Assembly (NCBI GenBank): GCA_000828835.1
Contig: AP014633.1
Coordinates: 1,302,001 to 1,366,000, forward strand
From: Thioploca ingrica
Lineage (GTDB): Bacteria > Pseudomonadota > Gammaproteobacteria > Beggiatoales > Beggiatoaceae
DNA: 64,000 nucleotides
Direction: 5' to 3'
Below the pieces are notes generated by a model. It ran no database searches. It saw only the letters and a list, made by a program, of their open reading frames with translations, and had not been told where the DNA came from. The translations under genes and the position numbers were made by a program. Positions 1 to 64,000 of the stretch are shown here, in pieces; position 1 is the stretch's first letter, and every line of letters begins with the position of its first letter.

Positions 1-13
1 CAATAGGGTGCAT

Positions 14-868
14 TTACAAAGATTTTATCTGCTCAATGCTTAATCCAGTGATATCCGCAATGTCTTCGGTGGAAAAGTTTTTCTGCTTCATTTTTCGGGC
101 ATTTTCTAGCATCGTCGCTTTAACTCCCTGTTCTACTCCATCACTAAACGCCGTATCGATGACATTTTTCAAATCGCGATAGACCTTTAAACTTTCTTCA
201 TATTCAACATATTCGGTATCTGAATAATTTGCAAGCTCTGCTTGTTCAAATAGCTTTTGAAAGATTTTTTCTTGCAGTTTGCTCGGTCTATCGGTTAAAT
301 CTTCTAAGTTTCTCAGCACATATAACCACTTGTCAAAGTGAGTTTCTAACTCCGCTTCGGTTTTTTTGAACTTGGGCATTTCCAGATAGATGTAAGTTAG
401 TTTGTTATAGAAGATTTTTTGGGTTTGTTTATCAAATAATTGCACTTCATGATGAAAAACGTGATTGTCGTCTTTATCTTCATCAAATACAAAATCTAGA
501 ATACCAATGGTATACACAGCAGTCAGTTGAAATTTCCATTCGCCTTTTTCAGCTTGTTGTTGAATCGGAAAAGTGGAGTAGTAAATACTGCGTTCTTTGA
601 AGTAGTTTTGTTTCGCTTTTTGAATCTCGACAATGAATTTTTCACCCATTTCGTTTTCGCAGTAAATATCAAAAATCGCTTTTCTATCAACAATACGCGG
701 CGGTAATTGTTCTTTTTGTAGATAAATCAGTTCGACAATTTCTCCGGTTTCTTTGCCCAAGAGGGTGTTGAGAAAATCAATGAGTAGGTCTTTGTTAGGT
801 TCAGTGCCAAACAATTTTTTAAAGCCAAAATCAGTGAAAGGACTAATGTATCTATCTTTAATACGCAT
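14..868 (-). CDS. Rpn family recombination-promoting nuclease (PD-(D/E)XK type)
   Basis: This 284-residue protein matches the Rpn/YhgA-like family, DNA endonucleases that stimulate RecA-independent recombination and were long annotated as transposases. The N-terminus has the family signature (DFGFKKLFG, residues 13-21, then NKDLLIDFLN). The nuclease core is visible as D67 followed by E81-I-Q83, the E-x-Q variant of the E-x-K motif. The C-terminus ends in a short helical segment (TGLSIEQIKSL). It has no terminal inverted repeats that I can see; the left flank is cut by the window edge. The length is normal, so it appears intact. Confidence 0.85.
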   Translation of the reverse strand: MRIKDRYISPFTDFGFKKLFGTEPNKDLLIDFLNTLLGKETGEIVELIYLQKEQLPPRIVDRKAIFDIYCENEMGEKFIVEIQKAKQNYFKERSIYYSTFPIQQQAEKGEWKFQLTAVYTIGILDFVFDEDKDDNHVFHHEVQLFDKQTQKIFYNKLTYIYLEMPKFKKTEAELETHFDKWLYVLRNLEDLTDRPSKLQEKIFQKLFEQAELANYSDTEYVEYEESLKVYRDLKNVIDTAFSDGVEQGVKATMLENARKMKQKNFSTEDIADITGLSIEQIKSL

Positions 869-905
869 GATGACAATTCATCAGTGTTATGCCCAATTGT
901 TACTG

Positions 906-1574
906 TTAGTTGCTAGCGGGATTGACATATTTAGAAACAATTCCTTTCAGGATCTTGGCAATCGTTTCGGCATCGTATTGTTCAGCATATTGTCTGGAAG
1001 ATTCAATTTGCATACTCGGTCGATCAGCCATCATTCCATTCACTTCGGCACGAATAAAACTCCAACTATCTGCAATCGTATAGCAACCAAAAATCTCTTG
1101 AGGTTCTTCTGGGTTATTTTCCCAATTTAAGTGAGCGGCTACCAATAGTTGTCCATACAGTTGATAGACGGGATTTTGTGCTTCTAATCCCCGTTTAGCT
1201 TCGACAACGATTAAATAAGGTGTTTCGATAAACCCAGAAACGCATTTACCCAAAACACCGTCGGCAATCCCTTCAATCTCAAATTGAGGATAAGTTGCAC
1301 GCATGGCGACACCTGCCCAGGCTTCAATGTTACCTTGTTCTGCTAACAATAACAGAGGGTAAATGCCTCTCGCCCAAATGGTTGCCTCATTCATCAGTAA
1401 CGTCCGATGGTTCAAAAGTCGTAACCGAAGTCGTTGCAATTCTTGTTGCTCCGTTTCGCTAAGGGAAATGGCTTCCACGTTTAGCCAGTCATAATCAGCA
1501 ATCCCATATTCATTTAGATTAACCCATTGTTTTAAAATAGGTAACGAGAGAGTTGAGAGAATTAATTTTTCCAT
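906..1574 (-). CDS. Hypothetical PD-(D/E)XK nuclease-like protein
   Basis: I do not recognise a named family. The 222-residue protein has a leucine-rich helical N-terminal half and a centre with D105 and, on the next strand, PYLIVVEAKRG giving E125-A-K127, the spacing expected of a PD-(D/E)XK nuclease core. The segment around residues 128-150 then runs into a helix, as in this fold. It lies 37 bases downstream of an Rpn gene and upstream of three further small proteins carrying the same VVEAK strand, so it belongs to a cluster of related accessory genes. Nuclease activity is inferred from the motif only. Confidence 0.6.
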   Translation of the reverse strand: MEKLILSTLSLPILKQWVNLNEYGIADYDWLNVEAISLSETEQQELQRLRLRLLNHRTLLMNEATIWARGIYPLLLLAEQGNIEAWAGVAMRATYPQFEIEGIADGVLGKCVSGFIETPYLIVVEAKRGLEAQNPVYQLYGQLLVAAHLNWENNPEEPQEIFGCYTIADSWSFIRAEVNGMMADRPSMQIESSRQYAEQYDAETIAKILKGIVSKYVNPASN

Positions 1575-1640
1575 AATTTCTTCATTTTTTTGTTGGTGGA
1601 GATATTCGGTATCTCATTATGGACTGCCCATTAGCGTGGT

Positions 1641-2252
1641 CTAACAGCTGAATTGCAACTTACACTGTTCAAAGAGATAGTTAAGCACACCACCTAATTT
1701 ATCTAATTCTTTTATAGCATATAAATCGCTATTTTTGGTAAATTGTTGTCCAACTAATTTGCCAAATTCCCAGATTTCTCCATTAGATACTATCCCAAAT
1801 AGAGTCTGATCAAAATTATTACCATTCAACTTTTGTGCAGCCACTAATTCGGCTAAACATTGTCCCCACCCTTCGGTAAAATTATCCTTTTTTGCTTCCA
1901 CAACCATCAAATAGGGCTGTTCAAACACCAATTTGCCTAAAGGAGACTTTTGAGCAATCAAGTAATCCGGGACACCGGACAAATCTTCATCATAGTTTAA
2001 CGGTTCATGGCTCCATAACATCAGTTGTTCCTTATGAAGTTTCCAGATTTCCTTTAAGAGGGGATAAATCAAGTTTTCACACACTGCATATTCGGAGTTA
2101 TTTGTTACCAATTCGGTTCTCACCAAATTTAGTTCTGCTTGGAAGTAGTCACTGAGAATCACTGGTGTTACAACTACGTAATTTTCCTCACGGTAGATAA
2201 TCTGAAATTTTTTCAATACCATACCCATATTTTTATAAGAAGCAAATGGCAC
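1641..2252 (-). CDS. Small PD-(D/E)XK-like protein, paralogue A
   Basis: The 203-residue protein starts at GTG with a good ribosome site (GGAG, 7 bases upstream). The core reads GVPDYLIA (P95-D96) and then YLMVVEAKKDN (E119-A-K121), a textbook PD-(D/E)XK arrangement, followed by a helix with a conserved QCLAELVAAQKLNG segment. It is clearly a paralogue of the protein at 2993-3598: the N-termini (MPF[AS]SYK), the VTNNSE segment, CENLIYP and SHEPL[NQ]YDEDLSG are nearly the same. No transmembrane segment or signal peptide is present. Function is unknown; related genes are often called hypothetical in large sulfur bacteria and cyanobacteria. Confidence 0.65.
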   Translation of the reverse strand: MPFASYKNMGMVLKKFQIIYREENYVVVTPVILSDYFQAELNLVRTELVTNNSEYAVCENLIYPLLKEIWKLHKEQLMLWSHEPLNYDEDLSGVPDYLIAQKSPLGKLVFEQPYLMVVEAKKDNFTEGWGQCLAELVAAQKLNGNNFDQTLFGIVSNGEIWEFGKLVGQQFTKNSDLYAIKELDKLGGVLNYLFEQCKLQFSC

Positions 2253-2293
2253 TATTTACTCCAAATCGTCTCTAACTCATTTTAATGAGTAGT

Positions 2294-2905
2294 TTATTTC
2301 CTCGTGGTAAGATTTATCGTACATTGAGCAAATATTGAATACAAGACACCTAAAATAAAGTCTAATTGAGTTTCAGCATAAACAGAGCTTTCATAAACGT
2401 CATTTTCAGGTGTCAGTTTATAAAATCGCCAAACGATGGCGTTGGTTACGATTCCAAAAACTTCAAATGGTTTAAAAATCTTGTTAAGCCACTGACAAGC
2501 TTGCATCTCTACTAAACACTGTGCTAATCCCTGTTCAAAATTATCTTTTTTAGCTTCAACTACACATAAAAATGGCGATTGATAAACTGTTCCTTGCGGA
2601 GCAACTAGATAATCTATTGTTCCAGTCAAAGCGTCGGTTTGTAAAGAAGCATCTTTCCATATTTTCAATTCTTTGAAATCGTCAATCGCTTCGAGTAATA
2701 GAGCATCAATCAGTAGAGATTTTGCTGCTTCTGACAGTGACAGGTCAAAATGTGACTTCAACTTAACAATCGTTTGCTGGTAATATGCCGATGGAGCGCG
2801 TGGAATTATCTCCAGGTGCCATTCTTTTAATTGGTTAACTCCTACGACTTTCAAAGATTCCTGTAAACTGAAGCCAGAAAACCGTTTTTTACGTGGTTTT
2901 TTCAT
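2294..2905 (-). CDS. Small PD-(D/E)XK-like protein with basic N-terminus
   Basis: This 203-residue protein begins with a very basic stretch (MKKPRKKRFSGFSLQ) behind a strong ribosome site (AGGAGG). The core is GTIDYLVAP (D98) and FLCVVEAKKDN (E117-A-K119). It lies between the two closely related proteins at 1641 and 2993 but is only distantly similar to them. Its interest is historical: fragments of its first 15 codons recur at 3805-3852, 5376-5506 and 6321-6348, and the 5376 copy also carries its middle and last codons, so this gene or a near relative was copied several times in the island and decayed. Confidence 0.65.
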   Translation of the reverse strand: MKKPRKKRFSGFSLQESLKVVGVNQLKEWHLEIIPRAPSAYYQQTIVKLKSHFDLSLSEAAKSLLIDALLLEAIDDFKELKIWKDASLQTDALTGTIDYLVAPQGTVYQSPFLCVVEAKKDNFEQGLAQCLVEMQACQWLNKIFKPFEVFGIVTNAIVWRFYKLTPENDVYESSVYAETQLDFILGVLYSIFAQCTINLTTRK

Positions 2906-2992
2906 TATTACTTCCTCCTATCCGGTTCATCTCACACCCCGTTAGCAATTTGAAGAAAGAAGTGTGCGGAGGAGGCTATATTCTACATTCGC

Positions 2993-3598
2993 TTACTTTA
3001 ATTGTAACTCACAGTGTACCAACACATTCTCCAAAGCCCCACACAAAGTTGTTAGTGCCTGTAGTGTGTAAGAAGTTCGGTTTTTAGTAAACTGGTTAGC
3101 GGTCAATTTTCCAAATTCCCACTTGTCACCATTAGATACCACCCCAAACACGGTAAGTTCCGCAGGTTGACTCAATTTTTGGGCCGCTATCAATTCCACC
3201 AGACATTGACCCCAACCTTCTTGGAAATTGTCTTTCTTAGCTTCTACAACCAGCAGATAGGGTTGGTCGCAAACGATTTTTCCCAGCGGGGACTTTTTGG
3301 TAATCATATAATCTGGTGTACCTGATAAATCTTCATCATATTGCAAAGGTTCATGGCTCCACAACATGAGCTTGTCACGGTGTGGTTTCCACGATTCTTT
3401 TAAAATAGGGTAAATAAGATTTTCACACACCGCAGCTTCAGAATTATTCGTGACTAACTCGACTAAAACAAATTCCAGCTCAGTTTGTAAATACTCACTG
3501 GGCGTGACCTCGGCCGACACGATATAATCTTCCTCTTGATAACAAAGTTGAAACTTTTTCAGGACGTTTCCCAGACTTTTGTAAGAACTGAATGGCAT
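2993..3598 (-). CDS. Small PD-(D/E)XK-like protein, paralogue B
   Basis: The 201-residue paralogue of the 1641-2252 product has the same core: TPDYMITKKSP (P95-D96) and YLLVVEAKKDN (E119-A-K121). It starts at ATG with AGAGGA 8 bases upstream. Divergence between the two copies is spread over the whole length while the core stays conserved, which argues that both have been kept under selection after an old duplication rather than being a fresh copy. The neighbour on the 5' side is a short MITE (3663-3744). Nuclease function is inferred from the fold signature. Confidence 0.65.
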   Translation of the reverse strand: MPFSSYKSLGNVLKKFQLCYQEEDYIVSAEVTPSEYLQTELEFVLVELVTNNSEAAVCENLIYPILKESWKPHRDKLMLWSHEPLQYDEDLSGTPDYMITKKSPLGKIVCDQPYLLVVEAKKDNFQEGWGQCLVELIAAQKLSQPAELTVFGVVSNGDKWEFGKLTANQFTKNRTSYTLQALTTLCGALENVLVHCELQLK

Positions 3599-3662
3599 AT
3601 TAGCAAATCCTCTGTTCTCTTGTGTTTAACGAAGCAGATTCGACCCCCCCCACGTACACCTC

Positions 3663-3744
3663 AATGCTATTATTAAGTTAAGCGATTTACGGCTCTCCCT
3701 CTCCCAGAGTGAGAGTGGAGTTTTTCTTAACTTAATGGCAGTGC
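3663..3744. mobile_element. MITE, IS4-like ends, with 11-bp target duplication
   Basis: The 82-bp element has inverted ends. The right end reads, on the opposite strand, CACTGCCATTAAGTTAAG; the left end is the same motif starting CAATG with three extra bases. It is flanked by a perfect 11-bp direct repeat, CACGTACACCT, at 3652-3662 and 3745-3755. There is no coding capacity. The tips resemble those of IS4-family elements, which make target duplications of about 10-13 bp, so a non-autonomous IS4-type element is the best reading. A second copy is at 55984-56051. Confidence 0.75.
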
Positions 3745-3804
3745 ACGTACACCTACGTTGATGATCTTTGCATAAACCGCTATAAGAATACATACTTCAG
3801 AGTA

Positions 3805-3905
3805 GAGAGATAAACTAAAACCAGAAAACCGTTTTCTACGTGGTTTGTTCATAGAAGTTAACTTTTTCCAAACACAAATTCGTTGCATCAGGTGTATCTT
3901 GGAAT
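3805..3905 (-). pseudogene. Composite spacer relic 1 (small-ORF tail plus start of a PD-(D/E)XK gene)
   Basis: Reading the minus strand, the first part (3870-3889) matches the end of the small ORF at 4439-4573 (the CNEFVF segment). About 20 bases on comes ATG at 3852 with MNKPRRKRFSGFSL, the start of the gene type at 2294-2905. After that the similarity stops and the frame runs into the MITE. This is a decayed junction, not a gene. The same junction occurs at 5524-5376 and 6384-6321. Confidence 0.6.
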
Positions 3906-3929
3906 AAAAACATTGCTTGGTTTTGACTT

Positions 3930-4442
3930 TTAGTTGAAAATTTTTTCAAGGGATAACTGAATATCTAATACTTCATCAATCACCTCGTTATTCCCACTTA
4001 ATAAATCAAAGTTTTTAAACTTATTTATAGAGGAGTAGACGGTTATAACCTCAATTTCAGGTGCAACCAACCAACAGGATTTGACACCCAACGCAAAATA
4101 CACTTTGAATTTTTCTTTAATCTCATACATCCCCTGGGTAGGAGCTAATATTTCAATTGCCAACAGCGGCATCTCAGACATCTTCAAAATATCAGTGGGT
4201 CTACTCAATCCACGTCGAGTCGGCGGGTATAGGCAAATATCAGGCTTGAGTTCTCCTCTAGCCTTAAGGTTGAATTGACTTAAGTCAATGGCGCTTATAT
4301 CCAAGCTTAATTCCGTCACCAGCGTAAATTTATCGTCCGGTAACAACCGATTCAAACGACTTTGAACTAGTGCATGATTCCATGAACCCATATCAAAACT
4401 TTCTTTATTTTCAACTGATTCTGTTGCAAGAAGGTCAATCAT
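3930..4442 (-). CDS. Uma2 family (DUF820) PD-(D/E)XK endonuclease-like protein
   Basis: The 170-residue protein carries the Uma2 signature: ELKPDICLY (P67-D68) followed by LLAIEILAPTQG (E97), then the helix KFKVYFALGVKSCWLV with the typical W-V strand. Uma2 proteins are abundant in cyanobacteria and large sulfur bacteria and are predicted restriction-endonuclease-like enzymes of unknown role. Its ATG overlaps the stop codon of a short upstream reading frame (ATGA at 4439-4442), suggesting coupled translation. It is about 20-40 residues shorter than many Uma2 proteins at the N-terminus but the core is complete. Confidence 0.8.
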   Translation of the reverse strand: MIDLLATESVENKESFDMGSWNHALVQSRLNRLLPDDKFTLVTELSLDISAIDLSQFNLKARGELKPDICLYPPTRRGLSRPTDILKMSEMPLLAIEILAPTQGMYEIKEKFKVYFALGVKSCWLVAPEIEVITVYSSINKFKNFDLLSGNNEVIDEVLDIQLSLEKIFN

Positions 4443-4573
4443 AGCGTTGTCTTATTAAACACAAATTCGTTGCATCCGGTGGGCACTTGAGCAGGTATCG
4501 CTTTTACTATCACAAATCCCGGTTTGTTTAACAATCGTTCTATTTCCTCAATGTCCGTTTCGGCTTGAGCCAC
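4439..4573 (-). CDS. Small ORF coupled to Uma2 gene (44 residues), possible DUF5678-like C-terminal part
   Basis: The frame opens at GTG 4573 and ends in an ATGA overlap with the Uma2 gene. The product contains EEIERLLNKPGFVIVKAIPAQ and ends VPTGCNEFVFNKTTL. A near-identical copy without a start codon follows vapC at 5524-5640 and shorter tails occur at 3870-3889 and 6369-6384. The alternation of helix and VPTGCNEFVF strand recalls the end of DUF5678-like proteins, but this is tentative. It may be a truncated gene kept as a leader, or the remnant left of an insertion. There is no strong ribosome site before the GTG. Confidence 0.4.
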   Translation of the reverse strand: MAQAETDIEEIERLLNKPGFVIVKAIPAQVPTGCNEFVFNKTTL

Positions 4574-4638
4574 TTTACTCTGCGGTTAAGGCACTTTTGG
4601 AGAATTCTAGGAAATAAACCGTCACAGAGAATTAGAAA

Positions 4639-4935
4639 TCATTGAATTCGCTCGTGCTCCTTAAGAATCAGTTCCCTAAATGAGTCGCTTAATAGTGACC
4701 AATCTGCAATATCTACGCGGATAGGAAGATCAGACTCACTAAATGCCTCTTTTATCATACCACAATATGCTTCATCCAAAGGCTGTTCGGTTATGAACAC
4801 TAAATCTAAATCAGAAAAAGGTTTTAAGCCACGTTGATGCACTCTGGAACCAAATGCCCATACTTCACAATTGGGCACCCAGTCGCGCAGGATACTTCGC
4901 ACTTGGTTTAAATATTCAACTTCTAACACTATCAT
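4639..4935 (-). CDS. MNT-type nucleotidyltransferase, antitoxin of a HEPN/MNT pair
   Basis: The 98-residue protein has the minimal nucleotidyltransferase pattern: WAFGSRVHQRG (G29-S30), PFSDLDLVF (D42 and D44) and a third acidic position at D75 in IRVDIADW. Such proteins in HEPN/MNT modules neutralise the HEPN toxin, in characterised cases by adding AMP to it. The start overlaps the HEPN stop by 4 bases (ATGA), the usual arrangement. All catalytic positions are present, so an active antitoxin is likely. Confidence 0.85.
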   Translation of the reverse strand: MIVLEVEYLNQVRSILRDWVPNCEVWAFGSRVHQRGLKPFSDLDLVFITEQPLDEAYCGMIKEAFSESDLPIRVDIADWSLLSDSFRELILKEHERIQ

Positions 4936-5330
4936 ACGTTTCTCTGTTTCAAATTTTGCAGCAATGTCTTTGCATCTTGAATGAAAACTAATGCTGTTTT
5001 ATAAACTTGCTTGGCTTTGGCTTCGTTATAAGCATGGGAAGTCATATTGCGTTGTCGCCGATATTCAAACCAAGATTCGGGATTATTTATCAAACCACGC
5101 TCAGCCGATTCCCGTATCATTTCCTTAAAACCCATTGCATCAATGCTAACGGGTGTAGGTGAATCAATTTCAAGTTGGCGTTTAAGCATTTTCCAGGATA
5201 ATTCATAACTATACTCAAATCTTTGGATCACACTGTCTCGCACTTCTTCATCCATTGGTTCTCTTTGCGAACGCACAATAGCTTGCTCTAAACTAGATAA
5301 GGCTTTTTCTAAAGAGGTCAATTCAAGCAT
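4932..5330 (-). CDS. HEPN-domain toxin (HI0074-like nucleotidyltransferase-substrate protein)
   Basis: The 132-residue, mostly helical protein matches the HI0074/HEPN family that pairs with MNT enzymes. The catalytic R-x4-6-H motif of HEPN RNases is present as R94-NMTS-H99 within the segment YRRQRNMTSHAYNEA. It is the first gene of a two-gene operon overlapping the MNT gene by 4 bases. Toxicity as an RNase is inferred from the motif; members of this family were first described as substrate-binding subunits for the transferase. Confidence 0.82.
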   Translation of the reverse strand: MLELTSLEKALSSLEQAIVRSQREPMDEEVRDSVIQRFEYSYELSWKMLKRQLEIDSPTPVSIDAMGFKEMIRESAERGLINNPESWFEYRRQRNMTSHAYNEAKAKQVYKTALVFIQDAKTLLQNLKQRNV

Positions 5331-5375
5331 GATAATTAGTTTTATTTAATGAATATTGATGTAGTCGTTTTTGAC

Positions 5376-5506
5376 AATTGACCATACACTGAGAAAATAT
5401 TGAATACAAAATACCTATACGCATAAAAATGGCGACTGGTAAATTTTTCCTTCAAAGCTTTCTGTAAACTAAAGCTAGCAAACCGCCTTTTACGTTATTT
5501 GTTCAT
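5376..5506 (-). pseudogene. Internally deleted relic of a PD-(D/E)XK gene (2294-2905 type)
   Basis: From ATG 5506 the minus strand reads M-N-K, a stop, then RKRRFASFSLQKAL, matching the N-terminus of the 2294-2905 protein. It jumps to a stretch matching the IYQSPFLC region and then to the last part (GVLYSIFAQC) of that gene, all within 131 bases. Two large internal deletions and stop codons show it is dead. It ends 45 bases upstream of the HEPN toxin gene. Confidence 0.7.
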
Positions 5507-5523
5507 CACTAAAGCTAGTTTTT

Positions 5524-5640
5524 CCTAAACACAAACTCATTGCATCCGGTGGGCACTTGAGCAGGAATTGCTTTTATCATCACAAATCCTTGTTTGTTTA
5601 ACAAACGTTCTATTTCCTCAACAGAAGCATATTCATCCTG
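5524..5640 (-). pseudogene. Composite spacer relic 2: second copy of the small ORF, start codon lost
   Basis: Directly after the vapC stop, the minus strand continues in frame as ASVEEIERLLNKQGFVMI, ending VPTGCNEFVFRKN and a stop. This is a close copy of the small ORF at 4439-4573, with no ATG, GTG or TTG start left. It is followed 18 bases later by the PD-(D/E)XK relic at 5376-5506, so the whole 5376-5640 stretch is one copy of the recurring spacer. Confidence 0.6.
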
Positions 5641-6033
5641 TTAGTTTAATAAAATGAGAGGAAAAGAAGTTGCAATAGCTTCAAAATCCCTATCATTGTG
5701 TAATAATGAACAATTATTGACCAGTGCAACCGCCGCAATCATACAATCTACTGATTTGCGAATGGTGATGCCTTTTTTTCTCAGTTCACGATAAATCTCG
5801 GCGGCTGTGACAAATACCGTCTGCGACATTTCTAAAAAATTTAGTGTATTGAGTTTATAAAGTGTTTCCGTGTATTGACGGTTATCACGAATGCCTTGCA
5901 ATATTTCAGTCAAAATCACACCACATAAACTCACCTTTTCTCTTTCACCAAGCAAAAATTCTAATTGTGTAACTTGTGGTGTTTCCTTACCATGTAGGAA
6001 ATCAATCCAGACGCTGGTATCAACTAAAATCAT
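5641..6033 (-). CDS. vapC: PIN-domain ribonuclease toxin VapC
   Basis: The 130-residue protein is a typical VapC: MILVDTSVWIDF (D5), an acidic residue in ILTEILQG (E43), SVDCMIAA (D97) and HNDRDF (D114 or D116) form the PIN metal site. VapC toxins cut tRNA or rRNA. It overlaps the upstream antitoxin by 14 bases. All active-site positions are intact, so the toxin should be functional. Decayed spacer copies border the pair on both sides (5376-5640 and 6321-6384). Confidence 0.9.
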   Translation of the reverse strand: MILVDTSVWIDFLHGKETPQVTQLEFLLGEREKVSLCGVILTEILQGIRDNRQYTETLYKLNTLNFLEMSQTVFVTAAEIYRELRKKGITIRKSVDCMIAAVALVNNCSLLHNDRDFEAIATSFPLILLN

Positions 6034-6226
6034 CGTAAATCCTTCCAGTTCGCCATGCCGTTAAATCTCCTTCCCAACGGATTTTTCCTTTCAGTTGAAG
6101 AAGGCTCTTTTGTTGTTCACGACGAACTAATTCGGTCAGTGCCAAGCTAACCACTTCTTCGGCAGTTTGAAGACCAGTTGTTTTTAGTGCCAATTCAATT
6201 AGAGTTTTCTCGATAGCTAATTCCAT
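6020..6226 (-). CDS. vapB: VapB-like antitoxin
   Basis: The 68-residue protein has a helix-rich N-terminus (KTGLQTAEEVVSLALTELVR type pattern) like VapB antitoxins whose ribbon-helix-helix fold binds the operator. A C-terminal tail (WEGDLTAWR) would wrap the toxin. It is translated just before vapC with a 14-base overlap, the standard order. It probably represses its own operon. The call rests on size, order and pattern rather than on a diagnostic motif. Confidence 0.8.
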   Translation of the reverse strand: MELAIEKTLIELALKTTGLQTAEEVVSLALTELVRREQQKSLLQLKGKIRWEGDLTAWRTGRIYDDFS

Positions 6227-6320
6227 GGTGAATCCTTCACAGAGTGAATGTTAGACTGACAGAATTAATCTAGCTCAGCAAGTTGCAATGAAGCGTTTAG
6301 AATAGTAACAATAATACTTT

Positions 6321-6384
6321 AAATCCGTTTTTTACGTTGTTTGTTCATCACTGAAGTTAGTTTTTTCTAAACACAAATAATTCG
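6321..6384 (-). pseudogene. Composite spacer relic 3
   Basis: The minus strand shows the same joint as the other relics: a stretch like the NEFVFRKN tail of the small ORF, about 20 bases, then ATG at 6348 with MNKQRKKRI and a stop. It is the most eroded copy. It lies upstream of vapBC, so that module is bracketed by two copies of the spacer in the same orientation. Confidence 0.55.
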
Positions 6385-6573
6385 TTATCTAACGGGCAAA
6401 AATTTAAGGGGTTCAACAAATTCATTCTCAAAAATTCTCTCTACCACATAATCAAAAATGTTAGAGTCAATGCGGTCCATCATGGTATTAAACTTTTGAT
6501 AGTGAGCTATTATGCCATCTTTGGTGAAGGCTATCCATTGACCTCGATATTTTTTTAGATTGATGTCATTGTT
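6385..6573 (-). pseudogene. Open frame without start codon, DUF5678-like
   Basis: An uninterrupted 63-codon frame on the minus strand reads INLKKYRGQWIAFTKDGIIAH, and continues through a helix to FVEPLKFLPVR. The Y-R-G-x-W-I-A ... D-G-x-I-A-H pattern is that of small DUF5678 proteins. No ATG is in frame (a stop precedes it), so I treat it as a remnant. The remaining intergenic stretch to 6680 shows nothing I can identify. Confidence 0.4.
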
Positions 6574-6680
6574 TTAGTAGAAACCGTGTTTAATACAATA
6601 TGCACCATGGTGCTGTATCTTGGTTCATCCGATACCATAGATAGTCGTTAACTAAGTTCAACTTAACATTTAAAATTCTA

Positions 6681-8522
6681 TTATTTATTAATGGTATATA
6701 CTTTATAAGTATTTACTTCAGCAAGTAAATGCAAATTTTTTAACAAGCTTGGGTTAACAAAGATACCTGATTCTATAATGATAAAATTTATTGAAAATTC
6801 GTCAAGCAGATCAGCAGTCGGTTCTTGAAATAATTTATTAATTGCTAATTTATTAGCCGTATTAAATGGATAATCAATAGCAAATTGATTGAATCTAAAG
6901 TTAAGATGTTCATTGATCTCAGCTAGATCTTGTTTAGTTTCAAAAAATACTATTCCGGGTAAAGTACTCCTATCTAATATCGATGTTCTATGACTGCCTT
7001 TAACCGGAGAACCAGCATCACAGGAATTTATATAGATATTTGATATACCAGAAAATGTTGTGAATTCCATGACTAAGCTTGCAAAAAAAGCTTGCTTTCT
7101 TGACACTGAATAACACTTGTCATAAATGATAATGGTATCAGAACTATTTTTTTTGTATTTTCTTAAAGATAAAGCAACCTGATTCAATGGGACAACATAG
7201 CGGTAAAATGATGTCAAGTTAAATTTATTTTTAATGTAGTCAAATTTAAACAAATTAACCAATAAAAATATACCCAATATAACAAAAATACTTACTCTAA
7301 CCCCTAGTTTTTTATTTTCTAAAAAAGCCAACCCTTTGTATTTACCAGTGAATAAAGAGATCGTTTTTTCCATTGTCACTAATACACCCACTATCACAAA
7401 TACAGCAATAAAGGGGTAGATAAATAGTATGTACCTTCCTTGGCTTGCAATAGGGAGTTCAGCGTGTGCTTCAAGCACCTTATAGTATAAGGTCAAACTA
7501 TCACCTGGAAAATTAGAGGATAGATACCCATAAGGTGTAAGCCAACTGGTTTGGGAAAAAATCTGGGCTAGATGATAAACATCATAATAGGAGTATGCGT
7601 AGGGTGATATAACAAAAAGTATTAAGATGTATAAAAGAGGTACCGCTAGATAAGGGTAGTATTTCTTATTTTTCAAGGATACTAAGGTACCAATGACAAA
7701 AAACAAAAAGTATGTATATGATTTGAGTACTATAAGCCCCAATATAAAATAGTTAAGTGGAATTAAAATTAGATTACTAATTAATTTAGATAATTTTTCT
7801 GAATCAACATTCAAATAGCTTTCATAACTTTGCTCTAATATTAATGATTCTGCTTGTGGTGCTCCGGTATAGAAAAAGTCGAATAATTTGTACAAAAATA
7901 AGATAAATAAAAATGAGGTAAAATTTATAATAGATTTCTTTCGATTTTGTTCATCTATTAATATAATTAGAATAAACAGAGGTATTATCAATATTCCTTC
8001 GGGTCTAGCAATCGTCACTAAAAAAGATATGATTGCAGAAATTGCTGTTATATGGTAAGTCGACAACCATATTAATAGAGTAATAGCAAGCAGAAACGAC
8101 TGATCAACAGCTCTACTTTCTATGATGAATAAAGGCAGCGTGAAAACAAATATAACTGTTAATACTCTGACTTTAAAATCAATAGCAAATTGATTCTTAT
8201 TAGTTAAGAAAAAATAAATACTTATTAATGTCAACAGTGTGATAATATCGCTTAGATTCTCGTAAATGTTCTTGAAATCACGAACATCAGAGATTTTTAT
8301 TGCAATATACTCTATGACAGACAATAGTTTATCTGATCCATATATCCAAGCAAAAATGCCTTCAGCCCATAATTCAGCTCGAAAAAAATATTCTCCAAAA
8401 TCATTAGCATTAAAGAAATAATATAAATTTTGCTTAAAATAAAAGATTCCGATGATGGTAGTGACCGCTATAGAAATAACATAATTATTGTATTTATCTA
8501 GTTTATCTAAATTTTTAATCAT
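6681..8522 (-). CDS. Polytopic membrane protein, GT-C glycosyltransferase-like
   Basis: The 613-residue protein has about 11-13 hydrophobic segments and, after residue 430, a soluble C-terminal part. An acidic loop between the first two membrane segments (NANDFGEYFF, around residue 38) and an ARPEG motif near residue 170 are the layout of GT-C enzymes, which move sugars from lipid-phosphate donors on the periplasmic side. It is the last gene of a minus-strand cluster with another GT-C-like protein, a GT2 enzyme and a methyltransferase, which suggests work on a surface glycan or glycolipid. The acceptor cannot be read from sequence. Confidence 0.55.
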   Translation of the reverse strand: MIKNLDKLDKYNNYVISIAVTTIIGIFYFKQNLYYFFNANDFGEYFFRAELWAEGIFAWIYGSDKLLSVIEYIAIKISDVRDFKNIYENLSDIITLLTLISIYFFLTNKNQFAIDFKVRVLTVIFVFTLPLFIIESRAVDQSFLLAITLLIWLSTYHITAISAIISFLVTIARPEGILIIPLFILIILIDEQNRKKSIINFTSFLFILFLYKLFDFFYTGAPQAESLILEQSYESYLNVDSEKLSKLISNLILIPLNYFILGLIVLKSYTYFLFFVIGTLVSLKNKKYYPYLAVPLLYILILFVISPYAYSYYDVYHLAQIFSQTSWLTPYGYLSSNFPGDSLTLYYKVLEAHAELPIASQGRYILFIYPFIAVFVIVGVLVTMEKTISLFTGKYKGLAFLENKKLGVRVSIFVILGIFLLVNLFKFDYIKNKFNLTSFYRYVVPLNQVALSLRKYKKNSSDTIIIYDKCYSVSRKQAFFASLVMEFTTFSGISNIYINSCDAGSPVKGSHRTSILDRSTLPGIVFFETKQDLAEINEHLNFRFNQFAIDYPFNTANKLAINKLFQEPTADLLDEFSINFIIIESGIFVNPSLLKNLHLLAEVNTYKVYTINK

Positions 8523-8573
8523 TTTTTACTATCTCATTACAAAAGTTTACTTTTTAGAACTAATAACTTAACC

Positions 8574-10493
8574 TTACTCGCTGACTTTCTGGATAGAATC
8601 AGCATAAAAAAAACCATATTTTAGACTTTTTATAAAATGTCCACAAAGCTTTACAATTCCTGGTTCTTGGGGCATAACTCGACTATTAGCTATCAACCAA
8701 ATATATCTCTCCCAAATAGATCTCTTCTCTAGGTCAATTAAATTCATTATTGTTATTGAGGTAAACTGGCTTAAATTGGCAGTAATTTCTCGGTCAAGTT
8801 CTTGGACAAGATCAGAGGGACCACTCCTTAAACTTGCTTTAAAATCGATTAAATACATAGAGGGTAACCAAGTTAAATTGTAAGCTGGTTCAAAAGGATC
8901 ACTAATCACGGTGATGGATGAACCTGGAGTGATACGTACATATCTCGTTTCTTGCCCGGTTGAACAGGCTGATTGAACAAATTGAGGAGGTTTGCTTATT
9001 ATTTTGGTTAAAATTGGTCCTAAAATAGTTAGACTTGCTAAGGCAATACCAAATACGAGGGGAAATTTTAATATTTTCTGGCTTGGTGGAAGAAAAATTA
9101 ATATGCCGGCCTTTTTGATTAAATTAGTTACAGATGTGATGATAGGTACCACACCAAGCACAACCAATACACTAGAAAAAGGTATAGTTGCAGCGTAAAC
9201 CCGTACACCTCCATCAGCCAAAAATGGAACTGATAGCAAGATGCCGAGCGTAGCTGTAAATACTAATGAGTTATAAGAATCTTGCCATTGACAGTAACAA
9301 CGAAGTAATCCCCAAAAACTGAGCACATAGACGCCAAAACGAACCAGCAGATCTACTCCCTGAATATGACTACCACCAATAAAGCCGAAAGCACCGTATA
9401 GAGGATTCAAATAGGCATGAAACGCTTGCAATAATCCAGTTATGAAATAAGAGGGATTAGTATGAATAACTTCAAAAGCTAACCGATATATTTCACTCGC
9501 TTCACTTACACCAGGGTGATCAGTGTATATCTGTTGCCAACCTTTTCCTCCTACTGCTAACCCGTATAGAGTATAAGAGAAATTTGAATTAGGGACGCCA
9601 TCAGGATGCCCCGCTATTTTGAGTACGATGAGGTTACTTAAGAAACCCATTATAACGGCCATAATTCCACCAACCAAAAAATGGCGAGAAATACGAGATT
9701 GACCCCGAAATACTAAACTTCCCCACAAAATCAGCATAGGTAAGACAAAAAAAGCTCCCGCACGTGCATTTAGTGCTAAAGTGAGCAAAAAAATACCTAA
9801 TAAAATAGTATTGATATGCTTTTGTCCGGTACCTTGCCATACAACAGCTAATCCGATTGCCCCCAATGCCAATCCAAGGTTTTCTGTGGTAGTTAAACCA
9901 ATATAAGGTCGATAAAACAAAAAGAGTATGATGAGAACAATTAATCCAGCCATTGTTCCGTGACTTCTTTGTATTTCACGTACCAGAAGAAAACCGGAAA
10001 TAGCTGTAATAAGCACTATTATAGCTAATGCAATTTGTAGATTTTGTTGGGTCAATCCTAAAAAGACTGCTAATACCCCAGAAAATAAGGGGCGCTGGTT
10101 ACTTCCCCAAAGGGAAAAAGTATTGCCCTCAAGTAACAGCCGCGCATCGTGGTAGTAATTACTTGCATCACTCCATGGCAGTAATCCACCTATAACGAAA
10201 TATTCAGTTGTGCCACTAGTCCACAATCCTGATAGCGGTAAAGCAAATAGAATCAGAGTTAAACTTAAACTAGTAAAGGTTCCAATCCAACCAGAAAGGC
10301 GAAAAACTGGGTAAAACAAAATGATGGCAAAAATAACGGGAAAAAGACCATATCGAACTGATAGACCCATTTGTTGAGGCATTCCAACCAGTAAAATGAT
10401 TAGGTATGTTAGTAGAGAAAAAACCATACCAACCGTAAATAGAATACTTGCTGACAAATTGCTGCTATCTATTTTAATTTTATAAGGACTCAT
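8574..10493 (-). CDS. Polytopic membrane protein, GT-C glycosyltransferase-like
   Basis: The 639-residue protein has roughly 12 membrane segments and a C-terminal soluble domain from about residue 490. The first large loop holds WSDASNYYHDARLLLEG, with D109 and D116, a pattern seen in ArnT/PMT-like GT-C enzymes where such acidic residues bind the metal or acceptor. A GWQQIYTDHP loop follows around residue 318. It sits 51 bases upstream of the 6681-8522 gene in the same direction. Donor is probably a polyprenyl-phosphate sugar made by the GT2 enzyme at 11721-12662; this is inference from context. Confidence 0.6.
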   Translation of the reverse strand: MSPYKIKIDSSNLSASILFTVGMVFSLLTYLIILLVGMPQQMGLSVRYGLFPVIFAIILFYPVFRLSGWIGTFTSLSLTLILFALPLSGLWTSGTTEYFVIGGLLPWSDASNYYHDARLLLEGNTFSLWGSNQRPLFSGVLAVFLGLTQQNLQIALAIIVLITAISGFLLVREIQRSHGTMAGLIVLIILFLFYRPYIGLTTTENLGLALGAIGLAVVWQGTGQKHINTILLGIFLLTLALNARAGAFFVLPMLILWGSLVFRGQSRISRHFLVGGIMAVIMGFLSNLIVLKIAGHPDGVPNSNFSYTLYGLAVGGKGWQQIYTDHPGVSEASEIYRLAFEVIHTNPSYFITGLLQAFHAYLNPLYGAFGFIGGSHIQGVDLLVRFGVYVLSFWGLLRCYCQWQDSYNSLVFTATLGILLSVPFLADGGVRVYAATIPFSSVLVVLGVVPIITSVTNLIKKAGILIFLPPSQKILKFPLVFGIALASLTILGPILTKIISKPPQFVQSACSTGQETRYVRITPGSSITVISDPFEPAYNLTWLPSMYLIDFKASLRSGPSDLVQELDREITANLSQFTSITIMNLIDLEKRSIWERYIWLIANSRVMPQEPGIVKLCGHFIKSLKYGFFYADSIQKVSE

Positions 10494-10724
10494 TTAAGTT
10501 TTACTGCTCTCTGTCACTGTTAATCAAAAGGAAGTGCCCGGTTCTGATTCTAGGTAATGGCTTGTGGTAAATTTCCTTGCTGAGTATAAACTTGTCCTCA
10601 TTCAAAATAAACTGTTGGGTTTTAACCCCCTGACACAACGGGAATCTGGGGAAATACCCGGAGTAATGATGCCAACATTCATCTTTCTACAGTTAACGTC
10701 AAGCCGATGTTACTTTTGATATTA
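10494..10724. other. Intergenic stretch without recognised content
   Basis: This gap separates the membrane protein from the DUF29 genes. I see no open frame of note, no strong hairpin and no copy of the dispersed repeats found elsewhere in the window. Confidence 0.5.
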
Positions 10725-11162
10725 TTAATTTTCTGGGTAAAAATTTTTAGCCAACAATTGTTCTTGGGAATAGGGGCAACTTGGCGGAAAAGTTGACTGG
10801 GAAAAACCGGTATCATCGCCGGCTAACTCTACCGCATCAAAATAAGCGTCGGCTAAGGCTATAGTGAGATAAGGTTTTAAACCGGGTTTTTTTCTCACTA
10901 AGCTATTAATCTGTATACGTTGTTCATTAATTGAACCTCGCCAACTACTACTGCGGTGATCCGGTTGATATTCCCATTTTAATAAGTGCCCAATTAAGAC
11001 GATAAAGCGACTGGTTAACTCCTGTTTGTTATTCCCCATATCCTCCAATTCCTCAGCGAGGTGTTCGACATCAAGCTCGGCAAACCGACCTTGGCGTAGT
11101 AGTTGGGCATTATGTAAGGCCCACGTGTATAAATCTGTTTCGTAATCAATGAGTTTACTCAT
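10725..11162 (-). CDS. DUF29 family protein, copy 2
   Basis: The 145-residue protein shows the DUF29 signature: IDYETDLYTWALHNAQLLRQ, then FAELDVEHLAEELEDMG and an LIGHLLKWEYQ helix. DUF29 proteins are common in cyanobacteria and large sulfur bacteria and have no known function. I start it at the MSK codon (11162), which has AAGGGAA just upstream; a longer frame from 11183 has no ribosome site. It is a tandem duplicate of the gene at 11228-11692: the first 40 residues and the 45-bp leader are almost identical, while the rest has diverged. Confidence 0.8.
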   Translation of the reverse strand: MSKLIDYETDLYTWALHNAQLLRQGRFAELDVEHLAEELEDMGNNKQELTSRFIVLIGHLLKWEYQPDHRSSSWRGSINEQRIQINSLVRKKPGLKPYLTIALADAYFDAVELAGDDTGFSQSTFPPSCPYSQEQLLAKNFYPEN

Positions 11163-11205
11163 ATTTTTCCCTTGTGCAACCATGAAATAATTAACGGGTG
11201 AACCC
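11161..11205. repeat. Duplicated leader of the DUF29 genes
   Basis: These 45 bases recur at 11691-11735 with one mismatch. They cover the ribosome site and the first bases of each DUF29 gene, so they mark the 5' edge of the tandem duplication. In the second location the leader also supplies the stop codon of the GT2 gene. Confidence 0.85.
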
Positions 11206-11227
11206 AGACACAGCTATGCTCTTAGTC

Positions 11228-11692
11228 CTATTGATTTTCTGGGTAAAAATCTTCGTCTAGTATTTGTTCTATGGAATAGAGGCATTTTTGAGGAAAATCC
11301 GTTGTGGGAATTTTGGTTTCCTTAGCGGCTAATTTCACCGCATGAGGATAAGCATTAGCTACAGCTTCAAACAAGAATGGCTTTAGGCTAGGATTGGTTG
11401 CTAACTTATCATTCAGTTGTACACGTTGTTCGGTAATCGTACTACGCCAACTACCCCCTTCCCAAGGCCATATTTCAGCAATCTGTTTAAATTGGTACTG
11501 CCACTTCAATAAATGGGCAATTAAAATTTTAAGGCGACTGACTATTTCCTGGCGGTTATTTTTTCCCATATCCTCCAATTCCTCGGCGAGGTGTTCGACA
11601 TCAAGTTCGGCAAACCGACCTTGGCGTAGTAATTGGGCATTATGTAAAGCCCACGTGTATAAATCGGTTTCGTAATCAATAGTTTTACTCAT
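11228..11692 (-). CDS. DUF29 family protein, copy 1
   Basis: The 154-residue DUF29 protein (IDYETDLYTWALHNAQLLRQ; AELDVEHLAEELEDMG; HLLKWQYQ) is longer in its middle than the tandem copy (insert around IAEIWPWEGGSW). The frame stays open upstream to 11791, through a G-rich repeat, but that extension is low complexity and lacks a ribosome site; the MSK start at 11692 is preceded by AAGGGAA. It lies at the 3' end of the GT2 gene, whose last codons overlap its leader. Function unknown. Confidence 0.8.
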   Translation of the reverse strand: MSKTIDYETDLYTWALHNAQLLRQGRFAELDVEHLAEELEDMGKNNRQEIVSRLKILIAHLLKWQYQFKQIAEIWPWEGGSWRSTITEQRVQLNDKLATNPSLKPFLFEAVANAYPHAVKLAAKETKIPTTDFPQKCLYSIEQILDEDFYPENQ

Positions 11693-11720
11693 ATTCTTCC
11701 CTTGTGCAACCATGAAATAA

Positions 11721-12662
11721 TTAACGGGTGAACCCCACCCCACCCCACCCCACCCCACCCCAGCGGCGAGGATTTCGAGATGGGGTTGCAATCCTACGAA
11801 TTAAGTCAGCAGATAAACCAATAGCGGCTATAATAAACGCAGCGGCAAAACTAAAAGCGGCATTCGTTCCCCAAAAGAGAGTGAATTTAGGGTTATCAGC
11901 AACCAGAAAACCGAGAAAAGCCATCAAGCTGATACTCAGCATCATATTGACCAGTAATAAAAACAGCTTGAATGGATTGTAATAAAGAATATTTTCAATA
12001 ATGATTTGTAGGCTTCTGAGACTATCTCGCCAATAGCGTATATGAGATTTTCCGATGCGTTTATAGTAATTTATAGGAATATACTTGACAAAATAACCAT
12101 TCAGGAGTGCCGCTAACGTAATTGTAGTGGTAAAACTAAACCCGTTACTAATGGTATGTAGGTATTTAAGTACAATTTCCTTTTTAAAAATTCTCAACCC
12201 ACTGTTAATATCATCTATTTTTTGGCCGGTGGCATATTCACTAAGCCATAAGAAAACCCATCGTGCTGGCATTTTTAGAAAAGTACCTCGATATTCTGGT
12301 CCAGTACGTGCGCCAACTACCATATCATAACCCTCTTCAACAATCACTTTATATAATTCAGGTAATTTATCATGCGGATAAGTACCATCTGCATCTGTAA
12401 TCGCTATCAGGTCATAACTGGCTTGTAAAATTCCCTCTTTAAGTGAGTGTCCATAACCACCCGGTTGAGGGTGGTGGATAACATGCACAATACCTTGTTT
12501 TTCAAAGGCATCAACGATTTTTCCGGTGTGATCTGTTGAACCGTCATTGATCACGATTATTTCATGTTCGATCTGGGCAACCTTTAGATTAGAAATAATG
12601 GATTCAATGGTTTGCCCAATAGCTGATTCTTCGTTGCGTGCGGGGATGATAACTGAAAGCAT
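11721..12662 (-). CDS. GT2 glycosyltransferase (polyprenyl-phosphate sugar synthase-like)
   Basis: The protein starts MLSVIIPARNEES, the first strand of a GT2 fold, and has ITDADGTYP as the metal-binding DxD region, followed by VVGARTGPEYRG. Two membrane helices come near the C-terminus (residues about 235-290), as in dolichyl/undecaprenyl-phosphate mannose or glucose synthases. I prefer the ATG at 12662 (AGG, 6 bases upstream) over the longer frame from 12725, whose first 21 codons resemble the end of the neighbouring methyltransferase. The C-terminal tail comes from the CCCCA repeat and the DUF29 leader, so the native end has probably been replaced. It likely supplies the lipid-linked sugar for the GT-C proteins nearby. 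Confidence 0.85.
   Translation of the reverse strand: MLSVIIPARNEESAIGQTIESIISNLKVAQIEHEIIVINDGSTDHTGKIVDAFEKQGIVHVIHHPQPGGYGHSLKEGILQASYDLIAITDADGTYPHDKLPELYKVIVEEGYDMVVGARTGPEYRGTFLKMPARWVFLWLSEYATGQKIDDINSGLRIFKKEIVLKYLHTISNGFSFTTTITLAALLNGYFVKYIPINYYKRIGKSHIRYWRDSLRSLQIIIENILYYNPFKLFLLLVNMMLSISLMAFLGFLVADNPKFTLFWGTNAAFSFAAAFIIAAIGLSADLIRRIATPSRNPRRWGGVGWGGVGFTR
11733..11762. repeat. (CCCCA)6 pentanucleotide repeat, G-quadruplex candidate
   Basis: Six uninterrupted CCCCA units lie on the plus strand; the minus strand, which is the coding strand here, is six TGGGG units. Four or more G4 runs with one-base loops are a classic quadruplex pattern. The repeat codes for the WGGVGWGGVG tail of the GT2 enzyme. 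Because the unit is 5 bases, gain or loss of one unit would change the frame and the tail. Confidence 0.85.
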
Positions 12663-12705
12663 ACTGCCTAAACTTTGTTTGGTGGCTATAATAATTGGCT
12701 GATTT
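12646..12705. repeat. Junction repeat A, copy at the GT2 start
   Basis: This stretch is similar to 13724-13780. Translated on the minus strand the two read QPIIIATKQ ... SMLSVII and QSVIVMATKKT-stop ... SMLSVI: the last codons of the methyltransferase followed by the first codons of the GT2 enzyme. An 11-base core (GAAAGCATACT) is identical. The two copies bracket the Rpn gene at 12770-13636. Confidence 0.7.
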
Positions 12706-12769
12706 TTCCTGCCGAAGAAAATCAATAATAATCGAGATATCTATTAAAATTCTTCTACGTTCCATGACT

Positions 12770-13636
12770 TCATTTCAACTTGGCAATTTCCTCTACACTC
12801 AGCCCCGTTTTCAAAGCAATTGTTTCCAAGTCTAATATTTCCAATAGGCTTTGAGCAATCTTGAGTTGTTCCCGTTTCCTTCCGGCTTCTATCCCTTGTT
12901 CCATACCTTCTTTTATCCCTTTGTCCCAAGCGGAGATTATTTTGCTTTCCATATCGAGCAACACTTGCATTCGGGTTTCATAAACTTGACGCTCTGCCTC
13001 ATTAAACATGCGATCGACCGCCTCAATGGCTTTGACAATCGTTTTATCGTGAGCTAGTTCGGGTGGTAAATGAGATTTATCCAGTTCATGGGCACGAGAC
13101 AAGAACAGGATCCATCTATCTAAAGCGGTAGCTATTTCATGGTAGGGTTTGTTAAATTTTCTCAGTTCGAGGTAATGTAGTTCAAAAACGTCATGCAATT
13201 TGTCATCTTTACCGGTGCCGATATTGATAATTTTATAGCAATTATGGAAGGCATCGACGTCAGTAATAAAATTGAAATCGAGGATATTGATGCAGAAGGT
13301 TTTTTTCAACTCTTTAAACATCATGCCTTCACTGAGTTGCTCGGTCACTAATTTCGCCCAGTAGTAAATGGAACGTTTATCAAAATTGAGGTCTTCGCCG
13401 ACTTGCATTTCAATATTAAACCAACGACCAGTTTGATCACTGGCTTTAATGTCAAGAATAGACATTTTACCGGCTTGATAATCCGCTAAGTTATATGGAT
13501 TTTTTAATTCCAGTTCCACGATTTGATCTTCATTGGCTAGAATGGCATTGAGCAAGGCTATCAATAAATCCTTATTTTCTTCGCTACCAAACAGTTTTTT
13601 GAAAGCAAAATCGACTTTGGGATTGATTCGGCACAT
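12770..13636 (-). CDS. Rpn family recombination-promoting nuclease
   Basis: The 288-residue Rpn protein opens with NPKVDFAFKKLFGSEENKDLL, has D62 in ILDIKA and E76-M-Q78 in FNIEMQVG as nuclease residues, and ends with the helical LSVEEIAKLK. It resembles the 14-868 protein in plan but is a different subgroup. It stands alone between a methyltransferase and a GT2 gene whose original junction appears on both sides of it, so it looks like an insertion into an operon. Same strand as the host operon; no terminal inverted repeats found. Confidence 0.87.
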   Translation of the reverse strand: MCRINPKVDFAFKKLFGSEENKDLLIALLNAILANEDQIVELELKNPYNLADYQAGKMSILDIKASDQTGRWFNIEMQVGEDLNFDKRSIYYWAKLVTEQLSEGMMFKELKKTFCINILDFNFITDVDAFHNCYKIINIGTGKDDKLHDVFELHYLELRKFNKPYHEIATALDRWILFLSRAHELDKSHLPPELAHDKTIVKAIEAVDRMFNEAERQVYETRMQVLLDMESKIISAWDKGIKEGMEQGIEAGRKREQLKIAQSLLEILDLETIALKTGLSVEEIAKLK

Positions 13637-13723
13637 ATTGATTATTGGGGATAATTATTGAAGTTGAAAAAACAGTTATTAGTTGGTGTAGGTTGGGCTC
13701 AATGAAATCCAACTTAGATTTGG

Positions 13724-13780
13724 GAATGACCGAAAGCATACTAAGTCTTTTTGGTAGCCATAACAATAACAGATTGTCCA
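13724..13780. repeat. Junction repeat A, copy at the methyltransferase end
   Basis: See 12646-12705. Here the first part is the genuine end of the methyltransferase, and the bases after its stop (AGTATGCTTTCGGTCATTCC on the minus strand) are a dead copy of the GT2 start. Confidence 0.7.
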
Positions 13781-14454
13781 ATAAATGGAATTAAGTAATC
13801 AAAATACTTCAAGAAAGGAATCAATTTGTCGTAAAGCTTGATTTGAGAATGAGTACTTTTGGAATTAATGTGACTCTTTGAATATTTATTGACTAGCCAG
13901 CCCCAAAAGCCAATTTTATTAAAATAGTGCATTTTTTCAATAGTAAAATGGTTTTGTAAAAGAATTCTGAACTGGCTTTTGGTGTAACGTCTATAATGTC
14001 CAGCTTGCCTATCATAATTTGAGAATAAAATCTGAAAAGCCGGTGCAAAAATAATGAGCCTACCATTTAAGTTTAATATGTCGTAACAACATTTAATAAA
14101 TGTATCGTCATTTCTTATGTGCTCGATAATGTTAATAGCAATAATAGTGTCAACTTGAAAAGGTAATTTACTGTTGTCTACACCGTCCATTACCACATAA
14201 TCAATATTATTAATTGATTTTAAATGTTCTTTAATAATTTCTATCGCCCTAACATCAATATCTGAAACAATAAGTTTATGAACCAATTTAGCAATTTTTT
14301 TTGAATAAATGCCATGACCGGAACCAATCTCCAATGCTATTCCATTTTTTATAAAATCTTTGAAACTATTGAATACCCAATCATGGTAATGAGTTATTTG
14401 GGTAATCGCATTTGACATCGTTTCACGAGATTTTATCTGACTAGGATTATTCAT
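13741..14454 (-). CDS. Class I SAM-dependent methyltransferase
   Basis: The 237-residue enzyme has motif I LEIGSGHGIYS (residues 41-51), the acidic end of strand 2 (VSDID), VVMDGVDN, and IIAINIIEHIRND as the post-motif strand, all typical of UbiE/methyltransferase-11 proteins. A basic C-terminal region follows. It overlaps the upstream membrane-protein gene by 4 bases (ATGA), so the two are translationally coupled. Substrate is unknown; within a glycosylation cluster, methylation of a lipid-linked sugar or of quinone-like lipid are both possible. Confidence 0.8.
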   Translation of the reverse strand: MNNPSQIKSRETMSNAITQITHYHDWVFNSFKDFIKNGIALEIGSGHGIYSKKIAKLVHKLIVSDIDVRAIEIIKEHLKSINNIDYVVMDGVDNSKLPFQVDTIIAINIIEHIRNDDTFIKCCYDILNLNGRLIIFAPAFQILFSNYDRQAGHYRRYTKSQFRILLQNHFTIEKMHYFNKIGFWGWLVNKYSKSHINSKSTHSQIKLYDKLIPFLKYFDYLIPFIGQSVIVMATKKT

Positions 14455-15851
14455 TTAAATAATTTAAAAAAAACTGATATGACGATATAACGTAAAAAAA
14501 GCACTTGAAAAACCAATTGTAAAGTATCTGTATAAAACGAGTAACGTAGTAAAATAGGTTCAAAAAGTGCGATAAGCCCATAATTTGCAAAATGAATAGT
14601 TGTAATCAATGGAAAAATAAAAAATAGCGTCTTACGGGTTCTCAAAAAAATAAAAGTCAAGATGACAGCTTGTATGATTAGAAAACTGGTGTAAATGATA
14701 CCCAGTAGGTTGGCATAGTGGTAATAGTAGCCACTCCAGTAATAACTCATCCAACTGACTATAGTACCCAGGTAAAGTTTAATAAATTCAAAATAGTTCG
14801 CTTTCATTAACTTCAATGCAATTGAAGTTTTAAGCTGATCTGACTCGATATAACTTTGCTCCGCTGGATTGCAAAGATAGCAAACAGCAGCTACCTTCCA
14901 GTAACATGCTCGCCACGCATCCATATAATGTGTCCAATAGATATTTTCTAGGGTAACCGCTTCACTTTTTTTAATAGGTACATAAGGCATAATATCATTT
15001 ATATATTGTGAAAGACTGGCTTCTTTTTCTCTTATTTTTATAGCAGCATAAAGCCATTTCAAAAAATCAATTTGTTTTTTATCGTGAAATAATTGTATGT
15101 CCAGTGAAGGATTAGAAAGATACAGTTGAGCAACAAGAAGTTGAGTGCCAATCAAGGGAGGAATTGATGAAAATACGCCATGAAAAAAGTAATTATAGGT
15201 TCTTTGATAAAGTGAAGCACTCAATAAAAATACTGTAAACATCAATACTAGATTGATTGTTTTATGGATATTTTTCGATTTAAACCAATAGTAAAAAATC
15301 AATATTACATCAATGATATATAAAAATATAAACTGAGGTCTAACAGTTACTATCAATATAGAAATAAAAAGAATATAAATTAAACCTTTAAAATTGAGTT
15401 TAAATATCGTTTTTGTCACAATACCGATATAAAGAAGAAACAGACTATAGGTTAGCGAGTCGGTTCCAATCTGGTTAACTAGGTTTTGCTTTATATAAGT
15501 AAAAGGTGAATAAACTGGGGAGATAAGAATTAAATAGATCAGAAAAAAAGTAATTTTTCCTAATTTAAAATATTTTTTTAGTACTAACGATAAAAATAAA
15601 ACTGACGTGAAGGAGATAATGATTTGAAAATACACTACGCATAACAAGTAGTCTTCTGTCCCAAAAAGAAACTCAAAAAAATCTAACCATAACGGGTATG
15701 AAGGAGTACGAATAATGTGATTGATAATATAGCTTTGGCTATCACCAAACGTCATCACTCCTTGTTGAAATAAAAAAATAATGATTACCACATTGAGTGC
15801 AATAAAAATTGCATCTATTATTGTAATTTTACTCAAATTTATAGAGTTCAT
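14451..15851 (-). CDS. Polytopic membrane protein, paralogue of 17124-18581
   Basis: The 466-residue protein has about 10 membrane segments. Two motifs are shared with the 17124-18581 protein: GDSQSYI (residues 36-42) and RTPSYPLWLDFFE (48-60), plus a TVRPQFIFLYII helix and QRTYNYFFHG. The acidic residue in the first loop and the RP-motif suggest a GT-C-like glycosyltransferase, but I cannot name a family. Its first codons also occur as a dead copy at 17107-17146, at the end of its paralogue. Confidence 0.5.
   Translation of the reverse strand: MNSINLSKITIIDAIFIALNVVIIIFLFQQGVMTFGDSQSYIINHIIRTPSYPLWLDFFEFLFGTEDYLLCVVYFQIIISFTSVLFLSLVLKKYFKLGKITFFLIYLILISPVYSPFTYIKQNLVNQIGTDSLTYSLFLLYIGIVTKTIFKLNFKGLIYILFISILIVTVRPQFIFLYIIDVILIFYYWFKSKNIHKTINLVLMFTVFLLSASLYQRTYNYFFHGVFSSIPPLIGTQLLVAQLYLSNPSLDIQLFHDKKQIDFLKWLYAAIKIREKEASLSQYINDIMPYVPIKKSEAVTLENIYWTHYMDAWRACYWKVAAVCYLCNPAEQSYIESDQLKTSIALKLMKANYFEFIKLYLGTIVSWMSYYWSGYYYHYANLLGIIYTSFLIIQAVILTFIFLRTRKTLFFIFPLITTIHFANYGLIALFEPILLRYSFYTDTLQLVFQVLFLRYIVISVFFKLFK
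15825..15847. repeat. Junction repeat B, copy at the start of the 14451-15851 gene
   Basis: These 23 bases are identical to 17120-17142, and similarity extends to about 38 bases. They hold codons 2-9 of the membrane-protein gene. The two copies bracket the Rpn gene at 15918-16994. Confidence 0.85.
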
Positions 15852-15917
15852 CTTGGGGCTATCAACAATTTCATTTGGTGCTCACTCGCCCTTGAAGGAT
15901 GAAAACAGCAAGAATCT

Positions 15918-16994
15918 TTAAGGAATATCGGTAAAAACTTCCTCAATCGTTATTGCGGTCAATAACCGTTTGGCACAATGTAATAAAGTTTCAGCATCAA
16001 GCGCCTGAATTTGTTCTTCTATAGCCAAGGAAAGTGAGCCAAATTTAGCTTGGAGTTGCAACTTAAAAATCAGCCGCTCTCCTTCTAATTTTCCCTGTTG
16101 AAGTCCCTGTTGAAGTCCCTGTTGAAGCCCTTGCTGAAGTCCCTGTTGAAGTCCCTGTTGAAGTCCCTGTTGAAGTCCCTGTTGAAGTCCCTGTTGAAGT
16201 CCTTGCTGAAGTCCTTGCTGAAGTCCTTGAGTCTCCGCATCGGCATACCACTGTTGTACGGTTTCTGCCAACATATTACGCATCTCCTGTAATTCATGGA
16301 TTTGGGGAAATTGTACCTGAGGTAATCGCTTGGGTAGTATTACTCGCTGTAACCAAGTGATAAAATCTCGGCGTAGAGAGTCTTGTTTGGGTGTTTGTAA
16401 CCATTTAATAAGATTGGTTAAAATCGATTGGATATCGGTTACGGTCTGACTTTTTTCTAAACGGAAGAGCGCAGCGACCAAATTTTGGAGCGGTGCTAAC
16501 TCCGCTTCACTCAAGGCGCCTTCGTCTAAGAGCAGGTACTCCAGTTGAGGTCGATACCTTTCTAAACCACCTGGCACGACTGAAATTAAGTCACGGATAT
16601 TACGGGCTGAATGCCAACGAGGCTGACCATTGTACAAGACCAAAGGTAAAACCGGTGGTAGCTGATCTTGCGCCGTCAACTGGCGGTGTTTGATCAAATC
16701 TTGGTATAACAGTCCTAAGTAGGTCATAATCCGTACCGCCATGAACGGATCGACTGTCGATTGAAACTCGATTAGGAGGTAAACATACAGCCATTCTCCT
16801 GACCAACGAACTCGCCAGATCAGGTCATCTTCACGACTCCGTAAATCATCGCTGATGAAACTGCCGCTGACTTTTTCTAGGCTAGCAAAATCTAACTCCT
16901 CAACCCAGGCTTCGTGGACAAATCCACGCAGCAAGTCTTTTACCATAGTCGCATGGGAAAAGAGTAATTTGTAACTGTGATCGTGTTCATACAT
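15918..16994 (-). CDS. Rpn family nuclease with a (QGLQ)n repeat
   Basis: The 358-residue Rpn/YhgA-like protein has HDHSYKLLFSHATMVKDLLRGF at the N-terminus (residues 4-25), acidic D56/D57 in SREDDLIWRV and E76-F-Q78 in YLLIEFQST as nuclease residues. Between the catalytic domain and a C-terminal helical domain lies a run of 11 four-residue QGLQ units. The repeat is exact at DNA level (12-bp unit, 16093-16224), which keeps the frame when units are gained or lost. The gene interrupts a pair of paralogous membrane-protein genes and is bracketed by direct repeats. Confidence 0.87.
   Translation of the reverse strand: MYEHDHSYKLLFSHATMVKDLLRGFVHEAWVEELDFASLEKVSGSFISDDLRSREDDLIWRVRWSGEWLYVYLLIEFQSTVDPFMAVRIMTYLGLLYQDLIKHRQLTAQDQLPPVLPLVLYNGQPRWHSARNIRDLISVVPGGLERYRPQLEYLLLDEGALSEAELAPLQNLVAALFRLEKSQTVTDIQSILTNLIKWLQTPKQDSLRRDFITWLQRVILPKRLPQVQFPQIHELQEMRNMLAETVQQWYADAETQGLQQGLQQGLQQGLQQGLQQGLQQGLQQGLQQGLQQGLQQGLQQGKLEGERLIFKLQLQAKFGSLSLAIEEQIQALDAETLLHCAKRLLTAITIEEVFTDIP
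16093..16224. repeat. 11 tandem 12-bp units coding QGLQ
   Basis: Eleven back-to-back 12-bp units (consensus CCCTGTTGAAGT on the plus strand) with only a few substitutions. All three frames stay open on both strands, which produces several spurious reading frames here. The near-identity of units points to recent slippage or conversion. Confidence 0.95.
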
Positions 16995-17119
16995 GTTGAA
17001 AGTGTAGCACAGCAGTATAGGGTAATGGTATCTATGTGGCGATTTTTCGCTCGTGGAATGACGCTAACGCATCGGTATGGCATTTCCAACGAAAATCAAG
17101 AAATAGTATTTATTACTGC

Positions 17120-17142
17120 AATTTTACTCAAATTTATAGAGT
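17120..17142. repeat. Junction repeat B, copy at the end of the 17124-18581 gene
   Basis: Identical over 23 bases to 15825-15847. In this copy the start ATG has become ATA, and the stop codon of the upstream membrane-protein gene lies inside the repeat, so the two genes probably once overlapped at this point. Confidence 0.85.
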
Positions 17143-18581
17143 CTATCACTTTTAAACAAAGAAACTAATTTATTCTTGAATATAAATAAGTTGTTAGAAA
17201 TAAACCTAATAATGTAATAAAAAATAATGAGTTGAAAAACCAGTTGCAGAATATCGGTGTAAAAAGAATACCGGATCATAACCACTTCAACTAACATAAC
17301 TAATCCATAGTTCATAAAATGAACGATATTAATGCAGAGAAAAGCAAAAAAAAGAACTTGACGGGTTTTAAGATAAAAATAAGTAAAGAAACCTAACTGT
17401 ATCAGTAAAAAAATAGCGTAATAACGCCCCATGTCTATTATGAAACTCACACCTGAAGCCATATAATCAGCTATTGAAGAAGTGTAAAATTCAGTAAATT
17501 TAGAGTAATTAGCTAACATTAACTTTAATGCAATGGATGTAGTTAGCTGGTCTAACTGTGGTAATAATTCCGGATCGGAGTATATCTTAAAAAAATTACC
17601 TTCGACATGGTGCATAATAGCGAAAGTTTGAGCGACAGTGTTATGACATATTTTATTATATACCTCTCCATAGTTTTGTACGGTTGGTGGATTATTAGCC
17701 CCATAATTCAACCGCTCAGCTTCCATTTTTGGGTATATTTTTTCCAAAAAAGCGATTTCTTCTTTATTTTGAAAGAAGCGTATATAGGAAGAATCCGATA
17801 GATACAGTTGGGGAGTAAGAAGTTGGACTCCTGTAAACGATAACCCTGAAAAAGAATCGTAAAGAATATAATGATATGTTCTTTGATATATTGAAGCACC
17901 TAACATAAATAACATTAACAAAACACCTGCAATAGCTGATTTTTTAATATTTTTAATTAAAAATAAATAATGCCCAATGAACAGTACATTAATTAGATAT
18001 AGAAATATAAACTGCGGTCTTACTGTTGCTGTTAATGCAGAGAAGAAAAAAAGATATATTAAACCGGTTAATTTTGGCTTAAAAATATTAGCTATCATAA
18101 TACTCATAGTTATGAGAAATAGACTATAGGCTAATGGTTCTGTTGCAATCCCATTAGCTATGTACTGTGCGCCATAACCGAACTGAATTAAAGGAAAAAT
18201 ATTACTGATGGAAAAGGAGAAGGGAAAAATAGGAAAAAGAAAAAGCAAATAAGTGATATAGAAAATAATCCATCCTAGTTTAAAATAATTCTTAATAGTC
18301 AATGAAATAATTGAAACTGCGATGAAACATATCATAATCTGAAAAATAACTACTTTAGATAAATAATTAGCACCAAAAATAGTCTCAAAAAGATCAAGTA
18401 ACAACGGGTAAGTTGGGGAGCGGACAGGTATATTCTGGATATAGCCTTGACTATCTGGATAAATGATAACTTCCTTATTAATTAAATTAGACACCATAAT
18501 AATATTCACTGCAATAAAAAAAGCCTGCATTATTATTGTGTCTGTTAGATTATTTAGGTGGCTTAAATTTTTATAATTCAT
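17124..18581 (-). CDS. Polytopic membrane protein, paralogue of 14451-15851
   Basis: About 485 residues with roughly 10-11 membrane segments. Shared motifs with its paralogue are PDSQGYI (residues 42-48), RSPTYPLLLDLFE (54-66), TVRPQFIFLYLI and QRTYHYILYD. I start it at the ATG at 18581; a TTG three codons earlier is possible. It heads the glycosylation cluster. Function is probably the same class as its paralogue (GT-C-like), with different specificity. The last seven codons (RLYKFE) come from the sequence that also forms the start of the downstream gene. Confidence 0.5.
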   Translation of the reverse strand: MNYKNLSHLNNLTDTIIMQAFFIAVNIIMVSNLINKEVIIYPDSQGYIQNIPVRSPTYPLLLDLFETIFGANYLSKVVIFQIMICFIAVSIISLTIKNYFKLGWIIFYITYLLFLFPIFPFSFSISNIFPLIQFGYGAQYIANGIATEPLAYSLFLITMSIMIANIFKPKLTGLIYLFFFSALTATVRPQFIFLYLINVLFIGHYLFLIKNIKKSAIAGVLLMLFMLGASIYQRTYHYILYDSFSGLSFTGVQLLTPQLYLSDSSYIRFFQNKEEIAFLEKIYPKMEAERLNYGANNPPTVQNYGEVYNKICHNTVAQTFAIMHHVEGNFFKIYSDPELLPQLDQLTTSIALKLMLANYSKFTEFYTSSIADYMASGVSFIIDMGRYYAIFLLIQLGFFTYFYLKTRQVLFFAFLCINIVHFMNYGLVMLVEVVMIRYSFYTDILQLVFQLIIFYYIIRFISNNLFIFKNKLVSLFKSDRLYKFE

Positions 18582-18792
18582 AATTCTCAATTGTTATTAG
18601 TAAATTTTGCTTTCACCCTAAAAATTTGAGTTTATGTTGTTACCCACTAATAAATGGTTGTGAAAAGGGGATGTGAAACCAAAAGTAAAACCACGGAACA
18701 CCAAAAACATCAATATTGTTAAGTATAAAATAAGCCACTATAAAAATATAGGTACCTGAACCTATTAGGTAATTGACGATACTATTCTTTTT

Positions 18793-19227
18793 AGTAGCGG
18801 CAAATTCACGCTGTTTCGTCTTTTATTGGGGTTTGAAATCCAGGAAAGTGGTGCCATTTATTACGATGGTAAAGATTTGGCCATGTTAGATACGGTTGCG
18901 GTACGCCAACAAATTGGGGTGGTATTACAACAAGGTAAAATCACGGCTGGCAACCTGTTTGAAAACATTGTCGGCAATTCACAACTTACCCATGAAGATG
19001 CGAAACCACTAGCTCTTTAGATAATCAAACCTAAGCGATGGTAATTGAAAGTTTGTTAAAATTCAATGTGACTCGTATCGTGATTGCCCACCGTTTAAGT
19101 ACAATTACTCAAGTTGACCAGATTTTAGTTATCGAGAGAGGTCGCATTATTCAATGCCGGAACCTTTGAAGAATTAGTGACACAAGCCGTACCTTTCGCC
19201 AATTTGGCCCAGCGACAGCTTTTATAG
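18793..19227 (+). pseudogene. Relic of an ABC exporter ATPase (bacteriocin-export type)
   Basis: The frame begins inside a Walker A motif (SSGKFTLFRLLLGFE, where the usual S/T after K is F), continues through ESGAIYYDGKDLAMLD and IGVVLQQGKITAGNLFENI with the Q-loop, then stops. The signature and Walker B region is missing. A second piece reads VTRIVIAHRLSTITQVDQIL with the H-loop, then a frameshift leads into AGTFEELVTQ. The pattern resembles NHLM/NHLP-type bacteriocin exporter ATPases. Deletion, stop and frameshift make it dead. The 200 bases before it hold nothing recognisable. Confidence 0.8.
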
Positions 19228-19316
19228 TCATGAATTATCAACTGAGCGGCTCACTATTTATTCGGTATTTCATTTTTAAATTTCTAGATTCCGCTACGCT
19301 TCCTCCAAACTACATG

Positions 19317-20318
19317 TAATACCAACTACCCATTGTAATAATCCTTATAATACAATAAAGAAATAAATGGCTAGGGATAGATTACAAAATGGCTCGAAAA
19401 TGAGACATTAATATCAAAGAAACCGTACCCGATCTAAAAAAGTTATTACCCCAGCAAAAGAGTGGTCGAAGAAAAGAACGTGTACAAGCTTTATATCTAT
19501 TAAAAACTCAACCGGCCAAAACCGCGTTCCCCAGAGCAACTCTAATCGGACGCGACTACTCAACCGTTAAGAGGTGGTTGAGAATTTATCGTCAAAGAGG
19601 ACTCCATGAACTCCTCAAACTAAAACCTGGTGGAGGAAGAACTTTGTCCTTATCTCCAAACAGTCTCGAAGCCCTAGATAAACGTCTCCAACCGCCACAA
19701 GGATTTGAGAATTACGAAGACATTCAAGTTTGGCTTGAAGAAACCTATGGAGTTAAACTTTATTACTCAACACTTCATGGTATTGTTCACCCGCGGTTGA
19801 AGGCTAGCCCGAAAGTGGTACGTCCTCAAAGTGCCAACCGTGATGAATCTAAAGCCATCGACTTTGAAAAAACAAGCCTTACGGTTAAGTCAGATGGCGG
19901 CTCTTTATCATTCTGAGCACCAACGGGTACGTTACTGGTGTAGTAAGGTTTTCCGGCTGTTTTCCAGGAATTTTCTTCAGCTTACCCCCATGACTTACCT
20001 CTCATCCAACTCGATAATGCTCGGTTTTACACCGCCAAGAGTTTAGTCTTACCGGATAATATCATTTTATGGTTTCAACCGCCTCATTCACCAGATTGTA
20101 ATCCCATTGAACGACTCTGGGCTTGGCTTAAGAAGAAATTGGCTTGGAAATTATTTGATAGCTTAGAGGAGCTTAAGCGAAGATTGGCGGAGATTTTGGC
20201 TCAGACCACGACGGAATTCTTCGCGGCTCTCACCGGTAAACGGCTGTTAAGTGCCGATTTAGATTAGTTAGGTTCTCATTTGTTAGATAAGGGTTAATTC
20301 AATTAATTATTGGTATTA
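19317..20318 (+). mobile_element. IS630-type insertion sequence, degenerate
   Basis: About 1.0 kb bounded by short inverted ends (TAATACCAA at the left, TTGGTATTA at the right), each beginning with TA as expected for TA-targeting IS630/Tc1 elements. It contains a broken transposase gene at 19389-20267. The left end lies 90 bases after the ABC relic. Confidence 0.7.
19389..20267 (+). pseudogene. IS630 family transposase, broken
   Basis: The N-terminal frame has TGA at codon 5, then continues as a helix-turn-helix region (GRDYSTVKRWLRIYRQRG, LHELLKLKPGGGR). It reaches HSEHQRVRYW and then loses part of the DDE domain and the frame. The end resumes in another frame: LPLIQLDNARFHTAKSLVLP, then FQPPHSPDCNPIERLWAWLK, the classical end of IS630 transposases with the last catalytic glutamate. 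The stop, the internal deletion and frameshifts mean no active enzyme. Confidence 0.88.
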
Positions 20319-20405
20319 TTTAGATTATGATAACTCATTTAGTCTAAAATTAACGTCGATCTGAATAAATGCGTTTGGCTCTCACCAAAGGACGATAACC
20401 TACTC

Positions 20406-23096
20406 ATGAGTAAACATTATCTACAACCGCTGTTTTATCCGAATTCAATTGCCGTATTTGGAGCCAGCAATACCCCAGACTCGATAGGTCATGTCTTATT
20501 TAAAAATCTATTAGAAAATGGTTATCAAGGGAATTTATTGGCTATTAATCCCAAATATGAAAAAGTTCAAGATCAGGTTTGTTACCCTTCGCTTAAAGAG
20601 ATTAGTGGTACACCGATTGATTTAGCGGTCATCGCCACCCCCGCTAAAACCGTTCCTGACATCATTGAAGCTTGTGGCAAATACGGAATTAAAATGGCCG
20701 TGATTATTTCTGCTGGGTTCGGTGAAATCGGGGTACAAGGGATGAAATTAGAAAAGAAAGTGCTTATTAATGCGAGACGATTTGGGTTACGTTTTCTGGG
20801 GCCAAATTGTTTAGGAATTATGCAACCTCATATTGGTTTAAATGCTTCCTTTACCATGAGTGTCGCTAAACCTGGTAACTTGGCATTAGTCTCGCAATCA
20901 GGTGCATTATGTAGTGCTATTCTAGATTGGGCTGGTCCCAATGATATTGGTTTTTCAAGCATCGTCTCCACTGGCAGTGCCGCTGATCTCGATTTCGGTG
21001 AAATTCTGGACTATCTTGTTTCAGATGTGCAAACCCACGGTATTTTATTGTACATTGAAGGAATTCACCAAGCTCGTAGTTTTATGAGTGGCTTACGGGC
21101 AGTGGCTCGGATTAAACCGGTCGTGGTTATTAAAACCGGGCGACATGAAAGTTCGATTAAAGCGGTGATGTCACATAGTGGTGTCAAAATTGGCCGGGAT
21201 GATGCCTTTGATGCCGCTTTGCAACGCGCTGGCGTATTAAGAGTATCGACATTTGAACAATTATTTTTTGCCGCTAAAACTTTAGCTTCCCGTTATAAAG
21301 CGGTGGGTAACCGATTGGCGATTGTAACTAACGGTGGCGGACCTGGCGTGATGGCGACGGATCGCGCTATTGATTTGGGTATTCCAATTGCCAAGCTTTC
21401 TTCCAATACCGTAGAATCGCTCAATCAAGAGTTACCTCCTTCTTGGTCTCACGGTAATCCGGTCGATATTATCAGCAGTGCTTCGCCAGAATGTTACCAG
21501 AAAGCCGCTATGACTTGCTTCCAAGATCCGAATGTTGACGCGGTACTCGTGATTTTGACCCCTAAAGCTATGACCTCTCCTTTAGAAGCGGCTCGAGCCA
21601 TTATCGATATCGCTGATCAATCGCCTAAGCCATTACTCGCTTGTTGGATGGGTGGTGTTCAAGTTGAAGAAAGTCACCGCTTATTTATGCAAGCGCGTAT
21701 CCCGGCTTTTCATACGCCAGAATCAGCCATAGAAGCTTTTTATTACTTAGCGGCTTATCATCAAAATCAGAAAATACTTTTGCAAACCCCGGGTCCAATT
21801 GGTCCACTGGATAATCCCGATGTGGAAGGTGCTCGCATGATTATTGAAAGCGTCCTGTCTGAGCGCCGCAAGGTATTAACTGAGATGGAATCTAAAGCGT
21901 TACTGGGTGCCTTTCATATTCCCGTGGTTAATACGGCTATTGCTCGTACCAGCAATGAAGCCTTGGTACTGGCAGAAGCGATGGGGTTCCCGGTCGCTAT
22001 GAAAGTGAATTCGCCCGATTTGTTAACCCAAGTCTCGCATAAAAGCGATGTGGGGGGTGTTAAACTGAATATCACGAATGCGCAATCCATTCGGGAAGCT
22101 TTCAAAAGTATCATGCACCGAGTTCAAGTACAATTTCCTAAAGCCCGCATTGAAGGCGTTACCATAGAGCGCATGATTAGTAAGCCGCATGGTCGGGAAT
22201 TAATCGTGGGTATGATTCGTGATTCGGTATTTGGTCCGGTGATTACTTTTGGAATGGGCGGTAGCATGATTGAAGCCGTAGACGAGGTTGCCGTGAGCTT
22301 ACCACCGCTGAATCATTACTTAGCAGCGACCATGATTGACAAGACGCGGGTATCCAAGCTACTGGATACCTTTAGGCGAATGCCGCCGGTGAATCGTCAT
22401 GCTTTGGAAAATGTACTATTGCGCATCTCGGAAATGGCCTGTGAATTACCTTGGTTGCAGGAAATTGATATCAATTTGATTGTCGATGAGAATGGCGTAA
22501 TTGCGGTTGATGGACGTATCGTCGTGGATTATTATACGCCTTCTCCGGATCGTTATGCGCATATGGCTATTTATCCTTATCCGGCTCACTTAGTGACGCA
22601 TTGGCAATTACCCGATGGAACCGATATCACTATCCGTCCTATCCGTCCGGAAGATGCTGAAATAGAACAAACCTTTGTTCGGCATTTATCCGAGGAATCG
22701 AAATACTTTCGTTTTATGCAAACGATCAATGAATTGGCGCCAGAGATGTTAGTTCGGTTTACTCAAATCGATTATGATCGAGAAATGGCGCTGATTGCGG
22801 TTACTTACCAAGAAGGTAAAGAAGTCGAAATTGGTGTCACTCGTTATGCGATCAACCCTGATGGCGACAGTTGCGAATTTGCTTTGGTCGTTGCTGACCA
22901 GTGGCAACATCGTGGGATTGCGCAAAAGCTATTGACTTCGTTAATGGATGCCGCTCGTACCAGGGGATTAAAGATCATTCAAGGGGAAGTATTAAGTAAT
23001 AATTTTAATATGCTTAAGTTTATGAATAAACTGGGATTCTCTGCAACAGTTGACGAAAATGATCGCTCTTTAACCTGGGTAAGTAAACAGTTATAA
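20406..23096 (+). CDS. Pat-like protein lysine acetyltransferase (acyl-CoA synthetase-like plus GNAT)
   Basis: The 896-residue protein has the PatZ/YfiQ plan: a CoA-binding Rossmann domain (about 1-130, IAVFGASNTPDSIG), succinyl-CoA ligase-like domains (FLGPNCLGIM; SHSGVKIGRDDAFDAAL), an ATP-grasp region (about 470-700, VAMKVNSPDLLTQVSHKSDVGG) and a GNAT domain (about 725-896, ITIRPIRPEDAEIE; HRGIAQKLLTSLM). Such enzymes acetylate lysines, for example on acetyl-CoA synthetase, using acetyl-CoA sensed by the ligase part. The length agrees with the family. It stands alone, with no obvious operon partners. Confidence 0.9.
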   Translation: MSKHYLQPLFYPNSIAVFGASNTPDSIGHVLFKNLLENGYQGNLLAINPKYEKVQDQVCYPSLKEISGTPIDLAVIATPAKTVPDIIEACGKYGIKMAVIISAGFGEIGVQGMKLEKKVLINARRFGLRFLGPNCLGIMQPHIGLNASFTMSVAKPGNLALVSQSGALCSAILDWAGPNDIGFSSIVSTGSAADLDFGEILDYLVSDVQTHGILLYIEGIHQARSFMSGLRAVARIKPVVVIKTGRHESSIKAVMSHSGVKIGRDDAFDAALQRAGVLRVSTFEQLFFAAKTLASRYKAVGNRLAIVTNGGGPGVMATDRAIDLGIPIAKLSSNTVESLNQELPPSWSHGNPVDIISSASPECYQKAAMTCFQDPNVDAVLVILTPKAMTSPLEAARAIIDIADQSPKPLLACWMGGVQVEESHRLFMQARIPAFHTPESAIEAFYYLAAYHQNQKILLQTPGPIGPLDNPDVEGARMIIESVLSERRKVLTEMESKALLGAFHIPVVNTAIARTSNEALVLAEAMGFPVAMKVNSPDLLTQVSHKSDVGGVKLNITNAQSIREAFKSIMHRVQVQFPKARIEGVTIERMISKPHGRELIVGMIRDSVFGPVITFGMGGSMIEAVDEVAVSLPPLNHYLAATMIDKTRVSKLLDTFRRMPPVNRHALENVLLRISEMACELPWLQEIDINLIVDENGVIAVDGRIVVDYYTPSPDRYAHMAIYPYPAHLVTHWQLPDGTDITIRPIRPEDAEIEQTFVRHLSEESKYFRFMQTINELAPEMLVRFTQIDYDREMALIAVTYQEGKEVEIGVTRYAINPDGDSCEFALVVADQWQHRGIAQKLLTSLMDAARTRGLKIIQGEVLSNNFNMLKFMNKLGFSATVDENDRSLTWVSKQL

Positions 23097-23230
23097 AATA
23101 CCGAGTTAGACGATCCGATGCGCCACTGCTATTAAGTTAGGCCATAACTGCCACCTTTAAAAACAGGGGTAGGGGGAGTTTTTACTTCCTCAAACACCAA
23201 CTTGATTTTGCTTAAACACCCACTGTTTGC

Positions 23231-23260
23231 GTGCGCACCACCAAAGGCAGTGGTGCGCAC
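23231..23260. repeat. Perfect hairpin, 11-bp arms
   Basis: GTGCGCACCAC and GTGGTGCGCAC flank an 8-base loop. No T-run follows, so it is not a standard intrinsic terminator; it could protect the 3' end of the acetyltransferase mRNA or be a repeat-family member. Confidence 0.75.
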
Positions 23261-23361
23261 CATACCTAGTTTCCTTGACTGTTCACGTATTCCACTTTGT
23301 TTCATGCGGGCTACTCGCTAGATCGTTGGGTTTCGTGCCCCAGTCAATAAAGTCAATGTAG

Positions 23362-23387
23362 GTCGGACAAAGCGAAGCGTGTCCGAC
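23362..23387. repeat. REP palindrome, upstream copy
   Basis: GTCGGACA and TGTCCGAC form an 8-bp stem around an AAGCGAAGCG loop. A second copy in the same orientation lies at 24104-24128, so the two flank the RAYT gene. Confidence 0.85.
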
Positions 23388-23525
23388 TTCATTGTTAATG
23401 GTGAGCAGACAGTTCATATGGCGATTAGGACTGTTACTTAAAAGTCGTTGTAAAATAACTCCTTGAATAATCCACCCAACTACCATAAAATAATTCCCAT
23501 TCCACACACTCGTCTCCTTAGTCTC

Positions 23526-24044
23526 ATGCAATATCGACGTGCCTACCAACCCGGCGGACGCTATTTCTTCACCGTAGTCACCCACCGCCGTCAAAAATTA
23601 CTGACGCCGCCAGAAAACATCATCAAACTCAGACAAGCATTTCGTCACGTCATGAACACCCACCCCTTCACCATTGACGCCATTGTTATCCTCGCTGATC
23701 ATCTCCACTGCCTCTGGCAACTACCTGGAAATGATGCTGATTTCTCCACACGCTGGATGTTAATCAAACGACATTTTTCTATTCAATTTCACACCCCAAC
23801 CCAGGCGCGTCGGGAAAAAGCTATTTGGCAACTTCGCTTTTGGGAACATCTGATACGCGACGAAGAAGATTGGCAGAAACATATGGACTATATTCACTAT
23901 AATCCGGTTAAACATGGTTACGTTAAACAACCCGCAGAGTGGGCCTATAGTTCTTTCCAACGTGCTGTAAAACAAGGTCTATATCATGAAAATTGGGGAA
24001 TGGGAGAAGAACCGAAGAGAGTCAGGGGAATGGAATTGGAATAA
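23526..24044 (+). CDS. REP-associated tyrosine transposase (RAYT, IS200-like)
   Basis: From the ATG at 23526 the protein is 172 residues: YRRAYQPGGRYFFTVVT (first strand), LADHLHCLW (H59/H61, the HUH metal pair), and HMDYIHYNPVKHGYV with the catalytic tyrosine (Y122 or Y125). RAYTs cut and rejoin single-stranded REP hairpins and are thought to spread them. A longer frame from 23463 lacks family sequence. The two REP palindromes at 23362-23387 and 24104-24128 are the likely substrates. Confidence 0.9.
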   Translation: MQYRRAYQPGGRYFFTVVTHRRQKLLTPPENIIKLRQAFRHVMNTHPFTIDAIVILADHLHCLWQLPGNDADFSTRWMLIKRHFSIQFHTPTQARREKAIWQLRFWEHLIRDEEDWQKHMDYIHYNPVKHGYVKQPAEWAYSSFQRAVKQGLYHENWGMGEEPKRVRGMELE

Positions 24045-24103
24045 AATTGGACTCCGGTTATTAATCAATGAAGTTGGACATGCTACCTTGGTTAATAAAT
24101 GAG

Positions 24104-24128
24104 GTCGGACAAAGCGAAGCGTATCCGA
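24104..24128. repeat. REP palindrome, downstream copy
   Basis: Same stem and loop as 23362-23387 with two changes in the right arm (TATCCGAT). Same orientation as the upstream copy. Confidence 0.8.
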
Positions 24129-24217
24129 TCTACCTCGCTGACAATAGTTGGTGATTGGTGTACACTACAATTTGGTATTAGTTGATTTTGTGTAGTAAAG
24201 CGAGGTAATAAAATCAA

Positions 24218-24736
24218 ATGAGGTCTATCAAGCAACACATTGTTATAGCTGTTATTGTAATCAGCAGTGCCCTGACCGGCGTTGCTTTTTCACAGAAACC
24301 AACCATCGCACCGGCGCCCAATGGCATCACTTTGCCAACGGATTATAAAGATTGGCGAGTCATTGCTACTTCACATCGCACTGACAATAATACCTTGAGA
24401 GTTATTTTAGGTAACGATATTGCTATTCAAGCCGCTAGGGAAGGTAAAACGAATCCTTGGCCGGAAGGAACTATCCTCGCTAAATTAGTTTGGAAAGACA
24501 CCCAGCATGAGAAATGGCCAACAGCAACTATACCAGGTGATTTTGTTCATGCTGAATTTATGATTAAGGCTACTGAAAAATATGCGACGACTGGGGGATG
24601 GGGATTTGCACGGTGGCTCGGTATGGAACAACAACCCTATGGAAAAGAGGCTGATTTTGTTAAAGAATGTTTTGATTGTCATACGCCGGTAAAAGCAAAT
24701 GATTATGTGTTTACTCGACCCGTGTCATTACCGTAA
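24218..24736 (+). CDS. Cytochrome P460 family protein
   Basis: The 172-residue protein has a signal peptide (hydrophobic residues 8-25) and is exported to the periplasm. The cytochrome P460 pattern is clear: LPTDYKDWRVIATSHR, LRVILGNDIAIQAAREG, WPEGTILAKLVWK, and a c-type haem site CFDCH (C151, C154, H155) near the end. Family members oxidise hydroxylamine or handle NO; in others only haem binding is known. The characteristic lysine that cross-links to the haem cannot be assigned by eye. The gene ends 9 bases inside the convergent rsmE gene. Confidence 0.88.
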   Translation: MRSIKQHIVIAVIVISSALTGVAFSQKPTIAPAPNGITLPTDYKDWRVIATSHRTDNNTLRVILGNDIAIQAAREGKTNPWPEGTILAKLVWKDTQHEKWPTATIPGDFVHAEFMIKATEKYATTGGWGFARWLGMEQQPYGKEADFVKECFDCHTPVKANDYVFTRPVSLP

Positions 24737-25456
24737 ATCGCCTTGCCAAGCTTGACAGAGGGCCAGTATGGCCGTTGCAGCGGTTTCAGTGCGGAGTATC
24801 CGCGGTCCGAGTTGAATAGCTTGATAACCGGCTTGAATAGCTTGTTGAATTTCCATTTCACTTAAGCCACCTTCAGCACCTACTAATACGGTTATGGCAT
24901 TAACCGATTGAATGACTTCAAATAAAGTGTTATGAGCCTGTGGTGATAAGACGAGGCAACTACCCGGTTGAGTTTGAGTTAACCAGGTGGTTAATGGCAT
25001 GACTGCAGTGAATTGCACTAGGCGATTTCGACCACATTGCTCACCGGCACTGAGCATAATTTGGTGCCAATGCGCTTGACGTTTATTGAGCATTTCTGGA
25101 TTAAGTGGTGGTGTCCGTTCCGTGATTACCGGTACAATTTGATGTACGCCAAGTTCTACCGCTTTTTGGATCGTGTAATCCATATGCTCTGGACGAGAAA
25201 TCGCTTGGACTAAGGTAAGTGATAAGCTCGATTCGCGTTCAATGGCATGATATTCTTCGATTTGTAACTGCGCTATTTTTTTAGTCACGGCGACTAAACG
25301 CGCCTGATATTCTCCGCCTTGACCATTAAATAAGGTGACGGTTATTCCAAGGCGTAAGCGTAAAACGGTTACTAAATAATGAGATAATTCTTTAGGTAAG
25401 ATAATTTCTTGTCCGACCGCGAGTGGCTTATTGATGTAGAATCTGGATAATCGCAT
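24728..25456 (-). CDS. rsmE: 16S rRNA m3U1498 methyltransferase RsmE
   Basis: The 242-residue protein has an N-terminal PUA-like domain (LSRFYINKPL; HYLVTVLRLRLG; LFNGQGGEYQA) and a C-terminal SPOUT domain with the knot motifs VGAEGGLSEMEIQQA and LGPRILRTETAATAIL. It methylates N3 of U1498 in 16S rRNA using SAM. Length is normal. It lies 6 bases downstream of bioA in the same direction, so they are probably co-transcribed. Confidence 0.95.
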   Translation of the reverse strand: MRLSRFYINKPLAVGQEIILPKELSHYLVTVLRLRLGITVTLFNGQGGEYQARLVAVTKKIAQLQIEEYHAIERESSLSLTLVQAISRPEHMDYTIQKAVELGVHQIVPVITERTPPLNPEMLNKRQAHWHQIMLSAGEQCGRNRLVQFTAVMPLTTWLTQTQPGSCLVLSPQAHNTLFEVIQSVNAITVLVGAEGGLSEMEIQQAIQAGYQAIQLGPRILRTETAATAILALCQAWQGDLR

Positions 25457-25462
25457 GGTTAC

Positions 25463-26812
25463 TTAATCTCGGGTGGCTTGCTCAATGCCGTGGTAAGCAA
25501 TTTGGGCCAAGCGTTCAATTTGCTCTGGGGTAATGACATAAGGGGGCATTAAATAAATCACGTTGCCTAGAGGACGTAATAACGCGCCTTGTGTTAGTGC
25601 ATATTGATAAACTCGCAAACCACGCCGTTCTTGCCAGGGATAAGGTTGGCGCGTTTTTTTATCTTTTACCATTTCGATGGCGACTATCATCCCCTGTTGA
25701 CGTACTTCACCGACATGAGGATGGTCTTGTAGCGGACGAGTGGCTCGTGTCATCACTTGGGCCAAATGACGGTTATTTTCAATCACCTGGTCTTGAGCAA
25801 AAATAGCTAAGGTTGCTAGTGCTGCTCGACAAGCGAGCGGGTTACCGGTATAACTGTGTGAATGTAAAAATGCTTTTAAAGTCGTGTACTCATCATAAAA
25901 AGCTTGATAAATTTTTTCCGTCGTTAATACCACTGACAAAGGTAAATACCCACCCGTTAAGCCCTTAGATAAACATAAGAAATCAGCCGCAATATTAGCC
26001 TGTTCGCAAGCGAAGAAAGTTCCGGTGCGTCCAAACCCAACCGCAATTTCATCGGCAATTAAGTGTACCTGATATTGATCACAAGCGGCTCGCAACCGAC
26101 TTAAATAAATAGGATGATACATCCGCATACCACCGGCACACTGTACCAACGGTTCAACAATCACGGCAGCGATACGGTCGGCTTGTTGTTTGAGTAATGT
26201 TTCCATCATCACAAATTGCCGCTGAGCATAATCTTCATAAGACTCGCCTAGTTCGGCATAACACCCTGCTGGTGACGGGACCGTAATCGTTTTCATTAAC
26301 AGGGGGGCATAAATTTCTTTATATAAAGCCACATCACCAACGGCTAATGCGCCTAATGTTTCGCCATGATAACTATCTTGTAAAGTCACAAACTGTTGTT
26401 TTTGAGGTTGTCCTTGATTACGCCAATAATGAAAGCTCATTTTTAATGCCACTTCTATCGCAGCAGAACCATTATCTGCATAAAAACAACGTGTTAAACT
26501 GGGTGGTGTTAATGCTAATAGTCGCTCCGATAATTCAATTACCGGTTCATGGCTGAAACCAGCCAAGATGACGTGCTCTAAAGTGGCCAATTGCTCTTGT
26601 ATAGCGGCATTAATTCTCGGATTAGCATGACCAAACAAATTCACCCACCACGAACTAATCGCATCTATATAACGATTACCATCAAAATCCTCTAACCAAA
26701 CTCCCTCACCTCGACGAATGGGAATTAAGGGTAAAGTTTCATGGTCTTTCATTTGAGTACAGGGATGCCAAAGAACTGAGAGATCGCGTTGAAGCAGTTT
26801 TAAATTAAACAT
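25463..26812 (-). CDS. bioA: Adenosylmethionine-8-amino-7-oxononanoate aminotransferase BioA
   Basis: About 449 residues from the MFN start (26812; AAGG lies 7 bases upstream, unlike the longer frame from 26839). This class III PLP aminotransferase makes 7,8-diaminopelargonic acid in biotin synthesis. Visible markers: LWHPCTQMKDHE at the N-terminus, ISSWWVNLFGHANP, QDSYHGETLGALAVGD, LIADEIAVGFGRTGTFF with the PLP aspartate, CLSKGLTGGYLPLS with the Schiff-base lysine, and HSHSYTGNPLACRAAL. No other bio genes are in the window. Confidence 0.95.
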   Translation of the reverse strand: MFNLKLLQRDLSVLWHPCTQMKDHETLPLIPIRRGEGVWLEDFDGNRYIDAISSWWVNLFGHANPRINAAIQEQLATLEHVILAGFSHEPVIELSERLLALTPPSLTRCFYADNGSAAIEVALKMSFHYWRNQGQPQKQQFVTLQDSYHGETLGALAVGDVALYKEIYAPLLMKTITVPSPAGCYAELGESYEDYAQRQFVMMETLLKQQADRIAAVIVEPLVQCAGGMRMYHPIYLSRLRAACDQYQVHLIADEIAVGFGRTGTFFACEQANIAADFLCLSKGLTGGYLPLSVVLTTEKIYQAFYDEYTTLKAFLHSHSYTGNPLACRAALATLAIFAQDQVIENNRHLAQVMTRATRPLQDHPHVGEVRQQGMIVAIEMVKDKKTRQPYPWQERRGLRVYQYALTQGALLRPLGNVIYLMPPYVITPEQIERLAQIAYHGIEQATRD

Positions 26813-27169
26813 AGTAATGCCTTGAAACAAATTGATCATTTTATCAAATTATGATTTTTGAATAATCCGGCTTCTATAACCAAGGGATCCTAAATTTCTT
26901 ACCAAATAAATTAAATATACCGTTTATATGAAAAAATATACCTTTTGTCATAAAATAATTGTTTTATATTTTTAATAGGAACATAATAAAAATATAGGTT
27001 GATTTTTATTGGAGGAATAAAAGTCAAAATTAAACCTATAAAGTTGGCTAAAAACCGATGTTGATTGACGATAGTGACTAGTAATGACTATCTCAATTAA
27101 GGGCAACCCGGTTTGTCACCAACTGAAAAATAAACTTCTTAATCAATGACCAAGTGATGGAGAAAAACC
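26813..27169. other. Divergent intergenic region, AT-rich, with 5'-leader hairpin
   Basis: This gap separates bioA from the exported Cys-rich protein and must hold both promoters. The only structure I can support is the hairpin at 27064-27097. No riboswitch consensus was recognised. A good ribosome site (GGAGAAA) precedes 27170. Confidence 0.5.
27064..27097 (+). promoter_or_regulatory. Hairpin in the leader of the Cys-rich protein gene
   Basis: ATTGA-c-GATAGT pairs with ACTATCTCAAT: eleven base pairs with a single bulged C and an 11-base loop. It lies 73 bases before the start codon. Role unknown; it could be an operator dyad or an RNA stem. Confidence 0.5.
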
Positions 27170-27628
27170 ATGTTAAAGAAAATGTTGACCCCTATCGTTA
27201 TGGGTATTGCTTTTATGGGTATGGCTGCTACTGTAAATGTGGCAATTGCTGATGAAGATGTTGATTTAATGCAAGCATTAGTTGATGAGATGTCCATGAT
27301 TACGATTCCACCAGCAACTTGCGAACAATGTGCTCTCAATGTTGAGAAGGCAATTGGATTCGTGGCCAATATGAACGATATGTGCAATGCTCTGGAACAG
27401 GACTTAGAAGAGACGAGAAGTTATTGCAAGACTCAATCCGCTACTATAAATAGCCCATTCAAAGCTAAATGCGACGCACTGACAGATGGTTTCTATAGTC
27501 AGCAGTTAGCTGATCGTCAGTCGTGTCGTGATCTATTAGGATCAATGGTAACGACCAGAAACAAGGTTGAACATGCTTGTTATGGTGCCCCACTTTATTG
27601 CGGCAATATTCCAGGTTGGCCCAACTAA
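27170..27628 (+). CDS. Exported cysteine-rich protein of unknown function
   Basis: The 152-residue protein has a clear signal peptide (hydrophobic residues 7-24, probable cleavage after NVAIA). The mature part of about 125 residues is helical and has eight cysteines, two of them as CEQC near the start and others spaced through YCKTQ, AKCDAL, QSCRDLL, HACYGA and LYCGN, so up to four disulfides are likely. No haem or zinc motif is present. I do not recognise a family. It is monocistronic, followed by a strong terminator. Confidence 0.7.
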   Translation: MLKKMLTPIVMGIAFMGMAATVNVAIADEDVDLMQALVDEMSMITIPPATCEQCALNVEKAIGFVANMNDMCNALEQDLEETRSYCKTQSATINSPFKAKCDALTDGFYSQQLADRQSCRDLLGSMVTTRNKVEHACYGAPLYCGNIPGWPN

Positions 27629-27668
27629 GCTTCTACCTCATAATAGTTTACTCTAATCAGATAAAAAG

Positions 27669-27698
27669 CCTGCTTACTTAAAAAGTGAGCAGGTTTTT
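27669..27698. terminator. Bidirectional intrinsic terminator
   Basis: CCTGCTTACTT and AAGTGAGCAGG form an 11-bp stem (one G-U pair) with AAAAA before and TTTTT after, so it can work for both convergent genes at 27170-27628 and 27715-28515. Confidence 0.92.
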
Positions 27699-27714
27699 CT
27701 TGCTTTGTTAGCAA

Positions 27715-28515
27715 CTAAACTTCTTTCCACCACGATACATCTACTTCTGCTTTTATTTTCCGTCCTTTTTTACCCAATTTACTCAAAAACTGATATCCCG
27801 TTTCCTTTTCTACCTCTTTAACTGCAGTGGCATAGTCCCATAATTGACTGGCTTTAACTTCGTCATTAGGCAAAATAAATCCAATACTACGTTGGTGTTT
27901 AAAAGAATAAATAACGGTATAAAATCCTTTTGGAATGGGAATATCGTTGATTCGCTTAGAACGTTGGTTATTATAAGTTGGCCCGGTAACCACCGCTAAT
28001 TTACTCTTAGTATGAGTCCAGCGGCGGATTAAGGCTTCTAAACTTCCCCAAGCTTGGCGGTTGAGTTTAGGGTGCTGTAATACGATGTTAGATATAGCAA
28101 AAGTTTGATCATTACTTCTGCGGCTAAAATCAATCGCAGCACTCGGTGCCAAATGTCCTTTGTCATAGCCGCTATTGCGAAAATCTTCAGGGGTTACACG
28201 ATATTGTTCCGGAATATCGGGATCGGGATAAAATCTTTCGCCGCGATCCAAATTAACTCCAATAGAATGTTTAGAAACAATATAAGAAGCCCATAGAGCG
28301 GTCTTGTGCTTATAACTATACCCTAAACTATAACCATCTCGATCCAGAACTAAGTCACATGAGCAAGGTTCACCTAACTTTTTATGATTTCGTAAAGTAA
28401 ATACCCACGTATAGATACTATGCCGCTTAGGCCATAATTGAGATGAGATGAGATATTGAATACTTGCTCCGGCGACTGCTGAAGCAAGATTGATTAAAAT
28501 ACATCTTAATTCCAT
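27715..28515 (-). CDS. DNA/RNA non-specific endonuclease (NUC family), exported or membrane-anchored
   Basis: The 266-residue protein has a hydrophobic N-terminus (residues 5-24) and the beta-beta-alpha metal nuclease domain: SGYDKGHLAPSA with catalytic H121 (DRGH-type motif, here D-K-G-H), and SNIVLQHPKLNRQAW with the metal-binding asparagine. It would degrade DNA and RNA outside the cytoplasm, as Serratia nuclease and NucA do. It shares strand and an 18-base gap with the upstream membrane protein at 28534-29853, so they are probably one operon. Confidence 0.88.
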   Translation of the reverse strand: MELRCILINLASAVAGASIQYLISSQLWPKRHSIYTWVFTLRNHKKLGEPCSCDLVLDRDGYSLGYSYKHKTALWASYIVSKHSIGVNLDRGERFYPDPDIPEQYRVTPEDFRNSGYDKGHLAPSAAIDFSRRSNDQTFAISNIVLQHPKLNRQAWGSLEALIRRWTHTKSKLAVVTGPTYNNQRSKRINDIPIPKGFYTVIYSFKHQRSIGFILPNDEVKASQLWDYATAVKEVEKETGYQFLSKLGKKGRKIKAEVDVSWWKEV

Positions 28516-28533
28516 AATTTCAGTTATCAGTTG

Positions 28534-29853
28534 TCAGTGTTCATAACGTGGTAATAATTGGATCGTATCATTAATCCAAATCTGAATCGCTTCTTGTAGT
28601 GAAGAGAGCATCTCTTTTTCCCACTCCAGTTGAGTTATTTTTAAAGCCTCATGAACATCCGCTTCAAAGGTTTCACGTTGTGTAAATTCTATTCCTTCGT
28701 TAAGGAGATAATCAATACCAATTCCACCCGCAGCACCCAGTATGGTTCCGATTGGCCCACCTACAGTACCTATAGCACCGCCAGTACCGACAAGGACCGC
28801 TTTAGATACAAAGGGAGCAGACAATTTAGCAAAGATACCTTTACTGGTAGCAGCACTAATCGCTTTAGTTGCAATCCCTTTCCCCGTTGCGCCAACGAGT
28901 GTTTTCCCAGTGGTACCCGCAATGGTTTTACCTAAAGTGGCACCCAGCATGGTTAAAGCGGCACCAACCGCCGCTCCTTTAGGCCCTTTTTCATATTCTG
29001 CTATGTTCAGCTTATTAAATTGACTTTGCCAATCCAGCACAATATGCGTATTTTTTGTCATGGGTTTGTCAAGATGAGTCGTATACTGAGCTATAAAGGC
29101 TTGAAATTGGGTTTGGGTGGTCGATAAAATTTGCAAGTAGTGATGATGAGCTGTTTGTAACGTTTGGTTATAAACTGAACGCAATTGTGGATCAGTCACC
29201 TCTGGACGAAGGATAATATTTTTATAATGTTGATGTAAATATTTTTCGACATCATAAGCCACTGCGGCTGATAATTGAGTCGCTTCAATGCTTAATACAT
29301 GTTGAGTCACCGAAGCCATTGCTTCCCATAAAATCTTGTAGGTAGTAGGATAGGCAAAATACCAATCAGCAAAACGTTTAACACGTTCATGTAGGGTTGC
29401 AAAAGTATCGGTAAGGTTATCATGCAACTGTTTCTCTGTCTGGTCTTGCAAAGACGCTTTAGCTTGTTCTAAATAAGCGATTTGTTGCTTAACAAATTCA
29501 GAATAATTTTCAGCATTGGCAATAACCCACTTCGCCTTACCGGCTGAATTTTTATAAACTAAAGTTACCGTCGGGCGAACTTGAGAACGAATACCACTGG
29601 TGATAACTGATTCATCCGGATGAACCATTTTATTCTGATCGAGACGAACTAACAGGCTATCATACCATTGACGTCCAAATGTCAAGATAAAAAACACCAG
29701 AATGAGAATAACGAATACCCAAATAAAAGGGGAAAGTAACCAACGTAATAAACTGCGCTTGGGCGGCGGTTGATGAAACAGTTGAACCACCGGAGTAGCA
29801 CTATACTCGCTAGTTTTAGCCTCAATAAGTGAAACTGGTTTATCCGTTTTCAT
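28534..29853 (-). CDS. Membrane protein with coiled-coil-like domain and glycine-rich helices
   Basis: I do not recognise a family. The 439-residue protein has one transmembrane helix (about residues 38-62), a long helical extracytoplasmic domain rich in Q, H and Y (65-290), then a Gly/Ala-rich hydrophobic stretch (about 295-385, with repeated GATGK/GTGG patterns) that could form helical hairpins or insert in membrane, and an acidic C-terminus. The glycine-rich part resembles glycine-zipper domains. The partner gene downstream is a secreted-type nuclease. Confidence 0.55.
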   Translation of the reverse strand: MKTDKPVSLIEAKTSEYSATPVVQLFHQPPPKRSLLRWLLSPFIWVFVILILVFFILTFGRQWYDSLLVRLDQNKMVHPDESVITSGIRSQVRPTVTLVYKNSAGKAKWVIANAENYSEFVKQQIAYLEQAKASLQDQTEKQLHDNLTDTFATLHERVKRFADWYFAYPTTYKILWEAMASVTQHVLSIEATQLSAAVAYDVEKYLHQHYKNIILRPEVTDPQLRSVYNQTLQTAHHHYLQILSTTQTQFQAFIAQYTTHLDKPMTKNTHIVLDWQSQFNKLNIAEYEKGPKGAAVGAALTMLGATLGKTIAGTTGKTLVGATGKGIATKAISAATSKGIFAKLSAPFVSKAVLVGTGGAIGTVGGPIGTILGAAGGIGIDYLLNEGIEFTQRETFEADVHEALKITQLEWEKEMLSSLQEAIQIWINDTIQLLPRYEH

Positions 29854-29992
29854 AAGTTACCGATGATAAAAACTTAAATTGGATTTATTATAACTTAAAA
29901 CAAGCTAGGTAGGGTGGGCATTGCCCACCAGGTTGAGCTGAAAAATTGAGAGGCATGTTCTATTTTTAATGTTTATTTGGGGAGAAATAAAA

Positions 29993-31207
29993 ATGGCGAT
30001 GAAAACACAAATTGAGCAAATTAAAGTTAAAAATTTCAAATTATATAAAGATTTACATGTAACTGATTTACAAAGATTGAATGTATTTTTAGGCGCAAAC
30101 GGTTCAGGTAAAACTACTTTTTTTAAAATTTTTAGTTTTCTGGCCGCTTGCTTGAAAGAAAATGTCACCGTTGCCGTTAATCGTGAAGGAGGTTTTAAGG
30201 AAGTCATTACGCGGGGCTGTGATTCTCAAAAAGATTTGCTTGAATTTGAAATCAAATTTCGCAATTTTGAACAAGGTGAGAAAAGTCCCTTAATCACTTA
30301 TGAATTAAAAATTGGTTTTAATCGTGGTAGAACCTTTGTAGAAAAAGAAGTTTTAAAATATCGTCGTGGTCGGAGTGGTAAACCTTGGCATTTTTTGGAT
30401 TATTCAAAAGGTATTGGCTCTGCTATTAAAAACGAACAAGATTATGATGATCAGGCATGGAAAGCTAAGGAAGAGCGTGAAGAACAACCGCTCGGTGCAG
30501 AGGACATTCTGGCGTTAAAAGGCTTAGGACAATTTGAGCGCTATAAAACCATTAAAAGTTTTCGTGCTTTATTAGAACAGTGGTTAGTTTCTAACTTGCA
30601 AAATGAAGAAATGCGTAAAATCAATGAGGTAGGTGCCGATCAACAACTTTCTACCTCGGGTAATAATCTTGGGCAAGTAGCGAGTTATCTTCATGAATAT
30701 CATCCTAATATTTTTCAAATGATTTTAGCAAAAATGAAACAACGGGTGCCTGGCATTGATAAAGTGGATGCTTCTATCAATGAAGCCGGCCAAATTTTGC
30801 TTAAATTTAGTGATAATAGTTTCACCGATCCTTTCATTTCTAAACATACTTCAGATGGCACCATTAAAATGTTTGCTTATTTGGTGTTATTGCATGATCC
30901 AGCACCACGCCCTTTATTGTGTATTGAAGAACCTGAAAATTATCTTTACCCTACGTTATTGAGAGAACTGGCAGAGGAACTCAGAGAATATGCACAACAA
31001 GGCGGTCAAGTGTTCGTTTCTACCCATTCACCCGATTTTGTGGATGCTTTAAACATAGATGAACTATTTTTAGTGAAAAAAGCCAAAGGTATCAGTGGAA
31101 TTTACTCGGCTAAAAAATATGATAATCAAATAACAGAACTCTATGAAAATGGTTGCGAATTAGGTTGGTTGTGGCAACATGGTTATTTCAAAGGGATTGA
31201 TCCATGA
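29993..31207 (+). CDS. AAA-type ATPase of the RecF/SMC-like AAA_21 group
   Basis: I start the protein at ATG 29993, which has GGGGAGAAA upstream, giving 404 residues. It has FLGANGSGKTT (Walker A, about 33-42) right after the N-terminal beta-strands, a long variable insert, and at the end LLCIEEPENYLYP (Walker B) with VFVSTHSPDFVDAL (the H-loop/D-loop region) as in ATP-driven ABC-type ATPases of OLD, RecF and similar proteins. The stop overlaps the start of a TOPRIM-like gene, so they act as a pair. This arrangement is known from defence ATPase-nuclease pairs. Confidence 0.85.
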   Translation: MAMKTQIEQIKVKNFKLYKDLHVTDLQRLNVFLGANGSGKTTFFKIFSFLAACLKENVTVAVNREGGFKEVITRGCDSQKDLLEFEIKFRNFEQGEKSPLITYELKIGFNRGRTFVEKEVLKYRRGRSGKPWHFLDYSKGIGSAIKNEQDYDDQAWKAKEEREEQPLGAEDILALKGLGQFERYKTIKSFRALLEQWLVSNLQNEEMRKINEVGADQQLSTSGNNLGQVASYLHEYHPNIFQMILAKMKQRVPGIDKVDASINEAGQILLKFSDNSFTDPFISKHTSDGTIKMFAYLVLLHDPAPRPLLCIEEPENYLYPTLLRELAEELREYAQQGGQVFVSTHSPDFVDALNIDELFLVKKAKGISGIYSAKKYDNQITELYENGCELGWLWQHGYFKGIDP

Positions 31208-31803
31208 TTATCTTTTTAGTGGAAGATTATTCAATGAGAAAATTCTTAGAAGGTATTTTACCGCGCTTAGATTTTAAAAACCATGAGTTTGACATTAAAC
31301 ATCATCAAGGGAAAGAAGATTTAATCAGCAATTTGGATAAAATTATTCCCACCCTATCTAAACGAGCTCAACAAATCATTGTCATCATTGACCAAGATAA
31401 ACAAGATTGTACCGAACTGAAAAACAAAATAAAGGTAAAAATGGCTTGGTGTTTTTGTGAATATAAAATAAGAATAGCTTGTTATGAATTAGAATCATGG
31501 TTTCTAGGAGATATGGAAGCCATTGCTAAATGTTCTACCAAATTTAAAGCGAGTTTTTTTCAAGGCAAAGAAAAATATCGTGATATTGATAGTATCCACA
31601 AGCCATCGAGCGTCATTGAAGAAATTGTGCCGGATTGGAAAGATACCTATTTGAGTAAACCTAAATTTGCAGAGAAAATGGCTAAATTTATCTCTTTAGA
31701 TGCACGGAACACAAAAAAAGCTAATCGCTCGCATAGTTTCCGGGTATTTTTAGAAATGCTGCTTTTGGTAAAATTAACAGAAGATGATGTACGACCTTTT
31801 TAA
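31204..31803 (+). CDS. DUF4276-like TOPRIM-type protein, partner of the AAA ATPase
   Basis: The 199-residue protein begins MIIFLVEDYSMRKFL, with the invariant TOPRIM glutamate E7, followed by VIIDQDKQD (D63, D65) as the DxD strand and YELESWFLGD (E95-E97) as in DUF4276. The 4-base overlap (ATGA) with the ATPase gene suggests a stoichiometric complex. In OLD nucleases these two domains are one chain; here they are split. A role in phage or plasmid defence is inferred from that parallel. Confidence 0.78.
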   Translation: MIIFLVEDYSMRKFLEGILPRLDFKNHEFDIKHHQGKEDLISNLDKIIPTLSKRAQQIIVIIDQDKQDCTELKNKIKVKMAWCFCEYKIRIACYELESWFLGDMEAIAKCSTKFKASFFQGKEKYRDIDSIHKPSSVIEEIVPDWKDTYLSKPKFAEKMAKFISLDARNTKKANRSHSFRVFLEMLLLVKLTEDDVRPF

Positions 31804-32077
31804 CTACTATCAGCCAGATAGTAGGATGTGCACCGCACACCCATCATCACTCAATTCCTGAGTTCAACCGATAATTACTATCTCCAAAAATCAAGTATTT
31901 TAACTGTTTGAGCAGCCAATCATTTTGCAGTTGATCTTCAATACTTTATTGACTTTAAACAGTTTTATGTCATTATACACCCAATATTAACCAAATTTAT
32001 TTTAGAGGTAACCTTGTAGAAGCAGACACGCGAGTCTATTCCTACGAACTTTAATAACAACCAAAGCTAAAGCGATT
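31804..32077. other. Intergenic region with two hairpins
   Basis: CTACTATC/GATAGTAG (31804-31824) starts right after the stop codon. An imperfect hairpin lies at 32016-32045 (GTAGAAGCAGAC against GTCTATTCCTAC). Neither has a T-run. Nothing else was identified. Confidence 0.5.
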
Positions 32078-33517
32078 GTGCAACTCATTAACACCCATTA
32101 TGAACCTTATCGGCAACAACGACTAAAACACTGGAATGATGTTGCCAACTTATTAGATACCCAAACCACTTGGGGAAATTACTATCACCAGCGGCTAGCA
32201 CAACTCTACCAATTTCTGGTCGCACCGGGATTAAATGTTCTGGAAATAGGCTGTGGTAAAGGTGATTTATTAGCGGCAGTGCAGCCCGCGAGAGGAATTG
32301 GCATCGATTTTTCCGCTGAGATGATAAAGCGTGCCCAACAGCGACATCCTCACCTTCAATTTATCTGTGCTGATGCCCATGCGTTACCTCTAGAAGAACC
32401 ATTTGATATCATCATTCTTTCTGATCTACTGAATGACATTTGGGATGTACAAACCATTTTTGAACAAGTTGCCAAATTATCTGCTCCTCATACCCGCCTT
32501 ATTCTCAATTCCTATAGCCGATTGTGGGAGCAACCTCTGGTCTTAGCAGAATGGTTAGGACTAGCCCATCCTACTTTACATCAAAATTGGCTCACGGTTG
32601 AAGATATCACTAACCTCCTTTACTTGACTCACTTTGAAGTCATCCAGCATCACACTGAAATCCTTTTTCCCTTGTCAATCCCGTTATTAACCTCATTAGC
32701 CAATCACTATCTCGTTAAAATCTGGCCATTTTCGCTATTAGCACTCACTAATATCATCGTGGCACGATCTCGACCACAATGCCGCTCACTTCCTCAAGAA
32801 CCATGGGTGTCCGTGATTGTGCCCGCACGTAACGAAGCGGGCAATATTGCGCAAATTTTGGCGCGAACCCCGAAAATGGGTAGTGGCACTGAATTAGTTT
32901 TCGTAGAAGGTCATTCTCAAGACAACACTTATGCGACTATTGAACAAGCTATCCATGCTCATCCACAACGCCAATGTCAATTATTACGACAAACCGGTAA
33001 AGGCAAAGGTGATGCGGTCCGCTTAGGGTTTGAACAAGCTAAAGGTGAGATTCTCATGATTCTGGATGCTGATTTAACCGTTCCTCCAGAAGAGTTACCT
33101 CGTTTTTACGAAGCTTTACATTCCAGCCAAGGCGAATTTATCAATGGAGTGCGCTTGGTTTATCCCATGGAACAACAAGCGATGCGCTTTTTCAACCTAC
33201 TGGGTAATAAGTTTTTTAGTTTGGCTTTTGCTTGGCTGTTAGAACAACCGCTCAAAGATACCCTCTGTGGTACCAAAGTTTTGTGGAAATCAGATTACGA
33301 AAAAATAGCGGCTAATCGCAATTACTTTGGTGATTTTGATCCCTTTGGTGATTTTGATTTATTATTTGGAGCGGCTAAACTTAATTTAAAAATAATTGAC
33401 TTACCGATTCGGTATCGAGAACGAACTTATGGCACCACCAATATTCAACGATGGCGTCATGGCTGGTTATTACTCAAAATGGTATTGTTTGCAGCGAGAC
33501 GGATTAAATTTATCTAA
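32078..33517 (+). CDS. Methyltransferase-GT2 glycosyltransferase fusion
   Basis: The 479-residue protein starts at GTG. Residues about 50-230 are a class I methyltransferase (VLEIGCGKGDLL at 54-65; GIDFSAEMIKRA; FICADAHALPLEEPFDIIILSDLL). From about 243 comes a GT2 domain (VSVIVPARNEAGNI; ILDADLTVPPEE with DxD; VYPMEQQAMRF; a D-x-D-x-L-F-G motif and a RYRERTYG end) of the DPM1-like group. Fusion suggests both act on one lipid-linked substrate. It heads a run of methyltransferase genes. Confidence 0.87.
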   Translation: MQLINTHYEPYRQQRLKHWNDVANLLDTQTTWGNYYHQRLAQLYQFLVAPGLNVLEIGCGKGDLLAAVQPARGIGIDFSAEMIKRAQQRHPHLQFICADAHALPLEEPFDIIILSDLLNDIWDVQTIFEQVAKLSAPHTRLILNSYSRLWEQPLVLAEWLGLAHPTLHQNWLTVEDITNLLYLTHFEVIQHHTEILFPLSIPLLTSLANHYLVKIWPFSLLALTNIIVARSRPQCRSLPQEPWVSVIVPARNEAGNIAQILARTPKMGSGTELVFVEGHSQDNTYATIEQAIHAHPQRQCQLLRQTGKGKGDAVRLGFEQAKGEILMILDADLTVPPEELPRFYEALHSSQGEFINGVRLVYPMEQQAMRFFNLLGNKFFSLAFAWLLEQPLKDTLCGTKVLWKSDYEKIAANRNYFGDFDPFGDFDLLFGAAKLNLKIIDLPIRYRERTYGTTNIQRWRHGWLLLKMVLFAARRIKFI

Positions 33518-33540
33518 TAGTAGATAAAAAAGGAACAAAA

Positions 33541-34137
33541 ATGCAATTGAAAACCGCATGGCAAAAAGAAATCTATGAAAATCCTCAATTGCTTGGAAAA
33601 GTGATTGCAATACAGAATGAAAAAATTGTTTTTTCTGCAAAGACTTATCAAGAAGTTATCGCACATTTTGATCAGAAAGATCAGTCCTATTCATTATTCA
33701 AAGTGCCCGGAAATTTCTATCATGTGCGAATACTCTCTTTTAGAATCAAGAGTTTGAGAAAACATCCTTGGCTTCCAACCTATCCGATTAAATTTCATTT
33801 TGATAATAACACTAGTCAAACTAAAGAAATGTTGATTGATAGTGGTGCAGATATTTCTCTCATTAATTATGAATTTGGAAAACTGCTGGGATTTGAAAAA
33901 AGCCCCCACGAGGCTATCTTAGAAGCAGAAGGTATAGGGGGATGCACTGTCCCCTATTTACTTCGTAATACTTTGATAGAAATAGAGGGATTTCAGTTTG
34001 AAAATCTCTTTGCTTGGTTACAAAATGAACAAGTCAATGAAATGATCATCGGCAGAGAAATCGTATTTGATCTATTTGATATTGAGTTTAAGCAGGCGGA
34101 GGAAACCATTATTTTTAAACATAGGAAAAAAACGTAG
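33541..34137 (+). CDS. Retropepsin-like aspartic protease domain protein
   Basis: The 198-residue protein has MLIDSGADISLINYEFG (catalytic D100-S-G) and a later strand MIIGREIVFDLFDIEF, the two features of single-domain retropepsin-like proteases, which act as dimers. The N-terminal 75 residues lack a signal peptide. It is placed 23 bases after the methyltransferase-glycosyltransferase gene and 12 bases before a methyltransferase, so likely co-transcribed. Its substrate is unknown; an intracellular processing role is possible. Confidence 0.75.
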   Translation: MQLKTAWQKEIYENPQLLGKVIAIQNEKIVFSAKTYQEVIAHFDQKDQSYSLFKVPGNFYHVRILSFRIKSLRKHPWLPTYPIKFHFDNNTSQTKEMLIDSGADISLINYEFGKLLGFEKSPHEAILEAEGIGGCTVPYLLRNTLIEIEGFQFENLFAWLQNEQVNEMIIGREIVFDLFDIEFKQAEETIIFKHRKKT

Positions 34138-34149
34138 GAAAAGTAGGTA

Positions 34150-34668
34150 ATGTTCAAAGCATGGTTGACTCATCCCCTAACAAAAGATATAGATATTGAT
34201 GACCCAAATATTACCCACTTACGGCGGCGTATTATTCAAGAAAAACCGTTCTTACGCAAAATTTACCAAGAATGGTACACAACCATCGCTGCTGCCTTAC
34301 CACCAGGTAATGAACCCGTACTAGAATTAGGTTCAGGCGCTGGCTTTATGAAAGAAGTGATACCTAATCTAATAACGACCGAAATTTTTTATTGTACTGA
34401 AATGGATGTTATCCTTGATGGGCAGAATTTACCCTTTGCTAATGGTGTTTTGCGAGGTATTGTGATGACTGATGTCTTACATCACCTTCCACAACCACGC
34501 CGTTTTTTTAGCGAAGCGGCGCGTTGTGTCCGTTCTGGTGGTGTTATAGTTATGATAAAACCTTGGGTTACACCTAGTAGTTGGCGTAGATTGGAGTGGT
34601 TGTTTCAACCTTGGATGAAAAGTTGGGCGATGTTTGTTCAAATTGTGTTGAGAAAAGTGGATGGTTAA
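34150..34668 (+). CDS. Class I SAM methyltransferase, apparently short at the C-terminus
   Basis: The 172-residue protein contains EPVLELGSGAGFMKEVI (motif I), IFYCTEMDV, DGQNLPFANGVLRGIVMTDVLHHL and GGVIVMIKPWVTP, as in methyltransferase-11 proteins. It stops soon after the last core strand, about 50-80 residues earlier than similar enzymes, and overlaps the next gene by 8 bases. The core is present, so it may be active, but a deletion fusing it to the next gene's start is possible. Confidence 0.75.
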   Translation: MFKAWLTHPLTKDIDIDDPNITHLRRRIIQEKPFLRKIYQEWYTTIAAALPPGNEPVLELGSGAGFMKEVIPNLITTEIFYCTEMDVILDGQNLPFANGVLRGIVMTDVLHHLPQPRRFFSEAARCVRSGGVIVMIKPWVTPSSWRRLEWLFQPWMKSWAMFVQIVLRKVDG

Positions 34669-35440
34669 AACATTACAAGCAAGCTTTCTAGCACTTTATC
34701 GAGTAGTCAATGCCACCGGGGTACTAAATACCTCGTGGGGTCGTTCCACCTTTGAAACGTTCTACTTTTTTTATAAAAATCATTATGAAGCGAAATCAAT
34801 CGCGTTACTTCAAAACTGGGTAAAACCAAATACTATAGTCATTGATGTTGGTGCTAATATTGGTTTTTTCACCTTGCAATTTGCTAAGTGGGTTACGGGA
34901 AAAGGTAAAGTTATTGCGCTTGAACCAGAAGCCGTTAATTATACGCGACTCCAACGTAAGTTAACGCGGGCTAAATTGGTAGATATTGTTGAAGTTATCA
35001 ATGCTGCGGTTGCCGACATTACCGGCGAAGCTTTACTTGAACTCAATCCTTTACATCCGGGTGACCATAAACTAGGTAAACAAGGTGTTCCCGTTACAGT
35101 GACCACCATAGATGCTCTTCTTAGTGAACGTGATTATCCAGAAGTTTCCTTTATCAAAATCGATGTCCAGGGTGCGGAACAACTTGTTCTCAGTGGTGCG
35201 ACTAAAACAATAGCTCGATTTCAGCCCACCTTGTTCGTCGAAATAAGTGACTGCGGATTGAGAAACTATGGTTCAAGTACGAAGGCGTTATTAAGCTGGT
35301 GTGTAGAACGTGGTTATATGATCCACTTACTTAACAAGAATATCTTGTCATCGCCGTTAACTATAGAACAAATTCTGCATTTTGAGAAACAAAGAGGGTA
35401 TGTAGACACCTTACTAATCCCTAACCCAACGAAGTATTAG
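34661..35440 (+). CDS. FkbM family methyltransferase
   Basis: The 259-residue protein shows the FkbM pattern: VIDVGANIGFFTLQFAKWV (motif I), KVIALEPEAVNYTRLQRKL, then VTTIDALLSERDYPEVSFIKIDVQGAEQLVL with the family's I-K-I-D-V-x-G-x-E strand. FkbM enzymes make O-methyl sugars or polyketides. The overlap with the preceding methyltransferase indicates coupled translation. Context suggests glycan decoration. Confidence 0.9.
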   Translation: MVKTLQASFLALYRVVNATGVLNTSWGRSTFETFYFFYKNHYEAKSIALLQNWVKPNTIVIDVGANIGFFTLQFAKWVTGKGKVIALEPEAVNYTRLQRKLTRAKLVDIVEVINAAVADITGEALLELNPLHPGDHKLGKQGVPVTVTTIDALLSERDYPEVSFIKIDVQGAEQLVLSGATKTIARFQPTLFVEISDCGLRNYGSSTKALLSWCVERGYMIHLLNKNILSSPLTIEQILHFEKQRGYVDTLLIPNPTKY

Positions 35441-35510
35441 CGGAGCATAACGTACCAATTAGTGCGGCATAGTTATCTCAAAAAAATAGGAAGTAATTCA
35501 GGAGGCAAAT

Positions 35511-35753
35511 ATGGCAATCTTAATAATTAATGAAATAGACGAAGGGACGCTCGCAAAATTGCAACAAGAAGCCTATCGTCGAGAAATCAATGTAAATGAA
35601 TTAGCTAGACAACTTATTCAATCTTTCTTAGATAGCTATTCAATAATTCATCACGATTTGGATAAATTATCGGGTACCTGGACAGAACAAGAAGCGAATG
35701 AATTTTTGTCAGTTACTCAGGATTTTTCATTAATAGATAAGGGAATATGGTAG
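35511..35753 (+). CDS. Orphan VapB-type antitoxin
   Basis: The 80-residue protein has a ribbon-helix-helix look: short strand (MAILIINEID), then a helix (EGTLAKLQQEAYRREINVNELARQLIQSFL), and a C-terminal tail. A good ribosome site (AGGAGG) precedes it. The toxin gene that should follow is a short relic at 35759-35791, so the antitoxin is orphaned. It might still bind its own operator. Confidence 0.65.
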   Translation: MAILIINEIDEGTLAKLQQEAYRREINVNELARQLIQSFLDSYSIIHHDLDKLSGTWTEQEANEFLSVTQDFSLIDKGIW

Positions 35754-35758
35754 CCTTC

Positions 35759-35791
35759 ATGAAGATTCTGCTAGATACCAACATTGGCTAA
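35759..35791 (+). pseudogene. Truncated vapC start
   Basis: MKILLDTNIG and a stop: the first nine residues match the start of a PIN-domain toxin with its first aspartate, and nothing of the rest is present. An in-frame ATG at 35747 overlaps the antitoxin stop as in intact vapBC pairs. Confidence 0.65.
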
Positions 35792-36111
35792 CCCACATAA
35801 GTCAGGCTAGATTTCGTGTCTCCAGCCACATCAATAAATTAAGTACCTAAGCAAAATTAATGAGGTAGAAGCGAATGGTGATAAAATATGATTCCTCAGA
35901 GATCCCCCTCCTGTTTTTCACGCTGTTCACGAACAAGCCGGTCAAACTGGAATCAAACCCCATGGATGAAAATAATCCTGCCAATATTGTTAAGCCCATA
36001 ATGCCAATAGATATAACCCTCATAGGGGATATCTTTGTTATTCCCGACGGGTAACAAGAGGTTACAACCCCTTGTTACAACGTAGCTAAATAATTATTAG
36101 TTTAGCACGAG
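35792..36111. other. Intergenic region after the vapBC relic
   Basis: This 320-base gap has one notable feature, a near-perfect hairpin at 36051-36078 (arms GTAACAAGAGGTT and AACCCCTTGTTAC, one mismatch, 2-base loop) 34 bases beyond the stop of the permease gene. No T-run follows. A 30-codon frame (MDENNPANIVKPIM) precedes it but I cannot support it as a gene. Confidence 0.5.
36051..36078. repeat. 13-bp-arm hairpin downstream of the TSUP-Usp gene
   Basis: GTAACAAGAGGTT pairs with AACCCCTTGTTAC with one mismatch. It may stabilise or terminate the minus-strand message; the T-run of a standard terminator is missing. Confidence 0.6.
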
Positions 36112-38394
36112 TTAAGCTTTCACTACTAACACGGAACAGGAAGCCAAACCAATAACGCGTTCAGACACACTACCCACTAGCACCCGTTCTAATCCAGTAC
36201 GACCATGAGTACCAACCACAATCAGATCAGCATTGCGACGAGTTGCTTCTCCTACTAAGGCTTCAGCAGCACGTCCTTCCACGATGACACCTTCGGCTTT
36301 AAGGCCTTCAGCTTGGAAAGTCGCCACGGTTTGTTGTACCGCTTGGTTAGCTTCTTCACGACGAGTGGTATCGTGTTGAGTATGAACCACCGACACCACG
36401 GTAACGGGTGCATTATTGAGAAATTTGGCCACTTGTTTAGCAACCACTGCAGCGCGCTCACTACAAAGGGAACCATCTACACCGACCACAATTTGTTGAC
36501 CGCTAATGGTTGGTGCCGCACGTGGCACTACGAGTACGCTCACCGGACTGAAACCAATGACTTTGGCGGTAGCGCTACCCATCATCGTACGCATCATTCC
36601 GCTCTTGCCGCGTCGACCCATCACAATAACATCCATGCGACTTTTTTCCGCTTCATCGACGAGTTCTTCATAGGGGCTAGTACCATAACGCAATAAAGCT
36701 TCACAATTGACGCCGGCCTGTTGCGCTTGAATCTTAACATTTTCTAAATGGGCTAACACCGGTTGCTTTTCTTGTTGCAGGAGTTGCGGTGCTAAAGATT
36801 CATATTCGGGATTACTAACGAGCACCGACATTACGTATAACCGATTGGCCTCTTGCTGAGCGAGATTGATCGCTTGCCGTAAGGCACCGGCACTAAATTC
36901 AGAAGCATCAGAAGCGACTAACATTCGCTCGAAGATACCTCTTGACGAAGCAGAAATAGCTGGCTCTGGTAGAGAAAAAGACATTTTCATTGCAGCTACT
37001 TCTGCTGCCTGTTCCTCAACCAGATGTGCTTGTCGTCCTGACCACAGGGCATAGAGTACAATGATAGCACCTGTTAATAATGCGCCTATCAGCATAACAA
37101 GACTAGTACTACTGGTCATGTTCACTAGGTTAGCATCAATTTCTTTAATATAACCTAAAGTGGACAAATAAATAGGTATCATTAGACCGCGACTCAATAA
37201 TACCAACACCATAATAATGCCCATGACCAATTTGACCATGTAGGGCTTAACATAAGTTGTGCCAATGGCACCCAGTTGAATGCCAAAGAGTGAACCCGCT
37301 AAAATAATCATGGCTAACCGAATGTCAACATAACCACTCCAAGCATATTTAATCGAACCACCTAATCCCATGACAAAAGCAATGACTAATTCAGAAGCCG
37401 AAGCCATCAAGCTGGGTGCACCCAAAATATAAATCATTGAAGGCACACCAATAAAACCACCGACTGCAATCGTAGCCGCTAACATGCCAGTCGCAAATCC
37501 GAGTGGAATGGTAATTAAGACCGATACCCGCGCATTGAGGCTTTTAAAGTACATCATGGTACCCGGAATATGAATCGATTGTACCCACCGAGCCAGTTTG
37601 CTCACTTCTTCTTGTTCATTCATATTACCCGAACGGTATATCTTCAAAGCATCACGTAGCACATAACTACCCACAATCGCTAACACGGCAACAAATACAA
37701 CCGACACGTACAGATTAGAACCCGCATCACCCATCGAGGCTTTGATCACTTCCTGGACATGTGCCCCCACCAACATACCAATTTCTGCCGAAATCCCCAT
37801 AACAATTCCAAGTTTGACATCGACTTGGCCATATTTGGCCCGTTTAATCGCGCCAACTAAGGCTTTGGGGAATTTATGACAAATATTACTGGCCACCGCG
37901 ACAATACCCGGCACACCCATGCTCATCATGGCCGGTGTAAGTACAAATGCGCCTCCGGAACCAATGAAACCACTGACGAGTCCACCAACAAAGCCAACCA
38001 ATAGTAAAAATAAAACATGACTTATTTTCAAATCAAGAAAACCGGTAACTTCAATTGTCAGGTTGGCGGTATTACCGGCGGCATCTGTCGCAGTTACCGT
38101 GTCTTGACCAGGGGCCGGTGGAGCCAAATAATAAACTTGATGGCCTCGCCCTTCAATTTTACCTTTGAGTACTTGCCAAGTAATTTCTCCATTAGCACCC
38201 GTGAGTGTTATGGGAATTTTCTCACCCGTGTCTATCTTGGGTTGGGCGGGATCAAACACCAATGAGGTGAATGTAGTCGTGGCTTTTTCTGCTGCTAGTT
38301 GGGAATCGGCATACACTGCCCAAATACCCATCTGTAACCCAATAAACAGGGCAATGATAATAAAATTTTCTAACGTCAAAAAACGGTATCTCAT
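36112..38394 (-). CDS. TSUP (TauE/SafE) permease fused to two universal-stress domains
   Basis: The 760-residue protein has an N-terminal membrane anchor (13-30), a small beta-rich domain (about 45-115; TLTGANGEITWQVLKGK, Ig-like) on the outer face, a TSUP permease domain of eight or so helices (about 125-465; GLVSGFIGSGGAFVLTPAMM, GFIGVPSMIYILG), then two tandem Usp domains (about 490-625 and 632-760). Both Usp domains end with G-x2-G-x9-G-[ST] ATP-binding loops (GRRGKSGMMRTMMGSA; GTHGRTGLERVLVGSV). TSUP proteins move sulfite, sulfoacetate or thiosulfate. ATP sensing by the Usp part may control export. Confidence 0.9.
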   Translation of the reverse strand: MRYRFLTLENFIIIALFIGLQMGIWAVYADSQLAAEKATTTFTSLVFDPAQPKIDTGEKIPITLTGANGEITWQVLKGKIEGRGHQVYYLAPPAPGQDTVTATDAAGNTANLTIEVTGFLDLKISHVLFLLLVGFVGGLVSGFIGSGGAFVLTPAMMSMGVPGIVAVASNICHKFPKALVGAIKRAKYGQVDVKLGIVMGISAEIGMLVGAHVQEVIKASMGDAGSNLYVSVVFVAVLAIVGSYVLRDALKIYRSGNMNEQEEVSKLARWVQSIHIPGTMMYFKSLNARVSVLITIPLGFATGMLAATIAVGGFIGVPSMIYILGAPSLMASASELVIAFVMGLGGSIKYAWSGYVDIRLAMIILAGSLFGIQLGAIGTTYVKPYMVKLVMGIIMVLVLLSRGLMIPIYLSTLGYIKEIDANLVNMTSSTSLVMLIGALLTGAIIVLYALWSGRQAHLVEEQAAEVAAMKMSFSLPEPAISASSRGIFERMLVASDASEFSAGALRQAINLAQQEANRLYVMSVLVSNPEYESLAPQLLQQEKQPVLAHLENVKIQAQQAGVNCEALLRYGTSPYEELVDEAEKSRMDVIVMGRRGKSGMMRTMMGSATAKVIGFSPVSVLVVPRAAPTISGQQIVVGVDGSLCSERAAVVAKQVAKFLNNAPVTVVSVVHTQHDTTRREEANQAVQQTVATFQAEGLKAEGVIVEGRAAEALVGEATRRNADLIVVGTHGRTGLERVLVGSVSERVIGLASCSVLVVKA

Positions 38395-38434
38395 TTTAGG
38401 TTATTCCTTTTATTCACTTTATTATTGTTATTCC

Positions 38435-38671
38435 TTATTTTTTCACCGATTTAGCTTTTACTCCCAATATATCCCAAAAATGGCCCGTAAATGCACCATG
38501 CACCGCAGAAAATGTAAAAGCAATTGCAATTGGAATAATAAAAAACCATTTGCCTTGTTGAGAATAGGCCATGATAGGTGTTGCTAATAGCCACAAGAGG
38601 AAATAGAGCATTGCACTCGCTCCACCCAGTATCAAAGTTTTAGTTAAAGCTCGGGTTTTTGCGTCTCCCAT
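38435..38671 (-). CDS. Small two-helix membrane protein
   Basis: I start the 78-residue protein at MGDAKTRALTKT (38671, AAAGGA upstream); a longer frame to 38779 overlaps the next gene and is not protein-like. It has two hydrophobic helices (about 13-33 and 42-63). Family not recognised. It is situated between a TSUP-Usp fusion and a Usp protein on the same strand, so it may be part of that transporter or stress unit. Confidence 0.6.
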   Translation of the reverse strand: MGDAKTRALTKTLILGGASAMLYFLLWLLATPIMAYSQQGKWFFIIPIAIAFTFSAVHGAFTGHFWDILGVKAKSVKK

Positions 38672-38703
38672 GTGATGTTTGTCCTTTAATAGAGATAAAA
38701 TAA

Positions 38704-39054
38704 TTATTTGGGTACTTGATTCACTACGACCACTGGACAAGGCAACTTTTCCCAAAAACGTGGATTGGAACCCTGCCAAGTTTCCATAGAATGCATGACA
38801 ATCATGACAATATGCTGATCCGAATAAACATAACGTTGTATTTCTACCGCCGGTTCACCACTACACTGAATTAATTGGCAAGGAATCTGCCGAGTATTCT
38901 TTAAAAAATTAGTTAATATTTGAGGAATGGGTTGGTTAGTCGCAATCCATAAAACATCTAACCCCGCTTCAATTCGTTGGCAAAGATTACTCGCATAATG
39001 CAACATATACTCGGGTAGTTCGTTTTCCTTCACAGCTAACAATACTTTACGCAT
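38704..39054 (-). CDS. Short universal stress (Usp-like) protein
   Basis: The 116-residue protein opens MRKVLLAVKENELPEYMLHYA and ends CPVVVVNQVPK, like a Usp fold, with IVMIVMHSMETWQGSN in place of the ATP loop; the usual G-x2-G-x9-G motif is absent, so ATP binding is doubtful. It is the first gene of the minus-strand group with the TSUP-Usp fusion and diverges from the histidine kinase gene. Confidence 0.65.
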   Translation of the reverse strand: MRKVLLAVKENELPEYMLHYASNLCQRIEAGLDVLWIATNQPIPQILTNFLKNTRQIPCQLIQCSGEPAVEIQRYVYSDQHIVMIVMHSMETWQGSNPRFWEKLPCPVVVVNQVPK

Positions 39055-39194
39055 TGCCTATCTGAGCCGCCACACATCCAGTTGATGAAGAATAAATAAC
39101 ATTTTTGCTTATTACAGTTTTCGGACCATCAGTATAATTAATTGTTTTATATTTATTTTTTAATCTTAACCCAACAAAATGATCAATCAATATA

Positions 39195-39293
39195 TTGCAT
39201 AATGAAATGGTTATTTAGGTTGTGTTAATTTTTCTTAATAATTCAATTGCGTTCAATTGTTGCATTATGCAATAATAATGTTGCGTCACGCAA
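39195..39293 (+). promoter_or_regulatory. Three TTGC-type dyads upstream of the two-component genes
   Basis: TTGCATTATGCAA (39260-39272) and TTGCGTCACGCAA (39281-39293) are perfect 13-bp dyads with centres 21 bp apart, two helical turns. A one-mismatch copy, TTGCATAATGAAA, lies at 39195-39207, 65 bp further up. Such phased sites suit dimers of the sigma-54 activator encoded downstream (40790-42178). The intergenic region is shared with the divergent Usp gene. Confidence 0.65.
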
Positions 39294-39315
39294 CAGACTA
39301 AAGTATTCTATTACC

Positions 39316-40797
39316 ATGCAATTATTATCTTCTTTACGCCACAAAATCACTTTCGGCTACTATATAGTCGTGACGTTGTTCATTGCGCTAGTGCTACTAA
39401 TACTACTGGAATTACGCTTAATAGAACCCAAAATTTTGGCGGAAGAATGGATCACCGCATTCTTCGACACCGTCTTAGAGATTCGTCGCTTTGAGAAAAA
39501 CTGTTTTTTATATCGGCAAGCGGAAGACTGTAAAATCAATTCAGAATATATTCACCAAGCTCAGGAATTACTGGCTAGCCATCGGATTGACTTTGAACAA
39601 CTTATTTCTCCCCAAACCCTTAAAACCTTACAAGAAGAATTGTGTCACTATGCCCAGTTTATGAACGCCTATGAAAAGGCACCTCAAGAAATTCAAGAAC
39701 AGAAAATTCGCCAAATGGGTAAAAAATTAGTTGAATATGCAGAGAAATTAACTAACACAGAACGCTTCTTATTACAAAATCTATTAGCAAAATATCGCAG
39801 CAATTTCCGTAAATTTGTTATTTTAGTCATCATATTGATTTTATTAGTATTAGGTTGGGGGCAATTACTATCACATCAAGTAGCGCGCCCTTTACAACAG
39901 ATGGAAGCCGGAATGCAAGCCATAGCCGGTGGTAAACGGGATAAACTTGACTTATCTTCCCCTGACCGAGAAATCGTACTGCTTACCGAGACGTTTAATC
40001 GGTTATTGGCCGAACTAGAGGTGCGTCAACATCACTTAGTGCGAAGTGAAAAACTAGCCTCGTTAGGGACCTTACTGTCTGGAGTTGCTCACGAATTAAA
40101 TAATCCCTTATCAAATATCTCTACTTCCTGTCAGATTTTACAAGAGGAATTGGGTCATACTGATGTTGAGTTCCAGCGCGAATTATTGGCACAAATAGAT
40201 GAACAAACTGGGCGTGCTCGTAATATTGTTCGATCTTTACTGGATTTCACCCACAATCGGCAATTCCAATGTGAACCACTCTACTTGCACGCCTTATTAA
40301 CAGAAACGATCCGTTTTATTAAGGGTCAATTACCCAGTCAAGTCAATCTTTCCCTAGAAATTCCAACTGATCTCATCGTCTTAGGTGATAAGCAACGCTT
40401 ACAGCAAGTATTTTTGAATTTACTGAAAAATGCGATTGCAGCAGTCGCCGAAAGAGGAGAAATCCAGGTGAAAGCAATCCACTGGTCAGGAAAAACGAGC
40501 CCGCTTCATTTATCCCATTTTTCTCCATCGGGCTCGCCACTGACGATAACCGGTGCTGATAAAGAAATGGTATACCTTGAAATACGGGATAATGGTTGTG
40601 GTATTGCGCCAGCCGTGTTGCAGCGCATCTTTGATCCTTTTTTTACCACTAAAGAAGTAGGACATGGTTCGGGTTTGGGGTTATTTATCGTTTATGAAAT
40701 TATTAAAGAACAGGGTGGTTATATCGCCGTGGATAGCCAATTAGGTAAAGGAACGACTTTCGCTATCTGGTTACCAACGGGGATACCTAATGCATAA
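39316..40797 (+). CDS. Sensor histidine kinase (membrane-bound, HAMP)
   Basis: From ATG 39316 the kinase is 493 residues: a membrane helix (about 11-31), a helical sensor loop, a second helix (about 167-187), HAMP, then HisKA with VAHELNNPLSN (histidine about residue 259) and an ATPase domain with LLKNAIAA (N-box), DNGCGIAP, FDPFFTTKEVGHGSGLGL. It overlaps the regulator gene by 8 bases, so they form one two-component system. The upstream dyads suggest autoregulation. The signal is unknown. Confidence 0.9.
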   Translation: MQLLSSLRHKITFGYYIVVTLFIALVLLILLELRLIEPKILAEEWITAFFDTVLEIRRFEKNCFLYRQAEDCKINSEYIHQAQELLASHRIDFEQLISPQTLKTLQEELCHYAQFMNAYEKAPQEIQEQKIRQMGKKLVEYAEKLTNTERFLLQNLLAKYRSNFRKFVILVIILILLVLGWGQLLSHQVARPLQQMEAGMQAIAGGKRDKLDLSSPDREIVLLTETFNRLLAELEVRQHHLVRSEKLASLGTLLSGVAHELNNPLSNISTSCQILQEELGHTDVEFQRELLAQIDEQTGRARNIVRSLLDFTHNRQFQCEPLYLHALLTETIRFIKGQLPSQVNLSLEIPTDLIVLGDKQRLQQVFLNLLKNAIAAVAERGEIQVKAIHWSGKTSPLHLSHFSPSGSPLTITGADKEMVYLEIRDNGCGIAPAVLQRIFDPFFTTKEVGHGSGLGLFIVYEIIKEQGGYIAVDSQLGKGTTFAIWLPTGIPNA

Positions 40798-42178
40798 TAA
40801 CAATTTGATAAATAAAGGACATTTACTTATTGTCGATGATGAACGGGTAGCCTTAAAAAATTTGGAACATGTTATGAAAAAAGAGGGCTACGAAGTGACC
40901 GCTACCCAAAGCGGGGTGAGTGCTTTGAATACCCTTGAAAAACAGTCATTCGAGGTAGTGCTAACCGATTTGCGAATGGAAAAGGTGGATGGATTGCAGA
41001 TTTTGCATAAATGCCGTGAAACTTATCCGGATACGGAAGTTATCATCATTACGAGCTTTGCTACTTTAGAATCAGCCGTTGAAACGATGAAACAAGGTGC
41101 GTTTTATTACATTGCTAAACCCTTCCGGTTAGATGAAGTACGTAAAGTGGTTGCGGAAGCATTGGAAAAAATCCGCTTGAAACGGGAAAACCGTGCTCTT
41201 CGAGAACAACTCGATCGTCATCAAGGTAAAATCCAACTCATCACCCGCAATCCAGCCATGCAGCATTTGTTAAAAGTGGCACAGCAAATTGCCCCTACTG
41301 ACTGCAATGTGCTGTTAACCGGTGAAAGTGGTACCGGCAAAGAACTGTTTGCTAAATATCTCCATGCCCAAAGTACACGCCGCGACGGTCCATACTTGGC
41401 CATCAACTGCGGTGCTTTCAATGATGAATTATTAACGAATGAATTATTTGGTCATGAAAAAGGCGCATTTACGGGTGCAACCACCACTAAGCTAGGATTA
41501 CTAGAAGTTGCGGTTGGAGGCACTCTATTTTTAGATGAAATCACCGAAATGTCGCCCACCATGCAAGTCAAGCTGCTGCGTGTCATCCAGGAGCGTGAAA
41601 TTTTAAGGCTCGGTAGCACCCAGCCTATCAAAACCGATGTGCGCTTTATTGCGGCAACTAACCGAAATATCAGTCAAACTGTGCAAACCGGGCAGTTCCG
41701 GCAAGATTTATACTTTCGCCTCAATGTGGTTAACCTGCATATTCCAGCACTGGTACAAAGACGGGAAGATATTCCCTTGCTGGCTACTCATTTTCTCCAA
41801 AAATATTCGCTCTTAATGAGAAAGAACGTGACCGAAATCGTGCTAGAAGTGATGGAATTATTGCAAAATTATGATTTTCCAGGCAATGTGCGGGAATTAG
41901 AAAATATTATGGAACGGGGTGTAGCCATGGCCACTGAACATACCCTTGGAATAGCGCAACTTTCGGATGATCTCCGTACTCTCAACATTCGTACCTTTCG
42001 TCGACAAGATGGGAAAATTCCTTCTTGGGAAGAAGTTGAACAAGATTATATTCAGTGGGTATTAGAGGAAACTAAAGGCAATCAAACCTTAGCTGCCCAA
42101 ATTATGGGAATAGATAGAGTGTCGCTTTGGCGTAAATTAAAAAAATTGACTAAAATAAAGGAAAATATAATTAATTGA
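40790..42178 (+). CDS. Sigma-54-dependent response regulator (NtrC family)
   Basis: The 462-residue protein has a receiver domain (IVDDERVALKNLE; phosphoacceptor D60 in VVLTDLRMEKVDG), an AAA+ domain with Walker A GESGTGKELFAKYLH, the sigma-54 contact loop GAFTGA and FLDEITEMSPTMQ, and a Fis-type helix-turn-helix end (TLAAQIMGIDRVSLWRKLKKL). It activates sigma-54 promoters when phosphorylated by the adjacent kinase. Targets are not evident; the nearby Usp/TSUP genes and the kinase gene itself are candidates through the shared intergenic dyads. Confidence 0.93.
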   Translation: MHNNNLINKGHLLIVDDERVALKNLEHVMKKEGYEVTATQSGVSALNTLEKQSFEVVLTDLRMEKVDGLQILHKCRETYPDTEVIIITSFATLESAVETMKQGAFYYIAKPFRLDEVRKVVAEALEKIRLKRENRALREQLDRHQGKIQLITRNPAMQHLLKVAQQIAPTDCNVLLTGESGTGKELFAKYLHAQSTRRDGPYLAINCGAFNDELLTNELFGHEKGAFTGATTTKLGLLEVAVGGTLFLDEITEMSPTMQVKLLRVIQEREILRLGSTQPIKTDVRFIAATNRNISQTVQTGQFRQDLYFRLNVVNLHIPALVQRREDIPLLATHFLQKYSLLMRKNVTEIVLEVMELLQNYDFPGNVRELENIMERGVAMATEHTLGIAQLSDDLRTLNIRTFRRQDGKIPSWEEVEQDYIQWVLEETKGNQTLAAQIMGIDRVSLWRKLKKLTKIKENIIN

Positions 42179-42270
42179 GGTAAACCCCCAACTTTGCTGA
42201 AAGAGTTACATCGGTTTAACCGTTTCGACGGTTTATTTCATTCTCTCTGAATTGAATGACGTTGGAGTTT

Positions 42271-42300
42271 CCCCCCCTTTGAAAAAGGGGACAAGGGGGG
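42271..42300. repeat. C/G-rich hairpin repeat, copy 1
   Basis: A run of C, then TTTGAAAAAGGGGACAAG and six G forms a strong stem. A similar inverted sequence lies at 62981-63016. Such C/G-run palindromes are widespread in cyanobacterial and sulfur-bacterial intergenic DNA. The rest of the 42179-42364 gap holds an AAAGGAG ribosome site for the next gene. Confidence 0.65.
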
Positions 42301-42364
42301 ATTTAATTTGCCAAAAAAAAATAGATGAGAATAAAATGACTATACTTGATAAAGGAGTCATTAT

Positions 42365-43306
42365 ATGCCCAAGATTGCTCATCCTACCCATCCACTAGCC
42401 GATGTCAATGTTTTGCTAAAGCCAGATGGCGCTTATGAAATTGTCGTTTGTTTTATGCCCGATCCCGTTCTCATTGTTGGGGAAGGAAATTCTAACGCTT
42501 TGTTAGCGCTAGATGCTTCCGCTTCATTACGCAGTGAATATGGTTATGGTGGTGCTTTTGGAGGAACACCTAATTTTGTCGAAATGGTGGCTCGCAAAAT
42601 GGGTGCGTTATTAACAGAAATCACTAAATCTGGGAAAGCACGCGGTATTTATTGGGCAGTCAGTCATGATGGTAGCCAATTAGAAAATATTGGTGAATTT
42701 GATCAAGCCGGTTGGGAGCAAGTGACTATTTCCGGACCGCGCAAACAAGTTTGGGGAAAAGGGACTAAATTATTACCCGCACTTCGCTATTGCGTTGAAA
42801 AAGTAGCCCATCATTCTGATTGGACCATTGGCGTATTTATTACCGATGGCATTATTGAAGATGAGGTTGCCTGCCTCGATTATTGTATGAAAATCGGTCA
42901 AGAAATTGGGGCGGGTAAACGTACCACTTTAAAACTAGTTCTTATTGGGGTTGGTAAACAAATTGACCAAGGGCAATTAGAACGATTTGATAATATGTTT
43001 GAGAATAGCCCGATTCATATCGATTTGTGGTCGACGGGGATAGCCCACTCGATGCGAGATGAAGTGGATATTTTAAATGTCCTCTATGGTGAATTAATGG
43101 ATGCAGAAACCATCGTCGCACCCAGCGGTGAAGTGAGAGATAGTAGCGGTAACATACTGAAATCCTGGGCGGATGGGTTACCGGGTAAATTTCGCTTTCA
43201 GCTACCGCCCGGTGCAACGCAATTTATCATTACAGTCGGTGAGCATCAAATTATCCAAGATATCACTGAAGCAGTAGGAAATACTTCTAATACCTTAAAA
43301 CTTTAA
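42365..43306 (+). CDS. vWA-domain protein, TerF-like, 1
   Basis: The 313-residue protein has a MIDAS metal motif D50-A-S-A-S54 in NALLALDASASLRS, IYWAVSHDGSQLENIGEF (a variant of the WACGDGSQYEEIG motif of TerF-like vWA domains) and VFITDGIIEDE. It ends with a small beta domain (SGEVRDSSGNILKSWADGLP). It precedes a paralogue by 10 bases and then a TerY/phosphatase/kinase set. Tellurium-resistance vWA proteins are thought to be scaffolds that bind metal-dependent partners at the membrane. Confidence 0.82.
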   Translation: MPKIAHPTHPLADVNVLLKPDGAYEIVVCFMPDPVLIVGEGNSNALLALDASASLRSEYGYGGAFGGTPNFVEMVARKMGALLTEITKSGKARGIYWAVSHDGSQLENIGEFDQAGWEQVTISGPRKQVWGKGTKLLPALRYCVEKVAHHSDWTIGVFITDGIIEDEVACLDYCMKIGQEIGAGKRTTLKLVLIGVGKQIDQGQLERFDNMFENSPIHIDLWSTGIAHSMRDEVDILNVLYGELMDAETIVAPSGEVRDSSGNILKSWADGLPGKFRFQLPPGATQFIITVGEHQIIQDITEAVGNTSNTLKL

Positions 43307-43316
43307 GGATAAGAAT

Positions 43317-44390
43317 ATGTCTATCTTTAATCATTATTTTGGCAACTCTCCCCATTTAGCTCAAGATTATACGTTAGCTGCACGCGATACGGTTAAGGAA
43401 TTGGGTAAAGTTTATGTCCGTAAACGCGTGGATAAACTTCAAGTTCAATTTACTATTTTAATGGCACCACAGGGCGCAGCCGCTGAAGGTTGGCAAACCG
43501 GGGTGGCTTTAGATGCGAGTTCCTCGATGACTTCTGCTTATGGTAGAGAATTAAAAGGTGAATTAGCGGCGAAAGTGATCAAACAGTATGAACAACGAGG
43601 TTGGATCAAGCATGAAGAAGAAGATGGCCAACGGTTTAGAATTTTTGAAAAAGTCGCTGTAGAAGATGCCTTAGCCAAAGGCTATTTTAACTATAGTGAT
43701 AATGTCGTCGAACCGATAGCGAGAAAATTTATTGCTTATTTAGCGCGTGAACTGGACATAGCTGGTCGTACCACGGTGATTTACTGGGCTTGTGGTGATG
43801 GTTCTCAATATGAAGAAATCGGTGACATTCAAGCGGAAGACTGTGATAGCCTCGCCATTACTGGCCCAAAAACGATTCGCTTTGGGGTGAATACGCAATT
43901 AACCCCAGCAATGAAATATTATGTCAATCGGTTCACCCAAGCACAACGCGGTATGTATATTTTTATTACCGATGGCTATATTAATGATCTAGAAACTGTA
44001 AAACACTATACTACCCAATTAGCTAAAGCAATTGCTACCGGTAAACGTTATTTAATTAAATGTATTTTAATTGGTATTGGTAGTGAAATTGATGAAAATC
44101 AGTTGATCGAATTGGATGACTTGGATACCGGGACTGATATCGATATTTGGGATCATAAAATGGCTATGGATATGCGCGATCTAATGGAAATATTTGCTGA
44201 ATTAGTGGATGAGAATCAGATTGTTGCACCGACAGCGTTAATTTATGGATCGGACGGTCAATTGGTCAAACGATTTGCAGATGGGTTACCGGCCAAAGTG
44301 GTTTTAGATTTGCCGGCTAACACCCAATGGTTTGAATTAGAAGTATTCGGACAACGAATTCGACAATCACTGTTACCCACAATTGCTTAA
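43317..44390 (+). CDS. vWA-domain protein, TerF-like, 2
   Basis: The 357-residue paralogue of the preceding protein has the MIDAS motif D66-A-S-S-S70 (GVALDASSSMTSAYG), VIYWACGDGSQYEEIGDI, and YIFITDGYINDLET. It is 44 residues longer because of an N-terminal extension and an insertion (IKHEEEDGQRF). It ends in the same type of beta domain (YGSDGQLVKRFADGLP). Two paralogues side by side suggest a hetero-oligomer. Confidence 0.85.
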   Translation: MSIFNHYFGNSPHLAQDYTLAARDTVKELGKVYVRKRVDKLQVQFTILMAPQGAAAEGWQTGVALDASSSMTSAYGRELKGELAAKVIKQYEQRGWIKHEEEDGQRFRIFEKVAVEDALAKGYFNYSDNVVEPIARKFIAYLARELDIAGRTTVIYWACGDGSQYEEIGDIQAEDCDSLAITGPKTIRFGVNTQLTPAMKYYVNRFTQAQRGMYIFITDGYINDLETVKHYTTQLAKAIATGKRYLIKCILIGIGSEIDENQLIELDDLDTGTDIDIWDHKMAMDMRDLMEIFAELVDENQIVAPTALIYGSDGQLVKRFADGLPAKVVLDLPANTQWFELEVFGQRIRQSLLPTIA

Positions 44391-44457
44391 CTTATTAATT
44401 AATATAATGAGTTAGTTAAATAATTTTAACCCCTTTTACAACTTTAACCACTATAAA

Positions 44458-45444
44458 ATGGTACGACAACCTCACGATCAATTCGCTAAGCAAATTTTGA
44501 CTGATTTACTTGATCCACTGGGTCAAGTGAGAATCAATCACGAAGTTCATGGAGAAAGTCATTATGTTGACCTGTATTTTTCTCCGTTTGACACGGCTCA
44601 AACCGATTTATCCCAATTAGGTTTATTAGGACGGATGGCTTCCCGTCCTTGCTTACTAGAACCTTTTCGCAATCAACCAACTAAAAGTGATGTTCGCAAT
44701 TGCTTGCTAAAATTATTTTCTATCCAAAATGATTTACAACGTCGTCAACTACGACAGGGCAACAAACCGCTATTAGAAGAGGAGTTACCTTTTTTATGGA
44801 TTTTGGCAACTTCGGTTTCTGAAACATTATTAGCCAGTTGTTGTGCTCAACCAGAGCAATCCGCTTGGTGTCCAGGGGTTTATTTCTTGGGTGAAACTTT
44901 AAAATCAGCGATAGTCGCTATTAATCAACTTCCGGTGGCACCAGAAACGCTGTTTTTAAGAATTTTAGGTAAAGGCAATACTCAACAACAAGCGATTAAT
45001 GAACTCTTTACTTTTCCTCTCAATAATCCATTACGCAACTATGCGATGGAATTACTTTCCAGGTATCATATTTATATGAAGACACAGGAAAATTTAATTG
45101 AAGACGATCAGGAGTTACTTATGAATACATTATCAGCTTATCTTAAATGGCGAGAAGAAGTGTTACAACAAGGTTTACAAGAAGGTCTACAACAGGGCCT
45201 ACAACAGGGCTTACAACAGGGCTTACAGCAAGGCTTACAACGGGGTCTACAACAAGGTTTACAAGAAGGTAAATTAGCAGAACGTCGATTATTGGTAGAA
45301 AATTTGCTGTTATCTCGTTTTGGTAGTATTGATGAAGCACTATCACAGATTATTGATGCTTTGTTACCGTTACCGCCCATAGAATTATCTCGGTTGCTAA
45401 CTCAATTATCTCGTGATGAATTGTTAGCCAAGTTTACTAAATAG
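44458..45444 (+). CDS. Hypothetical protein with (QGLQ)n repeat
   Basis: I do not recognise the N-terminal part, though VDLYFSPFD and the general plan recall the cyanobacterial Rpn-like/DUF4351 hypotheticals. The 328-residue protein has eight 12-bp units coding QGLQ-type repeats at residues about 238-269, followed by a helical domain (LLLSRFGSIDEALSQII). The same repeat type is found in the unrelated Rpn protein at 15918-16994. It is inserted between the TerF-like and TerY-like genes, with no clear ribosome site, so may be a later arrival. Confidence 0.5.
   Translation: MVRQPHDQFAKQILTDLLDPLGQVRINHEVHGESHYVDLYFSPFDTAQTDLSQLGLLGRMASRPCLLEPFRNQPTKSDVRNCLLKLFSIQNDLQRRQLRQGNKPLLEEELPFLWILATSVSETLLASCCAQPEQSAWCPGVYFLGETLKSAIVAINQLPVAPETLFLRILGKGNTQQQAINELFTFPLNNPLRNYAMELLSRYHIYMKTQENLIEDDQELLMNTLSAYLKWREEVLQQGLQEGLQQGLQQGLQQGLQQGLQRGLQQGLQEGKLAERRLLVENLLLSRFGSIDEALSQIIDALLPLPPIELSRLLTQLSRDELLAKFTK
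45169..45264. repeat. Eight tandem 12-bp units coding QGLQ
   Basis: Eight 12-bp units from 45169 with consensus CAGGGCTTACAA and few substitutions. The unit length keeps the frame, so number changes would vary protein length only. Confidence 0.9.
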
Positions 45445-45453
45445 GAGCCAGTT

Positions 45454-46092
45454 ATGTCTTTACGTCGGTTACCCGTTTATCTGCTGCTCGATTGTTCTTC
45501 TTCTATGACCGGGCAACCTATCGAACAAGTTCGGCAAGGATTAAGAGCGTTATTAGACGATTTGAGCACCGAACCGATGGCCGTTGAAACGGTCTATTTG
45601 TCAGTGATTACCTTTAACAGTACTGCACAGCAAGTTATACCGTTAACCGAATTAATGCAATTTAAAGAACCACAAATTCAAGCCAGTGGTGCTACCGCTT
45701 TAGGTGCCGCTTTGCAGTTATTAACCGATTGTTTGGAAAAGGAAGTCCGCAAAAATACGGTTAATCAAAAAGGGGATTGGAAGCCACTGGTATTTTTAAT
45801 GACGGATGGTATGCCGACTGATGCTTGGGAAACGGCTGCTGATGTCCTTAAACAACAAAAAATTGCTAATTTAATTGCTTTTGCTGCTGGTCCCGGTGCT
45901 GAGGTGAATAATCTGAAAAGAACGACTGATATTGTATTAAAATCAGATGAATTATCGCCTGGAGCGCTCAAAGCGTTTTTCCAATGGATGAGTCAATCGA
46001 TTTTGCGCACCGGCAAAAGTGTACAAATCATGGCAGCCGAAAGTCCGGTCAATTTGCCACCGCCACCACCCCAAATTCAAATCGTACCCTGA
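45454..46092 (+). CDS. TerY-like vWA protein
   Basis: The 212-residue protein is a single vWA domain: RRLPVYLLLDCSSSMTGQPIE with MIDAS D13-C-S-S-S17, SGATALGAALQLL, and PLVFLMTDGMPTD. This matches TerY, the first member of the TerY-phosphatase-kinase triad described in comparative genomics of tellurium-resistance-type systems. It ends in a short proline run (PPPPP). It directly precedes the phosphatase gene. Confidence 0.9.
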   Translation: MSLRRLPVYLLLDCSSSMTGQPIEQVRQGLRALLDDLSTEPMAVETVYLSVITFNSTAQQVIPLTELMQFKEPQIQASGATALGAALQLLTDCLEKEVRKNTVNQKGDWKPLVFLMTDGMPTDAWETAADVLKQQKIANLIAFAAGPGAEVNNLKRTTDIVLKSDELSPGALKAFFQWMSQSILRTGKSVQIMAAESPVNLPPPPPQIQIVP

Positions 46093-46148
46093 TTTTCTTG
46101 GGCACAGTTAACTCTCTTCGGGATATCATCACGTCAAGGAGAAATTGA

Positions 46149-48077
46149 ATGACTGTTGATGAGATAATGACCGGTTTGATCTGGAAACTCGAATTAGATT
46201 ATCCCGGTTTCGATCCACAACAGGCTTTCCAATATGAGCAAGCTATCCAGGCTTATCTTCACGAGCATCATTGCGTAGATAACCTGATTGCAGTTATAGC
46301 CAGTGTCCTCACGACTACCGAATTGCAAATTCTGTTTAATCCCCACCATCAACAGAGTAAAAGTTATACTGAAGCCTTCTCTCATTGGATTGCGCTACTT
46401 GATTTTGTGAAACGCGAAAAAACCACTATAACCAGTCTTATTAATCAACAAGCAACCACTTTTATTCTCAAAAATTGTATTGCTGCCAATAATTCTGCTA
46501 GCCCTATTTCGCCAGAGCTGATTTTATCTCAGCTGCGGAAAAAATTGTATTTGTGGCATGAGTCCCTTGAGAATTCAAAAGATCGGCAATATTTAGAAAC
46601 TTGTTTAAATAATCATCCGGATAAGCTAAATCAGCTGATAGCCGAAATGAGCAAACCGATCATCGCTCCAGAATTAAAATTACTGTTAACTGCCTCAATG
46701 GACTCCCCACAACGAATCCGAGCTAAACAATATTGGGAAAATCTGCTCCACTATATCAAAACCCGCTATAATCCCCAAATTTTCGAGCGGCTCATTCATG
46801 AAACCACGACTTTCATAGCTAAACAGTCTAATAATCAAGCACCTAATCACACCATGATTCCAGAAGCGAACGGTTATCCTCAATCCTTATGGCGGTGGCG
46901 TCCAGTCTCTCCAGGTGAAGAAAATCATCCCGAATGGGTTTGTCAAACAGAGACTCTGCCACATGGTTTTAAGATGCTGGCTGCCCGAGTTCGGGGTAAA
47001 AAACATAAACATGAGGGTACCAATTGCGATGATTGGTTTGAAATCGCGCGCAGTGGCGAATGGGGTATTATTGCGGTAGCGGATGGTGCCGGTTCAAAAA
47101 TGTTTTCTCGAATTGGTGCACGAGTGGCTTGTCAAGCAGCCAGTAGTTACTTAGTGGCTCAATTACGAGAACATCACCTCACTAACCGTGATACTTGGTC
47201 TACCGAAACTTTTGCGCGCAACGAGGTTTATCAATTTAAAGAACCCGATATTGAATTAACCCAAAATTTCTTACATGAAGCGATGCAAGTGGCTTATGAA
47301 GCGGTTGAAAAAGCTTATTATGACCGTGATAATTTAAAATATTACTATAAAACTTTGGGCAATCGTGATTTAACGCTGAGTGATTTTGCAACGACTTTAT
47401 TGCTGGCTATTCATACGATTGTAACTTATAAAGCCACTCAGTATAGTTTAGTGCTAACCTGCCAAATGGGAGATGGGATAGCGGCGGCTATTTATAAAAA
47501 TAAAGCGGTAACCAGTGTGTTAGGAGAAATTGAAACCAACGGGTTTAGTAATGAAACGCAATTTTTAACTTCGACTAAAAGGCAATTAGCCAAAGATTAT
47601 TTATGCACGAAAACTTTTCCGTTTTTTAGCCCCATGCGAGCGCTAATGGTCATGACCGATGGTGTAGCCGATGATTATTTTCCACCAGCGACGGGCTTGT
47701 TACGTTTATTCGGGGATATGATTCTCAATGGAATTATTCCAATCACCGATTCAGCGGTACTTTCCCAAGAAGAACAAGACGTGATCAAGGCAAAACAAAG
47801 TGATTATGTCAAGGTACAAGAATATCTAACCGAACAAGGAATCTGTGTTACTCACATTAGTTCAGTGGCAGAATATGCCCAACTTGTTAACCGAACCCTA
47901 GAAGAACTGATTGCGACTCCAACTTACTTGGCCGCCGGGATTCCAACGGCAATAACTACCCAATTCGATCTGACTCCAGAAAATCGCCTACAATTATGGT
48001 TAGAGACCTATCATGTCAGAGGCTCCTTTGATGATCGAACACTCGTTATCCTCTTTGATGGACAACAATCAACCTAA
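46149..48077 (+). CDS. PP2C-type protein phosphatase with helical N-terminal domain
   Basis: The first 280 residues are mostly helical with no recognised family. From about 285 is a PPM/PP2C domain: IIAVADGAGSKMFSRIGA (D312-G313, metal site), FATTLLLAIH, LVLTCQMGDGIAAAIY, VMTDGVADDYFPP (D504, D508) and RGSFDDRTLVIL (D628, D629). All metal ligands are present, so it is probably an active serine/threonine phosphatase. Second member of the TerY-P triad; it would oppose the kinase encoded next. Confidence 0.88.
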   Translation: MTVDEIMTGLIWKLELDYPGFDPQQAFQYEQAIQAYLHEHHCVDNLIAVIASVLTTTELQILFNPHHQQSKSYTEAFSHWIALLDFVKREKTTITSLINQQATTFILKNCIAANNSASPISPELILSQLRKKLYLWHESLENSKDRQYLETCLNNHPDKLNQLIAEMSKPIIAPELKLLLTASMDSPQRIRAKQYWENLLHYIKTRYNPQIFERLIHETTTFIAKQSNNQAPNHTMIPEANGYPQSLWRWRPVSPGEENHPEWVCQTETLPHGFKMLAARVRGKKHKHEGTNCDDWFEIARSGEWGIIAVADGAGSKMFSRIGARVACQAASSYLVAQLREHHLTNRDTWSTETFARNEVYQFKEPDIELTQNFLHEAMQVAYEAVEKAYYDRDNLKYYYKTLGNRDLTLSDFATTLLLAIHTIVTYKATQYSLVLTCQMGDGIAAAIYKNKAVTSVLGEIETNGFSNETQFLTSTKRQLAKDYLCTKTFPFFSPMRALMVMTDGVADDYFPPATGLLRLFGDMILNGIIPITDSAVLSQEEQDVIKAKQSDYVKVQEYLTEQGICVTHISSVAEYAQLVNRTLEELIATPTYLAAGIPTAITTQFDLTPENRLQLWLETYHVRGSFDDRTLVILFDGQQST

Positions 48078-48096
48078 TTGATAGTCGTGTCGTGTA

Positions 48097-49539
48097 ATGC
48101 AAGCAACGATAATAATGAAAAAAGCACAATTAGAAGATGGACGACTCATTGAATACTTCCCGCAAACGATAGGGGAAGGAACGATGAAAGAAGTTTATTT
48201 GACTGTGGATAAAGACTCCGTATTGTGTTTTTATAAAGGCGAAATTGGTAAAACCGATCCCCATCGGCTGCGGCGATTACGCAAAATTTTAACTGAATTT
48301 AATCCGACCGTAGATAATAAAAAAAATGCCGAATATTGGACAGGATTATTTTGTTGGCCAACTGGTATCATTGTTAAACCAAGGTTAGGGGTGATGACAC
48401 CGATTTATCCGAGCCATTATTTTTTTAGAACCGGTCGCTGGAGCGGGAAAGAAAAAAAAGGTCGGTGGTTTGTTAGCCCTAAATTACGTCGTTATTTACC
48501 CCCGGAAGAACAAGGAACTTGGATTAATTACTTTAAGATAGGTATTCTGTTGGCACGTGCGGTTAATCGGTTACATTTAGCGGGTTTGGCTCACTCCGAT
48601 TTATCGGATAATAATGTCTTAATTGATCCAGTGTCTGGGCAAATTATTGTTATTGACATTGATTCTCTCGTGGTACCGCAAATATTTCCGCCCGATGTGG
48701 ATGGTACGCCAGGTTATATTGCCCCAGAAGTATTGGCAACAGCGGCTTTAGCTAGCGATCATCCGCAGAAGCAATTCGCCAATATTCGCACTGATCAACA
48801 TGCTTTAGCGGTGTTAATTTATGAATATTTACTCAATCGTCATCCGCTCCGTGGCCCCAAGGTACATTCTATTCGTTCAGCCGAGGAAGATGAGCAACTG
48901 AGTATGGGTGAGAAAGCCTTATTCATTGAACATCCCTATGATATTTCCAACCGTCCTAAAGAAGATTTGTTAGTCCCTTTAACCGCCTTAGGTCAAACTT
49001 TAACTGAATTGTTTTACAAGGCTTTTATTACCGGGTTACATTCACCTTATGAAAGACCCAGTGCCTACGAATGGGAAAGAAGCTTAATAAAAACTTGGAA
49101 TATGCTCTACCCTTGTCCTAATCCCCATTGTAGTCACCAGTGGTTCATCGTTAACCCCGCAGCTAAACTAATCCGTTGCTCGTTTTGTCATACGCCCATT
49201 ACCACGACTTTTCCACTTTTAATCAGACGGAGTGAAAAACGCTCGGGACAATGGCTACCCGATGGACAACTCGTTATTTATGATGGCCAACATTTATTTA
49301 AGTGGCATGTCTTTGATAATATTTTTCCGGGACCAGAGGTTGATAAGACGCCGCAAGCTTACTGTGTTTTTTATCAGAATAAATGGCTATTAATTAATCA
49401 AATGTTAACCTCTTTAACGTCCCCGAATGGCAATCGAGTAGATATTAATCAAGCGGTTGAACTGAAGGTGGGTACTCAAATACGTCTTTCTCAAGAGCCA
49501 CATGGTTGTATTGTTGAAGTGAATATGCTTAATATTTAA
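48097..49539 (+). CDS. Protein kinase with C-terminal zinc ribbon (triad kinase)
   Basis: The 480-residue protein has a glycine loop (GEGTMKEVYLTVD), LHLAGLAHSDLSDNNVLID with catalytic D168 and metal-binding N173, IVIDIDSL in place of DFG (D187/D189), and DGTPGYIAPEV. An insert at 103-140 and a zinc ribbon (CPNPHCSH ... CSFCHTP) precede a small beta domain (IQRLSQEPHG type). It is the third member of the TerY-P triad; kinase and phosphatase probably set the phosphorylation of vWA partners. Active site complete. Confidence 0.85.
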   Translation: MQATIIMKKAQLEDGRLIEYFPQTIGEGTMKEVYLTVDKDSVLCFYKGEIGKTDPHRLRRLRKILTEFNPTVDNKKNAEYWTGLFCWPTGIIVKPRLGVMTPIYPSHYFFRTGRWSGKEKKGRWFVSPKLRRYLPPEEQGTWINYFKIGILLARAVNRLHLAGLAHSDLSDNNVLIDPVSGQIIVIDIDSLVVPQIFPPDVDGTPGYIAPEVLATAALASDHPQKQFANIRTDQHALAVLIYEYLLNRHPLRGPKVHSIRSAEEDEQLSMGEKALFIEHPYDISNRPKEDLLVPLTALGQTLTELFYKAFITGLHSPYERPSAYEWERSLIKTWNMLYPCPNPHCSHQWFIVNPAAKLIRCSFCHTPITTTFPLLIRRSEKRSGQWLPDGQLVIYDGQHLFKWHVFDNIFPGPEVDKTPQAYCVFYQNKWLLINQMLTSLTSPNGNRVDINQAVELKVGTQIRLSQEPHGCIVEVNMLNI

Positions 49540-49562
49540 CTTATTTATGATGAATACCAATT

Positions 49563-50747
49563 ATGTTAGTAAAATTTTTTCACCGATTCATTTCCACCCC
49601 TAAAACCGGCTATGATAATCAATCCAGTTTTTCAGAACAGGACCCCACTCCACCAAACTATCCATTTGGCTTGAGAAAAAGTGTCGCGATAACCCCAAAT
49701 GATAGAAATGAATTGGGTGAACCCATGCGAATATTACCCCGGACCAGAGTGATTGAACCGGTTGATTTTAATGGATTTAACCGAGTTGGAACCCAGTCAC
49801 TTCCCCGCTCGATCCATGAAAAAACTCATCGCTGGTTACAAACCCACTTGGATAATCCCCTCGGAGCGATGATAAAACTGATACCCCAAGAATATGCCGG
49901 CCCTTTTGTTATCAATAAGCCGCTCATTCTGGATGGCCAAGGTGCAACACTATGGGCATTTAAAGGCCCGGTGTTGCAAATTTATTCGCCTACGCTCACT
50001 TTAAAAAACCTGAATATTGAAGTGACGGGTGAATCTTTTAGTCACGCTGAAGAAGAATGTGCTATTCAGGTTGGACCGGCAACGGTTGTACATTGTGAGA
50101 ATGTGCAAGTACGTGGTCAAGTGATGGGGATTGAAGGAGAAACGGGCGTATGGCACTACCCCTATTCTCTTCACTTAGGTCAATTGGCACCACGTACCTC
50201 CCAGCAGTTTTTTATCCAGATACAGGTTCCAATGCCTTGTCAACTGGAGTCCGCTATTGCCGGGGTTCACTTAACTCCTCAACAACTCCAAGCTGGTTAC
50301 CAAAAAGTAGTGCTGACCATTGAACCACTCGCTGAGGATACTTCACTTTGCGGTAGTCTTTATATTAAAACAGCTCACCTGAAACGACGGATTCAGTTGA
50401 CGGCGCATATCTTATCAACCGTCGGTTCAAAAACCCATTCTCTTCCACTGGTTTTGAGTCCAACCAATGAACAATCGTTACCACCCAACGAGTCACTGCC
50501 GCTAACCCCTCAGCAGATCGATAAACCCACACTTTCATCACCTCAAACCACTGATATTCACCCGGAACCGGCTAAACCCATGTTATCAACCCATAAAAAT
50601 CATTTAAGTCAGCTAGAAAAATCAGTTTTCTTTACTAAAAATACGCCTAAAAATCTAGACCAACCGATGACTACCAAAAGTGTTCCGGCTAATTTGCATG
50701 ATGTTCCGACTAAGAACGTATTTTTCAAGCAACCTCGAAATAAGTAA
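49563..50747 (+). CDS. Beta-helix-like protein with proline-rich tail
   Basis: The 394-residue protein has a NosD-like single-strand beta-helix region (about 95-190: IPQEYAGPFVINKPLILDG, LQIYSPTLTLKNLNIEV, AIQVGPATVVHCENVQV), then a beta domain with LTPQQLQAGYQKVVLTIEP, and a low-complexity tail rich in P, S and T (about 290-394). No signal peptide. It is 24 bases after the kinase and likely part of the same operon. Phosphorylation of the Ser/Thr-rich tail by the kinase is possible but unproven. Confidence 0.55.
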   Translation: MLVKFFHRFISTPKTGYDNQSSFSEQDPTPPNYPFGLRKSVAITPNDRNELGEPMRILPRTRVIEPVDFNGFNRVGTQSLPRSIHEKTHRWLQTHLDNPLGAMIKLIPQEYAGPFVINKPLILDGQGATLWAFKGPVLQIYSPTLTLKNLNIEVTGESFSHAEEECAIQVGPATVVHCENVQVRGQVMGIEGETGVWHYPYSLHLGQLAPRTSQQFFIQIQVPMPCQLESAIAGVHLTPQQLQAGYQKVVLTIEPLAEDTSLCGSLYIKTAHLKRRIQLTAHILSTVGSKTHSLPLVLSPTNEQSLPPNESLPLTPQQIDKPTLSSPQTTDIHPEPAKPMLSTHKNHLSQLEKSVFFTKNTPKNLDQPMTTKSVPANLHDVPTKNVFFKQPRNK

Positions 50748-50872
50748 GCCCATTACTTTTATTAGCCGTTGGGGTTATTGTCACTCATGACCTCCGCTTG
50801 AGTGAGTATCTTTGTTTTAAACTGCACCGTATAAAAATAAACTAAAGTAACTAATCGTCAGGAGAAAATATT

Positions 50873-52057
50873 ATGACAGCCGTTACTAGAATTCTTATTG
50901 TCGATGATAATGAAGCTAACCGTAATGTCCTTCATGATTTTGTGAGTGCGCTTGGCTACATGCCCATCTTGGCAGAAAATGGCTCTATGGCCTTAAGTTA
51001 TATTCAAACACAACTACCGGATCTCATTTTGCTTGATATTCTCATGCCCAACATGGATGGATATGAAGTATTGGATAATTTAAAAAAATATTTTACTTTA
51101 CGTCATACCCCCGTCATCATGATCTCAGCCGTTGAAGAAATGGAAAGTGTGGTACGATGTATCAAGCTGGGAGCAGATGATTACCTGGTCAAGCCGTTCA
51201 ATTTCACTTTGCTCAAGGCGAGAATTGGGGCTTGTTTAGAAAGAAAACGCTTGCTGGATCAAGAAGCCAGTTACCGGCAACAAATCGAAACTTACAATAA
51301 AACGCTAGAACAGCGAGTTCAGGAAAAAACGCACGAATTAGCGGAAGCCCATGAACGACTTAAAATTCTTGATAAAAGTAAAGGCGAGTTTTTAAAACTA
51401 ATTTCTCATGAATTACGAACCCCTTTAAGTGGTATCATGGGATTGTCGGAAATTCTGTTTGAACATGAGCTAGATAATCGACATTATCAAGAATATAAAA
51501 CGCTGTTTAAAATTTCCTTAGATCGCTTACTAGAAATTATCAAGCAAGCTTTATTGCTCACTCAAATTGAAGTATCCAAAGATATATTTCCATTAAAGAA
51601 TAATGATTTAGATTATATCCTCGATGCTGCCGCTGAATTAGCCGCTGATTTTGCCCAATCTCGACAGGTTACCCTGGCGCCACTACCGAAATGTAACGCT
51701 AACATCCTCAGTGAAGCTGGATTATTGACTAATGCGTTAGCGGCACTACTGAAAACCGCGATTAAATTTTCTAAGCCCGGTAATACTGTGCAAGTAACGA
51801 GTGAACTCCAAGCCAGTGAAATTGTTATAACCATTGCAGCTACCGGCTGGACTATTCCAACCGAATATCTCTCTCAGTTCTTTGAAGTGTTTTCAATTGG
51901 TGAATCGATTACGCCCGGTGGAGATATTGGACTTGGACCACCCGTTGCTGAGCGCATTATTCACCTATTTAAAGGAACGGTCACTGTAGCCAATCGAGAA
52001 GCCAACGGTATACTTTTTACCGTCAAGTTACAGTTGGCAGAATCTCAAAGCAATTGA
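50873..52057 (+). CDS. Receiver-histidine kinase hybrid with degenerate ATPase domain
   Basis: Residues 1-120 are a receiver (LIVDDNEANRN; D55; VKPFN with K107). A coiled coil leads to HisKA with LISHELRTPLSGIMG (H179). The ATPase domain is unusual: both asparagines of the N-box are replaced (ALLKTAIKF; A291, T295), and the D-x-G-x-G box reads AATGWTI (D replaced by A323, second G by T327), while the GLG loop is DIGLGPP. ATP binding should fail, so it may work as a phosphoacceptor or scaffold. A strong ribosome site (AGGAG) precedes it. Confidence 0.85.
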   Translation: MTAVTRILIVDDNEANRNVLHDFVSALGYMPILAENGSMALSYIQTQLPDLILLDILMPNMDGYEVLDNLKKYFTLRHTPVIMISAVEEMESVVRCIKLGADDYLVKPFNFTLLKARIGACLERKRLLDQEASYRQQIETYNKTLEQRVQEKTHELAEAHERLKILDKSKGEFLKLISHELRTPLSGIMGLSEILFEHELDNRHYQEYKTLFKISLDRLLEIIKQALLLTQIEVSKDIFPLKNNDLDYILDAAAELAADFAQSRQVTLAPLPKCNANILSEAGLLTNALAALLKTAIKFSKPGNTVQVTSELQASEIVITIAATGWTIPTEYLSQFFEVFSIGESITPGGDIGLGPPVAERIIHLFKGTVTVANREANGILFTVKLQLAESQSN

Positions 52058-52087
52058 TAAAAATAACTTGCGGATAAAGGTCATTTT

Positions 52088-55000
52088 TTGGTGATAGCTC
52101 AACGTGTTAACCGGCGAAACCGGTTTTGGAGTATTAAAACTCAATTTATTATCACTTTCAGCTTGGTTTTTATAACCGTGTTATTGTTACTAGAAGGAAT
52201 CAAATTAATCGGCATTCCCTTCACTGCTTATCCTGGTACCTTAACGCAACTGAAGTTGGAAGCGTTTAAAGGACTTAATCTAATTGCCGATCTCAAAAAA
52301 GAACGGTTACTCCGTTGGCTAAAGGAACGACGCAATAACCTCCAACTGACTGTGGCCAATGAACGTATTATCGATGGCGTTAACCGAATTTTGCGTGATA
52401 TCCAACAATTGACAATACCAGAAGTCACTGGAACTACTTTATGGCCATTATTACGCCAGCAGGACAGTTATCATACTTTATTTCGTTGCTTGGACACTAT
52501 TCGTTCCGTTTATGAAATCTACAATAAAATTCAACTGCTTGATGCTAAAACCGGGGTAGTAGTGATTTCGACTACTGAAACCGATCAAGGAAAAGATCTG
52601 TCACAACAAGATTATTTCCAAACTGCCTTAAATCATCCCCAAGAAAGCTACATCAGTGATATTGTATCGGTTGACACTCAACCACGACCGGTAATTTATT
52701 TCAGTTATGCCCTTAAAAATCACGCCAATGAAATTTTAGCCGTGTTAGTGATGGAAGGAGACAGTCAGGATATTATTCAACCATTACAACATCGGGGGCA
52801 AGGACTCGGTGAAACCGGTGAAACCTTATTAGTCAATCAAGAAAACGTGATTTTAACGCCCCTTAAACCTAATCAGCCACCAGTACCCTCTGCCCAGTTA
52901 GTCGCCCAAGGACAACAAGAGGAAATCACCGCAACGGATGATTATCAAGGCAAGCCCGTGTTAGCGGCTTACCGGTACATCCCCTTAAGTTCAACCCGTG
53001 GTTGGTGGTTGATTGTTCAACGTGATCAGGCAGAATTATTTGCTCCCCTACGCCAGGAATTGTTTTATTATTTCTTAATTAGTTTATTAGGTATTGTTTT
53101 ATTTATTGGAATAATTACTCTCCTGACCCAAAAACTCACTTATTCGTTGCGGTTGTTAACCCAGACTGCGAGTCAAGTGATTCAAGGTCAGTTTCAAGTT
53201 CGTGCTCCCGTTATCTCAACCGATGAAATTGGGTTGCTGGCGACGACTTTTAATACCATGTTACATCAACTACAAAATTGGTATAAAGAACTGGAGAAGC
53301 AAGTGGCTGTGCGCACCATTGCCCTTAATCAAGCCAATGAACAACTGCAAACGGAAATTGGCCAACATCAACAAACTGAAAGCGAATTGCAAAAACGAAC
53401 CCAAGATCTGAGCAAACGAGTCAAAGAACTAAATTGTCTTTATGAAATTTCTTATCTAACTGAAGAATACAATCATCTCCCTTATTTACAAAATAAATTT
53501 TGCCAAGAAATCGTTAATCTGATGACGGCAGCGTGGCAATATCCTGAAATCACTTGTGTGAGGCTAATGCTCAACGAAATAACGTTTACCTCAACTCATT
53601 TTCAAGCAACGCCTTGGCAACAAAGTTGTGAAATTTGGGTACGTGAACAAAAAGTGGGTTGCTTGGAAGTTTATTATTTAGAAAAAAAACCACCGAGAGA
53701 TGAAGGCCCCTTTTTAAGAGAAGAAAGAAATTTATTAAATCTCATTGTGGAACGCTTGAGTCGAATCTTAGAACGCCAACACGCTGAAGTGGCTTTGCGC
53801 GAAAGTGAAACTCGCTATCGAACCTTATTGGAAACCATTCCTTATGGCATTATTGAACATGATATTAGCGGAATCATTACCTTTAGTAATAGGGCACACG
53901 CCAAGATGTTAGGCGTCGCACCCGCTGAACGAATTGGCAAACCCATTTGGGAATTATTCCATTCAGAGGCTGAACGCCAACAATTACCTCATTTTCTAGC
54001 GACGCTGGTAGCAAAGCAACCCCCGCCGCAACCCCATTTCACCACTTTACGAGTTCACACCGGTCAGTTGATTGAGATACAAGTTGATTGGAATTACAAA
54101 CGCAATCCAACCGGACAAGTGATTGGTTTTATTTCGGTTTTAACCGATATCACTGAACGCAAGCGAACTGAGGAGAAATTGCGCAAATTATCCCGCGCGG
54201 TTGAACAAAGTCCGAGTGTGGTCGTGATTACGGATACCGATGCTAATATTGAATATGTCAATCCCAAATTTACCGAAATTACCGGTTATGCGGTTGAAGA
54301 AGTTATCGGCAAAAAACCGAACCTCTTGAAATCGGGAGAAACACCCGTTGAAGAATATCAGCGGCTTTGGAAAACCATTACGCAGGGTGGCGAGTGGCGT
54401 GGCGAATTCCACAATAAAAAAAAGAATGGGGAATTGTATTGGGAGTCTGCTTCTATCTCACCTATTTTTGATGCCGAAGGCATTATTACCCATTACTTAG
54501 CCGTTAAAGAGGATATTACTAAACGTAAATATATTGAGGAAAAATTAGCCGAAGAACGGCATAATTTGGAAAATACCGTCGCAATACGCACCCAAGAATT
54601 ACGCTTAACTTTACAAAAAGTGGAAGAAGCCAATTTGCGTTTAGAGGCGGCTAATCAAGCAAAATCAAAGTTTTTATCCTCAATGAGTCATGAGTTACGC
54701 ACGCCACTGACTGCCATCTTGGGTTTTGCTGAATTGTTAGCGGAACAATTTTTTGGGCAACTCAATGAAAAACAATTGAGTTATGTGGCTCAAATTGATA
54801 GCAGTGGTAAACATTTATTGAATCTTATCAATGATTTATTAAATGTGGCTAAAATTGATGCGGGTGCCATGGAACTGGAATTAGAACCCGCCGCTGTGAA
54901 TGATTTTATTCAACCCACCGTCGCGATGATGGCGAGCCAATTTAAAAAGAAGGCGATTCAAGTTGTCACTCATCTCGAGCCTAACCTACCGAGCGGTGCG

Positions 55001-55777
55001 GTTGATGTTAAAAAGTGTAAGCAAATTATGCTCAACTTGCTATCCAATGCCCTCAAGTACACGCCATCAGGGGGAAAAGTTGAGATTCGAGCGAGTCAAG
55101 CCAACAATCAATTTCACCTTGCCGTGACGGATACCGGCATTGGAATTGGTACTCATGAAATAGACAAGATTTTCTCCGAATTTTACCAAACTGACCGAGT
55201 CCGTGATGCGCAAATGGGGGGGATTGGAATTGGACTCGCTCTAACACGACGGTTAGTTGAATTGCAGGGTGGCAAAATCGAAGTTAACAGTGAAATTGGG
55301 GTAGGAAGTACTTTTTGGTTTACCATACCCATTAAAAAGTTACCGATGTCCATTAAAATTGATGATCAAGAAATAGAATTTCTCGGCAATATTCCCCGGG
55401 GTCATCGGATCCTCGTGGTGGAAGATAATGAAATAAATCGGTTAATGATTGTTGACCTGTTAAGTGTTTACGATCACCAAGTCATCATCGCCACGAATGG
55501 TCAAGAAGCTATCGAATTAGCTCAAATTCACCAACCTGAATTAATCTTCATGGATATTCGGATGCCGGTCATGGATGGTTTAGAAGCCACTCGACGACTC
55601 CGCGAAATAGCGGCGTTTAATCATGTTCCGATTATTGCGTTAACAGCCAGTGTGGGTTTAGAAGCCGAAGAACGTCAAGTTGCGATGGGTTGTACTGAAC
55701 ATATTGCTAAACCCATTCAATCCAAGGAACTGATTGCCATACTGCGGCGTTATTTAATTCCAAAAAGTAAGACTTGA
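52088..55777 (+). CDS. Large hybrid sensor histidine kinase (Cache, HAMP, GAF-like, PAS, PAS, HK, REC)
   Basis: The 1229-residue protein (TTG or GTG start) has a membrane helix (about 15-40), a periplasmic dCache-like domain (about 50-310), a second helix (about 325-345), HAMP (350-405), coiled coil, a GAF-like segment (about 450-560), two PAS domains (ETIPYGIIEHDISG; TDTDANIEYVNPKFTEITG), HisKA with SHELRTP (H868), an ATPase domain with DTGIGIG and GIGIGLALTRRL, and a receiver with D1156 in FMDIRMPVMDG. All catalytic residues are intact. It follows the degenerate hybrid by 30 bases, suggesting a phosphorelay pair. Confidence 0.92.
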   Translation: MVIAQRVNRRNRFWSIKTQFIITFSLVFITVLLLLEGIKLIGIPFTAYPGTLTQLKLEAFKGLNLIADLKKERLLRWLKERRNNLQLTVANERIIDGVNRILRDIQQLTIPEVTGTTLWPLLRQQDSYHTLFRCLDTIRSVYEIYNKIQLLDAKTGVVVISTTETDQGKDLSQQDYFQTALNHPQESYISDIVSVDTQPRPVIYFSYALKNHANEILAVLVMEGDSQDIIQPLQHRGQGLGETGETLLVNQENVILTPLKPNQPPVPSAQLVAQGQQEEITATDDYQGKPVLAAYRYIPLSSTRGWWLIVQRDQAELFAPLRQELFYYFLISLLGIVLFIGIITLLTQKLTYSLRLLTQTASQVIQGQFQVRAPVISTDEIGLLATTFNTMLHQLQNWYKELEKQVAVRTIALNQANEQLQTEIGQHQQTESELQKRTQDLSKRVKELNCLYEISYLTEEYNHLPYLQNKFCQEIVNLMTAAWQYPEITCVRLMLNEITFTSTHFQATPWQQSCEIWVREQKVGCLEVYYLEKKPPRDEGPFLREERNLLNLIVERLSRILERQHAEVALRESETRYRTLLETIPYGIIEHDISGIITFSNRAHAKMLGVAPAERIGKPIWELFHSEAERQQLPHFLATLVAKQPPPQPHFTTLRVHTGQLIEIQVDWNYKRNPTGQVIGFISVLTDITERKRTEEKLRKLSRAVEQSPSVVVITDTDANIEYVNPKFTEITGYAVEEVIGKKPNLLKSGETPVEEYQRLWKTITQGGEWRGEFHNKKKNGELYWESASISPIFDAEGIITHYLAVKEDITKRKYIEEKLAEERHNLENTVAIRTQELRLTLQKVEEANLRLEAANQAKSKFLSSMSHELRTPLTAILGFAELLAEQFFGQLNEKQLSYVAQIDSSGKHLLNLINDLLNVAKIDAGAMELELEPAAVNDFIQPTVAMMASQFKKKAIQVVTHLEPNLPSGAVDVKKCKQIMLNLLSNALKYTPSGGKVEIRASQANNQFHLAVTDTGIGIGTHEIDKIFSEFYQTDRVRDAQMGGIGIGLALTRRLVELQGGKIEVNSEIGVGSTFWFTIPIKKLPMSIKIDDQEIEFLGNIPRGHRILVVEDNEINRLMIVDLLSVYDHQVIIATNGQEAIELAQIHQPELIFMDIRMPVMDGLEATRRLREIAAFNHVPIIALTASVGLEAEERQVAMGCTEHIAKPIQSKELIAILRRYLIPKSKT

Positions 55778-56108
55778 TTTACCCGCCAAAGTGAGTAAAC
55801 TTCTGGTTTAAAATTCATTACAATCTCAATTTTTACAACCTCCAAGTTTCAGTCAAAATTTTTTCCAAATAAGTCACTTGATGAGGTAATTCCATGAGAA
55901 ATAATAAGTTTAAAGCCAGAACGGGTCGTATCTGGTTAACATCGTTATCCTGGATTCCACTGCGTTCCATCCAGGCTACACAGCAATGCTATTAAGTTAA
56001 GGAAAACTTCTCCTCTCCCGCTGCTTTAAATCGCTTAACTTAATGGCATTGAGGCTACACCGGCTTAGACAACCAACCAACGAGTCAACCGATTAACTTA
56101 AATTCACG
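55778..56108. other. Intergenic region containing a MITE
   Basis: Between the hybrid kinase and the esterase lies a 330-base gap. Besides the MITE at 55984-56051 it holds no open frame or hairpin I can support. Confidence 0.6.
55984..56051. mobile_element. MITE, second copy of the IS4-like family
   Basis: The 68-bp element has 18-bp inverted ends differing at one base (CAATGCTATTAAGTTAAG and, on the opposite strand, CAATGCCATTAAGTTAAG). It is flanked by AGGCTACACAG (55973-55983) and AGGCTACACCG (56052-56062), an 11-bp duplication with one mismatch. The interior differs from the 3663-3744 copy. Confidence 0.8.
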
Positions 56109-56771
56109 ATGAAAACAGATGCTATTGTTATTAATCCTCCCCAACCGGCTACTGCTAGCGTGATCTGGTTACATGGTTTGGGTGCTAACGGGCATGATTT
56201 TGAACCCATTGTCCCAGAATTGCCCAAAGATATTACCCGTTATACCCGGTTTATTTTTCCCCATGCACCGGCGCGTCCGATTACGATTAATGGGGGTATG
56301 ATCATGCCTGGCTGGTATGATGTTTTCGGTATGGACTTAACGGTACAACAAGATGTTCAAGGCATTCGTGAGTCTGAACAAATAGTGCATCATTATCTCG
56401 CTCAAGAAATAGAACAAGGCATATCTACTCAACGGATTGTTTTAGCAGGTTTTTCCCAAGGTGGGGCAATCGTTTTACATACTGGGCTACGTTATCCCCA
56501 GCCGTTGGCGGGTATAATGGCACTATCAACCTATTTACCTTTAATAGACACGGTTGCCCAAGAACGTCATCCCGCTAATCAACCAACCCCTATTTTTCTG
56601 GCACATGGACAACAAGATCCCGTTATTGCCTTGTTACATGCGCAGCGTAGTCGTACTTATTTAGAACAACTCGGTTACCGAGTAGAATGGCATGATTATC
56701 CCATGGCACATCAGGTCAATGCAGCAGAAATAAGCGATATTAGCCATTGGTTACAAGCCAGTCTCGCCTGA
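56109..56771 (+). CDS. Carboxylesterase/phospholipase of the alpha/beta hydrolase fold
   Basis: The 220-residue enzyme matches the EstB/acyl-protein thioesterase-like family: VIWLHGLGANGHDFEPIVPEL, FPHAPARPITINGG, MPGWYD, GFSQGGAIVLHTGLRYP with the nucleophile S116, then HGQQDPVI (D170) and YPMAHQV (H201) completing the triad. It hydrolyses esters of short to medium chains or acyl-protein thioesters; the true substrate is not evident. It precedes galU by 64 bases. Confidence 0.92.
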   Translation: MKTDAIVINPPQPATASVIWLHGLGANGHDFEPIVPELPKDITRYTRFIFPHAPARPITINGGMIMPGWYDVFGMDLTVQQDVQGIRESEQIVHHYLAQEIEQGISTQRIVLAGFSQGGAIVLHTGLRYPQPLAGIMALSTYLPLIDTVAQERHPANQPTPIFLAHGQQDPVIALLHAQRSRTYLEQLGYRVEWHDYPMAHQVNAAEISDISHWLQASLA

Positions 56772-56835
56772 GAATTGGCAATCAATTTCAACGCGATCAA
56801 ACTGATTACTATTTTAAAATAAGAAGGGCTTCGTT

Positions 56836-57732
56836 ATGGAGAAAATTAAAAAGCACATTCGCAAAGCAGTTTTTCCAGTTGCTGGCTTAGGAACTCGTTT
56901 TTTACCCGCTACTAAAGCGAGCCCCAAAGAAATGTTACCCATTGTCGATAAGCCACTCATTCAATATGCGGCTGAAGAAGCGGTAGCCGCCGGGATTGAG
57001 CAACTGATTTTTGTTACCAGCAGCAGTAAACGAGCTATTGAAGATCATTTTGATAAAAATCAAGAATTAGAAGATGAACTCTCCCGCCGCGGTAAATATG
57101 ACTTATTGACAATGACCAAACACATTGTACCCGAAGGCGTTTCATGTATTTATATTCGTCAACCTGAACCACTGGGATTAGGTCATGCCGTCTTATCAGC
57201 TAAGCCAGTAGTGGGTGATGAACCCTTTGCCGTTATTTTAGCAGATGATCTGATTGATGGTGAAGAAAGCCCTTGTTTGTCCCAAATGATTAGCATTTAC
57301 GAAAAACAACATTGCAGTGTCATTGCTGTTGAAAACATTGATCGTACTGAAACCGATAAATATGGCATCATTGAACCCGAAAAGTTATACGAAGGGGTTA
57401 ATAAAATCAAAAGCATTATAGAAAAACCTTCCCCAGAACGCGCTCTTTCTACCTTAGGTGTCGTTGGGCGTTATGTGCTGACGCCAGCGATTTTTGAATA
57501 TTTAGAAAAAATTGGTCGCGGTGCCGGTAATGAAATTCAATTAACCGATGCCATTGCCCAGTTATTATTGAAGGAACAAATTTTAGCTTATGAGTTTCAA
57601 GGAACTCGATATGATTGTGGAAGTAAGTTGGGATATTTAATTGCCACTATTGATTATGCGTTACAACATCCTAATCTTCGTGAATCTTTTAAAGCACATT
57701 TAATGACGGTGTGTAAACGGTATAACGGATGA
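56836..57732 (+). CDS. galU: UTP-glucose-1-phosphate uridylyltransferase GalU
   Basis: The 298-residue enzyme shows the GalU signature: KAVFPVAGLGTRFLPATKASPKEMLPIVDKPLIQY, VTSSSKRAIEDHFD, QPEPLGLGHAVL, ILADDLIDGE and IIEKPSPE. It makes UDP-glucose for surface polysaccharide and osmoprotectant synthesis. A good ribosome site (AAGAAGGG) precedes it. Its stop overlaps the next gene by 4 bases. Confidence 0.96.
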   Translation: MEKIKKHIRKAVFPVAGLGTRFLPATKASPKEMLPIVDKPLIQYAAEEAVAAGIEQLIFVTSSSKRAIEDHFDKNQELEDELSRRGKYDLLTMTKHIVPEGVSCIYIRQPEPLGLGHAVLSAKPVVGDEPFAVILADDLIDGEESPCLSQMISIYEKQHCSVIAVENIDRTETDKYGIIEPEKLYEGVNKIKSIIEKPSPERALSTLGVVGRYVLTPAIFEYLEKIGRGAGNEIQLTDAIAQLLLKEQILAYEFQGTRYDCGSKLGYLIATIDYALQHPNLRESFKAHLMTVCKRYNG

Positions 57733-58475
57733 AAAAATTTTTAGCGCTGGGTTATGGTATTAGCTGTTACTTACTTTTTAATGGAGTTATTTTCTATTTA
57801 ATTGCTTTTACTGGCGATTTTATCGTTCCCAAAACGGTGGATTCTGGTGTTCCAGTTCCACTGGTTCAGGGCTTGATTGTTAATTTCTTATTAATCGCTT
57901 TATTTGGGTTACAACATTCCCTCATGGCGCGACCCAGATTTAAGCAATGGTGGCTAAAAATAATCCCGATTTCAATAGAACGGAGCACCTATGTACTGTT
58001 TTCCAGTAGCGCTTTAATTTTATTGTGTTGGTTATGGCAACCCCTGCCAACCCTCGTTTGGCAAATGACGCATCCCGCCGGCTATGGCGTATTACAGGGA
58101 TTATTTTGGTTTGGTTGGCTACTGTCTTTATTGGCTACTTTTCTAATTAGTCACTTCGACTTATTAGGAATACGGCAAGTTTATTTATATTGGCAGGGTC
58201 AGCCGTATTCACCGGTTCCCTTTAGAGAAGTATTGATTTATAAACAGATTCGACATCCGATTATGTTAGGTACCTTGATCGGTTTTTGGGCAACACCGAC
58301 TATGAGCGTAGGACATTTACTGCTGGCACTGGGTTTCAGCGGTTACATTTTTATCGGTATTCGTCTTGAAGAGAAAGATATGTTGAATATTCATGGGAAT
58401 TTTTACGAAAAATATCGCCAAAAAACCTCTATGGTGATGTTTCCTTTTTGGAAAGTCATTAAAGGTGGAAATTAA
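57729..58475 (+). CDS. mddA: Methanethiol S-methyltransferase-like membrane protein (MddA/NnrU-like)
   Basis: The 248-residue protein has about five membrane helices and the pattern of MddA and related isoprenylcysteine methyltransferase-like enzymes: LFGLQHSLMARPRFKQWW, ISIERSTYVLFSS, and near the C-terminus IYKQIRHPIMLGTLIGFWATP and RLEEKDMLNIHGNFYEKYRQK. MddA methylates methanethiol to dimethylsulfide with SAM. Coupled to galU by a 4-base overlap, which is odd for the function. NnrU-type proteins look similar, so the name is tentative. Confidence 0.72.
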   Translation: MKKFLALGYGISCYLLFNGVIFYLIAFTGDFIVPKTVDSGVPVPLVQGLIVNFLLIALFGLQHSLMARPRFKQWWLKIIPISIERSTYVLFSSSALILLCWLWQPLPTLVWQMTHPAGYGVLQGLFWFGWLLSLLATFLISHFDLLGIRQVYLYWQGQPYSPVPFREVLIYKQIRHPIMLGTLIGFWATPTMSVGHLLLALGFSGYIFIGIRLEEKDMLNIHGNFYEKYRQKTSMVMFPFWKVIKGGN

Positions 58476-58517
58476 TTAATGTAGCCGCTACTGGGTACGC
58501 CATATCGAGGGATTATT

Positions 58518-59159
58518 ATGCAATTAACATTCAATCAAATCGTTATTCCACCGGGACGGAATTTATTATTGAAAGATATTGACTGGTCAACCTTGGAAGA
58601 ATTATTAGAGGAACTCGGTGAAACTCGTGCAGCAAGACTTTCCTACAGTCAAGGAATGTTAGAAATTATGGTGCCATTAGCAGAACATGAAGCGGGTAAG
58701 GAAATTATCGGCGATTTAGTTAAGGTGATCTTGGAAGAATGGGGAATCGATTTTTGGGCTTTGGGTTCCACTACTTTTAAAAACTCCGCAATGGCACAAG
58801 CGATTGAAGCAGATGCGTGTTTTTATATTCAACATGAAGCTATGGTTCGTGGTAAAAAGCGGATCGATTTAACCAACGATCCGCCACCCGATTTAGCGAT
58901 TGAAATTGATATCAGTTCCCGAACCCGCTTTGATAACTACGAAAAATTAGGGGTGCCGGAACTGTGGCGCTATGATGGGGAGCATCTAGAAATCAATGTC
59001 TTACAAAACGGTCACTATGTTACCTCAGCAACCAGTATTCACTTTCCCCAATTTCCCCTAGTGGAAGCGATTCCTCAATATATGAAACAAAGTCAAAGCG
59101 TGGGTCGAAATGCGACGATGAAAGCCTTTCGCGCCTGGGTGAGAAGTTATTTGAGCTAA
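58518..59159 (+). CDS. Uma2 family endonuclease-like protein, tandem copy 1
   Basis: The 213-residue Uma2 protein has PPPDLAIEIDISSRT (P124-D125 and E129-I-D131; an E-x-D rather than E-x-K) followed by NYEKLGVPELWRYDGEHLEINVLQNG. It has an N-terminal helical region (LEELLEELGETRAAR). It is one of three tandem copies that are nearly identical in their second half but diverge in the middle, a sign of duplication with gene conversion. Confidence 0.85.
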   Translation: MQLTFNQIVIPPGRNLLLKDIDWSTLEELLEELGETRAARLSYSQGMLEIMVPLAEHEAGKEIIGDLVKVILEEWGIDFWALGSTTFKNSAMAQAIEADACFYIQHEAMVRGKKRIDLTNDPPPDLAIEIDISSRTRFDNYEKLGVPELWRYDGEHLEINVLQNGHYVTSATSIHFPQFPLVEAIPQYMKQSQSVGRNATMKAFRAWVRSYLS

Positions 59160-59192
59160 AATGATTAACCTCAACCGTTGGTAAAAATCACT
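59160..59192. repeat. 33-bp spacer between tandem Uma2 genes, repeated at 59835-59867
   Basis: The bases between the stop of copy 1 and the start of copy 2 are identical to those between copies 2 and 3. With the matching gene ends they define a repeat unit of 675 bp. Confidence 0.9.
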
Positions 59193-59834
59193 ATGCAATT
59201 AACATTCAATCAAATCGTTATTCCACCGGGACGGAATTTATTATTAAAAAACATTGACTGGTCGATGTTGGAAGAATTATTAGCAGAATTAGGAGAAACC
59301 CGTGCCGCACGAATTTCTTACAGTCGAGGGATGTTAGAAGTTATGGTTCCATTAGCCGAGCATGAAAGTGACAAGGAAATCATTGGTAATTTAGTAGAAA
59401 CTCTTTTGGAAGAACTTGATATAGAGTTTTGGGCGCTCGGTTCCACTACCTTTAAGAATGAACTGATGGCAAGAGCCGTTGAACCAGATAAATGCCTCTA
59501 TATTCAACATGAAGCGGTGATTCGTGGTAAAAAGCGGCTCGATTTAACCGTCGATCCACCACCCGATTTGGCAATTGAAATTGATATCAGTTCCCGAACC
59601 CAATTTGATAACTACGAAAAATTAGGCGTACCAGAACTGTGGCGCTATGATGGAGAGCATCTAGAAATCAATGTGTTACAAAATGGTCGCTATGTAATTT
59701 CCGCTACCAGTATTCACTTTCCCCAGTTTCCTCTCGTGGAAGCGATTCCTCAATACGTGAAACAAAGTCAAAGCGTGGGTCGAAATGCGACGATGAAAGC
59801 CTTTCGCGCCTGGGTGAGAAGTTATTTGAGCTAA
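59193..59834 (+). CDS. Uma2 family endonuclease-like protein, tandem copy 2
   Basis: 213 residues from the MQLTFNQ start, which matches copies 1 and 3; an earlier frame start at 59178 lies in the repeated spacer. The core is PPPDLAIEIDISSRTQ. Compared with copy 1 it differs mainly in the segment around EHESDKEIIGNLVETLLEELDIEFW. Confidence 0.85.
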   Translation: MQLTFNQIVIPPGRNLLLKNIDWSMLEELLAELGETRAARISYSRGMLEVMVPLAEHESDKEIIGNLVETLLEELDIEFWALGSTTFKNELMARAVEPDKCLYIQHEAVIRGKKRLDLTVDPPPDLAIEIDISSRTQFDNYEKLGVPELWRYDGEHLEINVLQNGRYVISATSIHFPQFPLVEAIPQYVKQSQSVGRNATMKAFRAWVRSYLS

Positions 59835-59867
59835 AATGATTAACCTCAACCGTTGGTAAAAATCACT

Positions 59868-60509
59868 ATGCAATTAACATTCAATCAAATCGTTATTCCA
59901 CCAGGCCGCAATTTATTATTAAAAGACATTGATTGGTCAACCTTGGAAGAATTATTAGCAGAATTAGGAGAAACCCGTGCCGCACGAATTTCTTACAGTC
60001 GAGGGATGTTAGAAGTTATGGTTCCACTAGCCGAGCATGAAGATGGTAAAGAAATTATTGGCGATTTAGTCAAGATTATTTTGGAAGAAATGAATATCGA
60101 GTTTCGCGCTTTGGGTTCAACTACTTTTAAAAACGAGCAAATGGCTCAAGCAATAGAAGCAGATGCGTGTTTTTATATCCAACATGAGGCGGTGGTTCGT
60201 GGTAAAAAGCGGATCGATTTAACCAACGATCCGCCACCCGATTTAGCGATTGAAATTGATATCAGTTCCCGAACCCGCTTTGATAACTACGAAAAATTAG
60301 GGGTGCCGGAACTGTGGCGCTATGATGGAGAAAATCTAGAAATCAATGTGTTACAAAATGGTCGCTATGTGACCTCAGCAATGAGTGTCCACTTTCCCCA
60401 ATGGCCTCTCGTGGAAGCGATTCCTCAATACGTGAAACAAAGTCAAAGCGTGGGTCGAAACGCGATGATGAAAGCTTTTCGCGCTTGGGTGAGAAGCCAG
60501 TTAGGCTAG
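59868..60509 (+). CDS. Uma2 family endonuclease-like protein, tandem copy 3
   Basis: 213 residues from the MQLTFNQ start. The core is PPPDLAIEIDISSRTR as in copy 1. The first 60 residues follow copy 2 (RISYSRGMLEVMVP), the middle follows copy 1 (AQAIEADACFYIQHEA), so it is a mosaic of the other two. It ends 5 bases before the radical SAM gene. Confidence 0.85.
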   Translation: MQLTFNQIVIPPGRNLLLKDIDWSTLEELLAELGETRAARISYSRGMLEVMVPLAEHEDGKEIIGDLVKIILEEMNIEFRALGSTTFKNEQMAQAIEADACFYIQHEAVVRGKKRIDLTNDPPPDLAIEIDISSRTRFDNYEKLGVPELWRYDGENLEINVLQNGRYVTSAMSVHFPQWPLVEAIPQYVKQSQSVGRNAMMKAFRAWVRSQLG

Positions 60510-60513
60510 AATT

Positions 60514-61446
60514 ATGAGTATGCTAAATTATTTAGAAAAACCAATAGATAACCTCAATAACAATCCCTCAAAGAAAAATGCTAACATAAATAAATTTTTA
60601 ATTAAATTAGGTATTTACAAACTAATTGCTTTTGTTTTAAGAAAAACCAGTGGTTTTCCAATTTGGAGCAATCTTGAAATCGATATCCAATCTGCTTGCA
60701 ACCGGGATTGTGAATTTTGTCCTCGATATCATGACCGTTCGGGAATAAGAAAAGATGCCTACGGCAGACAAATCATGGTGAAAATGCCTTCAGAACAAGT
60801 ATACCAATTTATTGATCAAGCCAGTCGATTAGGATTTAAGGGTAAAATTAAATTACATCGTCTTTCAGAAAGTCTATTGGATAAAAGATATTTAGAATTC
60901 GCTCAGTATATCAAAGCTAAAGGGTTAAGATTGTGCGAAAACACCAATGGTGATGTGTTAAGGAAAAACGAAGCGTTATGTGTTCAGTTAGATGGCTTAA
61001 TAGAACATCTTACCATCGGCTTATATGATTATCATAATGAACAAGAAAAACAAACTGAAATGGCTTATTGGCGAAGTAAATTTAAACAAACTGAAGTCGC
61101 ATTTAGTATCCCACCAGAAAATTGTACAATAAGACAAGGTGCTCAGGTTTACTTGGAAGTGATGAAGAATCCAGCCGCTTTAGATTTACCTTGCACTCAA
61201 CCCAATCGAATGATGCTGATTAGGTATGACGGAAATGTTTCCTTATGTTGTGAAGATGATGGTTGTCATTTTGATTTGGGCAATGCTTTTGAACAAAGTT
61301 TACAAGAAATTTGGTGGTCTTATAAACATATAAAAATAGCAAAAACTTTGGAAAAACCGAGCGGACGTCACCGATTTAAAAGATGTAGTCAGTGTTATAA
61401 TGGTCAAGAAAGAATCAATCTTTTACAACGAAAAAATTCAAATTGA
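60514..61446 (+). CDS. Radical SAM protein with SPASM-like C-terminal cysteines
   Basis: The 310-residue protein has a C-x3-C-x2-C cluster motif at C62, C66 and C69 (SACNRDCEFCPRY), which binds the SAM-cleaving iron-sulfur cluster, and an ISQSACNR-like strand before it. The C-terminal part has further cysteines (LPCTQP, SLCCEDDGC, RCSQC) like the SPASM/twitch region that binds auxiliary clusters. Spacing LCCEDDG-x-FDLGNAFEQSLQEIW is typical. Its substrate is unknown; peptide or sugar modification are the usual cases. Confidence 0.85.
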   Translation: MSMLNYLEKPIDNLNNNPSKKNANINKFLIKLGIYKLIAFVLRKTSGFPIWSNLEIDIQSACNRDCEFCPRYHDRSGIRKDAYGRQIMVKMPSEQVYQFIDQASRLGFKGKIKLHRLSESLLDKRYLEFAQYIKAKGLRLCENTNGDVLRKNEALCVQLDGLIEHLTIGLYDYHNEQEKQTEMAYWRSKFKQTEVAFSIPPENCTIRQGAQVYLEVMKNPAALDLPCTQPNRMMLIRYDGNVSLCCEDDGCHFDLGNAFEQSLQEIWWSYKHIKIAKTLEKPSGRHRFKRCSQCYNGQERINLLQRKNSN

Positions 61447-61460
61447 GCAGAGTGGAGAAG

Positions 61461-62888
61461 ATGTCAACTCAACAATCCCCCGTCATTAGCACCGTGGTGT
61501 TGAATTGGAACCGAGCTGATCTGTTATTTCAAACGCTTAAAAGTTACGCAGAAACCATAACGGTTCCTTATGAACTTTTTATCATCGATAATGCTTCAAC
61601 TGATAATTCTAAAGCCGTAATCAAGGATTTTTGTAGTCAAAATCCCTATTCTCAAGCGATCTTTTTACCCCAAAATCGAGGCGGAGAAGCACTGAATTTA
61701 GGCTTAGAAAAAGCCGCTGGAAAGTACTTGCATCTCAGTGAAAATGATGTGAAATATCTCCCACACTGGGCAGATAAATGTATTGATATATTTGAAAATT
61801 TTGCGCAATTGGGACAACTGTCTTTATTTGGTCCGCTTTCTGCCGATGATACTTGGGGAGGCGTTGGAGATTTCCCTCCTTCGCAGTTAAGACATTCTCG
61901 TGGGCGTATTATTTATGAACTGGATGATAATAGTGGTACGACCTGCGTGATCCGACGAGAAATTTGGGATCGAGGGATACGAATCCATTCTCATCCCGAA
62001 AGGGAAGGAGTTATTTTTCCTCATGATGGACAATTTTCTGCCGAGATCAAGCAAGCCGGTTATATCGTTGCCCGTTCTGATCATCCATTTATTAAAAATG
62101 TGGGTCATACCATAGTCGAATTGCAAAGTCGACCAGACTATTACTTAAAAAATTATCGTGCTAAACCTTGGTTTGGTGAAGCTAAATTGCAAGCCAAAAT
62201 AGCCAAATGGGAACAAAGTGATAAACCACCTGCCAGACTTTCTTTCCTTTTTCCAGAAGAACCCATTTTACGAGAAAAATCCCGTCCACATGATTATTGC
62301 GCGGAACCTTATCTTTGGTCTATGTTAGATGAATGGACCCCAGAGATAGAACTCATTGAATTTATTTACACTTTAGTACGATTGCTTAAACCTAAGTTCT
62401 GTTTGGAAACGGGAACTTGGCGTGGTTTTTTAGCAGAAACGATAGGATGCGCCTTACAGCAAAATGGTCGCGGTCGATTGATTTCTTTAGAAAAAGAGGC
62501 TGATATTTATACCATGGCTCACAACCGAATAATTGAAAGAAAATTAACTCATCAGGTTAAAGTAATACATGCCAATAGTCTTGCTACCACAATCAACGAG
62601 AAGATTGATTTACTTATTTTAAATTCAGCGGTTGAAATCAAGTTAGCTGAATTTTGGCATTTTCAACCGGCTTTAAATCAGCAAGCGATGATTGTTTTTT
62701 TAGATACCAATGCGATTAAAAATGAACTACAAAATCTAGCATTCTCTTTAAAGAAGTTATCTTTTGCTACACCGAGAGGAATTGTGGTCTGCCAATGGGA
62801 TGAACACCAGAAACTAACCCAAAGGCAATGGGCTAAATCGGCTGCCTTGTCCATTTATACCTATTTAAGGAGGTTTCTCTTTAGTTAG
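61461..62888 (+). CDS. GT2 glycosyltransferase-methyltransferase fusion
   Basis: From ATG 61461 the protein is 475 residues. The N-terminal GT2 domain has STVVLNWNRADLLFQTLKSY, FIIDNASTDNSK, QNRGGEALNLGLEKAAG and LHLSENDVKYLP, where END replaces the usual DxD. From about 290 comes a class I methyltransferase-like domain (CLETGTWRGFLAETIG, LISLEKEADIYTMA, IHANSLA, IDLLILNSAVEI). The domain order is the reverse of the 32078-33517 fusion. An earlier TTG overlaps the upstream stop; the ATG is preferred. Confidence 0.8.
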   Translation: MSTQQSPVISTVVLNWNRADLLFQTLKSYAETITVPYELFIIDNASTDNSKAVIKDFCSQNPYSQAIFLPQNRGGEALNLGLEKAAGKYLHLSENDVKYLPHWADKCIDIFENFAQLGQLSLFGPLSADDTWGGVGDFPPSQLRHSRGRIIYELDDNSGTTCVIRREIWDRGIRIHSHPEREGVIFPHDGQFSAEIKQAGYIVARSDHPFIKNVGHTIVELQSRPDYYLKNYRAKPWFGEAKLQAKIAKWEQSDKPPARLSFLFPEEPILREKSRPHDYCAEPYLWSMLDEWTPEIELIEFIYTLVRLLKPKFCLETGTWRGFLAETIGCALQQNGRGRLISLEKEADIYTMAHNRIIERKLTHQVKVIHANSLATTINEKIDLLILNSAVEIKLAEFWHFQPALNQQAMIVFLDTNAIKNELQNLAFSLKKLSFATPRGIVVCQWDEHQKLTQRQWAKSAALSIYTYLRRFLFS

Positions 62889-62980
62889 AAAGTAAGAGCG
62901 TCAATTGGCAAGTAATCCCTTGTCAACATTCAGCTAATCATTCCCATTTTATTTGGATTGCGATTATATCAAAATATTAA

Positions 62981-63016
62981 ATCCCCCCTAGCCTCCCTTG
63001 CTCAAAGGGGGGAAAT
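62981..63016. repeat. C/G-rich hairpin repeat, copy 2, with MITE-like end
   Basis: ATCCCCCCTAGCCTCCCTTG pairs in part with CTCAAAGGGGGGAAAT. Directly after, CCATTAAGTTAATGGCATTG recalls a MITE right end but lacks a partner. Similar C/G palindrome at 42271-42300. Confidence 0.6.
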
Positions 63017-63082
63017 CCATTAAGTTAATGGCATTGCAACTTAGTTTGGAAACGCCTAGCCTAAAATGCTACTTTTCCAAAG

Positions 63083-64000
63083 CTAACCGATTAACATGCA
63101 ACGCAATTTTTCCCGCACTGCGGATTCACCATAATGTTGTTCTATATACTCCCGTCCTTGTCGAGCGAGTTTTTCCCACAAATGGGAATCGGTGTATAAT
63201 CGGCATACCGCTTGAGCGAAACTATCGGGATCATCCGCAATTAACGCCGTTTCTTCATTGACCAGACCCATGCCTTCAGCACCAATCGTGGTAGTCACTA
63301 CCGGTAAGCCTAAAGAGAGTGCTTGACCCAGTTTGCCTTTCATACCAGCACCGTAGCGTAGATAGGAAACAAATACCCGCCGCTGAGCTAATTCAGGTTC
63401 AAGTTGCTCGGCCCAACCGGTGATTTTAACGTGCTCGTTGGCTAATGCAGTGAGGTGATCTTTAATATTGCTACCAATCAGATAAAGACATACATCTGGC
63501 AATTGAGCCTGAATTTGAGGTAAAACGGCTTCGACAAAATAGCATACGGCATCTTGATTAGGATGATGATTGTAATTACCAACAAACACCAGACCATCGC
63601 GTTGTTTCCAAGTGGTCTCTGGCAAGGGTTGTGAGATATGAATATTGGGAATAACTGAGAAAGTTAAATTGGGCAGTTCTTGTTGGAGGTGATTGGCATC
63701 GTCTTGGGTAACGGTAATAACACGATCAGCCAAGATACAATTGGATAATTCTTTCCGTTTAGTTGTTTGAGCTTTAGCCGCTAATTGGGGATTATTTTCA
63801 ATCTCCGCTTGGCGTTGTTCACGAATATAATGAATATCCACGGTATCATAAAAAATGACCGTGCGTGGTGACAGGAGTCGGATAAAAGGAATATAACGAT
63901 GTCCTATTTCAACTCGGCTGATTAGCGCAAAATCAAATTGGCGATAAGCTAAAGCATCTGCAATACCATATTGACCATGAAAGACTTCAATCCCTAATGC
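63083..64000 (-). CDS. Glycosyltransferase family 4-like protein, 5' end beyond the window
   Basis: The frame runs off the right edge and ends at 63083; 305 codons are visible. A segment FYDTVDIHYIREQR sits near the start of the visible part, and the C-terminal GT-B half has FVGNYNHHPNQDAV (donor-binding loop), LIGSN, ITGWAEQLEPELA, and GAGMKGKLGQALSLGLPVVTT with the E-type nucleotide-binding motif GAEGM. This is the pattern of GT4-like surface-polysaccharide enzymes. It converges with the GT2 fusion gene. Confidence 0.85.
   Translation of the reverse strand, partial: ALGIEVFHGQYGIADALAYRQFDFALISRVEIGHRYIPFIRLLSPRTVIFYDTVDIHYIREQRQAEIENNPQLAAKAQTTKRKELSNCILADRVITVTQDDANHLQQELPNLTFSVIPNIHISQPLPETTWKQRDGLVFVGNYNHHPNQDAVCYFVEAVLPQIQAQLPDVCLYLIGSNIKDHLTALANEHVKITGWAEQLEPELAQRRVFVSYLRYGAGMKGKLGQALSLGLPVVTTTIGAEGMGLVNEETALIADDPDSFAQAVCRLYTDSHLWEKLARQGREYIEQHYGESAVREKLRCMLIG

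Follow-up and report, generated by a model that had tools for sequence, protein, structure and literature searches.

What kind of event places a single gene inside a tight operon and leaves the border between its two neighbours on both sides of the newcomer? This question is raised by a sugar-processing operon of Thioploca ingrica, contained in the 64,000-nt stretch that we analysed (contig AP014633.1, positions 1,302,001 to 1,366,000; hereafter the window, in whose coordinates features are given). Read along the minus strand, the operon (locus A) consists of an upstream SAM methyltransferase gene, MT-A (14454-13741), an Rpn gene (13636-12770) and a downstream GT2 glycosyltransferase gene (12662-11721). 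MT-A matches Pfam Methyltransf_12/11/25 above the cut-off and GT2 matches PF00535 (E=9e-32). The Rpn gene (PDDEXK_2) is open over 288 aa and exceeds the cut-offs of both PF12784 (E=6.6e-72) and TIGR01784 (E=1.8e-54), as a member of the Rpn family should. Coordinates and profile matches thus agree with the initial annotation, which had placed an Rpn gene at 12770-13636 between a methyltransferase and a GT2 gene. Note that the GT2 reading frame terminates in a GGGTGGGGT repeat immediately before two tandem DUF29 genes (10725-11791), and that its last residues differ from those of its relative in Thioploca sp. SL_4_0 (G001), the sole same-genus relative compared with the genome carrying the window (G000).

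The border between MT-A and GT2 is present twice. The left junction copy (13722-13767, minus strand) comprises the last 27 nt of MT-A with its TAG, one T and then ATGCTTTCGGTCATTCCC, 18 nt that form a dead copy of the GT2 start. The right junction copy (12643-12695, minus strand) comprises a worn MT-like end, ATTATTATAGCCACCAAACAAAGTTTAGGCAGT, followed by ATGCTTTCAGTTATCATCCC, the live GT2 start with its ATG at 12662. In the local alignment the two copies share 38 of 46 columns (83%), with gaps of 5 and 2 nt, and both are in register with the stop and start codons; the MT end ahead of GT2 accounts for about 25 bp of this, with an identity of 19/25. Since the left copy runs on from MT-A and the right copy runs into GT2, the repeat is target sequence. 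The dead GT2 start behind the methyltransferase stop and the methyltransferase end ahead of the GT2 start, both noticed in the initial annotation, are therefore there, although the doubled junction measures 46-53 bp and not the 55-60 bp first estimated.

This length is far above that of the duplications made by insertion sequences. Insertion sequences and composite transposons have inverted ends and produce short target duplications. Locus A has flanking direct repeats in common with them, but its repeats, and those of the further cases described below, are long and variable. Neither of the two transposon hallmarks was found at locus A: the duplication is about 50 bp, and the inverted pairs close to the insert ends are weak (I9, 12 nt, 92% identity).

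Besides Rpn, the insert contains a scrap that the initial annotation had not reported. Between Rpn and the right junction copy (12703-12771, minus strand), a vapB-like end (..MKSWNVEEF*) overlaps a vapC-like start (MERRRILIDISIIIDFLRQEK). Over 35 aa, the scrap shares 51% identity with a G003 PIN protein, whose upstream gene ends in KSWTIEEF; the fragment itself had no match to Pfam PIN, and a plasmid search with it gave zero matches. We also considered that the whole stretch before GT2 was vapC and dropped this idea: family homologs match the scrap convincingly only as far as FLRQEK, and for this reason the reading of the stretch before GT2 as a methyltransferase end was kept. Only Rpn and scraps, and no restriction-modification genes, lie between the junction copies.

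With moderate confidence, we read locus A as an old insertion with a long target duplication, in which about 50 bp of the border were copied. The initial annotation had proposed an insertion that left tens of target bases, more than a standard transposon leaves, and this is still the best reading of the 46-53 bp copies. Locus A would thus have arisen by insertion together with a copying step.

The two copies, their codon register and the insert scrap are observed at locus A, and the genus holds other cases of long flanking repeats, one of them at a DUF29 gene with a pristine empty site. In the window, a YhgA-like gene (Transposase_31; 15918-16994, minus strand; PF04754, E=1.6e-31) lies between two 42-bp copies (88%) of the border of two membrane-type genes: the left copy (17101-17142, minus strand) falls where the upstream gene (17124-18590) ends, and the right copy (15806-15847, minus strand) where the downstream gene (14451-15851) starts. 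A pair of Nucleotidyltransferase and NTase_sub_bind genes (4639-5330, minus strand; PF18765/PF01909 and PF08780) lies, according to the repeat comparison, between 96-bp copies (91%) at 5526-5621 and 4456-4551, both on the minus strand. In the surrounding region (2850-6377), PD-DExK, Uma2, NTase-pair and PIN genes form an array, with worn related pieces between genes or at gene starts (2850-2905, 3811-3894, 4456-4551, 5451-5621 and 6322-6377). In G001, an insert of a PD-DExK and a YhgA gene has the border of MT-A and a second methyltransferase gene, MT-B, on both sides (129 columns, 85%).

The pristine empty site belongs to the DUF29 gene at L164 of G000, which lies between 53-bp copies (94%). 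The corresponding site in G001 (L210/L288, with a 55-bp overlap) has a single repeat copy, continuous with the left flank and matching the right flank for about 100 bp past the copy. The G000 copies differ from each other at 3/53 positions and the G001 copy differs from one of them at 2/53, so that loss of the gene by recombination between the repeats is possible. Smaller cases are found at L187 (48 bp), L004 (34 bp) and L087 (36 bp), and across the loci other than A the repeats range from 34 to 135 bp. A blastn of 1.77 Mb with the repeats of five cases (the window YhgA gene, the PD-DExK and YhgA insert of G001, the DUF29 gene, the NTase pair and the Rpn gene at L097 of G001) found no other place of at least 30 bp, apart from orthologous or overlapping places and a shifted 30-bp self-similarity in G001 (L210/L288). 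In G000, a 213-bp repeat (92%) also flanks a pilin-like gene that lies beside a paralog (L151:3677-4760).

Two of the loci are complex, and they bring in another origin for long repeats. DNA from a related strain, with a different gene at the same place, could recombine by homology at one end while its other end is joined illegitimately, a process known as homology-facilitated illegitimate recombination; or a local tandem duplication could be followed by replacement inside one copy. Alleles would then be stacked and the repeat would be their shared flank. Stacking by one-sided homology fits both complex loci. The first is the Rpn gene at L097 of G001, which lies between sharp-edged 135-bp copies (98%). 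Its insert starts with 77 bp from the end of gshB, the neighbouring gene, and Rpn is enclosed between this piece and a copied end of a PD-DExK gene. Such a patchwork is also expected of repair synthesis or of multi-fragment capture. The 77-bp gshB repeat was rejected as a canonical target copy, as G000 continues like the left copy. The second is the stretch from ribE to atpA in G001 (L379:5440-9965), where a 425-aa ORF, REP-like pieces and a BrnT/CopG-type toxin-antitoxin pair, two contents in tandem between shared flank pieces, have 49-bp copies (94%) outside; G000 has one copy. This locus was downgraded as a clean empty site, since G000 retains the first codons of the toxin, which makes the case the product of a deletion or of some more complicated rearrangement. 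Simple insertion suffices, however, for the DUF29 gene, for the insert between MT-A and MT-B of G001 and for locus A, and for locus A we regard stacking as possible but rather unlikely.

Next, the age of the event and the existence of an empty site at locus A were addressed in G001. There, MT-A and GT2 are on one contig and Rpn adjoins GT2, as it does in G000, and this indicates that Rpn arrived beside GT2 before the two genomes split. Identity of the window to G001 at the DNA level is 88% for Rpn and 81% for GT2; the 83% identity of the junction copies is close to both values, as an event older than the split would predict. The MT-A relative is 72% identical over residues 42-236 and the GT2 relative 82% identical, each with one internal stop. 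The vapBC-like scrap is visible in G001 by eye only, a search with 40 aa of it having given no match there. Downstream of MT-A, G001 has a frameshifted PD-DExK gene, then a YhgA gene and finally MT-B, the left neighbour of Rpn; inspection by eye found no GT2 remnant after MT-B. Since MT-A thus leads to MT-B, and since the stretch corresponding to the MT end before GT2 is largely missing, the ancestral border of MT-A and GT2 is not seen in G001. In other genera, none of three methyltransferase homologs (L019-L021) has GT2 directly after it. Synteny between the two genomes (L289-L308 against L269-L288) runs in blocks of about 1-10 kb, many of which end near the accessory gene used as anchor.

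The second methyltransferase that follows MT-A and a DNA insert in G001 could be taken as the trace of two former methyltransferase-GT2 pairs, the middle of which was lost or replaced by Rpn; the similarity of the junctions would then be paralogy, and GT2 starts and methyltransferase ends are indeed conserved motifs. Against such a collapse of gene pairs, the match spans the border from stop to start, no gene end among 813 sampled equals the MT-A end in its match to the GT2 start, and the same anatomy is found at borders of unrelated genes. We therefore consider paralogy an unlikely source of the two copies.

The initial annotation had suggested that the insertion was linked to Rpn. This part of the claim was not supported, because long local repeats also flank YhgA, PD-DExK and YhgA, DUF29 and NTase genes. 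In its strongest form, Rpn would act as a transposase that moves its own gene by cutting the strands tens of bases apart. Rpn genes are numerous, with 16 matches in G000 and 18 in G001, and, in the parts of the E. coli study considered here, the RpnA endonuclease has little sequence specificity and promotes recombination (PMC5350276). On the other hand, the signature also occurs at inserts with neither Rpn nor YhgA (DUF29, the NTase pair), the repeats differ in length (34-135 bp) and a comparison by eye found no common insert ends. A self-moving Rpn gene is thus improbable. Among 30 Rpn loci of other genera, 11 have a direct repeat whose copies are separated by over 200 bp; tandem genes account for several of these. 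In one such genus, G010 carries a dispersed 77-bp repeat with inverted ends by eye (TATAG..CTATA), present in at least two copies at 9 of 15 Rpn loci (L339-L353). L358 (G019:C22:433130-440709) is a tandem Rpn array whose units are about 92% similar and spaced by 0.9-1.0 kb.

Is the junction match itself real? Aligning the two flanks and judging the significance of the match had been proposed at the outset; with 38/46 identical columns, the match proved rare under nulls built from gene borders. Random pairs of gene ends and starts attained the score in 47/60,000 cases, and in register in 4/60,000. When the MT-A end was compared with sampled gene starts, 1/812 scored as high, and this was MT-B of G001 (score 70), whose start belongs itself to a duplicated junction. 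We also surveyed 413 same-strand gene triples from the window, L073 and 59 other stretches. Seven attained the score: locus A, the window YhgA locus, one at L148, and four from the window that did so because they involve tandem Uma2 or DUF29 genes. Neither junction copy returned the other in a blastn of the 1.77 Mb, partly overlapping, sequence (E<=0.01), and for this reason the match is convincing only by its position. Chance similarity of AT-rich gene borders, for which this blastn result and the 11/5000 dinucleotide shuffles of whole flanks that equal or exceed the score could speak, is very unlikely in view of the register-restricted null and of the separate cases in the same window and genus.

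Long flanking repeats do not accompany every accessory gene. In a control test that misses locus A, 14/89 accessory genes were positive, compared with 17/404 other ORFs, leaving 75/89 accessory genes with no flanking repeat. Six of the 14 were judged by eye to be tandem or neighbouring paralogs, and among the 17 no fewer than 8 belong to the Uma2, PD-DExK, PIN or transposase genes that the window carries. The control left out 11 of 100 loci, where no complete ORF of at least 90 aa covered the match (Rpn, 2/16 and 6/18; DUF29, 1/30 and 2/20; YhgA, 0/16). Repeats at L184, L096, L107, L290, L229 and L015 were rejected as evidence because they are dispersed, and those at L162, L166, L173, L220, L228, L089 and L016 because they were judged to stem from tandem or neighbouring paralogs. 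In the window, three Uma2-like genes in tandem (58518-60509; the first compared with Pfam) have near-identical spacers.

Flanks were also compared between the genomes. Nine comparisons yielded one clean empty site and one locus (L096) with both copies mapping to a single dispersed copy. A further 26 added no case of duplication, most of them matching one flank only; the Rpn-like loci L012 and L013 differ between G000 and G001 by presence or absence, with no duplication. Moreover, 40 query stretches against 21 subject stretches (160,666 aligned bases) gave the DUF29 case at L164, a 1,741-bp insert (L305/L286) that differs between the genomes with no long duplication, and matches among repetitive coding regions.

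Locus A probably joins a pattern that already has a name, insertion with long target duplication, a term from Nobusato et al. 2000 as quoted in citing papers (PMC1643837, PMC3031569, PMC4978471). As far as these citing papers describe it (PMC1643837, PMC3031569), a gene or gene pair, in Helicobacter pylori from restriction-modification systems, was inserted and the target was left as long, variable direct repeats on both sides; such cases were detected by comparing two related genomes, and restriction-modification genes are frequent in them but not required. The Thioploca inserts are likewise flanked by long, variable direct target repeats, but they consist of Rpn, YhgA, DUF29, PD-DExK and NTase genes, and locus A is a case with no empty site, since Rpn also lies next to GT2 in the sole same-genus relative. 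Single genes flanked by direct repeats are also known from Arabidopsis, where, in the portion of the report consulted, the repeats of transposed genes are homologous to the empty target site (22/126 moved genes and 6/102 controls; PMC2869330). Unlike locus A, these are plant genes, and their authors propose that tandem repeats recombine to form circles. Finally, the E. coli Rpn/YhgA nucleases belong to the same protein families as the Rpn of locus A and the window YhgA. In the searched text on them (PMC5350276), the authors suggest a role in gene acquisition, infer that rpnC entered one locus twice, independently, and discuss site choice, with no insertion-site duplication described for E. coli rpn genes. 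Our literature search found no paper that joins Rpn with target duplication, and nothing usable on template switching with gene insertion in bacterial genomes or on target duplication with illegitimate recombination.

How could such an insertion with a long target duplication proceed? We propose that the incoming DNA, which carried rpn together with a partial vapBC-like pair, was inserted at the 1-nt border that separated the methyltransferase from GT2, and that about 50 bp of this border were copied, which would leave both neighbour genes intact. The copying step would most likely be the repair of a broken or stalled border, with DNA synthesis reading the border twice, and the stray gene may have been captured or copied in between during this repair. 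Either template switching or the filling of a break with widely staggered ends would fit as the route. The variable repeat length, the scraps of other genes that the inserts contain and, at L097, the locally derived piece point to repair, not to a fixed transposase reaction. Tight operon borders may retain mainly the duplicating products, because only these leave both neighbours intact.

A bolder and quite doubtful extension is that Rpn/YhgA nucleases themselves make the breaks whose repair captures stray genes, each leaving a target copy of 35-135 bp, and that a nuclease-rich genome thereby keeps taking defence-type genes. If true, insertion with long target duplication would have agents beyond restriction-modification systems, namely the Rpn families. 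The entry of single genes into tight operons with no transposon is poorly explained, and long copied borders are a readable trace of it. If one genus has such borders beside its Rpn, YhgA, DUF29 and NTase genes, the pattern described for restriction-modification genes would be extended and tied to genes often viewed as selfish or defensive, and the genus would offer genomes rich enough in cases for separating repair models.
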